From Gemmatimonadota bacterium (lineage in GTDB: Bacteria > Gemmatimonadota > Gemmatimonadetes > Gemmatimonadales > Gemmatimonadaceae): 64,000 nt of DNA. The first letter of the stretch is position 1, and every line of letters begins with the position of its first letter. The stretch covers positions 186,001 through 250,000 of the forward strand of contig JAPLKS010000018.1 of assembly GCA_026387915.1 (NCBI GenBank). Direction: 5' to 3'. A program made the translations under genes and the position numbers. Below the pieces are notes generated by a model. The model had not been told where the DNA came from, searched no databases, and worked only from the letters and a program-made list of their open reading frames with translations. This document shows, in pieces, positions 1 through 64,000 of this stretch.

Positions 1-584
1 ATGTCGAACACGAACAGGTGCGCGTGCTGTTTGTCGAGATAGCCTTTGCCGTCAGTTTTGAACTGATAGCGATCCACCACAATCGGTTTTGGTTTCGGCG
101 TTGCGGAACTGTCTGGCTCTGGGTCGCTGACCACGAGCGCGAGCTTGGTGCCGTCGGGCGACCACGCGAATGACGAAACGCCGCCCTTGAGCTCGGTGAT
201 TTTCTCTGCCTCACCACCGGCGCGATTGAGCAGCCAGACCTGCCCTCCTTTGGCACCCTGCCGGCTGGAGAGAAATGCCAGCTGCTTGCCATCCGGACTC
301 CACCGCGGCGTCCGTTCCGATTCGTCGCTGTTGGTGAGGCGCACCGTGGTGGCGCCGTCCCAACTCGTCATCCAGAGATCGCTGTCGGAGCGATCCTTGG
401 TGGTGTCGACGCGCGCAACCGTGTACGCCACCCACTGGCCGTCGCTCGACCGCTGCGGGTCGCTCACTTGGCGTAAGCGATAAAGGTCAGCGAGAGCGAG
501 CGGACGCTTGGCTGGGGCGCCCTGTGCGTGGGCGACCCCCGCGAACAGGCTGGCGCAGGTCGCGAGCAGTAGCACTGGGCGCAT
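1..584 (-). CDS. S9-family (prolyl-oligopeptidase-like) secreted peptidase, N-terminal fragment
   Basis: The gene runs off the left edge, so only about 194 N-terminal residues are visible and the catalytic domain is outside the window. The N-terminus (MRPVLLLATCASLFAGVAHA) is a Sec signal peptide. It is followed by PD40/WD40-like beta-propeller segments with the pattern TPRWSPDGKQLAFLS and SFAWSPDGTKLALVV, typical of the propeller that caps S9 peptidases or of TolB-like proteins. The ATG overlaps the stop of the upstream Asp-box gene by one base (TAATG), so the two are probably translationally coupled. I infer a periplasmic or secreted peptidase from the context and propeller type. Without the serine-hydrolase domain a non-catalytic propeller protein cannot be excluded. 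Confidence 0.8.
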   Translation of the reverse strand, partial: MRPVLLLATCASLFAGVAHAQGAPAKRPLALADLYRLRQVSDPQRSSDGQWVAYTVARVDTTKDRSDSDLWMTSWDGATTVRLTNSDESERTPRWSPDGKQLAFLSSRQGAKGGQVWLLNRAGGEAEKITELKGGVSSFAWSPDGTKLALVVSDPEPDSSATPKPKPIVVDRYQFKTDGKGYLDKQHAHLFVFD

Positions 585-3500
585 TAGCGATTCCCTCCAA
601 GGGGCACGTCTTCGTCGTCGGGGCTGGGCGTGGCGCCCGGTCCGCGTGGTGTGGTGATCGCGAGCGGCTCAGCTCCGGCCGCGCGCAACTTGATATTGAG
701 CGCCGGAACGTCGGTGCTCGTGAGATGATGCCACGTGCGTCGCGCGACCGCAAATGCCCGGAGGCGTTCGTCGGCCGCCGCGACCACCTGCGATGTCGGC
801 GCGGCATCCGCATCCTGCAGCACATTCATGATCGGCAAGGCCTGCGATTCAATCGACGCGAATGCGCCCGGCGCGGCCGGCGCGGCGCCGCCCCGTCCGC
901 CACCACCGCCGCGGCCACCGGCGGCGGGCGCATCGAGTGTCTGTAGCGAGGCGTCGAGCGCGTCGAGTTCTTTCGCGAGCGCTGGCGCTTTGGTTTTTCT
1001 GTCCGCTATTTGCGCGCGCAGCGCACGTACCTGTTGCGCGGCCACCGCGGACTCGCGCGCGGCGTCATAGAGCCCAATCGAGAGCGCATACTGCTGCGCC
1101 AACGCCGACTCCGCCGTTTTCACGCGAGGATCCATCCGCACCGTGATCGGCTGCGTGAACGTCGCGCCGCCCACCGAGAGTTTGACGGTGTACGTGCCGG
1201 GGTGCACCCACGGCCCTTCGGGTTCCTTCTTCGTATTAAACGGGGTCGCTGAAATGGGGAGCGAGAAACTCTGCGCCGGCGGCGGCGTGAAGTGGAGATC
1301 CCACACATAGCGATGCAAGCCGGCGGTCTTGGCTGGCGCATGCATCGGACGGAACCAGTACCACGGCCAGTTGCCCTCGTCTTTCGGCGCGTCGTATTTG
1401 TCTTCGCTCGAGAAGTGGCGCACGAGCACGCCTTTCGCGTCCACGATGTCGATGGTGAGCACACCGTTCGCGTCGGCGGCCAGGAAATAGTCGATGGCCG
1501 CGCCGTCCGGCGGGTTTTCCGCCATCGGTTCGTCGGGCGGCACTGGAGTATCGCTGTACATCGAATAGCGCACGCGCGTGGCGATTGCTGGTTTATAGAG
1601 CGTGACGCCGGCCGAGTTGTTGTTCCACTGACGCAATGCCGACACGTCGTCGAGAATCCAGAATCCGCGGCCGTGCGTACCCACTGCGACATCATTGTCT
1701 TTGATAATCAGGTCGCGCACCGACGTGGACGGCAAGTTCAATCGCAGCGACTGCCAGTGGTCGCCATCGTCAATCGACACCCACACGCCGTTCTCGGTGC
1801 CCGCATAAAGCAATCCACGCCGCGCCGGATCTTCGCGCACCACATTCACGGTGGCGCCGCTGTCGATGCCGCTCACAACATCTGCCCACGTTTTGCCGCC
1901 ATCTCGCGTGCGCAGAATGTGCGGACGCAAATCGTCGAGCCGCAGTGTGTTGATCGCGGCGTACGCAGTGCCGGCATCAAAATGCGAGGCGTCCATCAAC
2001 GACACTTTGGCCCACGCTGGGAGCGAGGGGGGCGTGACGTTCGTCCACGCCTTGCCGTTATTGCGCGTCACCTGAATCTGTCCGTCATCCGTGCCGGCCC
2101 AGATCGTGTTCGAATCCTTAGGGCTCGGCGCAATCGTGTAAATCACGCCACGCTTCGATGCCGCGGCTGCCGGCGTGCCAGCGTACTTGCCCACATTGGC
2201 TGGCGCCTCCCACGACTCACGCGCCAGGTCGGGACTCGACTGCTTCCAGTGCTGGCCGCCGTCGACGGTTTCCCACAGCGTGTTCGAGGCGAAGTACAGT
2301 TTCTTTGGGTTCGTTGGCGAGAACAGCACCGGCGCGGTGCGCACGGTGCGATAGTCGCTCACACCCGCGCCGCCACCGCGACCGACGCGCGGCCCAACCT
2401 GCTGTGTCTGCCCGGTCCGACGGTCGAAGCGCGTCACCTTGCCGCCATAGACGATGTCGGGGTTCAGCGGGTCGGGCGCCACATAGCCGTACTCTTCGAC
2501 TCCCACCGGCCGCCATTCGCGATAGCCAATCGAACCGTCATTGCCGCGACTCGCCACGCACGCCGAGCCGGATTCCTGCTGCCCGCCGCAGAGACGATAG
2601 GGATACGCGTTGTCTGCCGTGACATGATAAAACTGCGCCGTGTTTTGGTTGTACCACGAACTCCAGCTCTTGCCGCCGTTGACCGTGACCACGCCGCCCT
2701 GATCGCTCACGAGCAGCTGGATGTCGGTGTTGTTCGGATTGATCCAATAGCGCTGATAGTCGTCGCCACCCGGTGCACCGCGATGGGCGTTCCACGTTTT
2801 GCCGCCGTCCACCGACTTCCACGCCACGACGTTTGCCGAATACACCACGTCGGCGTTTTTGGGATCGGCGGTCGGTGCGGCAAAGTCATCGCCACGGCCG
2901 CAGATGCGGTTGTCATTGTTGACGCGCGTCCACGTGTCGCCCGCGTCCTCGCTCCGATAAATGCCGCACTGGCGTTGCGCGTTGATGGTGGCGTACACGC
3001 GCTTCGGGTTCGCCTGCGAAAACGACAGGCCAATACGATCAATGCCCTCGGCGGTGCTCGGAATACCTGCGGTGATCGGCTTCCACGTCGTGCCGCCGTC
3101 CGTGCTCTTGTACAAGCCGGTGCCGGGGCCGCGGAACGCGCCATTTTCCCACGGGCCTTGGCGTGCTTCCCAGAGCGCGGCCAGTAGCGTGTTGGGATCA
3201 TCGGGTGCCATCACCAACTCAGCGGCGCCGGTGTTCTCGTCCTTGAAGAGCACGCGCTGAAACGACGTGCCACCGTCCACGGAGCGGAAGACGCCTCGTT
3301 CGGCGTTGGGGCCGTATGGATGACCAAGCGCCGCCACAAAAATGCGCTCGGGGTTGGTCGGATCAATCACGATGCGCGGAATCTGTTGTGCGTCCCGCAA
3401 GCCGAGGTGTTTCCAGCTCTTGCCGGCGTCAGTGCTCTTGTAGATGCCGTCGCCGGTGGAGAGATCGGGACGTTGCAGCCCCTCACCCGATCCCACGTAG

Positions 3501-3835
3501 AGCACGTTGGGATTGGAGAGTGAGACTTCTACCGCGCCCACCGATTGTGTGGGCTGTCCGTCGAAGATGGGATTCCAGGTGCGTCCGTAGTCGGTGCTCT
3601 TCCACACACCGCCATTGATCACGCCCATGTAAAACACATTGGGCTGGCTCGGCACGCCGGTGGCACTCTTGGTGCGGCCGCCGCGGAATGGGCCGATGCT
3701 ACGCCACTTCAACTCTTTGATGGCGCGCGTGTCGAGGGCGCCTTGTGCACAGAGCGGCGGCACAACGACGAGAAGGGCGAGAAGGGCGATGGCCGTGCAA
3801 GCGACGGCAGAACTGACGATTCGGCGGAGAGACAC
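584..3835 (-). CDS. Large secreted Asp-box (BNR/VPS10-sortilin-like) beta-propeller protein
   Basis: A 1083-residue exported protein. The first ~40 residues hold a basic N-region and a long hydrophobic stretch ending near LCAQG, a signal peptide. The body carries at least ten Asp-box motifs (S/T-x-D-x-G-x-T/S-W), for example STDYGRTW, STDAGKSW, STDGGTTW, SEDAGDTW, SVDGGKTW, TVDGGQHW and TRDGGKTW, as in VPS10/sortilin and BNR sialidase-type propellers. A C-terminal all-beta part precedes a Gly/Arg/Ala/Pro-rich low-complexity stretch. I chose a GTG start at 3835 because GAGG lies 6 nt upstream; an upstream GTG at 3862 is also possible. It is coupled to the downstream S9 peptidase by TAATG. The function is unknown. 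Asp-box propellers often bind peptides or glycans, and the neighbouring peptidase suggests a role in peptide handling. Confidence 0.85.
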   Translation of the reverse strand: MSLRRIVSSAVACTAIALLALLVVVPPLCAQGALDTRAIKELKWRSIGPFRGGRTKSATGVPSQPNVFYMGVINGGVWKSTDYGRTWNPIFDGQPTQSVGAVEVSLSNPNVLYVGSGEGLQRPDLSTGDGIYKSTDAGKSWKHLGLRDAQQIPRIVIDPTNPERIFVAALGHPYGPNAERGVFRSVDGGTSFQRVLFKDENTGAAELVMAPDDPNTLLAALWEARQGPWENGAFRGPGTGLYKSTDGGTTWKPITAGIPSTAEGIDRIGLSFSQANPKRVYATINAQRQCGIYRSEDAGDTWTRVNNDNRICGRGDDFAAPTADPKNADVVYSANVVAWKSVDGGKTWNAHRGAPGGDDYQRYWINPNNTDIQLLVSDQGGVVTVNGGKSWSSWYNQNTAQFYHVTADNAYPYRLCGGQQESGSACVASRGNDGSIGYREWRPVGVEEYGYVAPDPLNPDIVYGGKVTRFDRRTGQTQQVGPRVGRGGGAGVSDYRTVRTAPVLFSPTNPKKLYFASNTLWETVDGGQHWKQSSPDLARESWEAPANVGKYAGTPAAAASKRGVIYTIAPSPKDSNTIWAGTDDGQIQVTRNNGKAWTNVTPPSLPAWAKVSLMDASHFDAGTAYAAINTLRLDDLRPHILRTRDGGKTWADVVSGIDSGATVNVVREDPARRGLLYAGTENGVWVSIDDGDHWQSLRLNLPSTSVRDLIIKDNDVAVGTHGRGFWILDDVSALRQWNNNSAGVTLYKPAIATRVRYSMYSDTPVPPDEPMAENPPDGAAIDYFLAADANGVLTIDIVDAKGVLVRHFSSEDKYDAPKDEGNWPWYWFRPMHAPAKTAGLHRYVWDLHFTPPPAQSFSLPISATPFNTKKEPEGPWVHPGTYTVKLSVGGATFTQPITVRMDPRVKTAESALAQQYALSIGLYDAARESAVAAQQVRALRAQIADRKTKAPALAKELDALDASLQTLDAPAAGGRGGGGGRGGAAPAAPGAFASIESQALPIMNVLQDADAAPTSQVVAAADERLRAFAVARRTWHHLTSTDVPALNIKLRAAGAEPLAITTPRGPGATPSPDDEDVPLGGNR

Positions 3836-3897
3836 GCGAGGCCTCGGACAGGGGTTCACCACGGAATCTGCGTCCGGGCGTTCCCCTGTCCAGCAGG

Positions 3898-4968
3898 CTA
3901 TCGCAAATAATTCTGAGCGGCGGTGGTGAAAGCGGTCGGGCGGCTCGCGCCGGTGGCAAACGGTTCGACGCGAATCTTGTCGTCCGCCGTCATTTGTACG
4001 AGTAACCAGCTAACGCCGGATGTCCCCTGCAGAAAGTGCAGTTGATACGCCACTGGGCCACTCGCCGTGCTCACCGTGGCTGGATCGGGGTCCGCTGCGG
4101 CGACGGCATAGAGTCCTGGTCCGGCGATGGTGCCGCCAATCGAGACGCGCGTGGCACCGCTATACCAGTCGTACACAAAGCCGATGGTGTGTGCCCAGCC
4201 GTCGGACGTGCCTGTGGAAAACCGATCCACGGCGATCGACGAATGGAACCAGTCTCCTGAGAGCTTGCCGGCAATGCCGTAGTCGATGCGCCCGTCTTTG
4301 TTCGCGGGCACACCATCGATCAACCGCACGTGCCGGTAGTAATAGCTGCGCAGCGGCTCAGGGAAATACTTGTATGGGGATGCCGCGTGGAGGTTTTGAT
4401 CGGCGTAGCGCACGGGTGTGATGATGCCGGGCAGCGTCACGTCGAGATCCCACACACCGAGGTCAAAGGATGGGCAGCGCCCCGTGGTGGTGCCGATGGT
4501 GTCGCCCGCGGCGACGTGCGTCCCCTGCTGAATCCCCGATTTCAAAATGACGTGATCGTAGTAATAGCCGAACGTCTTCGTCATCTGAATCATGACTTTT
4601 GTGTCGCCCGCCGCTTCGGTCACCAGGACGAGCGTCACCACGCCGCTCCCAGCGGCGCGCACGGCGCGCTTGCTACAATCGTTGGTTTGCTGGTTCCCGC
4701 TCCACGCATCTACGAAGTACACGTACACATGATCCGTGGGTAGCACATGTCCCGGAGGCGCCAAGCTTCCCAAGGGCGTGGACGCCATCCACTGTGTGGT
4801 ATCGATGGGCGACACGGACAGCAGTCCGGGCCCTGTGGTGGTGAGGCCGAACGGATTCTGGCCGGTCGGATCGCTCGGGGAGGTGGAGTCGTGCTTGCCG
4901 CACGCTCCGGCGAGGGGTACGGCAAGGGCAAGCGCGCGCGCGCGCAGCCAGACGGGGGGTCGCAGCAT
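3898..4968 (-). CDS. Lipoprotein with degenerate M23/LytM-like domain
   Basis: A 356-residue predicted lipoprotein: Arg-rich N-region, hydrophobic core and lipobox LAGAC, followed by a Ser/Thr/Pro linker. The ATG at 4968 gives a clean lipoprotein signal; the frame continues upstream to 5031 but that extension is implausible. The middle carries an M23-type pattern: HVILKSGIQQGTHVAAGDTIG followed by a beta strand. Where active LytM/M23 enzymes have the HxH metal motif (as in HLHFE), this protein has SFDLGVWDLDV without histidines. I therefore infer a non-catalytic M23-fold protein, comparable to degenerate LytM factors, or a diverged family. A C-terminal region of ~150 residues is not recognised. 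It stands between the Asp-box gene (36 nt downstream of its stop) and a divergent aminotransferase. Confidence 0.7.
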   Translation of the reverse strand: MLRPPVWLRARALALAVPLAGACGKHDSTSPSDPTGQNPFGLTTTGPGLLSVSPIDTTQWMASTPLGSLAPPGHVLPTDHVYVYFVDAWSGNQQTNDCSKRAVRAAGSGVVTLVLVTEAAGDTKVMIQMTKTFGYYYDHVILKSGIQQGTHVAAGDTIGTTTGRCPSFDLGVWDLDVTLPGIITPVRYADQNLHAASPYKYFPEPLRSYYYRHVRLIDGVPANKDGRIDYGIAGKLSGDWFHSSIAVDRFSTGTSDGWAHTIGFVYDWYSGATRVSIGGTIAGPGLYAVAAADPDPATVSTASGPVAYQLHFLQGTSGVSWLLVQMTADDKIRVEPFATGASRPTAFTTAAQNYLR

Positions 4969-5058
4969 GCCTATAACATGGCGCGTCCGTGGCTCGGCCG
5001 CTGTGCCGCGGGTCACAGCCCCGTAGATCATAGGGCATCAAACGGCCAGATTGCACAT

Positions 5059-6249
5059 ATGTCCGCCACTTCTGAGCGCCCCAGCCCGACCACCCGCGTC
5101 ACGGCACTGCCGCCGTACGTCTTTGCTTGGCTCGATGACCTCAAGGCCGCCGCTCGCGCCCGCGGCGCCGAACTCATTGACCTCGGCATCGGCAATCCGG
5201 ATCGCCCCACGCCACCGGCCGTGATCGACGCTATTCAGCAGGCGTGGGCAGATCCCCGTGTGCATGGGTACCCGCCGTTCCGCGGCGACGAGCGTTTTCT
5301 CAACGCCGCTGCTGGTTTTCTACAGCGACGCTTTGGCGTGACGATGGACCCTGCGAGTGAACTGCTATGCGTGAGCGGCGGCAAAGAAGCAATCGCCCAG
5401 ACGTCCATGGCCTTCACCGATGAGACGAGCGGCTCGCTCGTACCGGACATCTATTACCCCGTGCATGGCCGCGCGACGTTGATGTCTGGGAGCCATACAC
5501 ATTGGATGCCGCTCACCGCGGAGCGTGGATTCCTTCCAGATTTTTCTGTGGTGCCCGCCTCAGCGATCCAGCGGGCCAAACTGCTCTTACTCAACTATCC
5601 GCATAATCCCACAGGCGCGGTGGCCACGCATGCGTTCTTCGAAGAAGCAGTCGCCTTCGCTCGGCGGAACGGACTCGTGTTGTTGAGCGATCTTGCGTAT
5701 TCAGAGCTCACCTTTGACGGTTTTGTGGCGCCGAGCGTGTTTGAGATTGCCGGTGCCAAAGAGGTGGCCATCGAAGTGCATTCCACCTCGAAGAGCTTCA
5801 ACATGGCGGGCTCGCGCATCGGGTTTGCCGCGGGCAATGCCGACGTGATTGCCGCGCTGATGGCGGTGCGCAACAACATGGGCTATGGCACGCCGGTCGC
5901 TATTCAGCGCGGCGCGGCCTATGCGTTTGAGCACGCGGAAGCGCTCACGCGCGACGTGGCCGCGACGTATCAGGCGAGGCGCGACGTGGTCGTCACTGGG
6001 TTGCGGTCACTCGGGTGGGAGCTGGAGTCGCCGCGCGGGACGATGTTCATTTGGGCGCGCGTTCCTGCGGGATTTTCGTCGCAGGAGTGGACACAGCACT
6101 TGATTGACGTGGCCGGAGTTGTTGTGGCGCCAGGCAACGCGTTTGGACCGGGCGGCGAGGGATATTTTCGCGTGTCGCTCGTGGCGGACGAAACGCGACT
6201 CGCGGGTGCGGTGGATCGACTGCGCAGGGCGGGGGTGTTGTACCGCTAA
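5059..6249 (+). CDS. Class I/II PLP-dependent aminotransferase (AlaC / LL-DAP aminotransferase-like)
   Basis: A 396-residue fold-type I aminotransferase. Visible features are the N-terminal substrate-recognition segment LIDLGIGNPDRPTPP (residues 39-53), the Y/G/P motif HGYPPFRG, NPTG at 183-186, the pyridine-nitrogen Asp in LSDLAYSEL (D211), and the PLP Schiff-base Lys in STSKSFNMAGSRIGF (K245) with the phosphate-contacting Arg at 253. YFRVSLV near the C-terminus holds the carboxylate-binding Arg. These motifs match the AlaC/DapL-like group. The substrate (alanine/glutamate/aspartate or LL-diaminopimelate) cannot be fixed by reading. The frame is open far upstream to 4747, overlapping the M23-like lipoprotein, but the ATG at 5059 is the first start that gives a family-like N-terminus. 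It is convergent with gluQ. Confidence 0.9.
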   Translation: MSATSERPSPTTRVTALPPYVFAWLDDLKAAARARGAELIDLGIGNPDRPTPPAVIDAIQQAWADPRVHGYPPFRGDERFLNAAAGFLQRRFGVTMDPASELLCVSGGKEAIAQTSMAFTDETSGSLVPDIYYPVHGRATLMSGSHTHWMPLTAERGFLPDFSVVPASAIQRAKLLLLNYPHNPTGAVATHAFFEEAVAFARRNGLVLLSDLAYSELTFDGFVAPSVFEIAGAKEVAIEVHSTSKSFNMAGSRIGFAAGNADVIAALMAVRNNMGYGTPVAIQRGAAYAFEHAEALTRDVAATYQARRDVVVTGLRSLGWELESPRGTMFIWARVPAGFSSQEWTQHLIDVAGVVVAPGNAFGPGGEGYFRVSLVADETRLAGAVDRLRRAGVLYR

Positions 6250-6299
6250 GCGAAGTGTGCGGTGCGCCGAGGCAGCGACGCCTCGCGACCGTGCCCCGT

Positions 6300-7199
6300 T
6301 CAGCCGCCGAAAAGAGCCGCCGCGTCCGCCGCCACAATCGGGCGCGGTTCACGAATGAAGCCCGCCGCGTGCGCGGCAGCACCGAGTACCTCGGCGGGAG
6401 AGCGCCCGGCATCGCGCAACTCTCGAATGCCGGTATCGCCGGCGGACTTGCTGAGTTTGATGCCGCCCAAGTGCCGAATCAGCGGGTGATGCAAAAAGCG
6501 CGGCATCGTCTCGCGGCCGAGCAGGCGAGCGAGCCGTAGCTGGCGTCCGGTGGAAGGCAGGAGATCTTCGCCGCGAATCACAACATCGATGTGCTGCGCA
6601 TAGTCATCCACCGTCACCGCGAACTGGTACGTCCAGAAGCCTCGCCGGTCGCGTATGAGGAAGTCGCCGCACTGCGCGTCGGGGTCCTGCGTGCAGGGGC
6701 CGAGCAGGATGTCGTCGAACGATTCGGTGCCCGGCTCCATGCGCACTCGTCGTGCCGGAACGGTCGCCGCGTTCACTGCACGCGTGCGGCACGTTCCGGG
6801 ATATCTCGATTCTTCGTTGAAGACGTCGCCGACGTGCGCAGCCACATCGCGGCGCGAGCAGGCGCAGGGATACGCCAGTCCCGCCTGTTCCAGTTTCGCG
6901 AGTGCGTCGTGATAGGCGGCTGTCCGATCCCGTTGCGGGGCGACGTCCTCATCCGGCGCGAAGCCGAGCCATTCCAAATCCTCGAGGAGCCCGCGCTCAT
7001 ACTCCGGACGGCATCGGTCGCGGTCGTGATCTTCCACGCGCAACACGACGCGCCCTCCGAATGCGCGCGCCACGCCCCACACGCAGAGCGCATTTGCCGC
7101 GTGCCCCAAATGCAGCCACCCCGTTGGAGCGGGTGCAAAACGCGTGCGCCAGCCGATCGGCAACTCGGTGGCCATGCGTTTCAGCGCAGCGGCGATCAT
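6300..7199 (-). CDS. gluQ: Glutamyl-Q tRNA(Asp) synthetase
   Basis: A 299-residue truncated paralogue of glutamyl-tRNA synthetase lacking the anticodon-binding domain. It transfers glutamate onto queuosine at position 34 of tRNA(Asp). Visible are the class I signature region RFAPAPTGWLHLGHAANAL (HLGH at 30-33), the KLSKS motif at 248-252 and a zinc-ligand cluster CACSRR (C112, C114) with a further Cys at 137 in YPGTCR. Its length fits the GluQ family. The start ATG overlaps the stop of the upstream RDD gene (ATGA), so the two form an operon. An internal ATG at 7175 is an alternative start. The second zinc ligands were not checked against a structure. Confidence 0.93.
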   Translation of the reverse strand: MIAAALKRMATELPIGWRTRFAPAPTGWLHLGHAANALCVWGVARAFGGRVVLRVEDHDRDRCRPEYERGLLEDLEWLGFAPDEDVAPQRDRTAAYHDALAKLEQAGLAYPCACSRRDVAAHVGDVFNEESRYPGTCRTRAVNAATVPARRVRMEPGTESFDDILLGPCTQDPDAQCGDFLIRDRRGFWTYQFAVTVDDYAQHIDVVIRGEDLLPSTGRQLRLARLLGRETMPRFLHHPLIRHLGGIKLSKSAGDTGIRELRDAGRSPAEVLGAAAHAAGFIREPRPIVAADAAALFGG

Positions 7200-8260
7200 G
7201 GTGCTTGCCTCGCGCGCTTTGTGGGTGCGGCGGTCGGTGTGTCCGGAGTCGTGGGCGCGAGCGCTCCAGCGGGTGCGTCTTCATCCGTTGATCGTGCCAC
7301 ACACGCCGATGCACTCAGGTCAGCCGGTACAAAGAGGAGCGCAACCGGCACCATCGCAGAACCCGGAAAGGATGCGACCACCGCCACCTCTGCGTCGCGC
7401 ACAGCGTGCGGCGCCTGCTCTGCGAGCGCGCACGCGACGCGATGCACGGCCTCCGCGTCGTCCGCTGGGCGCGGTGCGCGCATCGCGGCCAAGGCCGTCA
7501 CGCGCCACACCGTGTCGGTGCCCGTGGCGTCGAACGTCGCTATGGCTGTCACGCGCCGCGCCACACCGGTCGCGCGCATTCTCACGCTGGCATCCATCAG
7601 CTCGGCGGTGCGTGGCGCGAGGACGAGGATGCGCGCGTATCGTGGAAACGCGAGCGCCATCGTCACTGCTGCCATAACGCCTACGGTCAGCAGCACCGGT
7701 CGCGGCGGCGCGGGTAGCGACTGCGCCTGCCTCTCGTCGGCGCGTATTACCACCGAGCCCGCGCACAGGTCGTGCAGTGTGCGCCGCGACGGAACAAACG
7801 CGAGCAGCATGATCGTGTCGGTCACGAGAACCGCCAAAACCGCGCTCAACAGCAGCCCACCGCCGATCATCGGGAGCATGCGGTAGTCCGGCGCCTGCGG
7901 CCACAACCACCAGAGCGGAAACGCCGCGGCCACCGCCACCATCCATCGAAGGAAAGCCGAGCCGAACGTCAGTGGCGTGCCGTTGCGGTTCACGACGCGC
8001 AAGCGCATGAGGTGCTTTCCAACCGTTTGTCCCTGGCCGACGCGCGTGCACGCCAAAATGAAATACGCCGCGGGGAGCAGCTGCAGGGCGAGTTGCGCCC
8101 AACCGTCCGTCCGTCCGCCGAGTGCGTACCACACCGGCCAGTCGAGCAGTATGACGACCACGAGGTCAATGACGGAGGCTACCATCCGTGCGCCGAGCGA
8201 GCCGTATGGCGTGTCGGGTGTCGGCACGGAGCCGGCATCGGAGACCGTCGGCTGCGTCAT
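7196..8260 (-). CDS. RDD-family integral membrane protein
   Basis: A 354-residue protein. The N-terminal ~150 residues form an RDD domain: GARMVASVIDLVVVILLDWP holds the R and D residues that name the family, followed by further membrane helices and the TVGKHLMRLRVV segment conserved in RDD proteins. A third hydrophobic region (LLSAVLAVLVTDTIMLLAF) precedes a short basic region, and another helix near residue 190 leads into a C-terminal soluble part of ~150 residues that I do not recognise. RDD proteins are proposed transporters or ion exchangers, but their function is poorly known. The stop overlaps the gluQ start by four bases, indicating one transcript. The last residues are Ala/Pro/Thr-rich. 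Confidence 0.85.
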   Translation of the reverse strand: MTQPTVSDAGSVPTPDTPYGSLGARMVASVIDLVVVILLDWPVWYALGGRTDGWAQLALQLLPAAYFILACTRVGQGQTVGKHLMRLRVVNRNGTPLTFGSAFLRWMVAVAAAFPLWWLWPQAPDYRMLPMIGGGLLLSAVLAVLVTDTIMLLAFVPSRRTLHDLCAGSVVIRADERQAQSLPAPPRPVLLTVGVMAAVTMALAFPRYARILVLAPRTAELMDASVRMRATGVARRVTAIATFDATGTDTVWRVTALAAMRAPRPADDAEAVHRVACALAEQAPHAVRDAEVAVVASFPGSAMVPVALLFVPADLSASACVARSTDEDAPAGALAPTTPDTPTAAPTKRARQAP

Positions 8261-8290
8261 CGGTCGGCCCGCATCACTCGGTGACGCTAC

Positions 8291-8956
8291 TCATCGAGGC
8301 ACCCGAACAAGTTCGGCGTTTTCCACCACGCGATGCCCCTGTGCACCGTCGCGCGCCGCGCCGACGAGCGCCGCCGCCACCTGCTGCGCAAACACGCCGC
8401 GGTACCTGGCGGGGAGTAGGCGCGAGAGCGGCTTCAGCAACACCTCCCCCAAGCGAAACTCGGTACGGTCTCCCAGCAACATAGACGGCCGCGCGACCGT
8501 GAAGCCGGGAAATCCAAGTTGCGCGATGGCCTCCTCGAGCTCGCCTTTCATGCGGCTGTAAAAGACCCGCGATGCTGCGTCAGCCCCGAGGGCGCTCACA
8601 AGCAGAAAATGTGGCACGCCTTGGGCACGTGCCATTGAGGCGAGTTGGAGCGGCAGGCCAAAGTCCACCTCCCGAAACGCGTCTTGCGACCCCGCCTTCT
8701 TGATGGTGCTGCCAAGCGCGCAGTACAGCTCGTCGACCTCAAACAGATTGGGGGCAAGGGTGAGTGCGCCCCCGTCCGCGAGGTCCGCCTGGACGACGTG
8801 GAGCCGCGCGTCGCGGGGCGCGGCCGTCAATGGTCGGCGCACGAGACAGGTTACGCGGGCCACCGAGGGGTCGGCGAGCAGTTGGCGGACGATTTCCTGC
8901 CCTACGAGGCCCGAGGCCCCAACCACGAGTGCCCTGCGTCCGGAAGTCTCAGTCAT
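8291..8956 (-). CDS. NAD(P)-binding atypical short-chain dehydrogenase (NAD(P)H-binding / HTATIP2-like)
   Basis: A 221-residue Rossmann protein. The N-terminus RRALVVGASGLVGQEIVRQL carries the GxxGxxG dinucleotide motif of extended or atypical SDRs, followed by VTCLVRRPL (a basic residue for NADP phosphate), and later LYCALGSTIKKAGSQDAF and HFLLVSALGADAASRVFYSR, which match the CC3/HTATIP2-like branch. The Y-x3-K catalytic pair is not intact (YSRMKGELE gives Y-x3-K-like spacing), so the catalytic state is uncertain. I chose the ATG at 8956 over a GTG at 8992 because the Rossmann strand then begins near residue 9. It is divergent from the sigma/FecR fusion gene. The substrate is unknown. Confidence 0.8.
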   Translation of the reverse strand: MTETSGRRALVVGASGLVGQEIVRQLLADPSVARVTCLVRRPLTAAPRDARLHVVQADLADGGALTLAPNLFEVDELYCALGSTIKKAGSQDAFREVDFGLPLQLASMARAQGVPHFLLVSALGADAASRVFYSRMKGELEEAIAQLGFPGFTVARPSMLLGDRTEFRLGEVLLKPLSRLLPARYRGVFAQQVAAALVGAARDGAQGHRVVENAELVRVPR

Positions 8957-9125
8957 CCCTGAAACTAGCATCGTTCGGGGGGGGCTCAGCACCCCCCATC
9001 CCGCGGCGGTGTCGGCATACCCCTGTCAACGAAGCGCGGGAATCCCCACTATTGCATATGAAGGATTGGTGCCAAGCTACGGCGATCCGAACCAGAATGA
9101 CGGTTGCACCCTATTGGAGGTACTG

Positions 9126-10382
9126 ATGCCCGTGACGCTCCCGGTAGTTGATGGCGATACCCTCAAAGCGCTCCGCGCCAGTGATGAGGCTGCGCTCGAG
9201 AAACTATTCCGCGCCGACTACCCCGCGCTCGTTCTGGAAGCCACGGAGGCCCTAGGGGATGCTAGCTTCGCGCCTCGCCTCGCCGAGGACGTGATGCTTT
9301 CCGTGTGGGACAAGCGCGCCACGTTCGAAACTACGCAGGCGCTCGACGCCTACATTCACGACGCCGTGCACGCCGCGTCGATTCGCGAAAAGCGCCGCCG
9401 CGGCTCGCTGCACCGGCTCGAAGCACACGAAGACAAGCCGCACGCGGAGCGGAAAGCGCGCGCTGAAGTCAGCGTGGACGATGCCTGGGCGCACGTCGTC
9501 GCCGCTTTGCATCGGCCCGCGGTCAACGCCGCGGAATCCGATCGGCAAAAGGTGGCGCAGGCGCGCCACGGCGCCGCCTCGCACATCGGCGCCGTCGGCA
9601 AACCGCGCTCGCGCAAGGCGGCGTTTGGCGTCGTGTTGGTGTTGGCCGTGCTGGTGGTCATCATCTTCTTGGTGCTCGACAAAGTCGGCGCCGACGCTGC
9701 GGTGAATACGGCCGTCAATGGCTCGGAGGCCGTCACGCTCGCTATTCGCAACGGTCAGCGCGGCAAGACCACGCTCGAAGACGGGTCCACGGTGGCCATC
9801 GGCGCGGAAACCAAGCTCACCACGCCAAAGGACGCGAGCCCGAAATTCCGCGCCGCCAAGGTTGAAGGCACGGCGTCGTTCGCCGTCGTCAAAGCCGAAC
9901 GGCCCTTTGAAGTGCGCGTCGGCAAGATTGCCGTCCGGGTGACCGGCCTCGATCTCAACGATTTCGCCGTGCGTGCCTACAACAATGAACCACTGATCTT
10001 TGTGTCGGTGAAAACCGGCTCCGCGATGGTGAAGTTTGAGAAAGTGGAACGCACCTTGAACGCCGGTGAAGCGATTTCGGTGACCAAGGAAGGCGCGATG
10101 GCCACGCTCAAGCCGGAAGAAGTCGCGGATGCGTTCAGCTGGATTGATGGCAAGATCAGCTTCACCAACCAGCCGGTCAGCCGCATTGTGCCGGAAGTGC
10201 GCCGCTGGTACGACTACGTGATCGACGTCCGCGACAAGGATCTGCTCGACCGCCCCGTGACCGTCTCGGCCGAGCTCACCTCGGTCAAAGACATCATCTC
10301 GGCGCTCGAAAAAGGCGCGAACGCCAAGTTCGGCTACGACGGCCAAACGCCCATTCTGCGCGACGCGGCCAAGAAGAAGTAG
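9126..10382 (+). CDS. Fusion of sigma-70 region 2-like domain with transmembrane FecR/DUF4974-like sensor
   Basis: A 418-residue protein with an unusual order of domains. Residues ~12-92 look like region 2 of an ECF sigma factor: LKALRASDEAALEKLFRADY, then LAEDVMLSVWDKR and LDAYIHDAVHAASIREKRRR, matching the core-binding, -10-recognition and basic helices. No region 4 follows. Residues 166-184 are one hydrophobic helix (AFGVVLVLAVLVVIIFLVL). Residues ~200-310 form a FecR domain (TLEDGSTVAIGAETKL, FEVRVGKIAVRVTG) and ~335-410 a DUF4974/STN-like domain (FTNQPVSRIVPEVRRWYDY). The ATG at 9126 has GGAGG six bases upstream, and a strong intrinsic terminator follows the stop. I infer that an anti-sigma-type membrane sensor has acquired or kept a sigma-like cytoplasmic domain. 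No free sigma factor lies beside it. Confidence 0.8.
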   Translation: MPVTLPVVDGDTLKALRASDEAALEKLFRADYPALVLEATEALGDASFAPRLAEDVMLSVWDKRATFETTQALDAYIHDAVHAASIREKRRRGSLHRLEAHEDKPHAERKARAEVSVDDAWAHVVAALHRPAVNAAESDRQKVAQARHGAASHIGAVGKPRSRKAAFGVVLVLAVLVVIIFLVLDKVGADAAVNTAVNGSEAVTLAIRNGQRGKTTLEDGSTVAIGAETKLTTPKDASPKFRAAKVEGTASFAVVKAERPFEVRVGKIAVRVTGLDLNDFAVRAYNNEPLIFVSVKTGSAMVKFEKVERTLNAGEAISVTKEGAMATLKPEEVADAFSWIDGKISFTNQPVSRIVPEVRRWYDYVIDVRDKDLLDRPVTVSAELTSVKDIISALEKGANAKFGYDGQTPILRDAAKKK

Positions 10383-10401
10383 TCGCACCGCCCCTCCAGA
10401 C

Positions 10402-10441
10402 GATACGCGCCCCGCGAAACTCGCGGGGCGCGTATCTTTTT
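10402..10441 (+). terminator. Intrinsic terminator of the sigma/FecR fusion gene
   Basis: A perfect 16-bp stem (10402-10417 with 10421-10436, starting GATACGCGCCCC) with a 3-nt loop is followed directly by five T residues. It begins 19 nt after the stop of the fusion gene and ends four bases before the putative GTG of the SET gene. Confidence 0.9.
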
Positions 10442-10444
10442 CGG

Positions 10445-10888
10445 GTGCATCCTTTCGAGATCCGCGACTCGCCCATGCAGGGGCTCGGTGCCTTTGCCAC
10501 ACACCCCATTCCCGCTGGGGTGCGCCTTATTGAATACGCCGGCCAGCGGCTGACCCCCGCCGAAGCTGAGGCGCGCTACCCCGACGTGCTTGGGGAACGG
10601 CATCACACGTTCTTGTTTGCGATTGATGACGATGTGGTTATTGACGCGGCCTTCGACGGCAACGATGCGCGCTTCATCAATCATTCCTGCGACCCGAACT
10701 GCGACGCCGTCATCGACGACGGGCGCATTTGGATTGAGACGCTCCGCGACATCGCGCCGGGTGAAGAGCTGGCGTACGACTACGCCTACGTGCTCGACGA
10801 ACGGCATTCGCCGGCCGCCAAACGACGCTTCCCCTGCCACTGTGGTGCCGCGAGTTGTCGCGGCACCATTCTCGCCAAGAAACGCTAG
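10445..10888 (+). CDS. SET-domain protein-lysine N-methyltransferase
   Basis: A 147-residue single-domain SET protein. It shows the N-terminal SET strand FEIRDSPMQGLGAFATHPIP, the core motif RFINHSCDPNC (residues 76-86), GEELAYDYAY (catalytic Tyr region, 107-115) and a post-SET cysteine cluster CHCGAASCRG (C131, C133, C138) that in eukaryotic enzymes binds zinc with the core Cys. Length and motifs fit compact bacterial SET proteins. I infer an S-adenosylmethionine-dependent lysine methyltransferase; the substrate is unknown. The GTG at 10445 keeps the full SET N-terminus but lies only four bases after the terminator hairpin and has no clear ribosome-binding site. An internal ATG at 10475 would cut into the domain. 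It is convergent with the M19 dipeptidase six bases away. Confidence 0.9.
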   Translation: MHPFEIRDSPMQGLGAFATHPIPAGVRLIEYAGQRLTPAEAEARYPDVLGERHHTFLFAIDDDVVIDAAFDGNDARFINHSCDPNCDAVIDDGRIWIETLRDIAPGEELAYDYAYVLDERHSPAAKRRFPCHCGAASCRGTILAKKR

Positions 10889-10894
10889 CGCGCG

Positions 10895-12265
10895 TTACGA
10901 CTTGGTGGACTTCTGGAGCTGCTTGGCCACCGTTTCGACCTCGCGCATCACACGCAGCAGGTTGCCGCCCCACAGCTTGGTGATCTGCGCCTCGGTGTAG
11001 CCGCGCCGCACGAGTTCGAGCGTCACGTTGAATGCTTCACCGGCTTCGTTGTAGCCATCGATGCCGCCGCCGCCGTCAAAGTCTGAGCTGATGCCGACGT
11101 GATCCAGGCCAATCAGTTTCACGGCGTAATCGATATGATCGGCAAGATCCTTCACGTTGGCGCGCGGTGCGGCAGGAAACTTCGCATTCACCTCGGCGAG
11201 GCGCGCCTGGTACTTCACGCGCTGCGCCGAGTCAAGTGAGGCCAGCGCGCCGCCACGGCCGCCGCGTCCACCGCCCGGCGCACCACCAGCGGCCGGAGCA
11301 GCGGCCGGAGCAGCGGCCCCCGCGGGAGCCGCTGCTCCACGCCCACCGCGCGCTCCAGCGGCGGGGAGATTGAACTCCTTGCGGAGTTCTTCCATCGCAG
11401 CGGTGCGCTCCGGCGAATCGGGCACGGCTTTCTTGAGATAGCCCGTGAACGCCACAATCTGCACCACGCCGCCGTTCTTCTTGAGCGCAAGCAGTTGTTC
11501 GTCGTCGAGGTTTCGGCTGTGATCGCACAACGCGCGCACCGCCGAATGACTGGCAATCACCGGCGCCTTGCTCATCGCCATCACCTGCAAGTTCGACGCC
11601 TTCGAGGGATGCGACACATCCATCATGATGCCGAGCCGGTTGGCTTCAGCAACCACCTGCTTGCCCAGCGGGGAGAGTCCGTTCCACTTCCACACACCGT
11701 CGGCTTCTCCCGTGTTGCTGTCGGAGAGCTGACTATGACCGTTGTGCGAGAGCGAGAGGTACCGTGCGCCAAGGTCGTAGAACTTTCGGACGTTGGTGAT
11801 GTCTTCGCCAATCGCGTACCCGCCCTCGACCCCCATGAGTGCGACGAGTTTGTGCTCTCCACGAATGCGGCGCACATCGTCAGCGGTGAGCGCGAGTTGA
11901 ATGCGTGCCGGCGCGAGCTGTTCGGTGAGGCGGTGGATGGCCTCGAACTTCTCCATCACAGTTGTCATCGCCTGCGCGTAGCCAGCCGTAGAAAAGTCAT
12001 CGCGCTGCCCCGTATAGATGCTAAAGAAGACGGTGTTGAGGCCGCCCTTTTCCATCTTGGCGAGGTCCACCTGCGAGGTGCCACCCGTGACATACGTGGG
12101 CGATGCCACGGTCATCGCGGCAGGAGAAAAATCCACGTGCGTGTCGATGGCAATGACTTTGTCGTGGATGGCGCGCGCCTTGGCAACGAGCGCGGCATCG
12201 GGCTGCTGCGCTACGAGTGGAAGGGCGGCGAAGAGGGCAACGAGCGCGCGGCGGAGAACGATCAC
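10895..12265 (-). CDS. Secreted membrane-dipeptidase-type (M19) metallopeptidase
   Basis: A 456-residue renal-dipeptidase-like enzyme that hydrolyses dipeptides with a binuclear metal centre. The N-terminus (VIVLRRALVALFAALPLVAQ) is a signal peptide. Metal ligands are visible: the HxD of IDTHVDF, the Glu in LMGVEGGYAIG, SHNGHSQL, the His of VIASHSAVRALCDHSRNL, and GISSDFDGGG near the C-terminus. A low-complexity Gly/Arg/Ala/Pro segment (plus strand ~11240-11365) interrupts the barrel region and is not part of the canonical family. The frame is open to 12964, but the upstream part overlaps the M20 gene. A GTG at 12265 with GAGG six bases upstream gives the signal peptide. It is divergent from the M20 hydrolase. 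Confidence 0.88.
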   Translation of the reverse strand: MIVLRRALVALFAALPLVAQQPDAALVAKARAIHDKVIAIDTHVDFSPAAMTVASPTYVTGGTSQVDLAKMEKGGLNTVFFSIYTGQRDDFSTAGYAQAMTTVMEKFEAIHRLTEQLAPARIQLALTADDVRRIRGEHKLVALMGVEGGYAIGEDITNVRKFYDLGARYLSLSHNGHSQLSDSNTGEADGVWKWNGLSPLGKQVVAEANRLGIMMDVSHPSKASNLQVMAMSKAPVIASHSAVRALCDHSRNLDDEQLLALKKNGGVVQIVAFTGYLKKAVPDSPERTAAMEELRKEFNLPAAGARGGRGAAAPAGAAAPAAAPAAGGAPGGGRGGRGGALASLDSAQRVKYQARLAEVNAKFPAAPRANVKDLADHIDYAVKLIGLDHVGISSDFDGGGGIDGYNEAGEAFNVTLELVRRGYTEAQITKLWGGNLLRVMREVETVAKQLQKSTKS

Positions 12266-12385
12266 GGGAATCCTCAGATGGGAGGGGATTCCCCAACTTA
12301 CGACGAACGGAGGTCCGGCGCACTTCCTTGTGCCGCGCCCGTTGGCACGCGAGATTCCGCGCACACTCTTTACTGGTCCTTGCCC

Positions 12386-13810
12386 ATGATTCGTCGCCTC
12401 GTGCTCTCCCTCACCGCGCTCCTCCTGGTCCTCGGTGCCGTACGCCCCGCCACGCTCTGGGCGCAGGCCGGCAAGCCGCGCGTGCTCACCCACTGGGATA
12501 CGGTCGCCCGCGATTTGTTTCGTGAGATGATCGAGATCAACACGCAGGAGAGCAACGGCTCCACGCTTGCCGCCGCTGAGGCGATGGCCAAGCACCTCAA
12601 AGCCGCCGGCTTCCCAGACTCCGACGTCACCGTCCTCTCCAACGCGCCGCGCAAAGGCAACCTCATTGCGCGCCTCCGCGGCAAGAAACTCGGCAAAAAG
12701 CCCGTGTTGTTGCTCTCGCACATTGACGTTGTAGAAGCCAAGCCTGAAGACTGGACGTTGCCGCCCTACACGTTCATTGAGAAGGACACCACCTTCTACG
12801 GCCGCGGCGTCAGCGACGACAAAGATGATGGTGCGATCCATCTCGCCCTTATCATGCGCTTCAAGGCCGAGAAGTTTGTGCCGGACCGCGACATCATCGT
12901 GGCCCTCACCACCGACGAAGAAGGCGGCCCTGCCAATGGGGTGGATTGGCTCATCAAGAATCACCGCAACCTGATTGACGCCGAGTTCGCCTTCAACGAA
13001 GGCGGCGGTGGACGTGTCAAGAACGGCAAGAAACTGTCACACGACATTCAGGCGAGCGAAAAAAAGGTGCAGAACTTTCAGCTCGAAGCCACCAACCCTG
13101 GCGGCCACTCGTCGCGCCCGGTCAAGGACAACGCCATTTACGAACTGGCGGCTGCGCTCACGGCTATTGGCAAGTACGACTTCCCGGTGCATCTGAACGA
13201 CATTACCCGCACCTACTTCGAGCGTTCGGCCGCGATCACCGAAGGGCCAATCGGACCGGCCATGAAGGCGCTCGTCGCGAACCCCAAGGACGCGGCCGCC
13301 GCCGCGCTCATCTCCTCGGATCCGAGCTACAACTCGCAGCTCCGCACGAGCTGCGTGGCCACGATGCTCGACGGTGGGCACGCGCTCAACGCGCTACCGC
13401 AGCGCGCGCGCGGTTTTGTAAACTGCCGCATTCTGCCCGACGAAAATCCCGATTCCATTCAGGCCCAGCTACAGCGCCTCGCGGGCGACAAAGTGAAAGT
13501 CACCAAGACGCGTGGCGTCGCTGAGAACAGTCCTCCGTCGATCGCCGCGGGGCAGGTGATGGCGGAGATTGAACGCGCCACCAAGGATATGTGGCCGGGC
13601 GTCGCGGTTATTCCCACGATGAGCACCGGCGCCACCGATGGTCGCTTCCTGCGCTCCTCGGGCATTCCTACCTATGGTGTGAGCGGCCAGTTCTACGGCG
13701 ACTCCAACGCCCACGGCATGAACGAACACATTCCGCAGCGCGGCTTCTACGAAGCGGGCGAGTTTATGTATCGCCTCATGAAAAGCCTCACGGGGTCGCC
13801 GATCAGCTGA
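12386..13810 (+). CDS. Secreted M20-family metallopeptidase/amidohydrolase
   Basis: A 474-residue exported protein with an N-terminal signal (MIRRLVLSLTALLLVLGAV to WAQA). M20 motifs are in order: LLLSHIDVVEAKPEDW (first metal His and Asp), GRGVSDDKDDGAIHLAL (bridging Asp), ALTTDEEGGPANG (catalytic Glu and metal Glu), NEGGGGRVKNG, the lid/dimerisation motif GGHSSRP, STGATDGRFLRSSGIP and the final His in HGMNEHIP. It probably acts on dipeptides or N-acylated amino acids in the periplasm; the exact substrate is not deducible. The ATG at 12386 starts the signal peptide although the frame is open back to 11495. It is divergent from the M19 dipeptidase across ~120 nt, and a bidirectional terminator lies downstream. 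The pair suggests a peptide-scavenging function. Confidence 0.9.
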   Translation: MIRRLVLSLTALLLVLGAVRPATLWAQAGKPRVLTHWDTVARDLFREMIEINTQESNGSTLAAAEAMAKHLKAAGFPDSDVTVLSNAPRKGNLIARLRGKKLGKKPVLLLSHIDVVEAKPEDWTLPPYTFIEKDTTFYGRGVSDDKDDGAIHLALIMRFKAEKFVPDRDIIVALTTDEEGGPANGVDWLIKNHRNLIDAEFAFNEGGGGRVKNGKKLSHDIQASEKKVQNFQLEATNPGGHSSRPVKDNAIYELAAALTAIGKYDFPVHLNDITRTYFERSAAITEGPIGPAMKALVANPKDAAAAALISSDPSYNSQLRTSCVATMLDGGHALNALPQRARGFVNCRILPDENPDSIQAQLQRLAGDKVKVTKTRGVAENSPPSIAAGQVMAEIERATKDMWPGVAVIPTMSTGATDGRFLRSSGIPTYGVSGQFYGDSNAHGMNEHIPQRGFYEAGEFMYRLMKSLTGSPIS

Positions 13811-13858
13811 TCGACCACCCCGTGAGACGGTGCGCCGAACGCACCGAAGACCGTACCG

Positions 13859-13890
13859 CGCGCCGCATCGTGATCCTACGATGCGGCGCG
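13859..13890. terminator. Bidirectional hairpin between convergent M20 and FKBP genes
   Basis: A perfect 13-bp stem (13859-13871 with 13878-13890, CGCGCCGCATCGT) with a 6-nt loop lies in the 87-nt gap between two convergent stops. There is no long T-run on either side, so efficiency is uncertain, but position and strength suggest a terminator shared by both genes. Confidence 0.65.
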
Positions 13891-13897
13891 TGTGCTA

Positions 13898-14353
13898 TTA
13901 CGGAACGCTGATGATTTCGACGTTGAATACGAGAATCGCGTTGCCGGGAATCGGGCCGGAGCCCGACGCGCCATAGCCAAGCGATGGCGGAATGACCAAC
14001 TGGCGCTTGCCGCCAACGAGCATGCCGCCCAATCCCTGATCCCATCCCTGAATGACCTGGCCGACGCCGTACACAAACGGAATCGTACCACTGTCGAACT
14101 GCGTACCATTCGCGAGCCAGCCGGTGTACTTCACCGTCACTTGCTTGCCAGTGGCCACCGGCGCACCAGTGCCGGTCGAGATGTCGCGATAATAGAGCCC
14201 AGTCGGCGTCTTGATGGACGCCGCTAGATTCACGCCGAGCGACGACGCGAACGTCGCCGTGGTGATGTCGGGGGCCGTCGTGGGCGCTGTGTCGCCGCTA
14301 GTGGTGCAGGCGGCGACCGAGAAGGCGAGCAGGGAAGTCAGCAAAGTGCGCAT
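13898..14353 (-). CDS. FKBP-type peptidyl-prolyl cis-trans isomerase, lipoprotein
   Basis: A 151-residue lipoprotein. Residues 1-16 (MRTLLTSLLAFSVAAC) are a lipobox signal, so the mature protein begins with a lipidated Cys and is probably membrane-anchored outside the cytoplasm. A Thr/Ala-rich linker precedes an FKBP domain with VTVKYTGWLANGTQFDSG, PFVYGVGQVIQGWDQGLGGM and the C-terminal LVIPPSLGYGASGSG then ILVFNVEIISV. The active-site aromatic and Asp residues (Y/F, D, VI-W) are present. It is expected to speed proline isomerisation in exported proteins. It lies 43 nt downstream (in transcription terms upstream) of nothing obvious: the Asp-box gene ends at 14397, so both may share a transcript. 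Confidence 0.92.
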   Translation of the reverse strand: MRTLLTSLLAFSVAACTTSGDTAPTTAPDITTATFASSLGVNLAASIKTPTGLYYRDISTGTGAPVATGKQVTVKYTGWLANGTQFDSGTIPFVYGVGQVIQGWDQGLGGMLVGGKRQLVIPPSLGYGASGSGPIPGNAILVFNVEIISVP

Positions 14354-14396
14354 CGATAAGAAGGGAGAAAGAGGAAAGGACGCTACAGCAATCTAC

Positions 14397-17300
14397 TCAC
14401 ATCCGGGGTCCGAGGAGCGCATTGATCTGCTGCACGAGCGCATCGAGCTGTTTGCGCAGCACGCCAAGGCGTTCCACGGCATCCTTCGGCACCTTCTGAT
14501 CGGCGCCGTTGGTCATCGAATACAAATAGGTGATATGCGTTGCCAGCTCCGGCTGACTGTACCGAATGGGCGGCGTAATGAGCTGCGACGCGAGGGCATT
14601 CACCTTCTGCAGCATCGGCGCGTCGGTGCGGAACTGCGTCTGCCCCGCGCGAATGCGCGAGACGGCACGATTGGCGTCGCTCACCAGGTCGCGCAGCTTC
14701 ATGTTGTGCGCGAACTGCGCCTGCAAGTCGGCGGTCGTAATGCCGTCGGCCGTCACGCGCGGGTCTTCAATCAGCGTGAACTTCTTCGTGTCGCTCCACG
14801 CACCGACCGTGAGGCGCACGGCGTAGGCACCGGGCACTGCCATCGGACCGTTGCCGCCTTCGGGTACACGCTCGCTCTGCCATGGGCCGGGATAGCGCAG
14901 ATCCCACGTCAAGCGATGCATCCCCGCGCTCTTATCAAGGCGCACCGGGCCGCTCGGCCGGCGCGGGCCGGCTTCTTCGTCATCCCCACCAGCGTCGGCC
15001 GCCGCCGTTGCCGCACCAGCGCCAGCGCTGCTCAGCGTGCGCACCACTGTGCCTGCCGCATCAAGAATTTCAATCTTGATATCGGTGTCCGCTGCCTTGG
15101 CGAGGTAGTAGTCAATCTGTGCGCCGGCCGTGGGATACTGCGCCCCAACGCCACGGCCCATGCCGCCGCTCGCACGAATCTTCATACGCGTTGCCGTGCG
15201 CGGCGCATAGAGCACCGCCTCAGCACTCGCCATCTTCTCCGCCATCTGATGTAGCGGCGTGAGATTGTCGAGCACCCAGAACGCGCGCCCCTGCGTGGAG
15301 AGCACGAGATCCTTGGCGTGCACCACAATGTCCGTCACCGGCGTGGCTGGCAGATTGAGCTGCAACTTCTGCCAGTGCGCGCCGTCGTCAAAGCTCACGT
15401 GCATACCGAACTCGGTGCCCGCGTATAGCAGCTTCGCGCGGTCCGGGTCTTCACGCACCACACGCGTCGGCTCATCTGCGGCAATGCCATTGGTGCCGTC
15501 GGTAAGGCGCGTCCAGCTCTTGCCAAAGTCGTCGGTGCGATAGATATACGGCGCAAAATCGCCGAGCAGGAATCGATAGATGGCCACGTACGCCGTGCCC
15601 GCGCGGTGTGGACTCGGGTCAATGTTCTGTACGCGGCCGCCGGCAGCGAGCCCCTTGGGCGTGACGTTCGTCCACGTCTTGCCGTCGTCGCGCGTCACAT
15701 ACACCAACCCATCGTTCGAGCCGGTCCAGATGACGCCCTTCTGCACGGGCGACTCACGAATCGCATACAACGTGCTGTACACTTCTTCGCCCGTGGCGTC
15801 GCGCGTAATCGGAATGCCACTCGGTTCCTGCGGCTCGCCCTTGGGGAACGCCGTAAGATCAGGAGAGACTTTTTCCCACGTGACGCCTTCGTCACGCGTG
15901 CGATGCAGATACTGCGATCCGTAGTACAGCACTTTGGGATCGTGCGGCGACAGCGACATCGGGCTCACACGCTGAAAACGGTAGATGAGCGTTGCGCCGC
16001 CATTGCCGTACAGCGACTCGCCGCCCACCCACGACTGCTGCTCGTCGCCGCTCGTCAAGTTCATGCGCGAGAACTGACCTTTGCATGATCCGTACACGAT
16101 GTTCGGATTCTTGCTGTTCGGAAGAATCGGTCCCGTCTCGCAGCCTGGGCCAGTGCGCCACTCTTCCGCCTGTCCAGTGCCGAGCGGCAAGCTCGGCACG
16201 ATGAGCGTGGTGTTGTCCTGCTGCGCGCCGTACACGCGGTACGGGAATTGATTGTCCGTGGCCACCTGATAGATCTCGGCGGTGGGCTGATTGTACTGCG
16301 AGCTCCACGTCGCGCCGCCGTCGAGCGTCACATTGGCGCCGCCATCATTCGACTGGATCATCACCCGCGAGTCGTTGGGGTTGATCCAGAGATCGTGGTT
16401 GTCGCCGTGCGGTACGCGCTCGCTGCGGAAAGTCTTGCCACCGTCGGTGCTCTTGAACCAGCCTTCGTTGCCGACGTACACGACGTCGGGGTTCTTGGGA
16501 TCCACCTGCAGCGTCGTGTAATAGAAGGGGCGCGTCCACAGATTCTGCGCGCCATTCACGAGCGTCCACGTCGCGCCCGCGTCGTCGGAGCGGTAGAGTC
16601 CGCCAGCCGGCTTGGCTTCGATAAGCGCATAGATGCGGTTCGGCGCAGCTGCGGAGATTGCAACATTGCTGCGGCCAAACAATTCCGACGGCAACCCGCC
16701 GCCGAGTTTGGTCCAATGTTCACCGGCGTCGGTGCTCTTGTAGATGCCGCCTTCGCGTGCGCCGCTGATGATTGTCCACGGACGCCGCATGCCATGCCAC
16801 ATCGAGGCAAAGAGCACGTTGGGATTGCCAGGCTGCATTTCGAGATCGGCGGCGCCAGTGCTGTCCGTCACGAACAAGACGTTGCGCCAGTTCTTGCCGC
16901 CGTCGGTGCTCTTGTAGATGCCGCGCTCGCGCGTGGGCACGAACGGGCTGCCGAGCGCCGCCGCGAACACCATGTCTGGGTTCTGGGGATGCACGCGCAC
17001 GGTGGCAATCTGCCCCACATCGCGGAGTCCGCTGAAGCTCCACGTCTTGCCGGCATCAAGGGACTTGTACATCCCGCGGCCAATCGAGACGTTGCTGCGA
17101 ATCTTGCTTGAGCCCGTGCCCGCGTAAATCACATTCGGATCGGTAGCGGTCACTTCGAGCGCGCCCATAGAGCCCACGGGGAGCTGACCGTCGGAGATGT
17201 TCTGCCAGTTCGTGCCAGCGTCGGTGGTTTTCCAAATGCCACCTCCGGTGCTCCCCATATAGAACGTGCGCGGCTGGCTCGGCACGCCGGTGATGGCCGT

Positions 17301-17498
17301 CACGCGTCCACCGCGCGCGGGGCCGATCATGCGGTAGCGCAGGCCCGAGAAGAGCAGCGGGTTCGCGCTGGCCAGCGTGGCCGGTGCAGCCGCAGCGACT
17401 GGTGCCGCCGCTTTGGCGGTGCGTGGAGCCTGGGCGCAAAGCGGCAGGGCGAAAGCGATCGTCAGCGCCAGCGGCGCGACGCGCGAATGCAGCGACAT
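14397..17498 (-). CDS. Large secreted Asp-box (VPS10/sortilin-like) beta-propeller protein, second copy
   Basis: A 1033-residue exported protein. The signal peptide is MSLHSRVAPLALTIAFALPL followed by CAQA. At least ten Asp boxes are visible: TTDAGTNW, SLDAGKTW, STDGGKNW, STDAGEHW, SDDAGATW, STDGGKTF, TLDGGATW, TRDEGVTW, TRDDGKTW, TDDFGKSW and SFDDGAHW. The C-terminal ~300 residues are beta-rich with an Ala/Asp/Glu/Arg-rich stretch. Its architecture matches the protein at 584-3835 (same RYRMIGPARGGRVTAITGVP opening type), so the two are paralogues. AGGAG lies upstream of the ATG at 17498. The function is unknown. Expansion of such proteins is a feature I associate with Gemmatimonadota and some Acidobacteriota. 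It could bind peptides or polysaccharides. Confidence 0.87.
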   Translation of the reverse strand: MSLHSRVAPLALTIAFALPLCAQAPRTAKAAAPVAAAAPATLASANPLLFSGLRYRMIGPARGGRVTAITGVPSQPRTFYMGSTGGGIWKTTDAGTNWQNISDGQLPVGSMGALEVTATDPNVIYAGTGSSKIRSNVSIGRGMYKSLDAGKTWSFSGLRDVGQIATVRVHPQNPDMVFAAALGSPFVPTRERGIYKSTDGGKNWRNVLFVTDSTGAADLEMQPGNPNVLFASMWHGMRRPWTIISGAREGGIYKSTDAGEHWTKLGGGLPSELFGRSNVAISAAAPNRIYALIEAKPAGGLYRSDDAGATWTLVNGAQNLWTRPFYYTTLQVDPKNPDVVYVGNEGWFKSTDGGKTFRSERVPHGDNHDLWINPNDSRVMIQSNDGGANVTLDGGATWSSQYNQPTAEIYQVATDNQFPYRVYGAQQDNTTLIVPSLPLGTGQAEEWRTGPGCETGPILPNSKNPNIVYGSCKGQFSRMNLTSGDEQQSWVGGESLYGNGGATLIYRFQRVSPMSLSPHDPKVLYYGSQYLHRTRDEGVTWEKVSPDLTAFPKGEPQEPSGIPITRDATGEEVYSTLYAIRESPVQKGVIWTGSNDGLVYVTRDDGKTWTNVTPKGLAAGGRVQNIDPSPHRAGTAYVAIYRFLLGDFAPYIYRTDDFGKSWTRLTDGTNGIAADEPTRVVREDPDRAKLLYAGTEFGMHVSFDDGAHWQKLQLNLPATPVTDIVVHAKDLVLSTQGRAFWVLDNLTPLHQMAEKMASAEAVLYAPRTATRMKIRASGGMGRGVGAQYPTAGAQIDYYLAKAADTDIKIEILDAAGTVVRTLSSAGAGAATAAADAGGDDEEAGPRRPSGPVRLDKSAGMHRLTWDLRYPGPWQSERVPEGGNGPMAVPGAYAVRLTVGAWSDTKKFTLIEDPRVTADGITTADLQAQFAHNMKLRDLVSDANRAVSRIRAGQTQFRTDAPMLQKVNALASQLITPPIRYSQPELATHITYLYSMTNGADQKVPKDAVERLGVLRKQLDALVQQINALLGPRM

Positions 17499-17586
17499 AA
17501 GTGCTCCTGAAAGTGCACGCGGTGGGAGAGCGTTTCTACCTAGAAAATACGCGAAGCGGGGGTGGTGTGCTGGCTTCGAGCCCGGA

Positions 17587-18207
17587 CTAGCGCTTGGTCG
17601 TCAACCGCTGGTAGCTCTGTTCGATGGTCCGCACGTAGCCCAGCGTTTCACGGTAGCGCCAGCGTGGCACCGTGGGTGCTACTTGCTCAATGCTCGACCA
17701 GCGGGCGTGGTCGAGCGACGAATCTCGGGCGGTGCGCGTGGCGCGGGCAATCGTCCCCTCGCCGGCGTTGTAGCTCCCGAACATGAAAGCGGGGCGCTCC
17801 GCCTCCGCGACGTCCGCGGCCCAGAGCTTCCACAGGTAGCGATCGTGCAGAATCCCCGCCGCGATGTTCCACTCGGGGTCATCAATGGCGCCAAAGTCCG
17901 AGCGCTGCGACTGAATATCGTGAAAGGTGCTCGGCATGAGCTGCATGACCCCTTTGGCGCCCACGCGACTACGCGCCTCGGGGTCGAGCCCGCTCTCGGC
18001 GAGCCCCTGCGCCTTGAAGCGGCGCCAGTCGAAGCCAATGCCAAAGAATCGTTTGCTGTACTTCTTGAAGGTGCCGTCGTAGCGCGATTCGTCGCGCGTG
18101 GCACGTCGCGCCACCACGGCGCTTTGCGCGCCGAGCGGTAACCCCGCTGGGGCGGCGACGGTGAGCGCGATGACAGCGGCCAAAGCCGCCACGGCAAACG
18201 ACCGCAT
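17587..18207 (-). CDS. Lytic transglycosylase (SLT/MltF-like), exported
   Basis: A 206-residue protein with an N-terminal signal peptide (MRSFAVAALAAVIALTVAAP) and an SLT/goose-lysozyme-like domain. The catalytic Glu lies in LAESGLDPEA (E71), followed by the family motifs GAKGVMQLMPST (residues 83-94), NIAAG and FGSYNAGEG (143-151). These enzymes cleave the MurNAc-GlcNAc bond of peptidoglycan without water, leaving 1,6-anhydro ends. It follows the small DUF350 gene by four bases and is probably co-transcribed. The C-terminal ~40 residues (YRETLGYVRTIEQSYQRL) match the end of MltF/MltC-type domains. Confidence 0.92.
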   Translation of the reverse strand: MRSFAVAALAAVIALTVAAPAGLPLGAQSAVVARRATRDESRYDGTFKKYSKRFFGIGFDWRRFKAQGLAESGLDPEARSRVGAKGVMQLMPSTFHDIQSQRSDFGAIDDPEWNIAAGILHDRYLWKLWAADVAEAERPAFMFGSYNAGEGTIARATRTARDSSLDHARWSSIEQVAPTVPRWRYRETLGYVRTIEQSYQRLTTKR

Positions 18208-18211
18208 GGCG

Positions 18212-18415
18212 CTAGTTCAGGGCGTGGCCGATGATCATGGCAATGGCGATAAACAGCGCCGCAATGAAAATCGCGACCGCCACGTTGCCGCGCTTGAGCT
18301 CAGCCGGAAAATCCACTTCGGGGGTGAGCCGGTCGATGATGCGGTAGCTCGCATACATCAGGATCACGCCAAGTACGGCATATCCAAGGTTCAGGCCAAT
18401 GATTTTCAGGTCCAC
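18212..18415 (-). CDS. Small DUF350-family membrane protein
   Basis: A 67-residue protein with two predicted membrane helices (LNLGYAVLGVILMYASY and VAVAIFIAALFIAIAMIIGH) around a polar segment with TPEVDFPAELKRGN, the conserved core of DUF350 proteins. It corresponds to a single DUF350 repeat, whereas many family members have two. The GTG at 18415 is chosen because GGAGG lies eight bases upstream; an upstream frame to 18523 overlaps the argJ promoter region and is not supported. The function is unknown. It is the first gene of a two-gene unit with the lytic transglycosylase. Confidence 0.82.
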   Translation of the reverse strand: MDLKIIGLNLGYAVLGVILMYASYRIIDRLTPEVDFPAELKRGNVAVAIFIAALFIAIAMIIGHALN

Positions 18416-18528
18416 GCGAGCGCCTCCACGGTGCACTGGGTGAGGGAACGTTGGGTCAGTTAAAGGTACCCCATTCGCCCTCGGGCGGGGCGCCGCATAT
18501 CTTTCTCGTTCCGCTTCTCCCAACAGCC

Positions 18529-19695
18529 GTGTCCTACCACAACACTCCGATCTTTCCGCGCGGCTTCCGCTGCGCCAGCCGCAATGTCGGCCTCAAGCCG
18601 TCCGCCAAGGACCTCACGCTGTTTGCGAGCGAGGTGGACTGCGCCGCCGCGGCAATCTTCACGCGCAACCACTTTCCCGGCGCGCCGATCATCGTCGGCC
18701 GCGAAACAATCAAAGGCGGCATCCTCCGCGCGATTGTGGCGAACAGCAAGGTCAGTAATGTTGCCACCGGCGAGGCCGGCATCTCCAATGCGCGCCGCAT
18801 GGCCGCCGCCGCTGCCGCTGAGTTGGGGACAACACCGAACAAAGTCCTCGTCAGCTCCACCGGCGTGATTGGCGTTGCGCTCCCGATTGAGAAAATCGAA
18901 GTGGGGATCGTCGGTATGGCGGCCGATCTGCAGGAACAGCCGATTGTCGGTGCCGAAGGCATCATGACCACCGACACCTATGCCAAAGCCATCAGCGTGG
19001 CGGTGGGCAACGCGACCATCACTTGGGTGGCCAAGGGCTCGGGGATGATCGAGCCGAACATGGCCACGATGCTCGCCTACATTTTCACCGACGCAGCCTT
19101 CGACGCTCCGACGCTCGACCGCATGTTGCGCGCGGCGGCAGCAGTGAGCTTCAACATGCTGTCCGTGGATACCGACACGAGCACCAGCGATACCTGCGCG
19201 ATGCTCGCCAGCGGCCTCGCCGGCCCCGTGGACGAAACTGAATTCCAGCTGGCACTTAACGCCGGCTGCATTCGCATGACCGAAATGCTCGCCCGTGACG
19301 GCGAAGGCGCTGAGCATCTGCTCCGAACTTCTGTGCGCGGCGCGGCCACGCACGACGAAGCGCGGATCATTGCCAAGAGTCTCGTGAACTCGCCGCTCAT
19401 CAAGACAATGGTGCACGGCGCCGATCCCAACGTGGGACGCATTCTGATGGCCGTGGGCAAGTGCACGCCCTGCACGATCAACGCAGCGACTACCGACGCG
19501 TGGATCAACGGTTTTCAGGTAGTGCAGGGCGGACGTCGCCTGGAGTTTGACGACAACATCGTGCGCGAAGCACTCAAGCTCGATGTGGTAGAAATCGACG
19601 TCGCACTCGGCGTGGGTGACGGCGCCGCCACTGCGTACGGCTGCGATCTCACCAAGGGCTACATCGAAGAGAACGCGGCGTACTACTCGAGCTAA
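18529..19695 (+). CDS. argJ: Bifunctional glutamate N-acetyltransferase / ornithine acetyltransferase
   Basis: A 388-residue ArgJ, which transfers the acetyl group from N-acetylornithine to glutamate (and in bifunctional forms also uses acetyl-CoA) in arginine biosynthesis. The autocleavage and nucleophile motif is present as LVSSTGVIGVALP with Thr111; the usual Ala before the Thr is Ser here. N-terminal FRCASRNVGLKPSAKDLTL, VSNVATGEAG, KGSGMIEPNMATMLAY and the C-terminal DPNVGRILMAVGK match the family. I place the start at the GTG 18529 because the long frame begins in non-conserved sequence. The 3' end overlaps the convergent YdeI-like gene by four bases. No other arginine genes are nearby. 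Confidence 0.93.
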   Translation: MSYHNTPIFPRGFRCASRNVGLKPSAKDLTLFASEVDCAAAAIFTRNHFPGAPIIVGRETIKGGILRAIVANSKVSNVATGEAGISNARRMAAAAAAELGTTPNKVLVSSTGVIGVALPIEKIEVGIVGMAADLQEQPIVGAEGIMTTDTYAKAISVAVGNATITWVAKGSGMIEPNMATMLAYIFTDAAFDAPTLDRMLRAAAAVSFNMLSVDTDTSTSDTCAMLASGLAGPVDETEFQLALNAGCIRMTEMLARDGEGAEHLLRTSVRGAATHDEARIIAKSLVNSPLIKTMVHGADPNVGRILMAVGKCTPCTINAATTDAWINGFQVVQGGRRLEFDDNIVREALKLDVVEIDVALGVGDGAATAYGCDLTKGYIEENAAYYSS

Positions 19696-20348
19696 GGGAG
19701 CCGCGGCGGCTTCTTGCGCGCCGGTTTCCCGCGCGCCGGCTTTGCCGCCGCCTTCGTGTCGGCCGGTTGTGCGCTGAGCATCTGCGGAATCCACTCGCTC
19801 TTCGCGCAACTCGCGATGAGCGTCTCGAGCCGCCCCCTGCGCGTGGCGTCACGCGTCGCGCTTTTCACCCAATGCGCGGCCTTGCGCTGGTAGGACGGTT
19901 CCTGCGCTTCCCAGAACGCCCAGGCTCTGGACTGCCGCCGCATCGCGCGTTCGGTGGCGGCGTCGAGGCCGCTGCCGCGCTGGTCGTACGCCGTGCTCTC
20001 CGGCCGGTCCTCGTCGCGTCGCGCGAACGCGGCCTCGCCGGTCGGCATCATCAATCCGAGCCCCCGGAGCTCGCCCACGCGCCGGATGCTCTCGCTGCTC
20101 CACGTGCTCCTCGCCTGGCGCGGCGCGAAGCGGATGGTGTAGCTCCACGCGTCGTGCGAGCGTCGGACGCCGTCGAGCCAGCCGTAGCAGAGCGCCTGAT
20201 CCACCGATTCGGGCCACGTCATGCTCGTCTTCCCGCTCTCCGTCTTGTGGAGGCCGACGATGAGTTCCGTGGCGTGCGCGTGGTTCGCGTGTAGCCAGGC
20301 GCGGAAGGCGGCGGCGGTCGCGAAGAACGTCGGTTTCGCGGTGGTCAT
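19692..20348 (-). CDS. YdeI/OmdA-family (bacteriocin-protection-like) protein
   Basis: A 218-residue cytoplasmic protein. Family features are FRAWLHANHAHATELIVGLH near the N-terminus, the MTWPESVDQALCYGWLDGVR motif (residues ~44-63), YTIRFAPRQARSTWS and a C-terminal basic tail (KPARGKPARKKPPRLP). These match the YdeI/OmpD-associated family, whose biochemical role is unclear although some members are linked to polymyxin or bacteriocin protection. The Lys/Pro/Ala tail is likely disordered and may bind nucleic acid, which is speculative. It is convergent with argJ (stops overlap by four bases) and followed on the same strand by the PP2C gene's 3' side. Confidence 0.82.
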   Translation of the reverse strand: MTTAKPTFFATAAAFRAWLHANHAHATELIVGLHKTESGKTSMTWPESVDQALCYGWLDGVRRSHDAWSYTIRFAPRQARSTWSSESIRRVGELRGLGLMMPTGEAAFARRDEDRPESTAYDQRGSGLDAATERAMRRQSRAWAFWEAQEPSYQRKAAHWVKSATRDATRRGRLETLIASCAKSEWIPQMLSAQPADTKAAAKPARGKPARKKPPRLP

Positions 20349-20443
20349 ACTGAGTCTCGGTGGGTCACGTGGTGGGATGCTGCATGGACATCAAGGTTTC
20401 CATCACGCGCTCCGCGTCAGGACCGGGCATCACGCCCGAAGTC

Positions 20444-21325
20444 TCAGACGCCCCCCTTCATCGTCCGCGCGACGATCACCGTGACGTTATCGGTGCCGCC
20501 CCCGTCGAGCGCGTCCTGCAACAGCGCTTCGCACGCCTGCCGCGCCGACGTCATCGTGGCGAGTCGTTCTCGAATCCGCTCGTCGCTCACATGTTTGGTG
20601 AGTCCGTCGCTGCACAGCAAATGCACGACGCCCCACTCGTTGTCTAGCCCAGTGACCACCGGCACCGTATTCGGACCGCCGATGGCGCTCGACAATACAT
20701 TCGACCACCGCTGGTGCGCACGATCGTCGCGCTTGATCACGCCGGCCGCGAGCAGGTCCTCGGCCATCGTCTGGTCGCGAGAGAGTTGCTGCAACACGCC
20801 GTCGCGGAACTGATAGCAGCGGCTGTCGCCCACGTGCAGCAGATACGCCCGCGGCCACACGCCGAGGAAGAGCGTGAGGGTGGTGGCCATGCCAGCGAGC
20901 GCCGGCTCGGTGCTGGCGCGCTCAACCAGTTTGGTGTGTGCCCGCAGTGCGGCCGCCTGCAAGGCGATGGCAAAGGCTTCGTCGTCGGCCGGATCGGCGG
21001 TGTAGTAGGCGTGCATCCCGCGCGTGACGTACGCGGTGATGGCGTCGAGCGTAAAGCGACTGGCCTCCGCGCCACCTTGACCGCCGCCGACACCGTCAGC
21101 GACCATCATCAAGAAGGCCAACCGGTTCATGTCTGGCGTGCGCAGCGTGGGGTCGGGAATATTGCCCATGCGCATCGCGAGATGTTTCTCAAGCGATGCC
21201 ACCAGAAAATGATCCTGATTTTCCGTGCGGACGCGACCGACGTCCGACAGGCCGTAGACGTCGATCTCGGCGTCGGTCGGTTTGCGCGGAATACTGCCGG
21301 TCGGAGTTTCGTGAATAGGGAGCAT
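20444..21325 (-). CDS. PP2C-family serine/threonine protein phosphatase
   Basis: A 293-residue metal-dependent phosphatase. Motifs in order: GLSDVGRVRTENQDHF (motif 1), VADGVGGGQGGAEAS (metal-binding Asp and Gly), GMATTLTLFLG, LLHVGDSRCYQFRDG (metal Asp), LSRDQTMAEDLLAAG, HLLCSDGLTKHVSDE (metal Asp) and GGGTDNVTVIVAR (final metal Asp). All aspartates expected for the binuclear metal site are visible. The start at 21325 has GGAGG six bases upstream; the frame is open to 21445 but that part is not family-like. Without a partner kinase nearby its target is unknown. It lies 122 nt downstream of dnaE2. Confidence 0.93.
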   Translation of the reverse strand: MLPIHETPTGSIPRKPTDAEIDVYGLSDVGRVRTENQDHFLVASLEKHLAMRMGNIPDPTLRTPDMNRLAFLMMVADGVGGGQGGAEASRFTLDAITAYVTRGMHAYYTADPADDEAFAIALQAAALRAHTKLVERASTEPALAGMATTLTLFLGVWPRAYLLHVGDSRCYQFRDGVLQQLSRDQTMAEDLLAAGVIKRDDRAHQRWSNVLSSAIGGPNTVPVVTGLDNEWGVVHLLCSDGLTKHVSDERIRERLATMTSARQACEALLQDALDGGGTDNVTVIVARTMKGGV

Positions 21326-21447
21326 CGGCCCTCCAGGGCCGGTGGCGTGATGGCGCACGGTGCACAGCCGCGTTCGCGTGCTACCGTGAGTATCGCCGGT
21401 GGGAGGCCGCTCCCGCAACCGATCGTGCCCATTCTCGGCCAGCACGC

Positions 21448-24400
21448 CTAATGAAAGTCGTGGCTCCGCGCATGCGCGGCACCCGCTCCCGCGCCGAGGG
21501 CAATGAATTCCTCGCCGCGCAGATTCACCACATTTTGCTCAATCTGCAACGTGCCGCGCACGAGGAGCAGCGGCGATCGCGTGATCAGTAGGGCCTGCCG
21601 CTCGAACCGTTGCGGTGTGACAACCACATTCAGCATCCCGGTTTCGTCCTCGAGCGTGAGAAACATAAATCCCTTGGCCGTGCCTGGGCGTTGACGGCAA
21701 ATGACGAGCCCCGCCACTCCCGCCTTGGCGCCGTCGCGCTGTCGCGTTGCGTCGCGCACGGTCAGCACGCCATTTGGCACAAGCAGCGGCCGAAGATGCC
21801 GCATCGGGTGCCCATTCAATGACAGGCCGGTGAGCCGGTAGTCGCCCTCGGTGAGTTCCGGTGGCGAAAGGGGCGGCAGTCCAGCGGGCACCGGCGCCTC
21901 GGGAAAAAGCGCGAGCGGACCACCGGTGCCGCGCACCGCCTCGAGCACACGCCAGAGCGCAATGCGTCGTCGCCGCTCGTACGGCTCGTTCTGCACAAAC
22001 GCATCGAGCGCGCCGCTTTCGGCAATAAACCGCAGTGCGCGTTGATCGAGTTGCGTGCGCTCCACAAAATCGTGAACCCCCGTAAACGCGCCGCCCGCAA
22101 GCGCACGCTCGAGTTTGCCTCGCGCCTGCGATCCGAGTCCGCGAATACTGCGAAAGCCGAGTCGCACGGCGGGGGCTTTCCGTTTGTTCGGACTCTTGGG
22201 CGGCGCTCCAATCCTGTCTGTTCTGGGCGACGGCTCGCGCTCCGCGCCGTGCTCCGCGCCGTGCACCGCAATCACCCCATCGTGCGGCACCACCACTGTG
22301 CCGTCTGCACACTCCAGTGTGTGGTCCCACGCCGATCGTGTGGCGTCCACGCCGAGCACGCGCACGCCGTGCCGCTTGGCATCTTCCACGAGCGTTCCCG
22401 CTGAATAGAAGCCCATCGGCTGCGCATTGAGCATCGCGCAGAGATACTCCGCCGCGTAATAGTGCCGCAGATACGCACTGCCGTACACGATCAACGCAAA
22501 ACTCGCCGCGTGACTCTCCGGAAACCCGTAATCGGCAAAAGCATTGATCTGGTGGTAAATGCGCAGCGCTACATCCTCGGCGATGCCATTCGCGCGCATG
22601 CCGACAATCATCTTCTGGCAAATGTCCGCCATCCGCTCGCGGCTTCGCTTGTGCCCCATCGCCTTGCGCAGCAGATCGGCCTCGCCCGGTGTGAATCCCG
22701 CGGCCGCAATCGCCACCTGCATCCCTTGCTCCTGAAAGAGCGGCACGCCCATCGTCCGCTTGAGAATGGGTTCGAGTGACGGGTGGGGGTACGTAACCTC
22801 CTCTTCGCCCGCGCGCCGCCGCAAATACGGATGCACCATGTCGCCCTGAATGGGGCCGGGCCGTATCAATGCCACCTCCACCACGAGATCGTAAAAGCAG
22901 CGCGGCTTGAGCCGCGGCAACGTGTTCATCTGCGCGCGGCTCTCCACCTGAAACACTCCCACGGTGTCGGCGCGGCAGAGGTCGTCATACACCGCTTGAT
23001 CGCGATGATCGAGTTGTCCGAGGTCGAGCGTCACGCCGCGGGTGGCGCGAATGTATTTGAGGCAGTCCTGCAGCACGGTCAATATGCCGAGTCCGAGCAG
23101 ATCGATCTTGATGAGCCCCACAGGGTCGAGGTCATCCTTCTCCCACTGAATGACGGTTCGCTCATCCATCGACGCGGGCTCAATGGGCACCACCGTGTGC
23201 AGCGGTTCGTGCGTGAGCACAAAGCCGCCCACGTGAATCCCGCGATGCCGCGGCGCTTGATGCAACCCGGCCACAATGTCGGCGAGCGTTCGCACGCGCA
23301 GGTCGTGCGGGTCGAGACCGGCGCGGTGGAGCAAGGCGCGCGCCTCACCGCTGGTATCGGTTGTGCTCCCCACGCGGAGCGCTGCCGCGGTGCTCTGTGC
23401 CGAGTGCCGATCACTGCACGTGGCCAGCGCCTCCGCCTGCTGCACCGAAAACCCAAGCACCCGCGCGGCGTCGCGCACTGCGCTGCGCCCGCGCCAGGTG
23501 ATGTGCTCGCACACCATCGCCGCGTGCTCGCGGCCATAGCGATCGTACACGTACTGCAACACGCGCTCGCGGTCACGATGCGCAAAATCAATGTCAATGT
23601 CCGGCGCTTCCTTGCGCTCTTCACTCAAAAACCGCTCAAAGAGCAACTCAAGCTTGATCGGATCCACTGCCGTGATGCCGAGCGCGTAGCACACCGCGCT
23701 ATTGGCTGCCGAGCCGCGCCCCTGACAGAGAATTCCCTCGCGGCGCGCAAAGCGCACAATGTCCCACACAATCAAGAAATAGCCGGCGAGCCCCAGCTTG
23801 CTGATAAGGGTGAGCTCGTGCTCAATCTGCCGGTCGTGTCGCGCGGTGCGGCGCCACTCCCACCGCTCGACGGCACCTTGTTGCACGAGCTGTGCGAGAT
23901 ACGCGTCTTCGCTCACGCCGGGCGGGAGCGGAAAGGACGGCAGTGTTGGTTTGAGGTCAGCTAAGCGAAACGCGCACCGCTCGGCAATCGTGAGCGTGGC
24001 GGCGAGTCCCGTCTCGTAGCCCTGCCAACGGCGCGCCATCTGCGCAGCCCCTTTGAGATACCACTCGCCGTTGGGGCGCAGCCGCGCGCCCATGTCGTCG
24101 AGCGTTGCGCCATGCCGCAGCGCCACCAGCACGTCGTGCGCGAGCCGCCCTGTGGGCTCGGCGTAGTGCACATCATTGGTGACCACCCACGGCACATCCA
24201 GCGCGCGCGCGAGCGCTATGAGGTCGCGCGTGACGGCGCGCTCCTCGGGCAACGCGTGGTCCCAGCACTCAATGGCCACGCGGCCTTCGAACATGTCGAC
24301 GAGTGTGGCCGCCGCGGCGCAGGCGTCGTCGTGCGCACCGCGGGCCACGAGTCGCGGCACCCAGCCACGCGGGCAGCCGGTGAGCGCAAACAATCCGCCG

Positions 24401-24780
24401 GCGTGGCGCGCGAGCGTGTCGAGATTCACGCGCGGCCGGCCGCGCGGATGATCGAGCCGCGCCCGCGTGATGAGCGTGCACAAGTTGCCGTACCCCACGC
24501 GGTCCTCGGCGAGCAGCACGAGATGCGTTAGCAGCGGCTTAGGCTCGGCGGTGCCGAGGCGGTCCATCACCTCTACACTCAGCTCCACGCCGATCAGCCC
24601 CGCAAACTCCGCTTGCCGCGCCGCCGTGGCGAACCGCACCACGCCGCCGACGTCGTCGTGATCGGTGAGCGCGAGCGCGCCAAGCCCAAGCGCCACCGCG
24701 CGCGCCACGAGCTGCTCCGGGTGCGCGGCCCCGTCGAGCATCGAAAACGTGGAATGACAGTGCAGTTCGGCGTACGACAT
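21448..24780 (-). CDS. dnaE2: Error-prone DNA polymerase III alpha subunit DnaE2
   Basis: A 1110-residue C-family polymerase used in translesion synthesis with ImuA and ImuB. The N-terminal PHP domain starts MSYAELHCHSTFSMLDGAAH and has LALTDHDDVGG and VTNDVHYAEP. The polymerase core shows GRGSAANSAVCYALGIT and the catalytic aspartates in APDIDIDFAHRDRE, followed by EHITWRGRSAVRDAARVLG, and later FPESHAASFALIVY and FQEQGMQVAIAAAGFTPGEA. The C-terminus ends with an OB-fold segment (RGTLQIEQNVVNLRGEEF) typical of the DnaE2 rather than DnaE1 branch. Length fits DnaE2. It is separated from imuA-imuB by four unrelated plus-strand genes but shares their promoter/operator element. Confidence 0.95.
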   Translation of the reverse strand: MSYAELHCHSTFSMLDGAAHPEQLVARAVALGLGALALTDHDDVGGVVRFATAARQAEFAGLIGVELSVEVMDRLGTAEPKPLLTHLVLLAEDRVGYGNLCTLITRARLDHPRGRPRVNLDTLARHAGGLFALTGCPRGWVPRLVARGAHDDACAAAATLVDMFEGRVAIECWDHALPEERAVTRDLIALARALDVPWVVTNDVHYAEPTGRLAHDVLVALRHGATLDDMGARLRPNGEWYLKGAAQMARRWQGYETGLAATLTIAERCAFRLADLKPTLPSFPLPPGVSEDAYLAQLVQQGAVERWEWRRTARHDRQIEHELTLISKLGLAGYFLIVWDIVRFARREGILCQGRGSAANSAVCYALGITAVDPIKLELLFERFLSEERKEAPDIDIDFAHRDRERVLQYVYDRYGREHAAMVCEHITWRGRSAVRDAARVLGFSVQQAEALATCSDRHSAQSTAAALRVGSTTDTSGEARALLHRAGLDPHDLRVRTLADIVAGLHQAPRHRGIHVGGFVLTHEPLHTVVPIEPASMDERTVIQWEKDDLDPVGLIKIDLLGLGILTVLQDCLKYIRATRGVTLDLGQLDHRDQAVYDDLCRADTVGVFQVESRAQMNTLPRLKPRCFYDLVVEVALIRPGPIQGDMVHPYLRRRAGEEEVTYPHPSLEPILKRTMGVPLFQEQGMQVAIAAAGFTPGEADLLRKAMGHKRSRERMADICQKMIVGMRANGIAEDVALRIYHQINAFADYGFPESHAASFALIVYGSAYLRHYYAAEYLCAMLNAQPMGFYSAGTLVEDAKRHGVRVLGVDATRSAWDHTLECADGTVVVPHDGVIAVHGAEHGAEREPSPRTDRIGAPPKSPNKRKAPAVRLGFRSIRGLGSQARGKLERALAGGAFTGVHDFVERTQLDQRALRFIAESGALDAFVQNEPYERRRRIALWRVLEAVRGTGGPLALFPEAPVPAGLPPLSPPELTEGDYRLTGLSLNGHPMRHLRPLLVPNGVLTVRDATRQRDGAKAGVAGLVICRQRPGTAKGFMFLTLEDETGMLNVVVTPQRFERQALLITRSPLLLVRGTLQIEQNVVNLRGEEFIALGAGAGAAHARSHDFH

Positions 24781-24859
24781 TCAGAGTGACTCGCAGGCGT
24801 GATCGCGCAGCCCCCGCGAGGGCGGCGTGTGTGAATTCGGGCGCCCGGACACCCCTTAT

Positions 24860-24890
24860 GAGATACCGAATAAACACCGAAAGTACAAGG
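24860..24890 (-). promoter_or_regulatory. dnaE2 promoter with TTCGG direct-repeat operator (candidate SOS box)
   Basis: On the minus strand a TTGTAC -35 (24888-24883) and TATCTC -10 (24865-24860) are 17 nt apart, and the spacer holds two TTCGG copies (24881-24877 and 24870-24866) separated by six bases, an 11-bp period. The same element, 22 of 28 bases identical, precedes imuA. TTC cores at 11-bp spacing resemble the alphaproteobacterial LexA box GTTC-N7-GTTC. The start codon is 79 nt downstream. Promoter hexamers are only moderate matches to consensus. Confidence 0.6.
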
Positions 24891-25033
24891 TGCGGCGGGC
24901 AGCTTTTTGTACGAAATTCGGGTCGTTTTCCCCGCATAAACCCGTACACAGCGGCTGGTCACCGGCCGATACTCTCAGAGGACAAGCCGCACGAGCGGTC
25001 CGCTCCCTAACCGCGCTTCGCACCCCCTGTTTC

Positions 25034-25396
25034 ATGCCTGGAAAACTCGATCCCACGCTGTTCCCGTTGCGCGAGGGCACCACGGTGCCACGCGACTTGG
25101 TGGTGCCGCATACGGCCACGCTCTGGCGTCGGTACGGTGTCACCCTCGACACGTTGGTGATTCGTGGCGGCATCTCGGTCTATGAACTGCTGATGCTCCA
25201 ACCCGCGCCGGAGGGCACCGACGCGGCGACGCACGTGCGCAACATCTGCGAGTGCACGGTGCGGCAGGCAATGAGCGTGCTCTCACCGATCGTCACCGAG
25301 TGGCAGGCCAAGCGCGACGCCGATGCCGAAGCCGCGATGCTCGCCATGATGGAAGAAGGCGTCACCGAAGAGAACGCCGAGCAACCGACCGTCTGA
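25034..25396 (+). CDS. Hypothetical protein, 120 residues
   Basis: I do not recognise a family. The protein is soluble, with no signal peptide or membrane segment. It begins MPGKLDPTLFPLREGTTVPR, has a mixed alpha/beta centre (VTLDTLVIRGGISVYELLML) with a possible Cys pair in ICECTVRQA, and ends in a strongly acidic Glu/Ala/Met-rich helix (DADAEAAMLAMMEEGVTEEN). The ATG at 25034 is chosen although the frame is open to 24827, because upstream translation crosses the dnaE2 promoter region. It is divergent from dnaE2 over 253 nt, so the shared regulatory region may influence it as well; that is inference. Confidence 0.6.
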   Translation: MPGKLDPTLFPLREGTTVPRDLVVPHTATLWRRYGVTLDTLVIRGGISVYELLMLQPAPEGTDAATHVRNICECTVRQAMSVLSPIVTEWQAKRDADAEAAMLAMMEEGVTEENAEQPTV

Positions 25397-25466
25397 CCCT
25401 CGCGGCAGTGCCACGGGTCCCGTCTTTCGTTCGTGAGAATGGCGGTGCGGCGCTACCTTTTCCCGT

Positions 25467-26633
25467 ATGACATCCTACCGGAAACTCTCGCGCGCACGGT
25501 ACGCCCCGTTGCTCGGCCTGTTCCTGTTCCCCGTGTCGTTGGCGCCGCGAGCTGAACTGCGCACCTTCGACCGCGTGCAACTGCTCGAGACCACCAGCGA
25601 AACCTCCGCCAGCGTCAGCCTCGGCGATCTCGACGGTAATGGCACGCTCGACATCGTCCTCGCCAAAGGACGGCACTGGCCGCTGCACAATCTCCTCCTG
25701 CGCAACGACGGCAAGGGGCACTTCACCACCGAAAACCTCGGCGATACTCCCGACCGCACCTACACCGCAGCACTCGCCGATCTCGATGGCAACGGCACGC
25801 TCGACCTTGTGGTGAGCAACGACCGCCCAGACCGAAAGTTGGTGTATCTCAATGACGGCAAGGGACACTTCCGCGTCTCGAGTACCTTCGGCGAGCCTGA
25901 CTGGTCCACGCGCTACGTCACCGTCGCAGATCTCAACGGCGACGGCCGCCCCGACATCATCGTCGCTAATCGCAGTTCAAACCCCGCCAATCCGCGTCCG
26001 AGTTTTGTGTGCCTCAACGATGGCAAGGGCGCGTTTCCGGTGTGCAAACCGCTCCCCACGCAATCGGCCACCATCATCATTGCGGCGGATCTCGATGGTG
26101 ACGGCCGCATCGATTTGTTTGTGCCGCATCGCGATGGTGGGCAGAGTCTGATTTTTTGGAATGATGGCACGGGCACCTTTGCCGCCGCACCGGTGCCTGT
26201 TGGCCCCGCGCACAGTTCGATTCGCGCCGCCGCCGCCGCCGACATCAATCACGACGGCACGATTGACCTTGTGGTTGGCGACGAAAAAACCGGGATGTTC
26301 ATTTACACCAACGCGGGGAAGCGCACCTTTTCCGAGCCGGTGCAACTCGGCACGCCAGGGAACGCGCCCTACTCGATTGGCATTGCCGACATGAATCGCG
26401 ACGGCACGCTCGATATTGTCGTCGGCAATTTTGAAGCGCGCGGTTCCGTGTTCTTCAACATGGGCGGCGGCAAACTGCCCCGGTTCGAAGAAGTCGCGTG
26501 GAACGACGGCAAGGGCGCTGTCTACGGCCTCGCCATCGGCGATCTCGACGGCGACGGGTGGCCGGATATCGTGGCCGCGCGCTCCGACGCACCCAACGCC
26601 ATCTGGTTCAACGGGCCGGTGCTTCGGAAGTAG
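25467..26633 (+). CDS. Exported VCBS/FG-GAP repeat beta-propeller protein
   Basis: A 388-residue protein with a basic N-region and hydrophobic signal (YAPLLGLFLFPVSLAPRA). The rest is made of repeats of the form GDLDGNGTLDIVLA, ADLDGNGTLDLVVS, ADLNGDGRPDIIVA, ADLDGDGRIDLFVP, ADINHDGTIDLVVG, ADMNRDGTLDIVVG and GDLDGDGWPDIVAA. These are seven calcium-binding D-x-D-G-D/N-G-x-x-D loops of VCBS/FG-GAP (integrin-alpha-like) blades, each followed by a second half such as LLLRNDGKGHFT. That number fits a complete seven-bladed propeller. The protein is probably secreted or cell-surface and calcium-stabilised; the ligand is unknown. The next gene follows after ~100 nt. Confidence 0.9.
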   Translation: MTSYRKLSRARYAPLLGLFLFPVSLAPRAELRTFDRVQLLETTSETSASVSLGDLDGNGTLDIVLAKGRHWPLHNLLLRNDGKGHFTTENLGDTPDRTYTAALADLDGNGTLDLVVSNDRPDRKLVYLNDGKGHFRVSSTFGEPDWSTRYVTVADLNGDGRPDIIVANRSSNPANPRPSFVCLNDGKGAFPVCKPLPTQSATIIIAADLDGDGRIDLFVPHRDGGQSLIFWNDGTGTFAAAPVPVGPAHSSIRAAAAADINHDGTIDLVVGDEKTGMFIYTNAGKRTFSEPVQLGTPGNAPYSIGIADMNRDGTLDIVVGNFEARGSVFFNMGGGKLPRFEEVAWNDGKGAVYGLAIGDLDGDGWPDIVAARSDAPNAIWFNGPVLRK

Positions 26634-26733
26634 CCGCCGCACGCTCGACTGTCATCATTCCGACAGGAAGCTGGATGTAGTGTTCAGACTGCCGCATTCC
26701 GCTTGGATCAACGCCTTTTCCGCCGAGGACTGC

Positions 26734-34587: not shown

Positions 34588-37500
34588 CTACGCCGTCACA
34601 TGGTCGAGCACCTCCCGCACTTTCGTCACGAGCGCGTCGACGGTGAAGGGCTTGCCAATAAAGGCCGATGGGTTGCCGCCGATCTCCGTGATGCCCTCGA
34701 TCCCCGCCGCATAGCCTGACATAAACAGGACCTTGAGTTGCGGTTGTCGGGCCAAAAGAGTCGTCGCGAGTGCGCGGCCATTCATCTGCGGCATCACGAC
34801 GTCCGTGATGAGGAGAGCAATCGTATTGCCGGACGCCTGCGCGAGTTTCAGCGCCTCGGCCGGTCCGCTCGCTTGGAGAACCGTGTAGCCATGTTCTTTG
34901 AGCATCGTCGCGGTAAGGTGCAGAACCATCGCTTCGTCCTCCACGAGCAGAATCGTCTCGTGACCGCCGGCTGCTTCCACCGCCGGTATGCCCGCTGCCG
35001 GCGTTCCGCGTGCGGCCGTGACAAGTCGTGGAAAGTAGAGTTCAAAGGTGGCACCGCGCCCCAGTTCGGTCTCCACGCTAATAAACCCGTGGTTCTGCTG
35101 CACCGCGCCATACACGGTGGAAAGACCGAGACCGGTCCCTTCACCCACGGCTTTGGTCGTGAAGAACGGCTCGAAGAGGTGCGACTTCACCTCAGGCGTC
35201 ATACCACAGCCGCTGTCACGAACCGTGAGGCGTACGTACTCGCCCGGACCAGCCTCCGGGGTTTTAACGGCATACGACGCGTCGACCACAATATTGTCTG
35301 TGGCAATCGTCAGCGTTCCCGTCGTCTTGATCGCGTCGCGCGCATTCACGCACAGGTTCGCGAGGATTTGGTCAAGCTGCGACGGATCCATCATGATGTG
35401 CCACGACGCCGGTGCTGGATTCCAGTCGAGCCGAATGTTCTCGCCAATCAACCGACGCAGCATTTTCAGTGCTTCGCCGATGCTGGCGTTGACATCCAAA
35501 GGCTGAGGGGTGACGACCTCCTTGCGGGCAAAGGCGAGTAGTTGCCGTGTCAAGTTTGCTGATCGCTTCGCCGCCTGTTCGATTTCGAGGAGATGCACGC
35601 GGAGCGGCTGCCGCTCGTCCACTTGACGCAGCGCGAGTTCGGCGCGACCGAGGATCACACTGAGCATGTTATTGAAGTCGTGGGCAATCCCACCCGCCAA
35701 CCGCCCCACCGACTCCATTTTGTGGCTCTGGCGGTACTGTGCTTCGAGAAGTTTTCGTTGGCTGATATCCTGCTTGACCGCCACAAAATGGGTCGTGACG
35801 CCGCTCTGGTTTTTGAGCGGAGTGATTGTCATCTCTTCCGTGTAGAGCGTGCCGTCCTTGCGACGGTTGACGATTTCGTCGGCCCAGACCGCGCCGCTGA
35901 GGATCGTCGCCCACATCCGCTTGTAGAAGGCCACATCGTGCGTGCCCGACTTGAGCAACTCGCCGGGGCGTTTGCCTATCGCCTCGCCCGCCATGTAGCC
36001 AGTCACGGTGGTAAAGGCGGCGTTCGTCCAGATCGTCACACCCGTTGCATCGGTAATGAGAATGGCATTCGCCGCTGCTTCGAGGGCGCCCCCTTCGAGG
36101 CGCAGCTGTTCTTCGTCCCGCCGCTGTTGGGTGTAATCCTTGTGCGTCCCAATCACGCGCACGGCTTTTCCATTGGCGTCCCGGCTGAGCACCGTGCCCC
36201 GATCGAGAATCCAAAGCCAGCTGCCGTCCTTACATCGCACGCGATGTTCGTTGCGGTAGTTCGGTTCCGAGCCATCGAGGAGCGCTGCCACATCGGCCCT
36301 CACGCGCGGCGCATCGTCAGGATGCAGTCGACCCTCCCACTCGCTGAGACTGTTGCCAATCTCATCCTCGGCGTAACCCAGCATCGCCTTCCAGCGTGCG
36401 CTAAAGAACACGGTCCCGGCAGGCACGTTCCAATCCCACAGGCCATCGCCGGCGCCTTCGATGGCAAACTTCCAACGGAACTCGCTCTCGCGCAGCGCCT
36501 CGTCCGCCTCGCGGTGTGCCGTGATGTCGTCAATCATGCACAAGTGCCGCGGGTGTTCAGGGTCACCACCGCTGAGTGGTGCGATCGTCATGCTGATCCA
36601 GACGCACGAGCCGTCGGGGCGAATGTAGCGTTTGCTCATGGAGAATCCGGACGTCATGCCGCCGCTCATCGCGGACATGTGGTTCTGATCCTCGGCGACG
36701 TCGTCCGGATGCGTGATGCGCATCCAGTCCATGCCGCGGAGCTCCGCGCTCGTGCGACCCGCGATCTGGGCGTAGCGAACGTTCACATCGATGAATCGTC
36801 CAGTTAACGAATCAATCACCGCCACGCCAAGGGGAGATTGCTCGAAAATGACACGGAACCGCGCTTCGCTGAGGCGCAGGTCATTTTCGCTGCGCTTCCG
36901 TTCGGAAATATCGCGGATCATGCCGGTAAAGAAGATCCCATCGGCGGTGCGCCATTGCGCAAGCGACAACTCTACCGCTATCTCATCTCCGGTTTTGGTG
37001 AGCGCGGTCACTTCGACGGATCGGCCGATGACATGCGTGGCGCCGCCCGAGGCGACGCGTTCCATTCCCGCGTTATGCGCGTCGCGGTGCTGCGCTGGCA
37101 TGACCACCGTGAGCGGGCGGCCGATCATCTCCGCCGCCGTATAGCCAAACAGGCGCTCAGCCGCGGCGTTCCAGCTGATGACGTTGCCCGCCGCATCTGC
37201 GGTAATAATGCTGTCGTACGCCGACTCGGTGACCGCGCGCGCACGATCGTGACTCACCCGTAGCGCGGCATCCGCCACTCGGCGCGCCTGCCGATCAACC
37301 GCGTCGCGCAACTCGCGTTGCACCGCAGGCACCAGGCGCGTGAGATTGTCCTTCATCAGGTAGTCGTGCGCGCCCGCTTTCATAGCGGAAACCGCGACAT
37401 CTTCGCCGATCGTCCCCGATATGAGAATGAACGGCACATCGTCGCCGCTCGCGTGCAGAACATCGAGCGCTTCCATGCCGGTAAACGTGGGCATCCGGAA

Positions 37501-37671
37501 GTCTGAGATTACGAGATCCCACGGCCCACGCGCGAGCGCGGCCCGCATCGCATCGGCGGTCTCCACGCGCTCCGTGGTGACGTCGTAGCCACCGGCGCGA
37601 AGCGCGCGCAAGATGAGACGCGCGTCATTCTCCGAGTCTTCAACGGCGAGGAGGCGTAACGGAATCGTCAT
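34588..37671 (-). CDS. Hybrid sensor histidine kinase with N- and C-terminal receiver domains and four PAS domains
   Basis: A 1027-residue cytoplasmic kinase. Domain order: REC (phosphoacceptor D57 in VISDFRMP), PAS 1 (YDSIITADAAGNVISWN), PAS 2 (GVAVIDSLTGRFIDVNVRYA), PAS 3 (GDGLWDWNVPAGTVFF, PAC-like HPDDAPRV), PAS 4 (NAILITDATGVTIWTNAAFT), HisKA (GGIAHDFNNML, H664), HATPase_c (NLCVNARDAI, GCGMTPEVKSHLFEPFF, GTGLGLSTVYG) and a C-terminal REC (D957 in LLITDVVMP). This is a phosphorelay protein of the kind that passes phosphate from H664 to D957. Its start overlaps the stop of the upstream response regulator by four bases (ATGA). Input signals are not deducible; PAS domains suggest redox, light or small-molecule sensing. 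Confidence 0.93.
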   Translation of the reverse strand: MTIPLRLLAVEDSENDARLILRALRAGGYDVTTERVETADAMRAALARGPWDLVISDFRMPTFTGMEALDVLHASGDDVPFILISGTIGEDVAVSAMKAGAHDYLMKDNLTRLVPAVQRELRDAVDRQARRVADAALRVSHDRARAVTESAYDSIITADAAGNVISWNAAAERLFGYTAAEMIGRPLTVVMPAQHRDAHNAGMERVASGGATHVIGRSVEVTALTKTGDEIAVELSLAQWRTADGIFFTGMIRDISERKRSENDLRLSEARFRVIFEQSPLGVAVIDSLTGRFIDVNVRYAQIAGRTSAELRGMDWMRITHPDDVAEDQNHMSAMSGGMTSGFSMSKRYIRPDGSCVWISMTIAPLSGGDPEHPRHLCMIDDITAHREADEALRESEFRWKFAIEGAGDGLWDWNVPAGTVFFSARWKAMLGYAEDEIGNSLSEWEGRLHPDDAPRVRADVAALLDGSEPNYRNEHRVRCKDGSWLWILDRGTVLSRDANGKAVRVIGTHKDYTQQRRDEEQLRLEGGALEAAANAILITDATGVTIWTNAAFTTVTGYMAGEAIGKRPGELLKSGTHDVAFYKRMWATILSGAVWADEIVNRRKDGTLYTEEMTITPLKNQSGVTTHFVAVKQDISQRKLLEAQYRQSHKMESVGRLAGGIAHDFNNMLSVILGRAELALRQVDERQPLRVHLLEIEQAAKRSANLTRQLLAFARKEVVTPQPLDVNASIGEALKMLRRLIGENIRLDWNPAPASWHIMMDPSQLDQILANLCVNARDAIKTTGTLTIATDNIVVDASYAVKTPEAGPGEYVRLTVRDSGCGMTPEVKSHLFEPFFTTKAVGEGTGLGLSTVYGAVQQNHGFISVETELGRGATFELYFPRLVTAARGTPAAGIPAVEAAGGHETILLVEDEAMVLHLTATMLKEHGYTVLQASGPAEALKLAQASGNTIALLITDVVMPQMNGRALATTLLARQPQLKVLFMSGYAAGIEGITEIGGNPSAFIGKPFTVDALVTKVREVLDHVTA

Positions 37672-38117
37672 ACGTCGTGCGACGTTCTCGGCGGCGCTTG
37701 GTTCAGGAGCAACCAGTAGAGCCCCAGTTCTCGAGCGGCTTCCATAAACTGATCGAAGTCCACCGGCTTGCGAACGTAGCTATTGGCACCGAGCGCGTAG
37801 CCCTGCATCATATCCTGCTCCTCGCTCGAGGAGGTGAGGATGACGACGGGCTGCAGCGCCGTGCGGGGGTCGTGGCGAATCCGGCGAAGTACCTCGAGTC
37901 CGTCGAACTTTGGCAGTTTGAGGTCGAGAAAGATGACGGCCGGCTGGTCCGCCACATCGCGGCCGGCGTAGGCGCCCGTGCCGAAGACGTACTCCAATGC
38001 CTCAGCCCCGTCGTGTGCAACCACGATGTCATTGCTAAGGTTCTGATCCTTGAACGCGCGCAGCGTCAGCTTCACATCGTCGGGATTGTCCTCCACGAGC
38101 AAAATCTTACCGTGCAT
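37668..38117 (-). CDS. Single-domain response regulator (Rcp1-like)
   Basis: A 149-residue receiver with no output domain. KILLVEDNPDDVKLTLRAF holds the acidic pocket, the phosphoacceptor is D65 in VIFLDLKLPKFDGLEV, the Thr/Ser switch is in VVILTSSSEEQD and the conserved Lys in SYVRKPVDFDQF. The sequence belongs to the Rcp1-type group often paired with phytochrome-like or other histidine kinases. The ATG at 38117 has GGAG 5-6 bases upstream; a longer frame to 38159 is less likely. It lies 34 nt after the upstream kinase stop and overlaps the downstream hybrid kinase start by four bases, so all three probably form one phosphorelay operon. Confidence 0.93.
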   Translation of the reverse strand: MHGKILLVEDNPDDVKLTLRAFKDQNLSNDIVVAHDGAEALEYVFGTGAYAGRDVADQPAVIFLDLKLPKFDGLEVLRRIRHDPRTALQPVVILTSSSEEQDMMQGYALGANSYVRKPVDFDQFMEAARELGLYWLLLNQAPPRTSHDV

Positions 38118-38151
38118 AGCTCCATCCGGTCGGGGGGGGGCGTTCAGGCGT

Positions 38152-40623
38152 TCAGGCACTCAGGGTGAAAGAGAAGGTCGCGCCGTCGTCCACGGTACCA
38201 TGCGCCCACACGCGGCCGCCATGGCGATGAATGATGCGCCGCACCGTGGCCAGTCCGATTCCGGTGCCGGGAAAATCGGTGCCACTGTGCAGACGTTGAA
38301 ATGCGTCAAAGAGCTTGCCGGCATGCGCCTCGTTGAAGCCCGCGCCATTGTCGCGCACGAAATAATTCGTCAAGTCGTCCTGCTGCACCGAGCCGAACTC
38401 AATACGTGCATGCGCACGCCGGCCGGTGAATTTCCAGGCGTTGCCAAGCAGGTTGTCGAGGACAGCGCGGAGCAACGTCGGATCACCGTCGGCGACGAGG
38501 CCATCGGTAATGACGAACTCCACCGCCCGCGACGGATCCGTTTGCGTCAGCGCCTCGGCAACGTCACGGGCCACCGCACTCAGGTCTACTCGCTCGCGCC
38601 GCAGTTCGGCACGACTAATCCGCGAGAGCTTGAGCATGTCATCAATGAGCTTCGCCATGTGTTGCGCGGCCGCGCGAATGCGATTGAGACTGTCGCGGCC
38701 CTCGTCATCGAGCTTCGCCTGGTAATCCTCCAGCACGATGCGGCTGAAGCCGTCGATACTCCGCAGAGGGGCGCGCAGGTCGTGCGAGACAGAGTAGCTG
38801 AACGCCTCCATCTCCTTGTTCGCGGCCTCGAGCGCGGCGGTTCGCGCGATCACCCGTTGTTCGAGGCTCTCTTTCTCCACCTGGAGCGCGTCCGCCGATG
38901 CCGCCTCTCCCTGAAGGTATCGGACATGTTGCTGTTGCCAGAGAATCGCGACGCCGGCACCGGCGCCGAGCAACAACGCCCCCATCAAGACCACCACTTG
39001 AATGAAGATGGAGGACAACGGTGCAAGCGCCTCGGCCTCGTCCATGCGAGCCACCAGCGCCCACGGTGAATCGGGCACGGAACGCACGGCCGCGAGGACC
39101 GCGACGCCACGGTAGTCAATGCCCGCCACAACCCCCTCGCGCCCGAGCGCAGCCTGCACCGCCGGCATGTTGATTTGGCTCAGCGGCGCGCGGAACTCGA
39201 GCGCGGTGTTCTTTTGAAATCGGAGTTCATTCAGAAACACCACTTCATTGCCTTCGCGACGGACGACGAGGGTCTCGGCCGTCCGGCTTGGGCTCGGCCA
39301 TCGCTTGATGAACGGATAGAGATAGTACGTGGGATCGATGCGCAGGACGATGACGCCAAACGAACGATGGCGAACCCCCTCGTCGAGAATGGGAATCAGC
39401 AGCGCCAGCCGCACGGCATTGTCGTAGTCACTACGGTAAAAATCCTGGAGGGCCACCTGTCCAGACCCGTACGCTTCCATCGCGTGCTTCACGACGGTGG
39501 AAGCGGCATTCGGCAATTTGTCGGGCCACGACAATCGTGTGACGCCGGCGGAGTCGAGCAAACGGATGTGGTCATACCGATAGTGCGTGCCGTATTTCCC
39601 GAGCCACATCATTAGTTCGCGCCGCGCGCCGGCCTCATCTGGCCCGTGGAAGAGGCGCTGCACGAGGGCAGAGATCGCGGGGTTTTTATAAAGAATATTC
39701 GCGTCCCCGATCCGCTCTTTGCGCCATTGTTGCAGCTCACCGACTTTCAACTCCGCGACGGCGGATAACTGCTGTTCCACCTCGCGCTGGAAACGACTGA
39801 CATAGCTCCGGTAGTACGCGATCCCCGTGGCAATGATTCCGACCACCAGAAGCACGAACACGAAAAGCAGCCGAGCTCGGCCACGGTCGAGTGGGTGTTC
39901 CTCGTGGTCTTCCGCCACGGTCGATTCTGGTGAGCCGAATTGCACCGCGACCCGCAGGAGTGCGAGGCCGAGCACCGCGAACAGCGCCGCCGTGTGCACC
40001 GCCATCTTTGTTAGGCCGCCCCAGCCTTCTGTCCGGAGCGCGGGCGCAAAATACGAGAACAGTTCGCTTAGCGCGATCATCGAGATCAACGAGCCGGCTA
40101 TCAGGGCGGCAGCGCGTGTTTTGGCAGAGGGCAGCGAACGCTGGGCGATCGACACTCCGACGGCGAGGAGCGCAAAGCAGATCGCCGCATCCGGCGACAT
40201 GCGCCCCGGATGCGAGGTGGCAACGGCGCCTAATGACTCGGCGAAGAGCAGTTGATCAATGCCGGCATTCCAATCGAACGCGTACTCGGCAAGCGAAAGC
40301 AGTCCGATCGCACCGCTGAGCCAAGTGAAAAGCCGAGCCGTGTGGATGCGAGCGGTGATGAGTCGCGAGCCACGCGTGGAGGGGGCCGGACGAAAGATCA
40401 GCAACCCAAGTCCGGCGAGCACGAATGCGAGCGCCGTGTTCGCCTTCATGGATACCCAGCCCGGGTACACACTTTTCAATGCGTTGTTTTTGAGCGCCCA
40501 GCCAACGAGCACCGTGCTACCGACGAGAATGGCTGACGCGCTGACTATGCGCGCGACCCAGTCGAGAGCCGGCCCCACCCACGGCTCCCCAACGCGGCGT
40601 ACGGGTGACCGTTCACGTTCCAC
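38152..40623 (-). CDS. Membrane-bound sensor histidine kinase with extracytoplasmic sensor
   Basis: An 823-residue kinase. The N-terminal ~240 residues carry about seven hydrophobic helices (for example [33 protein letters not shown]), an MASE-like integral membrane sensor. Another helix ([20 protein letters not shown]) leads into a ~250-residue extracytoplasmic region resembling a dCache domain, closed by a helix rich in Gly/Leu ([18 protein letters not shown]). A coiled linker precedes HisKA with [18 protein letters not shown] (H614) and HATPase_c with [18 protein letters not shown] and [18 protein letters not shown]. The start is a GTG at 40623 with GGAG seven bases upstream. It is first in the operon with the response regulator and the hybrid kinase. 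Confidence 0.9.
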
Positions 40624-40824
40624 GGCCTTCTCCGGTTGATCGGCGCCACCGCCGATCGCTACACGACTCTCACATCTTCACGATTGCGACCGAGCCGTGT
40701 TCTACTTGTGAACCTATAGTGGCGTTTGCCGCGCGCTAGTACAGGGAAAATCACATCGCGTCGCTCCGATAACCATCGAAATAGTGCTGTCCTAAAAAGG
40801 GTCGTCTAGAGGGAATGAAGCGGT

Positions 40825-40863
40825 GTAAAGAAACGAACGGCCTCAGGGATATTCCATGAGGCC
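40825..40863 (-). terminator. Candidate terminator of the BI-1 gene
   Basis: A 7-bp stem (GGCCTCA 40839-40845 with TGAGGCC 40857-40863) and 11-nt loop; on the minus strand it is followed by GTTCGTTTCTTT. It lies ~95 nt past the BI-1 stop, beyond the heptamer repeat. Confidence 0.5.
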
Positions 40864-40867
40864 GCCG

Positions 40868-40909
40868 GTAGTTCGTAGTTCGTAGTTCGTACTTCGTACT
40901 TCGTAGTTC
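40868..40909. repeat. Heptamer tandem repeat (GTAGTTC/GTACTTC)
   Basis: Six consecutive 7-bp units: GTAGTTC three times, GTACTTC twice, GTAGTTC once. It lies in noncoding DNA between the BI-1 stop and the hairpin. Confidence 0.95.
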
Positions 40910-40957
40910 GTCGTCAACGGAAAACCGAAAACGGTCGGCCGTCAACGGTCGTTGTCG

Positions 40958-41644
40958 TTACCCGCGCCGCCTCCCTCCCCCCAGCAACGACAACACAAAC
41001 AAAAACATATTCAACAAATCCAAGTAGATCGTGATGGCTGCCGGCACATAATCATCCGGCCCAAACGTGTTGCGAATGCGCCACGTGTCAAACAGCAGCA
41101 GTCCGCTCATCAACATCACGCCCACTGCGGCAAGCCAGAGCGAGGCTGTTTCGTTGTGGAAGAACATGTTGAGCAGCATCGTGCCGAGCATCACCCAGAG
41201 TCCCACGGTGAGGAACCCGCCCCACGCGCTGAAGTCGCGACGGCTGAACCAGGCATATGCGGTGAGCACCGTGAACGCACTCAACGTGAGTGCGCCCGCT
41301 TGCCCAACCACGCCGGGCTGCATCTTGTCGTAGTAGTAAATCATCGGCGCAATGAACACGCCTTCGATGGCCGTGAACATCAACACCAGCGCGAGGCGCT
41401 GTGGCGTGGCAAGCCGCGTGGACTGCGCAAGCATCAGCGGCGCGAACGTCAGAATCATCATGATGAACGGATGCGCAGCCGACGCTTCGAGAATCGACTG
41501 ATTGTTGAGCGCAAACCACACGCCTCCAATCGTGACCACCACACTCGTGAGTACCAGCGAGTAGGTGCGACGCACGAGCGTCGCGCGTTCCTCGCCCGTG
41601 CGAACGAGCGTCTGTTCCGGCATAGCGAACCGTGAGTAACCCAT
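40958..41644 (-). CDS. Bax inhibitor-1 / YccA family membrane protein
   Basis: A 228-residue protein with seven predicted helices, including LVLTSVVVTIGGVWFAL, PFIMMILTFAPLMLAQS, ALVLMFTAIEGVFIAPMIYY, AFTVLTAYAWFS, GLWVMLGTMLLNMFF, LAAVGVMLMSGLLLFDTW and ITIYLDLLNMFLFVLSLLGG. The last helix with AAITIYLDLLNMFLF and FDTWRI (di-aspartyl region) is the BI-1/TMBIM signature; such proteins conduct calcium or protons in a pH-dependent way, and bacterial YccA interacts with FtsH. The ATG at 41644 has GGGAGT upstream. The C-terminus is a short Gly/Arg tail. It is transcribed away from the DUF4097 cluster's 3' end on the same strand. Confidence 0.92.
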   Translation of the reverse strand: MGYSRFAMPEQTLVRTGEERATLVRRTYSLVLTSVVVTIGGVWFALNNQSILEASAAHPFIMMILTFAPLMLAQSTRLATPQRLALVLMFTAIEGVFIAPMIYYYDKMQPGVVGQAGALTLSAFTVLTAYAWFSRRDFSAWGGFLTVGLWVMLGTMLLNMFFHNETASLWLAAVGVMLMSGLLLFDTWRIRNTFGPDDYVPAAITIYLDLLNMFLFVLSLLGGGRRRG

Positions 41645-41679
41645 CGAGCTCTTACTCCCTGTAATGGAAGGACAATATG

Positions 41680-41718
41680 AATTATAAACGAGCGGCCCGG
41701 AATTGGGTTCCGGACCGC
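41680..41718 (-). terminator. Candidate terminator after the distal DUF4097 lipoprotein gene
   Basis: Arms at 41692-41702 and 41708-41718 pair over 11 bp with one G-U wobble on the minus strand, 25 nt beyond the stop at 41743, followed by CGTTTATAATT. Weak T-run but appropriate position. Confidence 0.6.
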
Positions 41719-41742
41719 CGTAACTGACGTAGTGCCAACGAC

Positions 41743-42591
41743 CTACGGATTGGCCATTGGGGTGCCGTCGGCGTTCAGGCGGCGCAGGGAAGCTGAGCCG
41801 GTGAGTGCCTTTACCGTGATCGTGCGTCCGCCTTTTCCTAGCGTTCCCGTCTGGCTTTTGGCATTGGCGTCCAGCGCCGCGCCAAAGTCGTTGGTCAGGC
41901 GACCATTCATCACCTTCAATGTGAAGTCGCCGTCGATAGTTGCCGGGACGTACGCAACGGCCGATCCACTGACCGTTTCGGCGCGCACCGTGCCGGTGTC
42001 GCCGAGGGTGGTCATGCGCACGTCCACGTTGCCGTTCACGGTGAGGGCGTCCACGGGGCCAACCGCGGTGGCTACCGTCACGTTACCGTTCACATTGATA
42101 ACGTGCACCGGCGCCGTGGCCGTGATATTGATGTCGCCATTTGCCGTAAAGGCATCCACGCGCACACGAGCCGGTACTTCCACGGTGATAATGGCGGTGG
42201 CATCAGTGCCACTATTGCCATTCCCCATCTTGAGAATGCCGGGGTTTTTCATCGTGTAGTTCTGATCGGTACACGCGCCTTTGCCCCAGATGACGCACAC
42301 CGTCACTGAGTTCCCGGCAGACGCCACCTGAAACTGCAGGTCGCGTTTGGGATTGCCGCGGCGCCACCGCGCGCCGACCGTGACGTGCACGGCACTGTCG
42401 CGTGAGGGCTTCACTTCGATGGGTCCGTTGAGGCTGCGCACGTGCACGGAGCCCGCTGCCGGCACGCTACCCGACCAACTGAAGACGTTCGGATCGTGCT
42501 GCTCCGCGCCCTGGGAGTGGCAGGCACCGAACAGCAGGAAGGCGGCGGGCATAGTCCAACGCAAGGTGCGAACGTTCGAGAGCAGCGTCAT
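41743..42591 (-). CDS. DUF4097 beta-strand-repeat lipoprotein (copy 3)
   Basis: A 282-residue predicted lipoprotein: TMPAAFLLFGAC is the lipobox region. The mature part is a beta-helix-like DUF4097 domain with repeated strands such as VHVRSLNGPIEVKPS, VDAFTANGDINITATAPV, HVINVNGNVTVATAVG and DALTVNGNVDVRMTTLG, each carrying N-G-x-[IV] turns. The ATG at 42591 has GGAGG upstream; the frame is open to 42714 but crosses a terminator hairpin. It is separated from copy 2 by that hairpin, so it may be a distinct transcript. The function is unknown; the family is described only as putative adhesin-like. It is paralogous to the next two genes. Confidence 0.85.
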   Translation of the reverse strand: MTLLSNVRTLRWTMPAAFLLFGACHSQGAEQHDPNVFSWSGSVPAAGSVHVRSLNGPIEVKPSRDSAVHVTVGARWRRGNPKRDLQFQVASAGNSVTVCVIWGKGACTDQNYTMKNPGILKMGNGNSGTDATAIITVEVPARVRVDAFTANGDINITATAPVHVINVNGNVTVATAVGPVDALTVNGNVDVRMTTLGDTGTVRAETVSGSAVAYVPATIDGDFTLKVMNGRLTNDFGAALDANAKSQTGTLGKGGRTITVKALTGSASLRRLNADGTPMANP

Positions 42592-42617
42592 CGGGGGAAC
42601 CTCCGTTGCCTCAACAT

Positions 42618-42653
42618 ACGAAAACCCCGCCGGAATGTTTCCCGGCGGGGTTT
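42618..42653 (-). terminator. Strong hairpin terminator between DUF4097 copies 2 and 3
   Basis: A perfect 12-bp stem (AAACCCCGCCGG 42622-42633 with 42642-42653), 8-nt loop, followed on the minus strand by TTTTCG. It lies 75 nt past copy 2's stop and 27 nt before copy 3's start. Confidence 0.88.
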
Positions 42654-42727
42654 GTGGGGCAGTGGTGGCCGTGTCCTGCCGATCCTCGTGCGGGGCCCGC
42701 GGGGGCCCGCGCATGGCCCGTTCCGGG

Positions 42728-43537
42728 CTACGCTTTGCGAAGCCGGACGCTGCCGTTGACCGTGCTCAACTTCACCGTTGGACCGCCGGTGCCGAGCGTG
42801 CCACGCACGTGCCGGCGGCTAATGTCACCGCTGATCGTGATCGGGAAGTCGCTGCTCACGCTGCCGTTGACGGTGCGCATATCAAGCGTCGCGTTCAAAG
42901 CCTCTGTGAGCTCCACGGTGACGGACCCATTGACCGTGCTGATCTCTGAGTGTTCGTGATCGAATAGGGCGGACCGCACGTTGATGCTGCCGTTGGTGGT
43001 TTTTGCGCTGACTGCGCCACCGCTGGAGCGGGCGGTAATGCCACCGTTCACCGTGTGGGCAATCACTTCGGAGGTCGCACCTTCAATGTTCAACGAGCCA
43101 TTCACCGTGCTCGCGTTCATGCGCGCCCCGGCGGGGAGGCGGATGGTGAGCTCTACGCTTACGTCGTGGTTGCCCCAGTTCACCCAGTTGGTTCTGGACG
43201 AGTGGTAGCCGCGTTCATCACAGCTGTCGCCGTCACGAAAGAGGGCGCACACGAGCAAGTCGCCTTTGCCGGCGCCGGTCTGCACCACGGAGATCTTCAC
43301 GTCCTCCGGATTGCCAAGCCGCCAGCGCTTGACCGCCGTGACTTCCACTTTGTCGCCGGTGCCTGCTTCCACGCGGACGGCGCCATTGAGATTGCGCACA
43401 TACACCCAGTGATCCTTCTGAATCTCACCGCTCCAGTGCCAAGGGGTTGCGGTTTCCTGCGATTGACCGAACGCGGGATAAAACACAGGGGCGCAGCCGG
43501 TGAGGGCCAGCGCGACGATAGGGAGGATTCGCCGCAT
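42728..43537 (-). CDS. DUF4097 beta-strand-repeat lipoprotein (copy 2)
   Basis: A 269-residue lipoprotein (MRRILPIVALALTGCAP, lipobox LTGC). The mature protein repeats the STVNGS/HTVNGG turn: GARMNASTVNGSLNIEGATS, VIAHTVNGGITARSSGG, VSAKTTNGSINVRS, EISTVNGSVTVEL, DMRTVNGSVSSDF and KLSTVNGSVRLR, a right-handed parallel beta-helix-like DUF4097 domain. A Cys pair (LVCALF, SCDERG) may form a disulfide. It begins two bases after the stop of copy 1, so it is in the sigma-factor operon, and is followed by a strong terminator. No catalytic residues are evident. Probably surface or periplasmic. Confidence 0.87.
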   Translation of the reverse strand: MRRILPIVALALTGCAPVFYPAFGQSQETATPWHWSGEIQKDHWVYVRNLNGAVRVEAGTGDKVEVTAVKRWRLGNPEDVKISVVQTGAGKGDLLVCALFRDGDSCDERGYHSSRTNWVNWGNHDVSVELTIRLPAGARMNASTVNGSLNIEGATSEVIAHTVNGGITARSSGGAVSAKTTNGSINVRSALFDHEHSEISTVNGSVTVELTEALNATLDMRTVNGSVSSDFPITISGDISRRHVRGTLGTGGPTVKLSTVNGSVRLRKA

Positions 43538-43539
43538 GA

Positions 43540-44490
43540 TCAGTTCTCCTTGCTCGCGCGGTTTGCACCGCGCTCAATGTGAATATTGCCACTGAACGTC
43601 TGCGCCGAAATTCGGGCGCCGCCACCGTTGATCGTGAACTCCATCTTCCGGCCGCGCCGACCGCTCTGCCCAGGCTGTAGCGTCATCGGGAACTGACTAT
43701 TGAGATCCCCGCTGAACGTCTGCAAGCTGAGCGATGCCGCCGTGTTGCCGGGCATTTCGAGACGAAGATCGCCGCTGTGTGAGGAGAGGTCGAACGAGCC
43801 CGTTCCCTCCGCACTCCCCTGATACGTGATGTCGCCGCTTACGGTTTCAGCGCGCAGCTGGTTGGCCCGCACGTTGGTCAAATGCACGTCACCGCTCACC
43901 GACTTGGCGCCGATGTCGCCGGAGGCATCGTCCAGGGTGAGGTCGCCACTGGTGGCATCAAACCGAATGCGGCCATGGGCGTTGGCGAGGTGCGCATTAC
44001 CCGACACGGTGTGCACAACCAACCGTTCGGTGGCGTCGATCACCTCGACGTCGCCACTCACGGACCGTGCTTCCACTTCGCCGGCGGTGGATTTGATGCG
44101 AATGTCGCCGCTCACCGTGTGTGCGCTCACCCGCGTGCCGATCGGCACCATGACCTCAATGCGGCTGTCGTTCGACCCGAACAGCGTAATCCCGCGGCGC
44201 GAACGCACTTGGAGAGAGACCTGCGTGCCGGAGAGCGACACGTCAAACGCGCCGTGCTCAATGAACGCGTAGATCTTGGCCTCTTGACGCGTCCAGCCGG
44301 TGACAATGATGTTGCCACTCACCAGCCCGAGGTCGATCGTGCCGCCTTTTGCAAAGGCGTAGAGGGTGTCCACTCGGCTCCGCTCGCTCTGCGCGAGCAC
44401 GAGTGTCGGTGCGAGGACGGTCAGGGCAAAGGCCGAGAGCAGCAGCGTACGGAGGGTGCGTGTCATGGGAGGTTTCTCGGTGGTGTGCAT
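43540..44490 (-). CDS. DUF4097 beta-strand-repeat exported protein (copy 1)
   Basis: A 316-residue protein with a Sec signal (LLLSAFALTVLAPTLVLAQS). The body is a chain of V-S-G-D turns: LGLVSGNIIVTGW, AHTVSGDIRIKSTAGE, ARSVSGDVEVIDA, VHTVSGNAHLANA, AKSVSGDVHLTN, AETVSGDITYQG, SSHSGDLRLEM, QTFSGDLNSQF and QTFSGNIHIERG. The ATG at 44490 overlaps the anti-sigma stop as TAATG, which supports this start over an internal ATG at 44466. Unlike the other two copies it has no lipobox. Translational coupling to the anti-sigma gene suggests the protein is part of, or the output of, the stress regulon. Confidence 0.88.
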   Translation of the reverse strand: MHTTEKPPMTRTLRTLLLSAFALTVLAPTLVLAQSERSRVDTLYAFAKGGTIDLGLVSGNIIVTGWTRQEAKIYAFIEHGAFDVSLSGTQVSLQVRSRRGITLFGSNDSRIEVMVPIGTRVSAHTVSGDIRIKSTAGEVEARSVSGDVEVIDATERLVVHTVSGNAHLANAHGRIRFDATSGDLTLDDASGDIGAKSVSGDVHLTNVRANQLRAETVSGDITYQGSAEGTGSFDLSSHSGDLRLEMPGNTAASLSLQTFSGDLNSQFPMTLQPGQSGRRGRKMEFTINGGGARISAQTFSGNIHIERGANRASKEN

Positions 44491-45272
44491 TAGCTGCGCG
44501 TGGGCAACGTGGCGACGTCGCGCATGAGTTGCAGTTTGGAGTCGTAGGCACGAGAGAGGCGCTCGGTCAGAAACGCGCTGGCCGGATCCTGCGCCAGCGC
44601 CGCCTTGCTCTCGCGAATGGCGTTATCAATGACCTTCAAATTCTTTTCGAGAATGGTGATGGTCGCGGAGTCGAGTTCCGCGCGGCGCTGGTCCACCAAC
44701 GTGCGCAGTCCGGCAATCTCGCGGTCGTATGTTTCGTCGAGGCTCGGCTTGTGCGAGGCTTGCACGGCGGGGGTGGTGCTCCCCGCGCTACCGGCCGCCG
44801 GTGTACTGCCCGATTCGGCGGAGTTCACCGGCGCAGACCGATCGCTCGCCACGCGCCAGGTGATACCGGCCGTCGCCACAATCAACAGCGAGGCGGCCAC
44901 GGCCAAGCCGCGTGGTGACCACTCGCGGCGCGCCTTTTGGTGCGCCATCCGCCCCTGTGTGCCAGCCGGAGCGGAGCTCCCTTCGAGCTCCGCCTCAAAC
45001 GATGACGCACTTCCCACGACGGGCAATGCCACCACCTGAGCCGCAATGCGCTGTTCCACGCCGCTCCACAAATCGTGGCTTGGCTCGAGCAACGGCAAGT
45101 CGCCCGCCTGCTGCACAATCAACCGAAGGTCGGCCACCAACGCCGCGCATTCCGCACAGTCGAGTCGGTGCGCGTCGGCGGCCGCGCGCTGCTCGGCGGA
45201 GAGCGCCTCTTCTTCGAGATAGTCCGTCACGAGCGACTGGAATTCTTGGCAAGTCATGGCAGAGAGGGTCAT
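44490..45272 (-). CDS. Zinc-finger (zf-HC2) transmembrane anti-sigma factor
   Basis: A 260-residue protein. The N-terminal zinc-binding anti-sigma domain shows CQEFQSLVTDYLEEEALSAE and HRLDCAECAALVADL (the H-x3-C-x2-C ligands). After ~130 residues a single membrane helix (GLAVAASLLIVATAGITW) is followed by a periplasmic Ser/Thr/Ala-rich region and a coiled-coil-like helix (ELDSATITILEKNLKVIDNA). It is expected to bind and inhibit the ECF sigma factor encoded just upstream. The ATG at 45272 overlaps the sigma stop (ATGA). A start at 45257 (second ATG) is possible. Its own stop overlaps the first DUF4097 gene. Confidence 0.9.
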   Translation of the reverse strand: MTLSAMTCQEFQSLVTDYLEEEALSAEQRAAADAHRLDCAECAALVADLRLIVQQAGDLPLLEPSHDLWSGVEQRIAAQVVALPVVGSASSFEAELEGSSAPAGTQGRMAHQKARREWSPRGLAVAASLLIVATAGITWRVASDRSAPVNSAESGSTPAAGSAGSTTPAVQASHKPSLDETYDREIAGLRTLVDQRRAELDSATITILEKNLKVIDNAIRESKAALAQDPASAFLTERLSRAYDSKLQLMRDVATLPTRS

Positions 45273-45823
45273 TGGGTCAACTGTGCGCGTAACAGCATGC
45301 GGGCGCGGTGCAACTGCGCCTTGCAGCCCCCTGAGGTGACGCCGAGCATCTCGCCTATCTCCTCGTGGGTATAGCCCTGCACGTCGTGGAGCACGAACAC
45401 TTTCTTGGCACCTGGCGGGAGCGTGGCGATCGCCCGTTCGAGATCGATCGAGAGCCCCGGGACTTCGGTTGGCCGCACGTCGGCGTAGGCCAAGGAATCC
45501 ATTTCTTCGATACTGTCGTCGTGCTTGTCGCGGCGGCGGCGTTCCGTTTGCCGTTCGTTGAGCACCACGTTCACCGCGAGTCGGTGGAGCCAGGTGCCAA
45601 ACGCGCTTTCGCCGCGAAACTGCGTCAACTTTTCCCACGCCCGCACAAACACATCCTGCGTGAGCTCCTCGGCCCGGGCTTTGTCTCCCACCATTCGTGC
45701 GCAGAGCGAGTACACGCGGCTGACGTGCGTCCGGTAGAGCCGTTCGAAGGCTCGGCGGTCCCCGCGTGTAGCGAGGGCAACGTCATCTGGTGAATCGGAC
45801 TGGGCTACTGAGGGTTGGAGCAA
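45269..45823 (-). CDS. ECF-type RNA polymerase sigma factor
   Basis: A 184-residue ECF sigma factor. Region 2 covers ~20-95: GDRRAFERLYRTHVSRVYSL, DKARAEELTQDVFVRAWEK and FGTWLHRLAVNVVLNERQTE. Region 4 covers ~125-180: IATLPPGAKKVFVLHDVQGY, THEEIGEMLGVTSGGCKAQL and HRARMLLRAQL. The start appears to be a TTG at 45823 since no ATG or GTG precedes the conserved region in frame; annotation could differ by a few codons. It is the first gene of an operon with its anti-sigma factor and DUF4097 proteins, all with one- to four-base overlaps. An autoregulated promoter is likely in 45824-46055 but I did not identify it. Confidence 0.93.
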   Translation of the reverse strand: MLQPSVAQSDSPDDVALATRGDRRAFERLYRTHVSRVYSLCARMVGDKARAEELTQDVFVRAWEKLTQFRGESAFGTWLHRLAVNVVLNERQTERRRRDKHDDSIEEMDSLAYADVRPTEVPGLSIDLERAIATLPPGAKKVFVLHDVQGYTHEEIGEMLGVTSGGCKAQLHRARMLLRAQLTQ

Positions 45824-46055
45824 GGCGGGGGAGTTTGAGGTCCGGTCGGGCTCACTGTATCGGACGGATGGACGGGGGAAAAGGTTTGAACGGGGGGAGA
45901 GCTGGGGCGGACGGGACGGGAGAAGCTGATGGCAGGGCCGACGAGCGAGGAAGTTGGGACGGTACCGAGGCGGGGTCTGTCCCCCCGCCGTGACACTTTA
46001 TATATGAACTTGCCGTAGTTTACGGCAGAAGCGCCAACCGGCCGGAGAACTAACC

Positions 46056-46532
46056 ATGCCTGAAGCACTGCAGCAGCAGGGATCGAACGCTCCCTTGCCG
46101 CCAATTCCCAAGATGGATGCGGCCCAAACGGCCAAGACTGCCAGGGACGCCGCGCGTTCCGTGCAGGGGAAGGCGCCGGTCGCCGTCGGGCAGACGACCG
46201 CCGGCACCGAGCAGCCCGTGCCGGCTTTCAAGGTGAACAACAACGATATCCCGCCCGAAGTGGTCCCGATGCTCGGCATCATCTTTGGGTCCATCACCAT
46301 GATGGTGCTTGGCTACCCGATCATTCGTTTGTTGACCGGGTTCGTGGACCGCCGGAATCGTGCGGTGGAGAGCGGCGCTCGCAACGTGGAACCGCAACTC
46401 CGTCAGTTGCAGGATTCCATCGACGCGATGGCCATTGAGATCGAACGGATTTCGGAGGGGCAGCGGTTTACGTCGAGGCTGCTGTCGGAACGCGCCGACG
46501 CGCGCGCACTGGAAGCACCGAAGCAGGGGTAG
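46056..46532 (+). CDS. Small membrane protein with coiled coil, hypothetical
   Basis: A 158-residue protein I do not assign to a family. It has a Gln/Ala/Pro-rich N-terminus, one hydrophobic helix (VVPMLGIIFGSITMMVLGYP, ~69-88) and a C-terminal helical, charged segment (VEPQLRQLQDSIDAMAIEIE, then RISEGQRFTSRLLSERA) compatible with a coiled coil. GGAG precedes the ATG by ~10 bases. Its last 65 nt overlap the 3' end of the convergent helicase gene, and a perfect 16-bp hairpin follows inside that gene. The role is unknown; a membrane-anchored scaffold is one possibility. Confidence 0.7.
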   Translation: MPEALQQQGSNAPLPPIPKMDAAQTAKTARDAARSVQGKAPVAVGQTTAGTEQPVPAFKVNNNDIPPEVVPMLGIIFGSITMMVLGYPIIRLLTGFVDRRNRAVESGARNVEPQLRQLQDSIDAMAIEIERISEGQRFTSRLLSERADARALEAPKQG

Positions 46533-48828
46533 GGCGCGCCTCGGGCACGAGCAAGAGCAGAGCCATCAGGCGCACGGGCGCGGCGGAATCTTCCGCCGCG
46601 CCCGTGTGGCGTTTGGGGCGTGCGAGAGCGGAGACGGTTTCGGTGGTCTTGGTGAGCCACTGCAATATGGCCGTGGGAATGTTTGCACTGGATTCTGCGC
46701 TGATGGCGCGTAATGCTGCCTCTACACCAGCACCGTGTGCGACAGCGAGCGCGAGGTGCAATGCGGCGGCCGCAGCGGCCAGCGTGGCGCGTTGATGCGC
46801 TGGCGCGTGCGATACCATCGCATCGATGCGACGCAACAGCGCGGTGCGTGCCGCTGATCCGGTTCGATCCGCGCGTGTGAGGTGTCGCGCCTGTGCCGCG
46901 TTGATATCTCGAACGATGCGACGCTGCGCAGCCTCGAGCAGGCGCACGGGCGTCTGCACCGGCTCGTGCCGTGCCGCGCGTACCAGTGTGAGCAGGCTGG
47001 AGGGGCGCTGCCCGCGGGAGCTCGTGAGCCAGTGACGCACGCCATCGGAAAGCACAGCAAGAAAGCCGGCGTGGCGGGCAGAGCAAGCGGCGGTCAGCGA
47101 CTCGAGCTCGCGGTGGTCTTTCAACGCAAAACCCAGCGCCGGTGGTGCATCGTGGTCGGGCATCAATGTCGACCCCTCAAATTCGTCGTGCTCCGAACTC
47201 AGCCATGGCCGCACTGCGTCGCGCAGTAACGCCGCCGCAGAGGCGCCGCGCACCGCGCCAGCGTGTGCGCGGCGTTTGCGTGCGAGTAACGCATCGAGAC
47301 GCAGTAGCTGTGTAGCGGCGCGCGGGGGCCGAATACCATATACGGTGACCACCGAGTGCCGCGCCCCCATGCGCGCTGCGCGACCGGCGCGCTGCTCAAG
47401 TGCGGCGGGCGTCCAAGGGGTATCGAGGTGCACAATCACGGAGGTACCCGTGAGATTCACTCCTTCACTCAATACGTCCGTTGAGATGGCAAGTCGGATG
47501 TCGTCGTGCGTCGCGGGTGACCGCTCACCGCCGAGCACCTGCAGTAACTCGGCGCGTGTGCGCGGGCCGCTGGCGGTGCGCGCGCCGCGCCCGGTGAGCA
47601 GGGCGGTGCCGGCGGTGGCGCGCAGTTCGCGCCAGAGTGCGAGCGCGGTGGCCGCGTGTTGCGTGAAGGCGACCGCGCGCGCACCGGGATGGTGCGCAAG
47701 AATACGGCGTAGCAGAAGTGCGCGGGCACGGGCGTCGCTATCGACGAACGCTCTGACCTCGGCGCGCAATACTTGCACCGCGTTGATATGCGCGTGAAGG
47801 GCCGCGCGATGCTGCTCCAGCGCGTGCGCGTCGGTTTCTGCCGCGGCATCCAGGTGAAATATTGGAAGTGCGAGCTGCACGGCATCGTCGCCAATCAACC
47901 AAGCGCGCAACTCACGGGTGCTTGGGAGACGGCCGGCCGCGAGCGAGTCGTCGAGCGCGAGCCCGCGGGCGATGCGGCGCCGGAGGGTTTCGTCGAGCGC
48001 TGACGCGCTGGACGCCCACGCGCGGGCCAACCCCACCGACACGAGTTGCCGTGCGGAGCGTCCGTCACGGGTGGCGAGAGGAGGGGGAAGCGCGCGAATC
48101 ATAGCGGCGTAGTCAGGGCCGCTTGGCGCACGCTTCCAGCGCGTAGTGGCGATGCGGGGGCGGTCTCCTGCCTGCGCACGGCGCCGTACGACGAGCCGAG
48201 CGCGACTGGCGTCATCCAAGTGCGCGGCTCGTGGGCCAACGACCAGTGCGAGCAACGCAATGAGTTCGTCTGAGCGGTTTCGGACGGGTGTCGCGGTGAT
48301 CAAGAGTGTGTGCGCGCCGGCGCACAGTGCGGCGAGTACGCGGTACCGCCGTGTAGCAGGGTTGTTTACATGATGCGCCTCATCCACAATCACGAACGGC
48401 GCGCGGGCCGGCCGAGCGCCGTGGCTCAGTTGCTCAAGGGAGACGAATGTGATGGCGATGCGCGCTCGATGCGCGGCGTCGTGCCACATAGAACGCAGCG
48501 CCGCGGGTGCAGCCACGAGAATGCTGCCCGCTGAGCGACCGGCGGCGAGCGCGACAAAAGTTTTTCCGAGCCCTGGAGGGTCGGCGAGGAGCGCACCACC
48601 AAACTCGTGCAGGGCAGACTGAACTCGTGCGAGTGACTCCCGTTGCGCCGGTTGTAAATGGATCTCACCGAGCGCGACCGCTGGTGCGGACGCAGGGTGT
48701 GAACAGCCGTCAACCGACGTTCCCAGAAGAACCGCCTGCGCAATGCGGTCGCGCACCGCTCGGAGTTGTTCGGCGGTGGTCTCAGGCGTGCTGGCCTGAC
48801 GCATCGCGTTGCGACGGTCGCTCGTCAC
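46468..48828 (-). CDS. SNF2/superfamily 2 helicase-like ATPase
   Basis: A 786-residue SF2 ATPase. Motifs: LQPAQRESLARVQSALHEFG before Walker A LLADPPGLGKTFVALAAG, motif Ia LVAAPAALRSMW, DEAH-type motif II VIVDEAHHVNN, motif III LLITATPVRNRSDEL, then in the C-terminal RecA lobe GARAVAFTQHAATALALW, LAISTDVLSEGVNLTGTS (motif V) and PWTPAALEQRAGRAARMG (motif VI). This is the SNF2/RapA-like layout. The remaining ~280 residues have no recognised nuclease motif. The start GTG at 48828 overlaps the methyltransferase stop (GTGA), suggesting translation as a unit. The 3' end overlaps a convergent small gene by 65 nt. It probably acts with the methyltransferase on DNA. Confidence 0.88.
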   Translation of the reverse strand: MTSDRRNAMRQASTPETTAEQLRAVRDRIAQAVLLGTSVDGCSHPASAPAVALGEIHLQPAQRESLARVQSALHEFGGALLADPPGLGKTFVALAAGRSAGSILVAAPAALRSMWHDAAHRARIAITFVSLEQLSHGARPARAPFVIVDEAHHVNNPATRRYRVLAALCAGAHTLLITATPVRNRSDELIALLALVVGPRAAHLDDASRARLVVRRRAQAGDRPRIATTRWKRAPSGPDYAAMIRALPPPLATRDGRSARQLVSVGLARAWASSASALDETLRRRIARGLALDDSLAAGRLPSTRELRAWLIGDDAVQLALPIFHLDAAAETDAHALEQHRAALHAHINAVQVLRAEVRAFVDSDARARALLLRRILAHHPGARAVAFTQHAATALALWRELRATAGTALLTGRGARTASGPRTRAELLQVLGGERSPATHDDIRLAISTDVLSEGVNLTGTSVIVHLDTPWTPAALEQRAGRAARMGARHSVVTVYGIRPPRAATQLLRLDALLARKRRAHAGAVRGASAAALLRDAVRPWLSSEHDEFEGSTLMPDHDAPPALGFALKDHRELESLTAACSARHAGFLAVLSDGVRHWLTSSRGQRPSSLLTLVRAARHEPVQTPVRLLEAAQRRIVRDINAAQARHLTRADRTGSAARTALLRRIDAMVSHAPAHQRATLAAAAAALHLALAVAHGAGVEAALRAISAESSANIPTAILQWLTKTTETVSALARPKRHTGAAEDSAAPVRLMALLLLVPEARPTPASVLPVRARRRVPTAAST
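46573..46606 (+). terminator. Perfect 16-bp hairpin inside the helicase 3' end
   Basis: Arms 46573-46588 and 46591-46606 (CACGGGCGCGGCGGAA) are fully complementary with a 2-nt loop, 40 nt past the hypothetical gene's stop. It probably ends that transcript although it lies in the convergent helicase coding region; no long T-run follows. Confidence 0.6.
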
Positions 48829-51800
48829 GAACGGAGGCACCACACCAATAACGGTGCGATCTCACGGTGTCGCACCCCGTAAGCGCGCAGCACGAGTTCC
48901 GTGAGCGTGTGCGCGTCGGGCGGCCGACCGTCGTGCGCCGCTCGGCCAACCGGCGCGAGCCGTGCGCGCGCCGCTAGCCAGTCGTGCGGCACGGGGAGCC
49001 GAGCCATGGTCCACCCGAGGTAACGGTGATAGCCTCCCCGCGCGGTTTCCGCGAGCGCCGCAAGCCAAGCCGCGGCGACAGAAGAGTTGAGCAGAGCGGC
49101 CAAGGCAAACGCATCGTCCAGCGTGGCGGCACGTGCGACGTAGCAGCTGTTGAGCGGCACCGTGTGGTCGCCAGCCGGCAGAACCGCCGCGCGCGGCGAT
49201 TTTCCGATGTCGCTCCACACCACGCGTGCCACATCGTCGCGCGCGCTTTCGGTGCGGAAGAGACTCCACCACGCGGTGGTGCCGCGCGCATCGGTGCGCG
49301 CTTCGAGTCGGCGGCGCCAGGGTCCGAGATGCGCGCGAAGCGGATCGGACAATGCCCGGAGCGGAGCGCCGGCAGCGTCGTGCGTCCACACAATGCGATC
49401 GGTGCCAGCGACGGTGCCCCATTCACGCACCTGTTCGCCGCGTAGCACTGGACGCGTCGGGAGCTGCGGGTTCGGAGAATCGTGAGCGGAGACGAGGAAA
49501 GCCTCGTTGCAGCCAGTCTTCACACCGAGGAGCGGGCGTCCGACGCTGGACGTGACCAGCGGCTCCCCGACGCGCGCCAGTGCATCGAACGCGCGTCGCA
49601 CATCGGAGGGGAGGAGCAACCAGGGCGCCCCAGGCGACGCGTCGAGCGCGAGCGTGTTGGCGGGCATCTGCCACTCCAGTGACTGATCGCGTCGGCGCAC
49701 CGCGGCGGAGAGTTGCGCAGTCCCGCTCTCAGTCGGTACTTCACCGGCACGCCGCTGCGCCACTACGAGCGACGGATACACCACAGCGTCGAACGTCGAC
49801 TCCGCCTCGGACCAATCTTCCACACGGAGCACGGTTGTCTCACGCGCCACGACCTGGCGCACGCCGCCCCCCGCGAGGGCGCTCCAGAGTTTGGTTGGCG
49901 TCAAAAGAGCCACAACCCCACCTGCCCGCACAAGCGAAATCGCACGCTCAACAAACAGTGCCGCGAGGTCTACTTGCGAGCCAAAGCCGCGCGTCGCGCC
50001 GGTGCCGATTACTCCCGAGAGCCAAGCGGCATCGCGATAGCTCCGAAAGCGCGCTCGCAACGCGTCTCGAGCGGGGGCGGGAATGTTGTGCAGCCGCACC
50101 CAGGGCGGGTTCGTCATGATCAGAGTGAATCCGCCCTGCGCGGCAATGTCCCCAAAGTGCGTGTCGAATGAAAACGGCAGACTCCCCCCGGCGCGCAATG
50201 CGCGAAGCTGCCGGCGGGCCTCACGCGATTCCCTGCGCCATGCCTCAAGCGCGCGACGCTGTTCCGCCGTGGGGGCCGAGCGTGTTGAGAACAAGTCGCG
50301 TGCGCGAATGGCGCTGATGAGGTCGCGACGACGGCGTGCGAGTGCTTCGACTCGCGCAGACGCGTGTGCAACGGCGGCAAGTCGCTCCTCGCGGTCGAGT
50401 GCACGAGCCAGCGTGCGTTTGCGCGTGCCGGTGGCGCGACTGTATCGGCCGCGGAGTCGCGCCACCGCAGACGTCGTCGTGACCGACATGGGAGGCAACA
50501 CCGCACCGTGCACCCGATCGCCAAGCAACGTCGCGGCAAAGGCGTCGCCACTTAAGGAATCGCCCACACGGATGTGGCGGTCCAAGTTTGGCAGCGGCGC
50601 AACAGCGAGCGGATGGTCGTCGGGCGTGTCGAGCACCACCGAGAGCCAGAGCCGTAACTCACAGAGCCAGACCGCGGTCGGATTGATGTCCACGCCGAAG
50701 ATGGCCCGTGTGAGGACGTCGCGCCGTCGGTCGCCTGTGCCACGCGTATCGCCGGCCAATTCCATCAGACCAGCAATTCGGTCAAGCGCGTGCACGAGAA
50801 ACGCGCCGGAGCCGCACGCGGGATCACAGACGCGCATCGCTTCGAGTGCGCGCAAGAACGGCGCGCGCGATCGCCGTGGTACGACTCCCCGCTGCAACGC
50901 ATCGCGGACCACCTGCTCCTCAACACCTGCGGCAACGAGCGAAGCCTCCATGCCGGCATTTACCACGCGCTCAATCAGTGCGGGGGGCGTATAGAACGCC
51001 CCCGAAGTCTGCCGCTCCGGCGCGGCCATTAATGATTCAAAGGCGCGGCCGAGCATTTCGGGATCTACCGCGGCCTCACTCCATGCGGTGGCGTGCTCGT
51101 GCGCCGTGACGCGAAACTTGCCCAACACGCCACCGATGACGTGGCCCAACGCTTCGTCGGTAAAGCGGAGATCGCGCGCGCCTCGCTCCGCTGGCGTGCG
51201 CGCAAAAAGTCCACCGTTGAGAAACGGAACGCGCCCCAAGGCGCGCGCCCTCGCCGCACGCTTACTCAGCGGCGTATTGAGCGTCCCAAAGAACAACGGG
51301 TCGAGCAGGCGCTGGTGCACGCCGCCACCCGCGAGGCAGCAGGCATCGAAGTGACGGCGAAGGAACTCGCGATCGCCGTCGAGCCATCCCTTGGCCTCGA
51401 GAAATGCGAGAAAGAGCAAGCGCGATGTGCACAGCAGGGCGAGCTCCCGCCGTGTGTGCTCACGCGCCGCGCCGCGCGCGGTGGCCGCGAGATCACCCAC
51501 CGCGCGCTCCAGCTCGCGGTAAAACCGTTTGGTGAGTGCCTCGCGGCCAAGCACCTCGCGCCAGCGTTGATGCACGAGCAAGTCCACCCCCTGCGCCGCG
51601 GCGATCAACGCCACCACCGTCTCAGCGTCGGATTCGGTCACGCGCCGACGGTCTACCACCAGCGCCGCCACGCGCCGATCGCCGCCCGGCGCAGGCGCGG
51701 CGATTACCACTTCATCGCGCGTGGCGCCAAGCGCCAGCACGAGCCAGAGGAGTTGCGGTGATTCCGCCGCGAGCCGAGCCGCCACGCGCGCCACCAACTC

Positions 51801-52025
51801 GCGCGTCGCGGTGGCGCCTCCACATTCGAAGCGCACCGCGCGCAACGCGCCGCGTCCGGCACTCACGGCAGTACGCCGCACACCGGGGTCTAGTCCAAGC
51901 GCCCGCGCGGTGTTGGCGTCGAGCGGCGTCGCAGCGGAAAAACCAAACTGGCTGGCGAGGGAGTCGAGGGCTCGCGCTGAACGGCAGGTCGCGAGAATGT
52001 CGGCGGCGGCGCGGATGGTGGACAC
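48825..52025 (-). CDS. N6-adenine DNA methyltransferase (Eco57I-type/type IIG-like)
   Basis: A 1066-residue methyltransferase. Residues ~170-200 (LALLCTSRLLFLAFLEAKGW) are the alpha-helical segment common to Eco57I-like enzymes. The GAFYTPPALIERVV motif precedes motif I VCDPACGSGAFLVHALDRI; IFGVDINPTAVWLCEL is the acidic motif II; LIMTNPPWVRL is motif IV (NPPW, amino-methyltransferase class), and GGVVALLTPTKLW follows. The C-terminal part (VSSVGRPLLGVKTGCNEAF, RPVLRGEQVREWG) resembles the target-recognition region of these proteins. A PD-(D/E)XK nuclease was not seen in the N-terminal ~130 residues. Start is a GTG at 52025. It is directly followed by the SNF2-type helicase with a four-base overlap. 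It may modify DNA for a defence or host-regulation role. Confidence 0.88.
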   Translation of the reverse strand: MSTIRAAADILATCRSARALDSLASQFGFSAATPLDANTARALGLDPGVRRTAVSAGRGALRAVRFECGGATATRELVARVAARLAAESPQLLWLVLALGATRDEVVIAAPAPGGDRRVAALVVDRRRVTESDAETVVALIAAAQGVDLLVHQRWREVLGREALTKRFYRELERAVGDLAATARGAAREHTRRELALLCTSRLLFLAFLEAKGWLDGDREFLRRHFDACCLAGGGVHQRLLDPLFFGTLNTPLSKRAARARALGRVPFLNGGLFARTPAERGARDLRFTDEALGHVIGGVLGKFRVTAHEHATAWSEAAVDPEMLGRAFESLMAAPERQTSGAFYTPPALIERVVNAGMEASLVAAGVEEQVVRDALQRGVVPRRSRAPFLRALEAMRVCDPACGSGAFLVHALDRIAGLMELAGDTRGTGDRRRDVLTRAIFGVDINPTAVWLCELRLWLSVVLDTPDDHPLAVAPLPNLDRHIRVGDSLSGDAFAATLLGDRVHGAVLPPMSVTTTSAVARLRGRYSRATGTRKRTLARALDREERLAAVAHASARVEALARRRRDLISAIRARDLFSTRSAPTAEQRRALEAWRRESREARRQLRALRAGGSLPFSFDTHFGDIAAQGGFTLIMTNPPWVRLHNIPAPARDALRARFRSYRDAAWLSGVIGTGATRGFGSQVDLAALFVERAISLVRAGGVVALLTPTKLWSALAGGGVRQVVARETTVLRVEDWSEAESTFDAVVYPSLVVAQRRAGEVPTESGTAQLSAAVRRRDQSLEWQMPANTLALDASPGAPWLLLPSDVRRAFDALARVGEPLVTSSVGRPLLGVKTGCNEAFLVSAHDSPNPQLPTRPVLRGEQVREWGTVAGTDRIVWTHDAAGAPLRALSDPLRAHLGPWRRRLEARTDARGTTAWWSLFRTESARDDVARVVWSDIGKSPRAAVLPAGDHTVPLNSCYVARAATLDDAFALAALLNSSVAAAWLAALAETARGGYHRYLGWTMARLPVPHDWLAARARLAPVGRAAHDGRPPDAHTLTELVLRAYGVRHREIAPLLVWCLRS

Positions 52026-52165
52026 GCGCCCAAGGTGCCGCGACCGCGAGCGCGCTCCATCATCACCCTGTCGCGACGATGAGCGATCGCTTGCATCAGG
52101 ACGCCCGCACGGCGACGCCGAGTGCTGTTAGAGCGGTCTTCGCTGCGCAATCCAAACGTGCGCGC

Positions 52166-52810
52166 TTAGATGATCGCGAGCAGCCCCGCCACCTCATCGC
52201 AATAGGCTGACGGTTCCGCCACGGCGAGCTCCGCTCGCGTAAACGGTCCCCACGTCACCGCTATCGAGCGTACCCCGGCCGCATTCCCCGCCGCGATGTC
52301 GTGCGGCGAGTCACCAATGAACACCGCCTGCTCCGGCTCCACGCCAAGTTGCGCGAGCGCAAATAACACGGGCTCGGGATGCGGTTTGTGGTTCACCGTG
52401 GATTCAATCCCCACGAGCAACGGAAACGCGTCACCAAACCCGCTGATCGCGAGCCCACGCCTCGCAAACTCTACGCCCTTGGACGTCACGATTGCTGTGG
52501 CCAGTCCGCGCGCGCGGAGTGCCGTCACCATTTCCACGGCGCCCGGAAAGGCTTTCACCATATTGTCGTGGTGCTCTACCTGATACGCGCGATAGCGGTC
52601 ACGCAGCCACTGCAACTCTTCGGGACTGCGTGCGTGCTTGCCAAGGCTCGCCACCAACGGTGTGCCAATGCTCGCAATCAACTCAGCTTCGTCGGGGCGC
52701 GGGCCTTCGAACTCCGCAAAGGCATGCCGGAACGAGGCAATGATCAACCCAATCGAATCAATGAGGGTGCCGTCGAGGTCGAACAGCACTGCGCGCAGCT
52801 CTGTGGCCAT
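52166..52810 (-). CDS. HAD-superfamily hydrolase (phosphoglycolate-phosphatase-like)
   Basis: A 214-residue HAD phosphatase. Motif I is LFDLDGTLIDSIG (D11 nucleophile and D13), motif II TAIVTSKGVEFA, the conserved Lys is in NHKPHPEPVLFAL (motif III) and motif IV is VFIGDSPHDIAAGNAAGV. The cap between motifs I and II is the helical type of the Gph/PpaX group. Substrate is not fixed; phosphoglycolate or pyrophosphate are family options. It begins nine bases downstream of the GT2 stop, so the two are probably co-transcribed. 140 nt separate it from the methyltransferase; I saw no promoter or terminator there. Confidence 0.9.
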   Translation of the reverse strand: MATELRAVLFDLDGTLIDSIGLIIASFRHAFAEFEGPRPDEAELIASIGTPLVASLGKHARSPEELQWLRDRYRAYQVEHHDNMVKAFPGAVEMVTALRARGLATAIVTSKGVEFARRGLAISGFGDAFPLLVGIESTVNHKPHPEPVLFALAQLGVEPEQAVFIGDSPHDIAAGNAAGVRSIAVTWGPFTRAELAVAEPSAYCDEVAGLLAII

Positions 52811-52819
52811 CCACTCAAG

Positions 52820-54025
52820 TTAGCGGCGCGGCGACTGCGACGTGTAGCGACGTCCCTTCCACTCCACCTCGCTCCCCTTCCACGCCGCCTTCGCAAAGAC
52901 GTAAAACAGCACGACGCTCGCCAACGGGTGGAGCAGTGCATACCACACCGGTGTTTTGGCCCACCGGTACGCGGCCACCCAAAACAGTGTCGTCAGGCCG
53001 TACACGGTTGCACCCCACACGAGCCAGGCGTTCCCAACCACACCGCTCAGCGCCAGCACAACCATCACCGTCGGCACAATCTCCCAGAGCGTGGGTACGG
53101 GGTAGACCACGCGCAACAACGCCTGCCCGATCGGTCCCACATTGATCGTGTCGCGGCCTCCGGCGTAAATGTTTTTCCCCCACCCGCGCATGATCTCGCC
53201 GAGGCCCTCGTACATGCGCGTGGTCATGTGCCCCATGCCCAGAACGATCTGCACGCTCAAGCCAAGTCGGCACCATTCCTGCGCCATGCGCAGATCTTCT
53301 GCCACATGGTCGCGCACGGCCGCGTGTCCGCCGGCACGGTCGTAGGCCTCACTCCGCATCAGCATGTACTGGCCATTGCCAATCTTGTCGAGCGGATTGG
53401 TGGCTCGGCTCACTTTTTCCATGCCGCCGTACCGCCCAAAAATGAACGCGAACACGTGCAACTGCAGTACGCGCTCCCAGAACGATTCCATCGTCTGGTC
53501 ACCGGCCACACTCAAGAGATCCGCACCGCGCGCCTGCAACGCATTCACCGCGCGGGCGAGCAACTCGGGGCCGTGACGGGTGTCGGCATCGGTGAACAGC
53601 AACAATGCGCCATCGGCCTCGAGCGCACCGTTATGGCAGGCCCACTGTTTGCCGAACCAACCATTGATCAGCTCGGGCGTGGTCATCACGCGCACGCGAG
53701 CATCCTCCACCGCAATACGACGGGCGATGTCTCCCGTGCCGTCTTTTGACGCGTCGTCCATCACGATCACTTCAAAGTTCGGGTAACTCGACGCGAGAAT
53801 TGACCGCACGCAGGCTTCGATGTTGCGCGCTTCGTTCCGCGCCGGCACCACGATGCTCACGCGCGGCGCGTTGGGAGCCGCTTCGGCGGAATACGCGTCG
53901 AGCGACACGGAGTCTCGCATGCGCCACATCAGAACGACCGGCACCACCACCCACGGCATGATCCAGACCAACGGATGCGTAGGGGCGACCTGCGTGAGCA
54001 TGCCGATCACGAAGAGCGTGATCAT
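52820..54025 (-). CDS. Membrane-associated GT2 glycosyltransferase (CrtQ/HpnB-like)
   Basis: A 401-residue family 2 glycosyltransferase. An N-terminal helix (PLVWIMPWVVVPVVLMW) leads to the nucleotide-sugar domain: VSIVVPARNEARNIEACVRS, VIVMDDASKDGTGDIARR (first Asp pair), ALLLFTDADTRHGPELL (the DAD metal-binding motif), VAEDLRMAQEW (catalytic ED) and MRGWGKN (QxxRW-like). Two or three C-terminal helices follow (PTVMVVLALSGVVGN, YALLHPLASVVLFYVFAKAA). Overall it resembles CrtQ/hopanoid-type GT2 proteins in carotenoid or hopanoid glycosylation, but the acceptor is unknown. It is followed nine bases later by the HAD phosphatase and preceded (34 nt) by the SDF symporter stop. Confidence 0.88.
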   Translation of the reverse strand: MITLFVIGMLTQVAPTHPLVWIMPWVVVPVVLMWRMRDSVSLDAYSAEAAPNAPRVSIVVPARNEARNIEACVRSILASSYPNFEVIVMDDASKDGTGDIARRIAVEDARVRVMTTPELINGWFGKQWACHNGALEADGALLLFTDADTRHGPELLARAVNALQARGADLLSVAGDQTMESFWERVLQLHVFAFIFGRYGGMEKVSRATNPLDKIGNGQYMLMRSEAYDRAGGHAAVRDHVAEDLRMAQEWCRLGLSVQIVLGMGHMTTRMYEGLGEIMRGWGKNIYAGGRDTINVGPIGQALLRVVYPVPTLWEIVPTVMVVLALSGVVGNAWLVWGATVYGLTTLFWVAAYRWAKTPVWYALLHPLASVVLFYVFAKAAWKGSEVEWKGRRYTSQSPRR

Positions 54026-54059
54026 CGGAGGTGCAAACCGGAAGGGGGGAACCGCGCGA

Positions 54060-55367
54060 TCACTGCGTGGTGAGCTGGCGGCCGTTGGCGGTTGGGCGTA
54101 CGTGAGCAGTGCCTTCCGTGTCGCCGGAGGCGCGCTCGCGTGCGGCCATCACCGTGACGATGACCATATCGCCGGTCACGTTGGTGGCCGTGCGGAACAT
54201 ATCAGGAATCGTGTCAGCGCCCAGCAGTACGCCCACCCCTTCGGCCGGTACGCCGGCGGCGAGGAGGACGGGCACCATCATAATAATTGAACCACCGGGA
54301 ATGCCGGGAATGGAAAAGGTCGTGACCACCGAAGTCACCGCGATCGTCGCGAGTGCCCCAGCGCCGAGCGTCACGCCAAAGAGCTTGGCGGCAAACACCG
54401 CACCAATGACCTGGCCGATCACCGCGCCACAGCGGAACATCGCCACGGCCAGCGGCAACACAAAACTCGCCACACTCGGCGCAATGCCAAGCCGGTCACT
54501 CGCACTTTCAAGCAATGCCGGGAGCGCCGCAATCGAGGAGCGCGAGGAGAACGCGACGGCTTGAGGCGGAAATGCGGCGCGCGCAAAAACGGAAAGTTTG
54601 GTTTTTCCAAAAATGACTGCCGTCGGATACAGCACGACCGCCGCAAATACCACCGTGACGGTGCATACCACCACCACGTACACGGCCAGTGCGCCGGCCG
54701 CCGACATGCCAAGTTTTGCTGCGAGCGCGGTCGCGAGTGCAAAGACGCCAATCGGCGCCACCGCGAGTACGGCGCGCACCATCACGAGCGAAACATCTTG
54801 TAGCCCTTCAAATACGCGAAGTAAGGCGCGGCGGCGCTCGTCGGCGATTTGTGTGAGGGCCACACCAAAGGCCACCGAAAATAGGATGAGCGGCAGCATC
54901 GCTCCATCTGCCGCGGCCTTTACCGGATTGATCGGCACCAACTCCACTAACCACTGTGCGGCGCTCGGGAGTTTTTTCGCCCCTTCCACCGCCGCGCCGG
55001 CCGCATTCACAGCGCTGGCCCGGAGCGCGGCCACGGCGTCAGCGGAAATGGCAATGCGGTCGATGATCGGGGGCGCGATGATCACCGAGACCAGTGCGCC
55101 GGCGCTCAGGAGCACCACAAACCAGATCATGCAACGCGCACCCAGCCGCCCCACACTTTTGGGGTCGGGGGCACCACCCACGCCGACGATCAGCATCGAC
55201 ACCACGAGCGGCACGATCGTCATACGAATGGCCGCAATCCAGATCGCGCCCACCGGCTCGAGCAACGGCACGATGCGTGCCAATGGCTCGCCACCAATAG
55301 TGGAGAGTCCGAGCCCGAGGGCTAGGCCGGCGAGCAGAGCAACGAAGACTTTCAGCGCGAGCGACAT
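54060..55367 (-). CDS. Dicarboxylate/amino-acid:cation symporter (SDF family)
   Basis: A 435-residue secondary transporter of the DAACS/SDF family (GltP/DctA-like). Hydrophobic segments begin SLALKVFVALLAGLALGLGL and continue through AIRMTIVPLVVSMLIVGVGG. The Ser-rich re-entrant hairpin is SSRSSIAALPALLESA, and the conserved substrate/cation region near the end reads TIPDMFRTATNVTGDMVIVT with the family's N-x-T-x-D pattern. GIPGGSIIMMVPVLLAAGVP is another conserved loop. The ATG at 55367 gives a family-like N-terminus; the frame is open to 55697 but that part overlaps the divergent Nudix gene. Substrate could be glutamate, aspartate or C4-dicarboxylates. Confidence 0.92.
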   Translation of the reverse strand: MSLALKVFVALLAGLALGLGLSTIGGEPLARIVPLLEPVGAIWIAAIRMTIVPLVVSMLIVGVGGAPDPKSVGRLGARCMIWFVVLLSAGALVSVIIAPPIIDRIAISADAVAALRASAVNAAGAAVEGAKKLPSAAQWLVELVPINPVKAAADGAMLPLILFSVAFGVALTQIADERRRALLRVFEGLQDVSLVMVRAVLAVAPIGVFALATALAAKLGMSAAGALAVYVVVVCTVTVVFAAVVLYPTAVIFGKTKLSVFARAAFPPQAVAFSSRSSIAALPALLESASDRLGIAPSVASFVLPLAVAMFRCGAVIGQVIGAVFAAKLFGVTLGAGALATIAVTSVVTTFSIPGIPGGSIIMMVPVLLAAGVPAEGVGVLLGADTIPDMFRTATNVTGDMVIVTVMAARERASGDTEGTAHVRPTANGRQLTTQ

Positions 55368-55440
55368 GGCGCCAAAGATATCCCGCGTACCCGCCGCGCA
55401 CGAGTTACCCACCGGTCGGCGCTCGAAGAGGCCAGCGCGG

Positions 55441-56124
55441 ATGATGAAAACGGAGCATATTTCCCGTAGGACCTTCACAGTTCCCCCACCCGCACCCCGT
55501 CGCGTGCCGTCTGACAACGATGTGATCGCCAACACCGCCCGCGCTGCGGAGCATCTCAGTCGCATTGCCGCTGCCGTGCAGGCGCGGCCACCCCTGCTCG
55601 CCGAACGTGACGGAGAATGGTGGGAAGCCGCGGTGGCGCTCGTGTTGCGGCCAGCACCCAAGGGCGGCCTCGAACTGCTCTTTATTGAGCGCGCCATGCG
55701 CGAGGGCGATCCCTGGAGCGGGCAGGTGGCACTCCCCGGTGGCCGCTACGATACCACCGATCAGTCGCTCGAAGAGACCGCCGTGCGTGAGACGCTCGAG
55801 GAAGTGGCCATCGATCTGCGGGCCAATGGCGCCGTGTTCGGCGCGCTCGACGAAATGCGGCCGCGCAATCCCATGCTGCCACCGGTGATCGTGCGTCCGT
55901 ACGTGGCGCGCGTCGAGCCGGGGGTGACCATTGTTCATAGCGATGAGGTCGGCGCACACTTCTGGGCGCCCCTCGACGCCATCCTCGATCCTGCGAATAC
56001 CAAGAACACGCGCATCCTCGTGCGCGGCTTTCATATGTGGCGCGACGCCATTCACTACGACGGCCGCGTGATCTGGGGAATGACGGAACAGATCCTCAAG
56101 CAGTTCGCTGAGGTGATCGCGTGA
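55441..56124 (+). CDS. Nudix hydrolase (CoA pyrophosphatase-like, NUDT7/8 type)
   Basis: A 227-residue Nudix protein. The Nudix box is intact: starting at the G of ALPGGRYDT, spacing to E, then VRETLEEVAI gives the REUxEE core. Upstream, LLFIERAMREGDPWSGQVA matches the UPF0035-like motif of CoA pyrophosphatases (NUDT7/YeaB group). These enzymes hydrolyse CoA or nucleoside diphosphate derivatives. The start is uncertain: ATGs at 55441 and 55444 or a GTG at 55504 are possible, with no strong ribosome-binding site. It is divergent from the symporter over 73 nt and its stop overlaps the PAP2 start (GTGA). Confidence 0.85.
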   Translation: MMKTEHISRRTFTVPPPAPRRVPSDNDVIANTARAAEHLSRIAAAVQARPPLLAERDGEWWEAAVALVLRPAPKGGLELLFIERAMREGDPWSGQVALPGGRYDTTDQSLEETAVRETLEEVAIDLRANGAVFGALDEMRPRNPMLPPVIVRPYVARVEPGVTIVHSDEVGAHFWAPLDAILDPANTKNTRILVRGFHMWRDAIHYDGRVIWGMTEQILKQFAEVIA

Positions 56125-56753
56125 GGGTGTGGAAGCAGTACGCCAAGGCGTCGCTCACGGTGCGCGCCACGGTCGCACTCGCCATCACGCTGTCGTTTCT
56201 GCTGATTCCTGCGCTTGCCGACGGCTGGACGTACCATCACGTCTGGCATCGCAACGTGTACGCACTCGACTGGGCGCGGCTGCTGCGCGTGATGGGCTTT
56301 TGGCCGACGTGGGTGATCGTCGCCCTCGCCATCTGGCTCGTGGAGCGCGCGACCAACGCGCCGCTGGCTACTCGTCGTGCATGGCTACTCGTGGGGTCAC
56401 CCGCGGTGGCAGGGCTGCTGTGCGAAGTGCTCAAACTCGTCATCCGCCGCGAACGTCCAGCGCCCTACGACGGCGAATGGATATTCCGCCCCTGGAGCGA
56501 GCACCCGTGGAGCACCGCGGGACTGGCCACGCCGAGTTCGCATACGATGGTGGCCTTTGGCGCCGCAACATTGCTGGCGCGTATGTTCCCGCGCGCCAAG
56601 TGCGTGTTCTATGCGATGGCCTGGGGCTGCGGCATCACGCGACTCCTCGACCACGCGCACTTCCTGAGCGACGTGACGTTCGGCGCGCTCCTCGGATGGG
56701 CGGTGGGGTGGGGGCTTTGGATGCAGTTCACCAAGTCGCAACCCAAGGAATGA
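56121..56753 (+). CDS. PAP2-family membrane phosphatase
   Basis: A 210-residue protein with several helices (ATVALAITLSFLLIPALA, WVIVALAIWLVE, and a C-terminal pair). The three PAP2 phosphatase motifs are visible: KLVIRRERP (K-x6-RP), TPSSHTMVAFG (PSSH, usually PSGH) and ITRLLDHAHFLSDVTFG (SR-x5-H-x3-D form). It may act on undecaprenyl pyrophosphate, phosphatidic acid or a related lipid phosphate. The GTG start overlaps the Nudix stop by four bases, so it is in the same operon. A bidirectional terminator follows ten bases after its stop. Confidence 0.9.
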   Translation: MRVWKQYAKASLTVRATVALAITLSFLLIPALADGWTYHHVWHRNVYALDWARLLRVMGFWPTWVIVALAIWLVERATNAPLATRRAWLLVGSPAVAGLLCEVLKLVIRRERPAPYDGEWIFRPWSEHPWSTAGLATPSSHTMVAFGAATLLARMFPRAKCVFYAMAWGCGITRLLDHAHFLSDVTFGALLGWAVGWGLWMQFTKSQPKE

Positions 56754-56762
56754 AGGAATAAA

Positions 56763-56803
56763 CAAAGCGGCGCCTCACCAGATGGTGAGGCGCCGCTTTG
56801 TTT
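56763..56803. terminator. Bidirectional terminator between PAP2 and S9 peptidase genes
   Basis: A perfect 17-bp stem (56763-56779 with 56784-56800, CAAAGCGGCGCCTCACC) and a 4-nt loop, flanked by TTTC on the plus side and TTTATT on the minus side. It lies between the convergent PAP2 and S9 peptidase stops. Confidence 0.92.
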
Positions 56804-56873
56804 CTGTCTGCAGATATTCTGAACGAAACTCCGCGTCAGCCGCTCTGGCTCACGCGTTCCATGCGTGCGCCGA

Positions 56874-59800
56874 CTACGGCACCACCTTCGGCGGTTCCGG
56901 CGCCACCTTGGGATCCACCATCGGGCGACGCGCCTTGAGGTGCTCTTCCATCTTCAAGCGTGGCACGCCGTCCTTGAGCCAATCGGGCGCCGGCTGGTCG
57001 CGCAGGAAGGTGTCGAACCACTCCGTCATGCGGAGCGCATAATCCTTTTGGTTGGCCGGGCGCGTGAGTCCGTGGTTTTCGCCCACGTACTCGAGCAGTA
57101 CCACGTCCTTCCCCAACTCGCGCAGGTGATTGTAGTACGTAATCCCCTGATTGAAATCCACCGCGCCGTCACGATCGTTGTGTAGCATCATGAACGGAAT
57201 CGAGAGATTCTGCGCAAAGGTCTGCGGCGAGTTGCGGGCGTACGCCTCTGGCACTTCGTTGGGGCCACCGGAAAAACGCCCCTGGCTCGAAATAAAGATT
57301 GAGCCGTCGGTGCTTCCCGAGTTCCAATACACCGAGCCGAACATCGAGGTCATGTCGGTGAGCGGCGCGCCGGCGACGGCGGTCTTGAAGATTTTCGTTT
57401 GCGTCGTCACGAACGTGGTCTGGTAGCCGCCCCAGCTGTGGCCCTGTAGCCCCACGCGCTCGGCATCCACAATACCCGTGGCAATCGCGGCCTTCACGGC
57501 CGGCACAATGCACCACGTGGCCGAACGCCCTGGATCGTTGAGGTGATACACGATGTCGGGCTTGAGGAACGCATAACCGCGCGACGTAAAGACGCTCGGG
57601 TTGGAATACCGCGTGATGTTCGGTTCCGTGTAGACGTTGTACTCCTGCGAGAGCTTTTCGTAGATGTACGTCAGCATCGGATACTTCTTTCCCTTCTCGT
57701 ATCCGGCCGGCAGATAGAGCACCGCCTGGTGTTTGCCGCCGTTGTTGTCGCAGTTGTATTCCACCAGCCGCGCGCCCGGCGTCCACGCCACTTCCTTCTG
57801 CTGCGGGTTGGCATCGGTGAGGCGGCGTTCGTTCGTGAGGCCGTCGTCCGCCGCATAGAAGTCGGGATACTTCACCACGGTCTGGCGTTGGTACACCCAC
57901 GTGTTGCCATCGCGGGCGCGGCGGTAATCCACCTTCGCGTCCTCGTTGGCAATCATCTTCACGCCGCCCTTCACGGCGTCCACCTGTGCGAGCCCTTCTT
58001 TCTTGGTCCACTCGCCGAACGTCTCGAGATACAACGGCTTCGCGGGATCAATCGTCCCGCGGTCGCGCGGATCGAACAACACACGATTCTGATAGTGGAT
58101 CTGATCCTTCAAGCCGTTGCCCGTGACGTTCACTGCCGCGCCACCAGTGGCCGACAGCTTCCAGACGTCCCAGTTGTCCTTCACATACACGCTGGCATTG
58201 TCCGTCGACCAGCCCACGAGCCCGCCCGGAACGGCCGGCTTCACCTGATTGTGATCGTCCTCGGTATTCCAGAACTTCGCCGGCACGCCCGCGGTGATTG
58301 TCTTGGTGGCGCCCGACGTAAAGTCGTACGATTTCCATTCGCCCACATCGTAGTAGACGTACTTGCCGTTGTCCGGCGAGAAGGCGAGCGCGCCGCCGCC
58401 GCCGCGTCCGCCGCCACCACCGCCAGGCAACTTCTTCTGAATGAGCTTCCGCTCACCGGTGGCCACATTCACCGCATACATATCGCGAAACGCATACCCC
58501 TTAATCCCGGCGTCCCGTTCATACTCGGCGGCGTCATTGCCAATCGCCCACGTGTCCTTGGGGCCCACGGCGACGTCGCGCATTTTGTCGTCGGAGAGCT
58601 TCACCACTTTGTTCGCCGACATGTGATACGCGGCGAGGTAGCTGAACGCCTTGTCGGCGGCTTCCTGTACTTGCTGCTGCGCCTGCAGGCGCGCGTCCTT
58701 GTAGTGCCAGAGAATGAGCGACGGCACTTCGGCGTCGGTCTGCGGAGCGGCGGCCACCTGCCCAGTGTTGCCAGCGCCAGGCGCTGTGCCACCGGGGCTC
58801 GGTGCCGTGAAGGTCGCGCCCGTGGCCCGTGCGCGCGGCGGACGGGGTTCGCGCAATCCAAAGTAGAGCACCTTTTGATTGTCGCCCCATTCCAGCGCGC
58901 GATCGGAACTCACCACGAGTCCGCCGCTCACGCCGCTGCTCTTGGCGCTCACTTCCATCGTTTTGGGCCCGCTGCTCGACGCATGCTGCCACGCGAGCAC
59001 CACCGCGTCCTCGTCCCCAGTGGCCGTGTCGCTCACCACGCGGAGCACGGCGAGCGCATCGCTCGAGTCACCCCACGTGAGCCGACGATACCCGGCCTTC
59101 TGCGCGTCGAGCGAGCGCGAAATACCGGTGGAGAGTTGGCGCAGTTGTACGCTGTTGCCGAGTTGGTCGGACACACCAATCGCGTAGGCAATCCAGTCAC
59201 CGTTGTCGTCGAACGCGAACTCCGTAACGTCGCTCACCGGAATGGTGGTACCGCCCGCGAGATTCACGAGTTCGAGCGTCGTGCCCGTGGCGGATCCACC
59301 GGCTCCACCGGCGCCAGCGGCGCCAGCGGCGCCAGCGGCGCCACCGCGTCCGCCAGCGGCACCGGCCGCAGCGCTCGCGCCAGACGCCGGTGCGTTGTGA
59401 TGCACAGCAATCCAGTCCGACTTGTCGCCAGAGAACTTGAAGGCGCGCACATTCTCGAACTCACGCTTGGTTCCGTCGGCCAGACTCACCACCGCGAGCT
59501 TCACCGGTGTCGTGGCAGACGCCGCCGCGGCAGGTGCCGCACCCCCACGTCCACCGCGCCCACCACGTCCGCCCGTATTCGATGACGCATACACGAGGAA
59601 CGCCGCCCAGCGATTATTGCCGGAAATCGCGATGCTCGTCGCACCACCCGCGCCGCCGCGGCCACCACCACCGCCCGCTGCGCCCGAGGCATTGCCAATC
59701 GGGAACTTCCATTCCTTGCCAGCGGCCGCCGTCGGGCGAATAATCGCCTCGGCGTCGCCCTCATTGGGCGCGATCACATACGCAAACCATTTGCCGTCGT

Positions 59801-60038
59801 TGGACAGCTGCGGCGTGCGAATCCCCTTCCAGCCGAGGAGATCGTTGAGCGTGAGCTGTCGTCCGGCGGAAGCCGGCGGCGTCCATTTGGAGACGGGCTT
59901 ATCGCTCGTCGCGCCGTAGGGAAGGGTGGCCTGCGGATTCGCCGCAGCGGCGGTCACCGGCGTCTGCTGCGCATGCGCAGCGAACGCGGTGATCGCGAGG
60001 GCCGCCGTAGCGGCAGAGAGTGAAAAACGAGTGCGCAT
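56874..60038 (-). CDS. Secreted S9-family peptidase (prolyl-oligopeptidase fold) with low-complexity inserts
   Basis: A 1054-residue exported enzyme: signal peptide RTRFSLSAATAALAITAFAA to HAQ. A long beta-propeller-like region contains several Gly/Arg/Ala inserts, for example GRGGRGGRGGAAPAAAASA and GGRGGAAGAAGAAGAGGAGG, that bloat it relative to family members. The C-terminal alpha/beta hydrolase is intact: nucleophile Ser in LQGHSWGGYQTTFV, Asp in LHNDRDGAVDFNQG and His in VGENHGLTRP. The ATG at 60038 is preferred over a TTG at 60062. It is a presumed periplasmic or surface peptidase with an unknown substrate. Convergent with PAP2 and next to the OMP-like gene. Confidence 0.9.
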   Translation of the reverse strand: MRTRFSLSAATAALAITAFAAHAQQTPVTAAAANPQATLPYGATSDKPVSKWTPPASAGRQLTLNDLLGWKGIRTPQLSNDGKWFAYVIAPNEGDAEAIIRPTAAAGKEWKFPIGNASGAAGGGGGRGGAGGATSIAISGNNRWAAFLVYASSNTGGRGGRGGRGGAAPAAAASATTPVKLAVVSLADGTKREFENVRAFKFSGDKSDWIAVHHNAPASGASAAAGAAGGRGGAAGAAGAAGAGGAGGSATGTTLELVNLAGGTTIPVSDVTEFAFDDNGDWIAYAIGVSDQLGNSVQLRQLSTGISRSLDAQKAGYRRLTWGDSSDALAVLRVVSDTATGDEDAVVLAWQHASSSGPKTMEVSAKSSGVSGGLVVSSDRALEWGDNQKVLYFGLREPRPPRARATGATFTAPSPGGTAPGAGNTGQVAAAPQTDAEVPSLILWHYKDARLQAQQQVQEAADKAFSYLAAYHMSANKVVKLSDDKMRDVAVGPKDTWAIGNDAAEYERDAGIKGYAFRDMYAVNVATGERKLIQKKLPGGGGGGRGGGGALAFSPDNGKYVYYDVGEWKSYDFTSGATKTITAGVPAKFWNTEDDHNQVKPAVPGGLVGWSTDNASVYVKDNWDVWKLSATGGAAVNVTGNGLKDQIHYQNRVLFDPRDRGTIDPAKPLYLETFGEWTKKEGLAQVDAVKGGVKMIANEDAKVDYRRARDGNTWVYQRQTVVKYPDFYAADDGLTNERRLTDANPQQKEVAWTPGARLVEYNCDNNGGKHQAVLYLPAGYEKGKKYPMLTYIYEKLSQEYNVYTEPNITRYSNPSVFTSRGYAFLKPDIVYHLNDPGRSATWCIVPAVKAAIATGIVDAERVGLQGHSWGGYQTTFVTTQTKIFKTAVAGAPLTDMTSMFGSVYWNSGSTDGSIFISSQGRFSGGPNEVPEAYARNSPQTFAQNLSIPFMMLHNDRDGAVDFNQGITYYNHLRELGKDVVLLEYVGENHGLTRPANQKDYALRMTEWFDTFLRDQPAPDWLKDGVPRLKMEEHLKARRPMVDPKVAPEPPKVVP

Positions 60039-60118
60039 CGATTGGCTCGGGAAAGCGGTCAACTGACGTTACCGCCCCGAGCTACGCTCGGCCAGCACCT
60101 GTCGTTCAGTTCCTGCGA

Positions 60119-60964
60119 CTACTTCCCGCCACCCCACAGTCGGCCGACGTTGTACGTGACGCCACCGTACAGCGCATGCGGCTGCCCGCCCTGCACCGGC
60201 ACGATCAGCCCCACGTCGAGCACCAGCCAGTTCTGCACTACAAAGGTGGGTCCTGCCAGCACCGCGACGATCGGCGGCGCCCCAGACGCTCCCCCAGTTC
60301 CTGGGTACCCGTACGCCTCAACGGTCCACCCCAACGGCCCGCTCACCGCGCCGCCAAACGACGCCGTCCACACCCACGCGTCGCGCGGGGCCACCTCGCC
60401 ATTCCCGCTGCGATGCGTCCACCCCGCATTGAGATCGATGTGCACCGGGCCCACATCGCGACTCGAGATGAGCAACAGCGACGCGTCGGTGGTCCCCGTG
60501 CCGGTGCCCTTGTTCACCGATCCCGTCGCGAACTTCACGGACGGCGATAGCGCGAAATCCCCGAGGACAGGGTGATCGTCAAGGAACCGCCATTTCACGC
60601 CGAGGGCGACGTCGCCCGCGCCGAGCGACGTGTTGCCCGGCGCGGACGCATTGGTGTAGATCGAGAACTGCACATTCGGCGCGAGTCCAATCTTGGCCAC
60701 GAACGCGCCAATCACGTTGCGCGCGTCACCCGGCCCACGGTCGCGTTCCACACCCGTCTCGATTTCGAGATACCCGCGGGCCACTGTCCCTGCGTGCGTG
60801 GCGACGGTGGGGCGTTCCGGCTGCGCATCGCGCGGCGAACGGGTGGAGTCCTGCGCGCGGAGCGCAGACGCCGAGAGCAGTACGAGCGCACAGGCGCCCG
60901 CCATCGTGGCGCGCACCCGACGCGCGCCCGGTCCAGCCGGATAAATGTGAGTATGTACTTGCAT
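60119..60964 (-). CDS. Exported outer-membrane-beta-barrel-like protein
   Basis: A 281-residue protein with an N-terminal signal (MAGACALVLLSASALRAQ region) and a beta-rich body: GYLEIETGVERDRGPGDARN, VQFSIYTNASAPGN, DVALGVKWRFLDDHPVLGDF, ALSPSVKFATGSVNKGTGTG, DVGPVHIDLNAGWTHRSGNG, LGWTVEAYGYPG and LVLDVGLIVPVQGG. Alternating strands and aromatic girdle-like residues resemble 12-stranded small-molecule porins of the phenol-degradation MetA group, but I cannot assign a family. It starts at an ATG 60964, sharing a 28-nt gap with the divergent mntH gene and the 14-bp palindrome, so it may be part of the same metal regulon. That is inference. Confidence 0.68.
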   Translation of the reverse strand: MQVHTHIYPAGPGARRVRATMAGACALVLLSASALRAQDSTRSPRDAQPERPTVATHAGTVARGYLEIETGVERDRGPGDARNVIGAFVAKIGLAPNVQFSIYTNASAPGNTSLGAGDVALGVKWRFLDDHPVLGDFALSPSVKFATGSVNKGTGTGTTDASLLLISSRDVGPVHIDLNAGWTHRSGNGEVAPRDAWVWTASFGGAVSGPLGWTVEAYGYPGTGGASGAPPIVAVLAGPTFVVQNWLVLDVGLIVPVQGGQPHALYGGVTYNVGRLWGGGK

Positions 60965-60969
60965 AAAAG

Positions 60970-60983
60970 TTAGTACGTACTAA
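60970..60983. promoter_or_regulatory. Palindromic operator TTAGTACGTACTAA (candidate MntR/DtxR site)
   Basis: A perfect 14-bp palindrome lies in the 28-nt gap between divergent OMP-like and mntH genes. A TTGCAT/TAAAAT hexamer pair (60959-60964, 60981-60986, 16-nt spacer) could be the mntH promoter with the operator in its spacer. The TTTAGTAC half-site style resembles DtxR-family operators, and an mntR-like gene follows. Confidence 0.65.
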
Positions 60984-60992
60984 AATATATGA

Positions 60993-62494
<1,502 letters not shown>

Positions 62495-62495
<1 letters not shown>

Positions 62496-62929
62496 TGTAT
62501 CGGCGCCTGCTTGTCCCCCTCGAACATTCCAGCACCGACGAAACCATCCTCACGCACGTGTGCGCCCTCGCGCGCCACTGCGGTGCGGCGATCGTGCTCA
62601 TTCACGTCGCCGACGGATTCGCCGCGCGCAATCTCGACCAACTCAAGCTCCGCGAGTCCGAAGAGATTCGAAAAGATCGCGATTACCTCGACGCCACCGC
62701 CGCCCGCCTCGCCGCCGACGGATTTCAAGTGGACGCCGTGCTCGCGAGCGGCGATCCCGCCTCCGAAATCGCGGCCGCCGCGCTCCGCGAACAGTGTGAC
62801 CTCATTGCGATGGGGACGCACGGGCATCGGTTTGTGAAAGATCTGCTCTACGGCTCTGTCGCGAACGAAGTGCGCCACAAGTCGATGGTGCCCGTGCTGC
62901 TCGTGCGCGACCCGAACCCGTCGGCGTGA
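62495..62929 (+). CDS. Universal stress protein family (UspA-like)
   Basis: A 144-residue single UspA domain. MYRRLLVPLEHSSTDETI is the first strand, the middle has AIVLIHVADG, and the ATP-binding signature is GTHGHRFVKDLLYGSVANEV (G-x2-G-x9-G-S) before PVLLVRD. Its ATG at 62495 overlaps the mntH stop as TGATG, which is strong evidence of co-translation. ATP binding is likely from the intact loop. It lies directly before mntR, so it belongs to the metal-homeostasis operon and may respond to stress linked to manganese or iron. Confidence 0.9.
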
Positions 62930-62960
62930 TGAATCGGTTCCGCTGCGCAGGAATTGCGTG

Positions 62961-63656
62961 ATGGCCACCCGTCGCACCGCTGAGCCCTCGCACGGCGCCC
63001 TTACCGGCCAAGCCGAGGACTATCTCAAGGTCATCTATGAGAAGGAGCAGGGCGGGGAGCCCGCTGCGACGACCGCTATTGCCACCGCATTAGGTGTCGC
63101 ACCGGCGAGTGTGAGCGGTATGCTCCAGCGGCTCGCACGGCTCGGACTCGTGAAGGTTGAGCGCTACCGCGGTGCGCGGCTCGCGCCAGCCGGCCGCACG
63201 GTGGCGCTCCAGTTGATACGTCGCCACCGCATCATTGAGAGCTACCTCGTCACGCGGCTTGGCTTTGCCTGGGACGACGTCCACGCTGAAGCCGAACAGC
63301 TCGAGCACGCCGCGAGTGCCGAGCTCGTGGAACGTATGGCGGCCGCGCTCGGGCACCCCACCGAAGATCCGCACGGCGCGCCCATTCCCACCGCCGAAGG
63401 CAAGGTGGACGAACGCCGGCTCCAGAGCATTGCCGACCTCCCGGTGGGGGCAACGGCGCGCGTGGTGCGCATGAGCGACCGCGACTCCGAGTTTCTGCGC
63501 TACCTCGCCACACTTGGCGTCCGCCCGGGCGCCACCGTCAAGGTGACGGCGCGGTCACCGTTCGACGGGCCCATCACCCTCGCCGTGCGGGCCAAGCGGC
63601 ATCAGGTCGGGGTGGCGGCGGCAGCGCGCGTGTACGTCGAAGCCAAGAAGCGGTGA
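62961..63656 (+). CDS. mntR: DtxR/MntR-family metal-dependent transcriptional repressor
   Basis: A 231-residue regulator. The N-terminal winged helix shows QAEDYLKVIYEKEQGGEPA (metal ligands D and E of helix 1), AIATALGVAPASVSGMLQRL (recognition helix) and GLVKVERYRGARL. The dimerisation/metal domain has RRHRIIESYLVTRLGFAWDD and VHAEAEQLEHAAS (H, E, E, H ligands). The C-terminal FeoA/SH3-like domain shows DSEFLRYLATLGVRPG and TVKVTARSPFDGPI. ATG at 62961 with AGGA upstream. It probably represses mntH and perhaps the OMP-like gene via the palindrome at 60970. A third-party iron-specific (IdeR) role cannot be excluded by sequence alone. Confidence 0.9.
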   Translation: MATRRTAEPSHGALTGQAEDYLKVIYEKEQGGEPAATTAIATALGVAPASVSGMLQRLARLGLVKVERYRGARLAPAGRTVALQLIRRHRIIESYLVTRLGFAWDDVHAEAEQLEHAASAELVERMAAALGHPTEDPHGAPIPTAEGKVDERRLQSIADLPVGATARVVRMSDRDSEFLRYLATLGVRPGATVKVTARSPFDGPITLAVRAKRHQVGVAAAARVYVEAKKR

Positions 63657-63685
63657 CCATGTTCGGTGGCGAACTGAGGGGGCAC

Positions 63686-63720
63686 TTGACGTATATCTCA
63701 CTACTGAGTAACTTATTAGT
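63686..63720 (+). promoter_or_regulatory. YceI-gene promoter with imperfect palindrome
   Basis: TTGACG (63686-63691) and TAACTT (63709-63714) with a 17-nt spacer form a good sigma-70-type promoter. A 21-bp imperfect palindrome (63700-63720, outer ACTA/TAGT arms, inner AGT/ACT) covers the -10. It could be an operator, possibly for MntR given ACTA/TAGT half-sites, but this is weak. Confidence 0.5.
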
Positions 63721-63787
63721 CAGATAAAGGACCGCGCCTCGTGTGCCCGGGTACCACCACACCTCCTCGTTTTCTCAGAGCGTCACC

Positions 63788-64000
63788 ATGATCCGCCCCA
63801 TTCGCACTCTCCTGCTCCCCCTCCTGTCCGCGGCCGTCGCGCTCAACGCCGCTGGTGCGCAGTCCTCGTTTGTGCGCGACGACGCGCATAGCCAGATCAA
63901 CTTCACCGCCAGCTCGCGCATGATCGACGCCCAGGGCTACTGGGATAAGTGGACGGCCACCATCGCCTTTGACGCCGACAAGCTCGAGGCCACCACGCTT
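63788..64000 (+). CDS. YceI-family exported protein, N-terminal fragment
   Basis: The gene runs off the right edge; only 71 residues are visible. MIRPIRTLLLPLLSAAVALN then AAGAQ is a Sec signal peptide. The mature N-terminus FVRDDAHSQINFTASSRMID followed by AQGYWDKWTATIAFDADK and LEATTL matches the YceI lipid-binding fold (HSxIxF motif and G-x-F/Y strand). YceI proteins bind isoprenoid or fatty-acyl chains in the periplasm. Downstream length and completeness cannot be judged. It is preceded by a candidate promoter with an overlapping palindrome. Confidence 0.85.
   Translation, partial: MIRPIRTLLLPLLSAAVALNAAGAQSSFVRDDAHSQINFTASSRMIDAQGYWDKWTATIAFDADKLEATTL

Follow-up and report, generated by a model that had tools for sequence, protein, structure and literature searches.

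The 418-residue protein encoded at positions 9126 to 10382 of the window, by which we mean the whole stretch of 64,000 nucleotides analysed, is probably a single-gene transmembrane FecR-type sensor, the cytoplasmic arm of which is a sigma region 2 repurposed as an interaction module, here called pseudo-sigma2. The sigma2 piece is conserved family-wide without the residues that grip RNA polymerase and the promoter, and is therefore probably reused for a non-transcriptional job. If this reading is true, a sigma domain has become a non-transcriptional signalling module through fusion to its own regulator, and one bacterial family possesses a conserved sensor that is missed by ECF surveys demanding both sigma2 and sigma4. 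Our searches of the open-access literature returned no description of this sigma2-FecR protein family. The gene and the parts of its product are as follows.

9116..9120, + strand: Shine-Dalgarno sequence GGAGG, 5 nt 5' of the ATG (sequence; orthologue comparison)
9126..10382, + strand: the sigma2-TM-FecR-FecR_C protein, 418 aa (ATG start, open reading frame, Pfam and profile matches, full-length orthologues)
9153..9416, + strand: sigma region 2-like ('pseudo-sigma2') domain, residues ~10-97 (profiles, fold, lost functional residues)
9417..9470, + strand: His-rich linker, residues 98-115 (His composition in orthologues)
9471..9512, + strand: FecR pre-membrane segment with the motif VDxAWxxVxxxL, residues 116-129 (split-FecR motif, hhalign)
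9564..9587, + strand: juxtamembrane motif R/K-H-x-A-A-x-H-[VILM], residues 147-154 (orthologue conservation)
9618..9683, + strand: single transmembrane (TM) helix, residues ~165-186, with a basic flank on its N-side (N-in) (sequence; orthologues)
9738..9974, + strand: FecR domain, residues 205-283 (Pfam PF04773, E=4.9e-7, above cut-off)
10152..10346, + strand: FecR_C (DUF4974) domain, residues 343-407 (Pfam PF16344, E=1e-6, above cut-off)
10402..10436, + strand: strong intrinsic terminator, a 16-bp stem followed by TTTTT, directly 3' of the fusion gene and ending the unit

The stop codon of the open reading frame ends at position 10382, and nearly all of the orthologues have a Shine-Dalgarno sequence and start codon at the same place as the window gene. 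The domain order given in the preliminary description, a sigma2 without sigma4 followed by one TM helix, FecR and DUF4974, was confirmed by Pfam, by profiles and by the predicted fold. As in the FecR family, a periplasmic FecR domain follows the single TM helix, and PF04773 was matched in 32 of the 32 orthologues. The position of the helix is conserved among the orthologues, and a low-confidence structural model places a helix at residues 166-184. In profile searches, the periplasmic part resembles the solved FecR-type regulators 4m0n, 4m0h and 6ovk, matching 4m0n, a putative anti-sigma, over residues 203-411 (E=1.9e-35) and 6ovk with E=6.6e-13. The full-length AlphaFold model (pLDDT 57, three-sequence alignment) is too poor for this part of the protein.

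The resemblance of the N-terminus to sigma region 2, which the preliminary description had noted, was recovered by profile searches at a level well above chance, and the absence of sigma2 similarity that would have refuted that description was not observed. Residues 28-93 matched Sigma70_r2 with E=0.015, under the Pfam cut-off, and residues 1-162 matched the NCBIfam model TIGR02985 with E=3e-8, under the curated cut-off of that model; TIGR02985 also matched 23 of the 32 orthologue N-termini. When a profile of these 32 N-termini was compared with the PDB, 12 sequences were matched, all of them sigma factors, with 9n9q_C as the best (E=5.8e-7). A profile of 22 ECF sigma factors recovered the fusions with E-values from 2e-19 to 0.007, and hhalign aligned the fusion sigma2 with ECF sigma region 2 at E=4e-21. 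The predicted structure is also in agreement with this resemblance: the AlphaFold model of residues 1-137 (pLDDT 82), built on a three-sequence alignment, superposes on region 2 of E. coli sigmaE with 2.0 Å over 90 residues (VIA Z 10.5), and Foldseek matched this predicted model to sigmaE region 2 with a target TM of 0.85. The Foldseek E-values are weak by themselves (0.06), and the case for the fold therefore rests on the all-sigma top of the list together with the sequence evidence; PhyR was not among the fold matches listed, which carries no weight in either direction. The profile, profile-profile and predicted-structure evidence agree in indicating that the N-terminal domain is derived from region 2 of an ECF sigma, the fold of this region being present in the predicted model.

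An ECF sigma factor has both sigma2 and sigma4 domains, but Pfam detected region 4 in none of the 32 orthologues; complete sigmas, as a positive control, scored sigma4 at E-values of 2e-14 to 2e-17. Within the linker, hhalign found no match to region 4 (E=0.66 against sigma4, as compared to E=0.0017 against the FecR N-region). Matches of sigma profiles running past residue 100 had made a linker-borne region 4 a candidate, which was rejected because the FecR pre-TM motif accounts for them better. In the split FecRs, the TM helix is preceded by a VDxAWxxVxxRL segment, and the same motif occurs in the fusion at residues 117-128. In a profile comparison, the fusion aligned to FecR from fusion residue 111, corresponding to FecR residue 52, onwards (E 4e-43). 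Given the shared motif and the start of this alignment, the fusion keeps sigma2 plus FecR from the pre-membrane segment on, without sigma4 and without the anti-sigma N-terminal segment. This cytoplasmic anti-sigma segment of FecR (DUF4880-like) is absent from the fusion and sigma2 stands in its place, with the proviso that even the tested split FecRs gave weak DUF4880 matches or none. The comparisons support a joining, in an ancestor of the family, of an ECF sigma region 2 to the FecR pre-membrane segment; one deletion inside a fecI-fecR pair would yield such a protein.

To describe the functional residues, we compared alignment columns between the 22 ECF sigmas, mostly FecI-like proteins from relatives, and 32 fusions. 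Two of the sigmas come from the window's genome; one of these, encoded at 45269-45823 (-) of the window, is an intact ECF sigma factor with regions 2 and 4, and lies neither beside a FecR nor adjoining the fusion. The acidic and Gln residues with which region 2.2 contacts the beta-prime clamp are replaced in the fusions at positions 50, 51, 54 and 55. Position 50 is E in 21 of the 22 sigmas and P in 20 of the 32 fusions, while position 51, E or D in every sigma, is R or K in 25 fusions. The Q54 common to all 22 sigmas is E in 24/32 fusions and Q in 1/32, and position 55 (D/E in 22/22 sigmas) is mixed. The Asn residues of regions 2.3/2.4 are lost as well, position 83 (N in 21/22 sigmas) having become H, E, A or G, and position 87 (N in 20/22) being R in 26/32 fusions. 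On the other hand, the fold positions G19, D20, A23, F28, R29, W61, R64 and L77 are kept. The net charge of residues 12-86 changes from +1.8 in the sigmas to -4.4 in the fusions, that of helix 2.2 from -1.1 to +0.6 and that of helix 2.3-2.4 from +4.8 to +1.4; these shifts run in the direction expected to hinder binding to beta-prime and DNA.

Holoenzyme formation requires the negative DAED motif to contact the beta-prime clamp, and the ECF43 sigmas, which have no DAED, are inactive until phosphorylated (PMC8103513, PMC8999054). We considered an ECF43-like rescue by phosphorylation and rejected it, as the DAED positions of the fusions are mostly P and R/K, with no Ser or Thr in the great majority. 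From the replacements, which would abolish RNA polymerase and DNA binding here, we infer that this domain does not function as a sigma factor. The preliminary description had suggested that the tethered module could bind core RNA polymerase directly or be released by proteolysis. The former appears to be contradicted, because the region 2.2 residues are lost and charge-reversed in nearly all of the orthologues, and an active sigma is unlikely to be released, given this loss together with the absence of sigma4; either form of sigma activity is unlikely.

With a protein query, full-length orthologues were found among 99 relatives across many genera of one family. The preliminary description had proposed a survey of the fusion across the phylum, and of the 298 genomes sampled in our profile search, 58 had a full-length orthologue, all of these belonging to a single family, probably the Gemmatimonadaceae; the genomes are MAGs and may be incomplete. 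No full-length fusion was found outside that family in this 298-genome sample, where weak distant fusions could be missed, and no plasmid record covered 80% of the query. In the trees, the sigma2 domains of the fusions group together on a long stem, separate from the split sigmas (100/100), and the periplasmic parts of the fusions and of sigma2-less forms form one clade apart from the split FecRs (100/100). Judging from these trees, the fusion has a single origin.

Five orthologues in the window's genus have no sigma2 (genomes G001, G003, G004, G005 and G008; loci L056, L057, L058, L059 and L060). They start at their own Shine-Dalgarno sequence and ATG just before the TM helix, and several are syntenic with the window. 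These forms are nested inside the fusion clade, the fusions alone forming one group in 0 of 200 bootstrap trees, as expected for secondary loss in one lineage of the genus. Since this lineage dispenses with sigma2, the periplasmic part must be of use without it. In a subclade of the same genus (L041, L042, L048 and L070), the linker is shorter and the HRFE segment is missing, which is possibly an intermediate state. In another genome, G007, two gene copies are present, L001 and L003 (contigs C160 and C185): one shows 98% identity along its full length, and the other, which lies at the end of a contig, shows 100% identity across residues 1-158; they probably reflect a strain mixture in the MAG.

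The sigma2 domain gave dN/dS values of 0.19-0.36 (NG86) in five informative close pairs with unsaturated dS, comparable to those of the FecR domain, and the fusions share a strongly conserved and partly new residue set, W61, R64, R87, E88, R91 and R92. In view of this purifying selection, the domain is selectively maintained and not simply decaying. The preliminary description had also offered a degenerate remnant, which stands as regards the sigma function and fails as regards the domain itself. An inert remnant, in which sigma2 would be a relic left by the gene fusion and the periplasmic FecR part alone would matter, gains from the sigma2-less orthologues and from the loss of the functional sigma residues. 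However, retention of sigma2 in 58 genomes of many genera at these dN/dS values, together with the partly new set of conserved residues, makes this explanation unlikely.

The comparisons show that the sigma2 fold was kept and the beta-prime clamp and -10 element residues were replaced, while purifying selection continued. In the repurposed-module reading, which we prefer, pseudo-sigma2 would no longer direct transcription, and we infer the further step from a domain that is not a sigma to a sigma mimic with a partner, that is, a protein-docking module. The periplasmic FecR/FecR_C part would set the availability of this module via the single TM helix, by conformation or by intramembrane cleavage, and the most likely kind of partner would be a cytoplasmic protein that normally recognises sigma region 2, for example an anti-sigma factor that would be titrated in a PhyR-like manner. 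We know of no sigma2-only mimic that would be an exact precedent. Two further points against the repurposed module are the lineage that manages without sigma2 and the fact that the known FecR-FecI contacts are made by sigma4 (PMC9249621), a domain that the fusion does not have. A more far-reaching version of the proposal is offered tentatively, as a possibility below even odds: a one-protein transmembrane sigma-mimic switch, in which the FecR sensor would control a tethered pseudo-sigma2. This module would titrate an anti-sigma, or some other protein that binds sigma2, and would not touch RNA polymerase or DNA itself; it would be a membrane-bound PhyR counterpart that arose when part of a fecI-fecR pair was deleted.

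The genomic context was searched for partners. No gene order around the fusion is conserved beyond the genus, on which ground a conserved operon or partner gene was rejected, and in the loci fetched no sigma-like open reading frame was near the fusion except one ~5 kb away in L065. Directly downstream of the window gene, after the terminator, a SET-domain protein is encoded at 10445-10888 (+) (Pfam SET E=1.4e-25); the SET domain is uncommon in bacteria. The window's genome has one separate ECF sigma/FecR-like pair (L073:5096-6874, -), the FecR of which is without a detectable FecR_C domain. Most of the genomes with the fusion that were checked encode no other FecR protein; thus, the fusion can do without a paralogous pair, and a role as decoy for a second FecR was rejected. 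The decoy suggested in the preliminary description may still be of another kind, though in general not one for a paralogous FecR.

The genome also contains an RseP-like M50 protease, as would suit a sigma/anti-sigma fusion of the IutY type, in which a periplasmic signal would lead to Prc/RseP cleavage and the freed cytoplasmic piece would act as a sigma with core RNA polymerase. The order of parts, sigma-TM-FecR, is likewise that of IutY (PMC5411451, PMC9249621). However, IutY has sigma2 (8-84) and sigma4 (100-164) (PMC9249621), so that a complete sigma is joined to TM-FecR, whereas sigma4 is absent from 32/32 fusions and their core-binding and -10 residues are replaced. Furthermore, no PF07660 match, and hence no STN-domain TonB transducer of FecA-type cell-surface signalling, was found in the window's genome, so that a FecA-like input is unlikely. 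Overall, the IutY-type explanation is quite improbable.

The linker raises the alternative of intracellular metal (or haem or proton) sensing, in which the His-rich linker and the juxtamembrane H-x4-H would bind the ligand and gate FecR, with sigma2 as a structural cap. His makes up 10.6% of residues 98-160 of the orthologues, as compared to 0.8% of the periplasmic part; H148 is present in 27/32 and H153 in 31/32 orthologues, and the cluster is retained as an HHAHI-like sequence in the sigma2-less forms. The juxtamembrane motif is a possible ligand or metal site, and together with the conserved E54 it could serve another activity, such as metal binding or an atypical RNA polymerase contact. 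Nevertheless, the family has almost no Cys, the His spacing is not that of a classic site, no neighbour genes of any kind are conserved, and His-rich linkers can be compositional, leaving this explanation, too, with little probability. An RsoA-like split sigma, in which the sigma2 module and a separate sigma4 protein would form a two-part sigma at the membrane as B. subtilis SigO-RsoA has sigma4 and sigma2 on separate proteins (PMC8103513), is the most implausible, since the fusion no longer has the residues with which a region 2 subunit should touch beta-prime and the -10 element, and no sigma-like gene is conserved beside it.

Among known systems, IutY of Pseudomonas putida (ECF243) is the nearest in architecture (PMC5411451, PMC9249621), with an N-terminal sigma-derived domain, one TM helix and a periplasmic FecR-like region in one chain. 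IutY keeps both sigma domains, becomes an active sigma after Prc/RseP cleavage and has the receptor IutA, whereas the fusion is without sigma4 and the functional sigma2 residues, and no STN receptor was found in its genome. The FecI/FecR pairs, the source of both halves, share the periplasmic FecR and FecR_C domains and the pre-TM VDxAW with the fusion, which is one gene instead of two, without the FecR anti-sigma segment and FecI sigma4. The EcfP/ECF43 sigmas also miss DAED in region 2.2, but in EcfP a phosphorylated Thr restores the charge of a working sigma, where the fusion has mostly P and R/K. The two-subunit SigO-RsoA likewise carries sigma2 without sigma4 on one chain; RsoA, however, is a working sigma subunit, whereas the fusion has lost the RNA polymerase and DNA residues and is membrane-bound. 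Finally, PhyR of the Alphaproteobacteria has a correct ECF fold with degenerate core and promoter regions and titrates an anti-sigma (PMC8103513). The predicted model and the alignment give the fusion the same combination of a sigma-like fold and degenerate contact residues, and neither protein would be a transcription factor. PhyR is a response regulator with a sigma-like domain that titrates NepR, whereas the Pfam scan found no receiver domain in the window protein, a membrane FecR sensor that has region 2 alone. PhyR is the nearest logical precedent for pseudo-sigma2 (PMC8103513).
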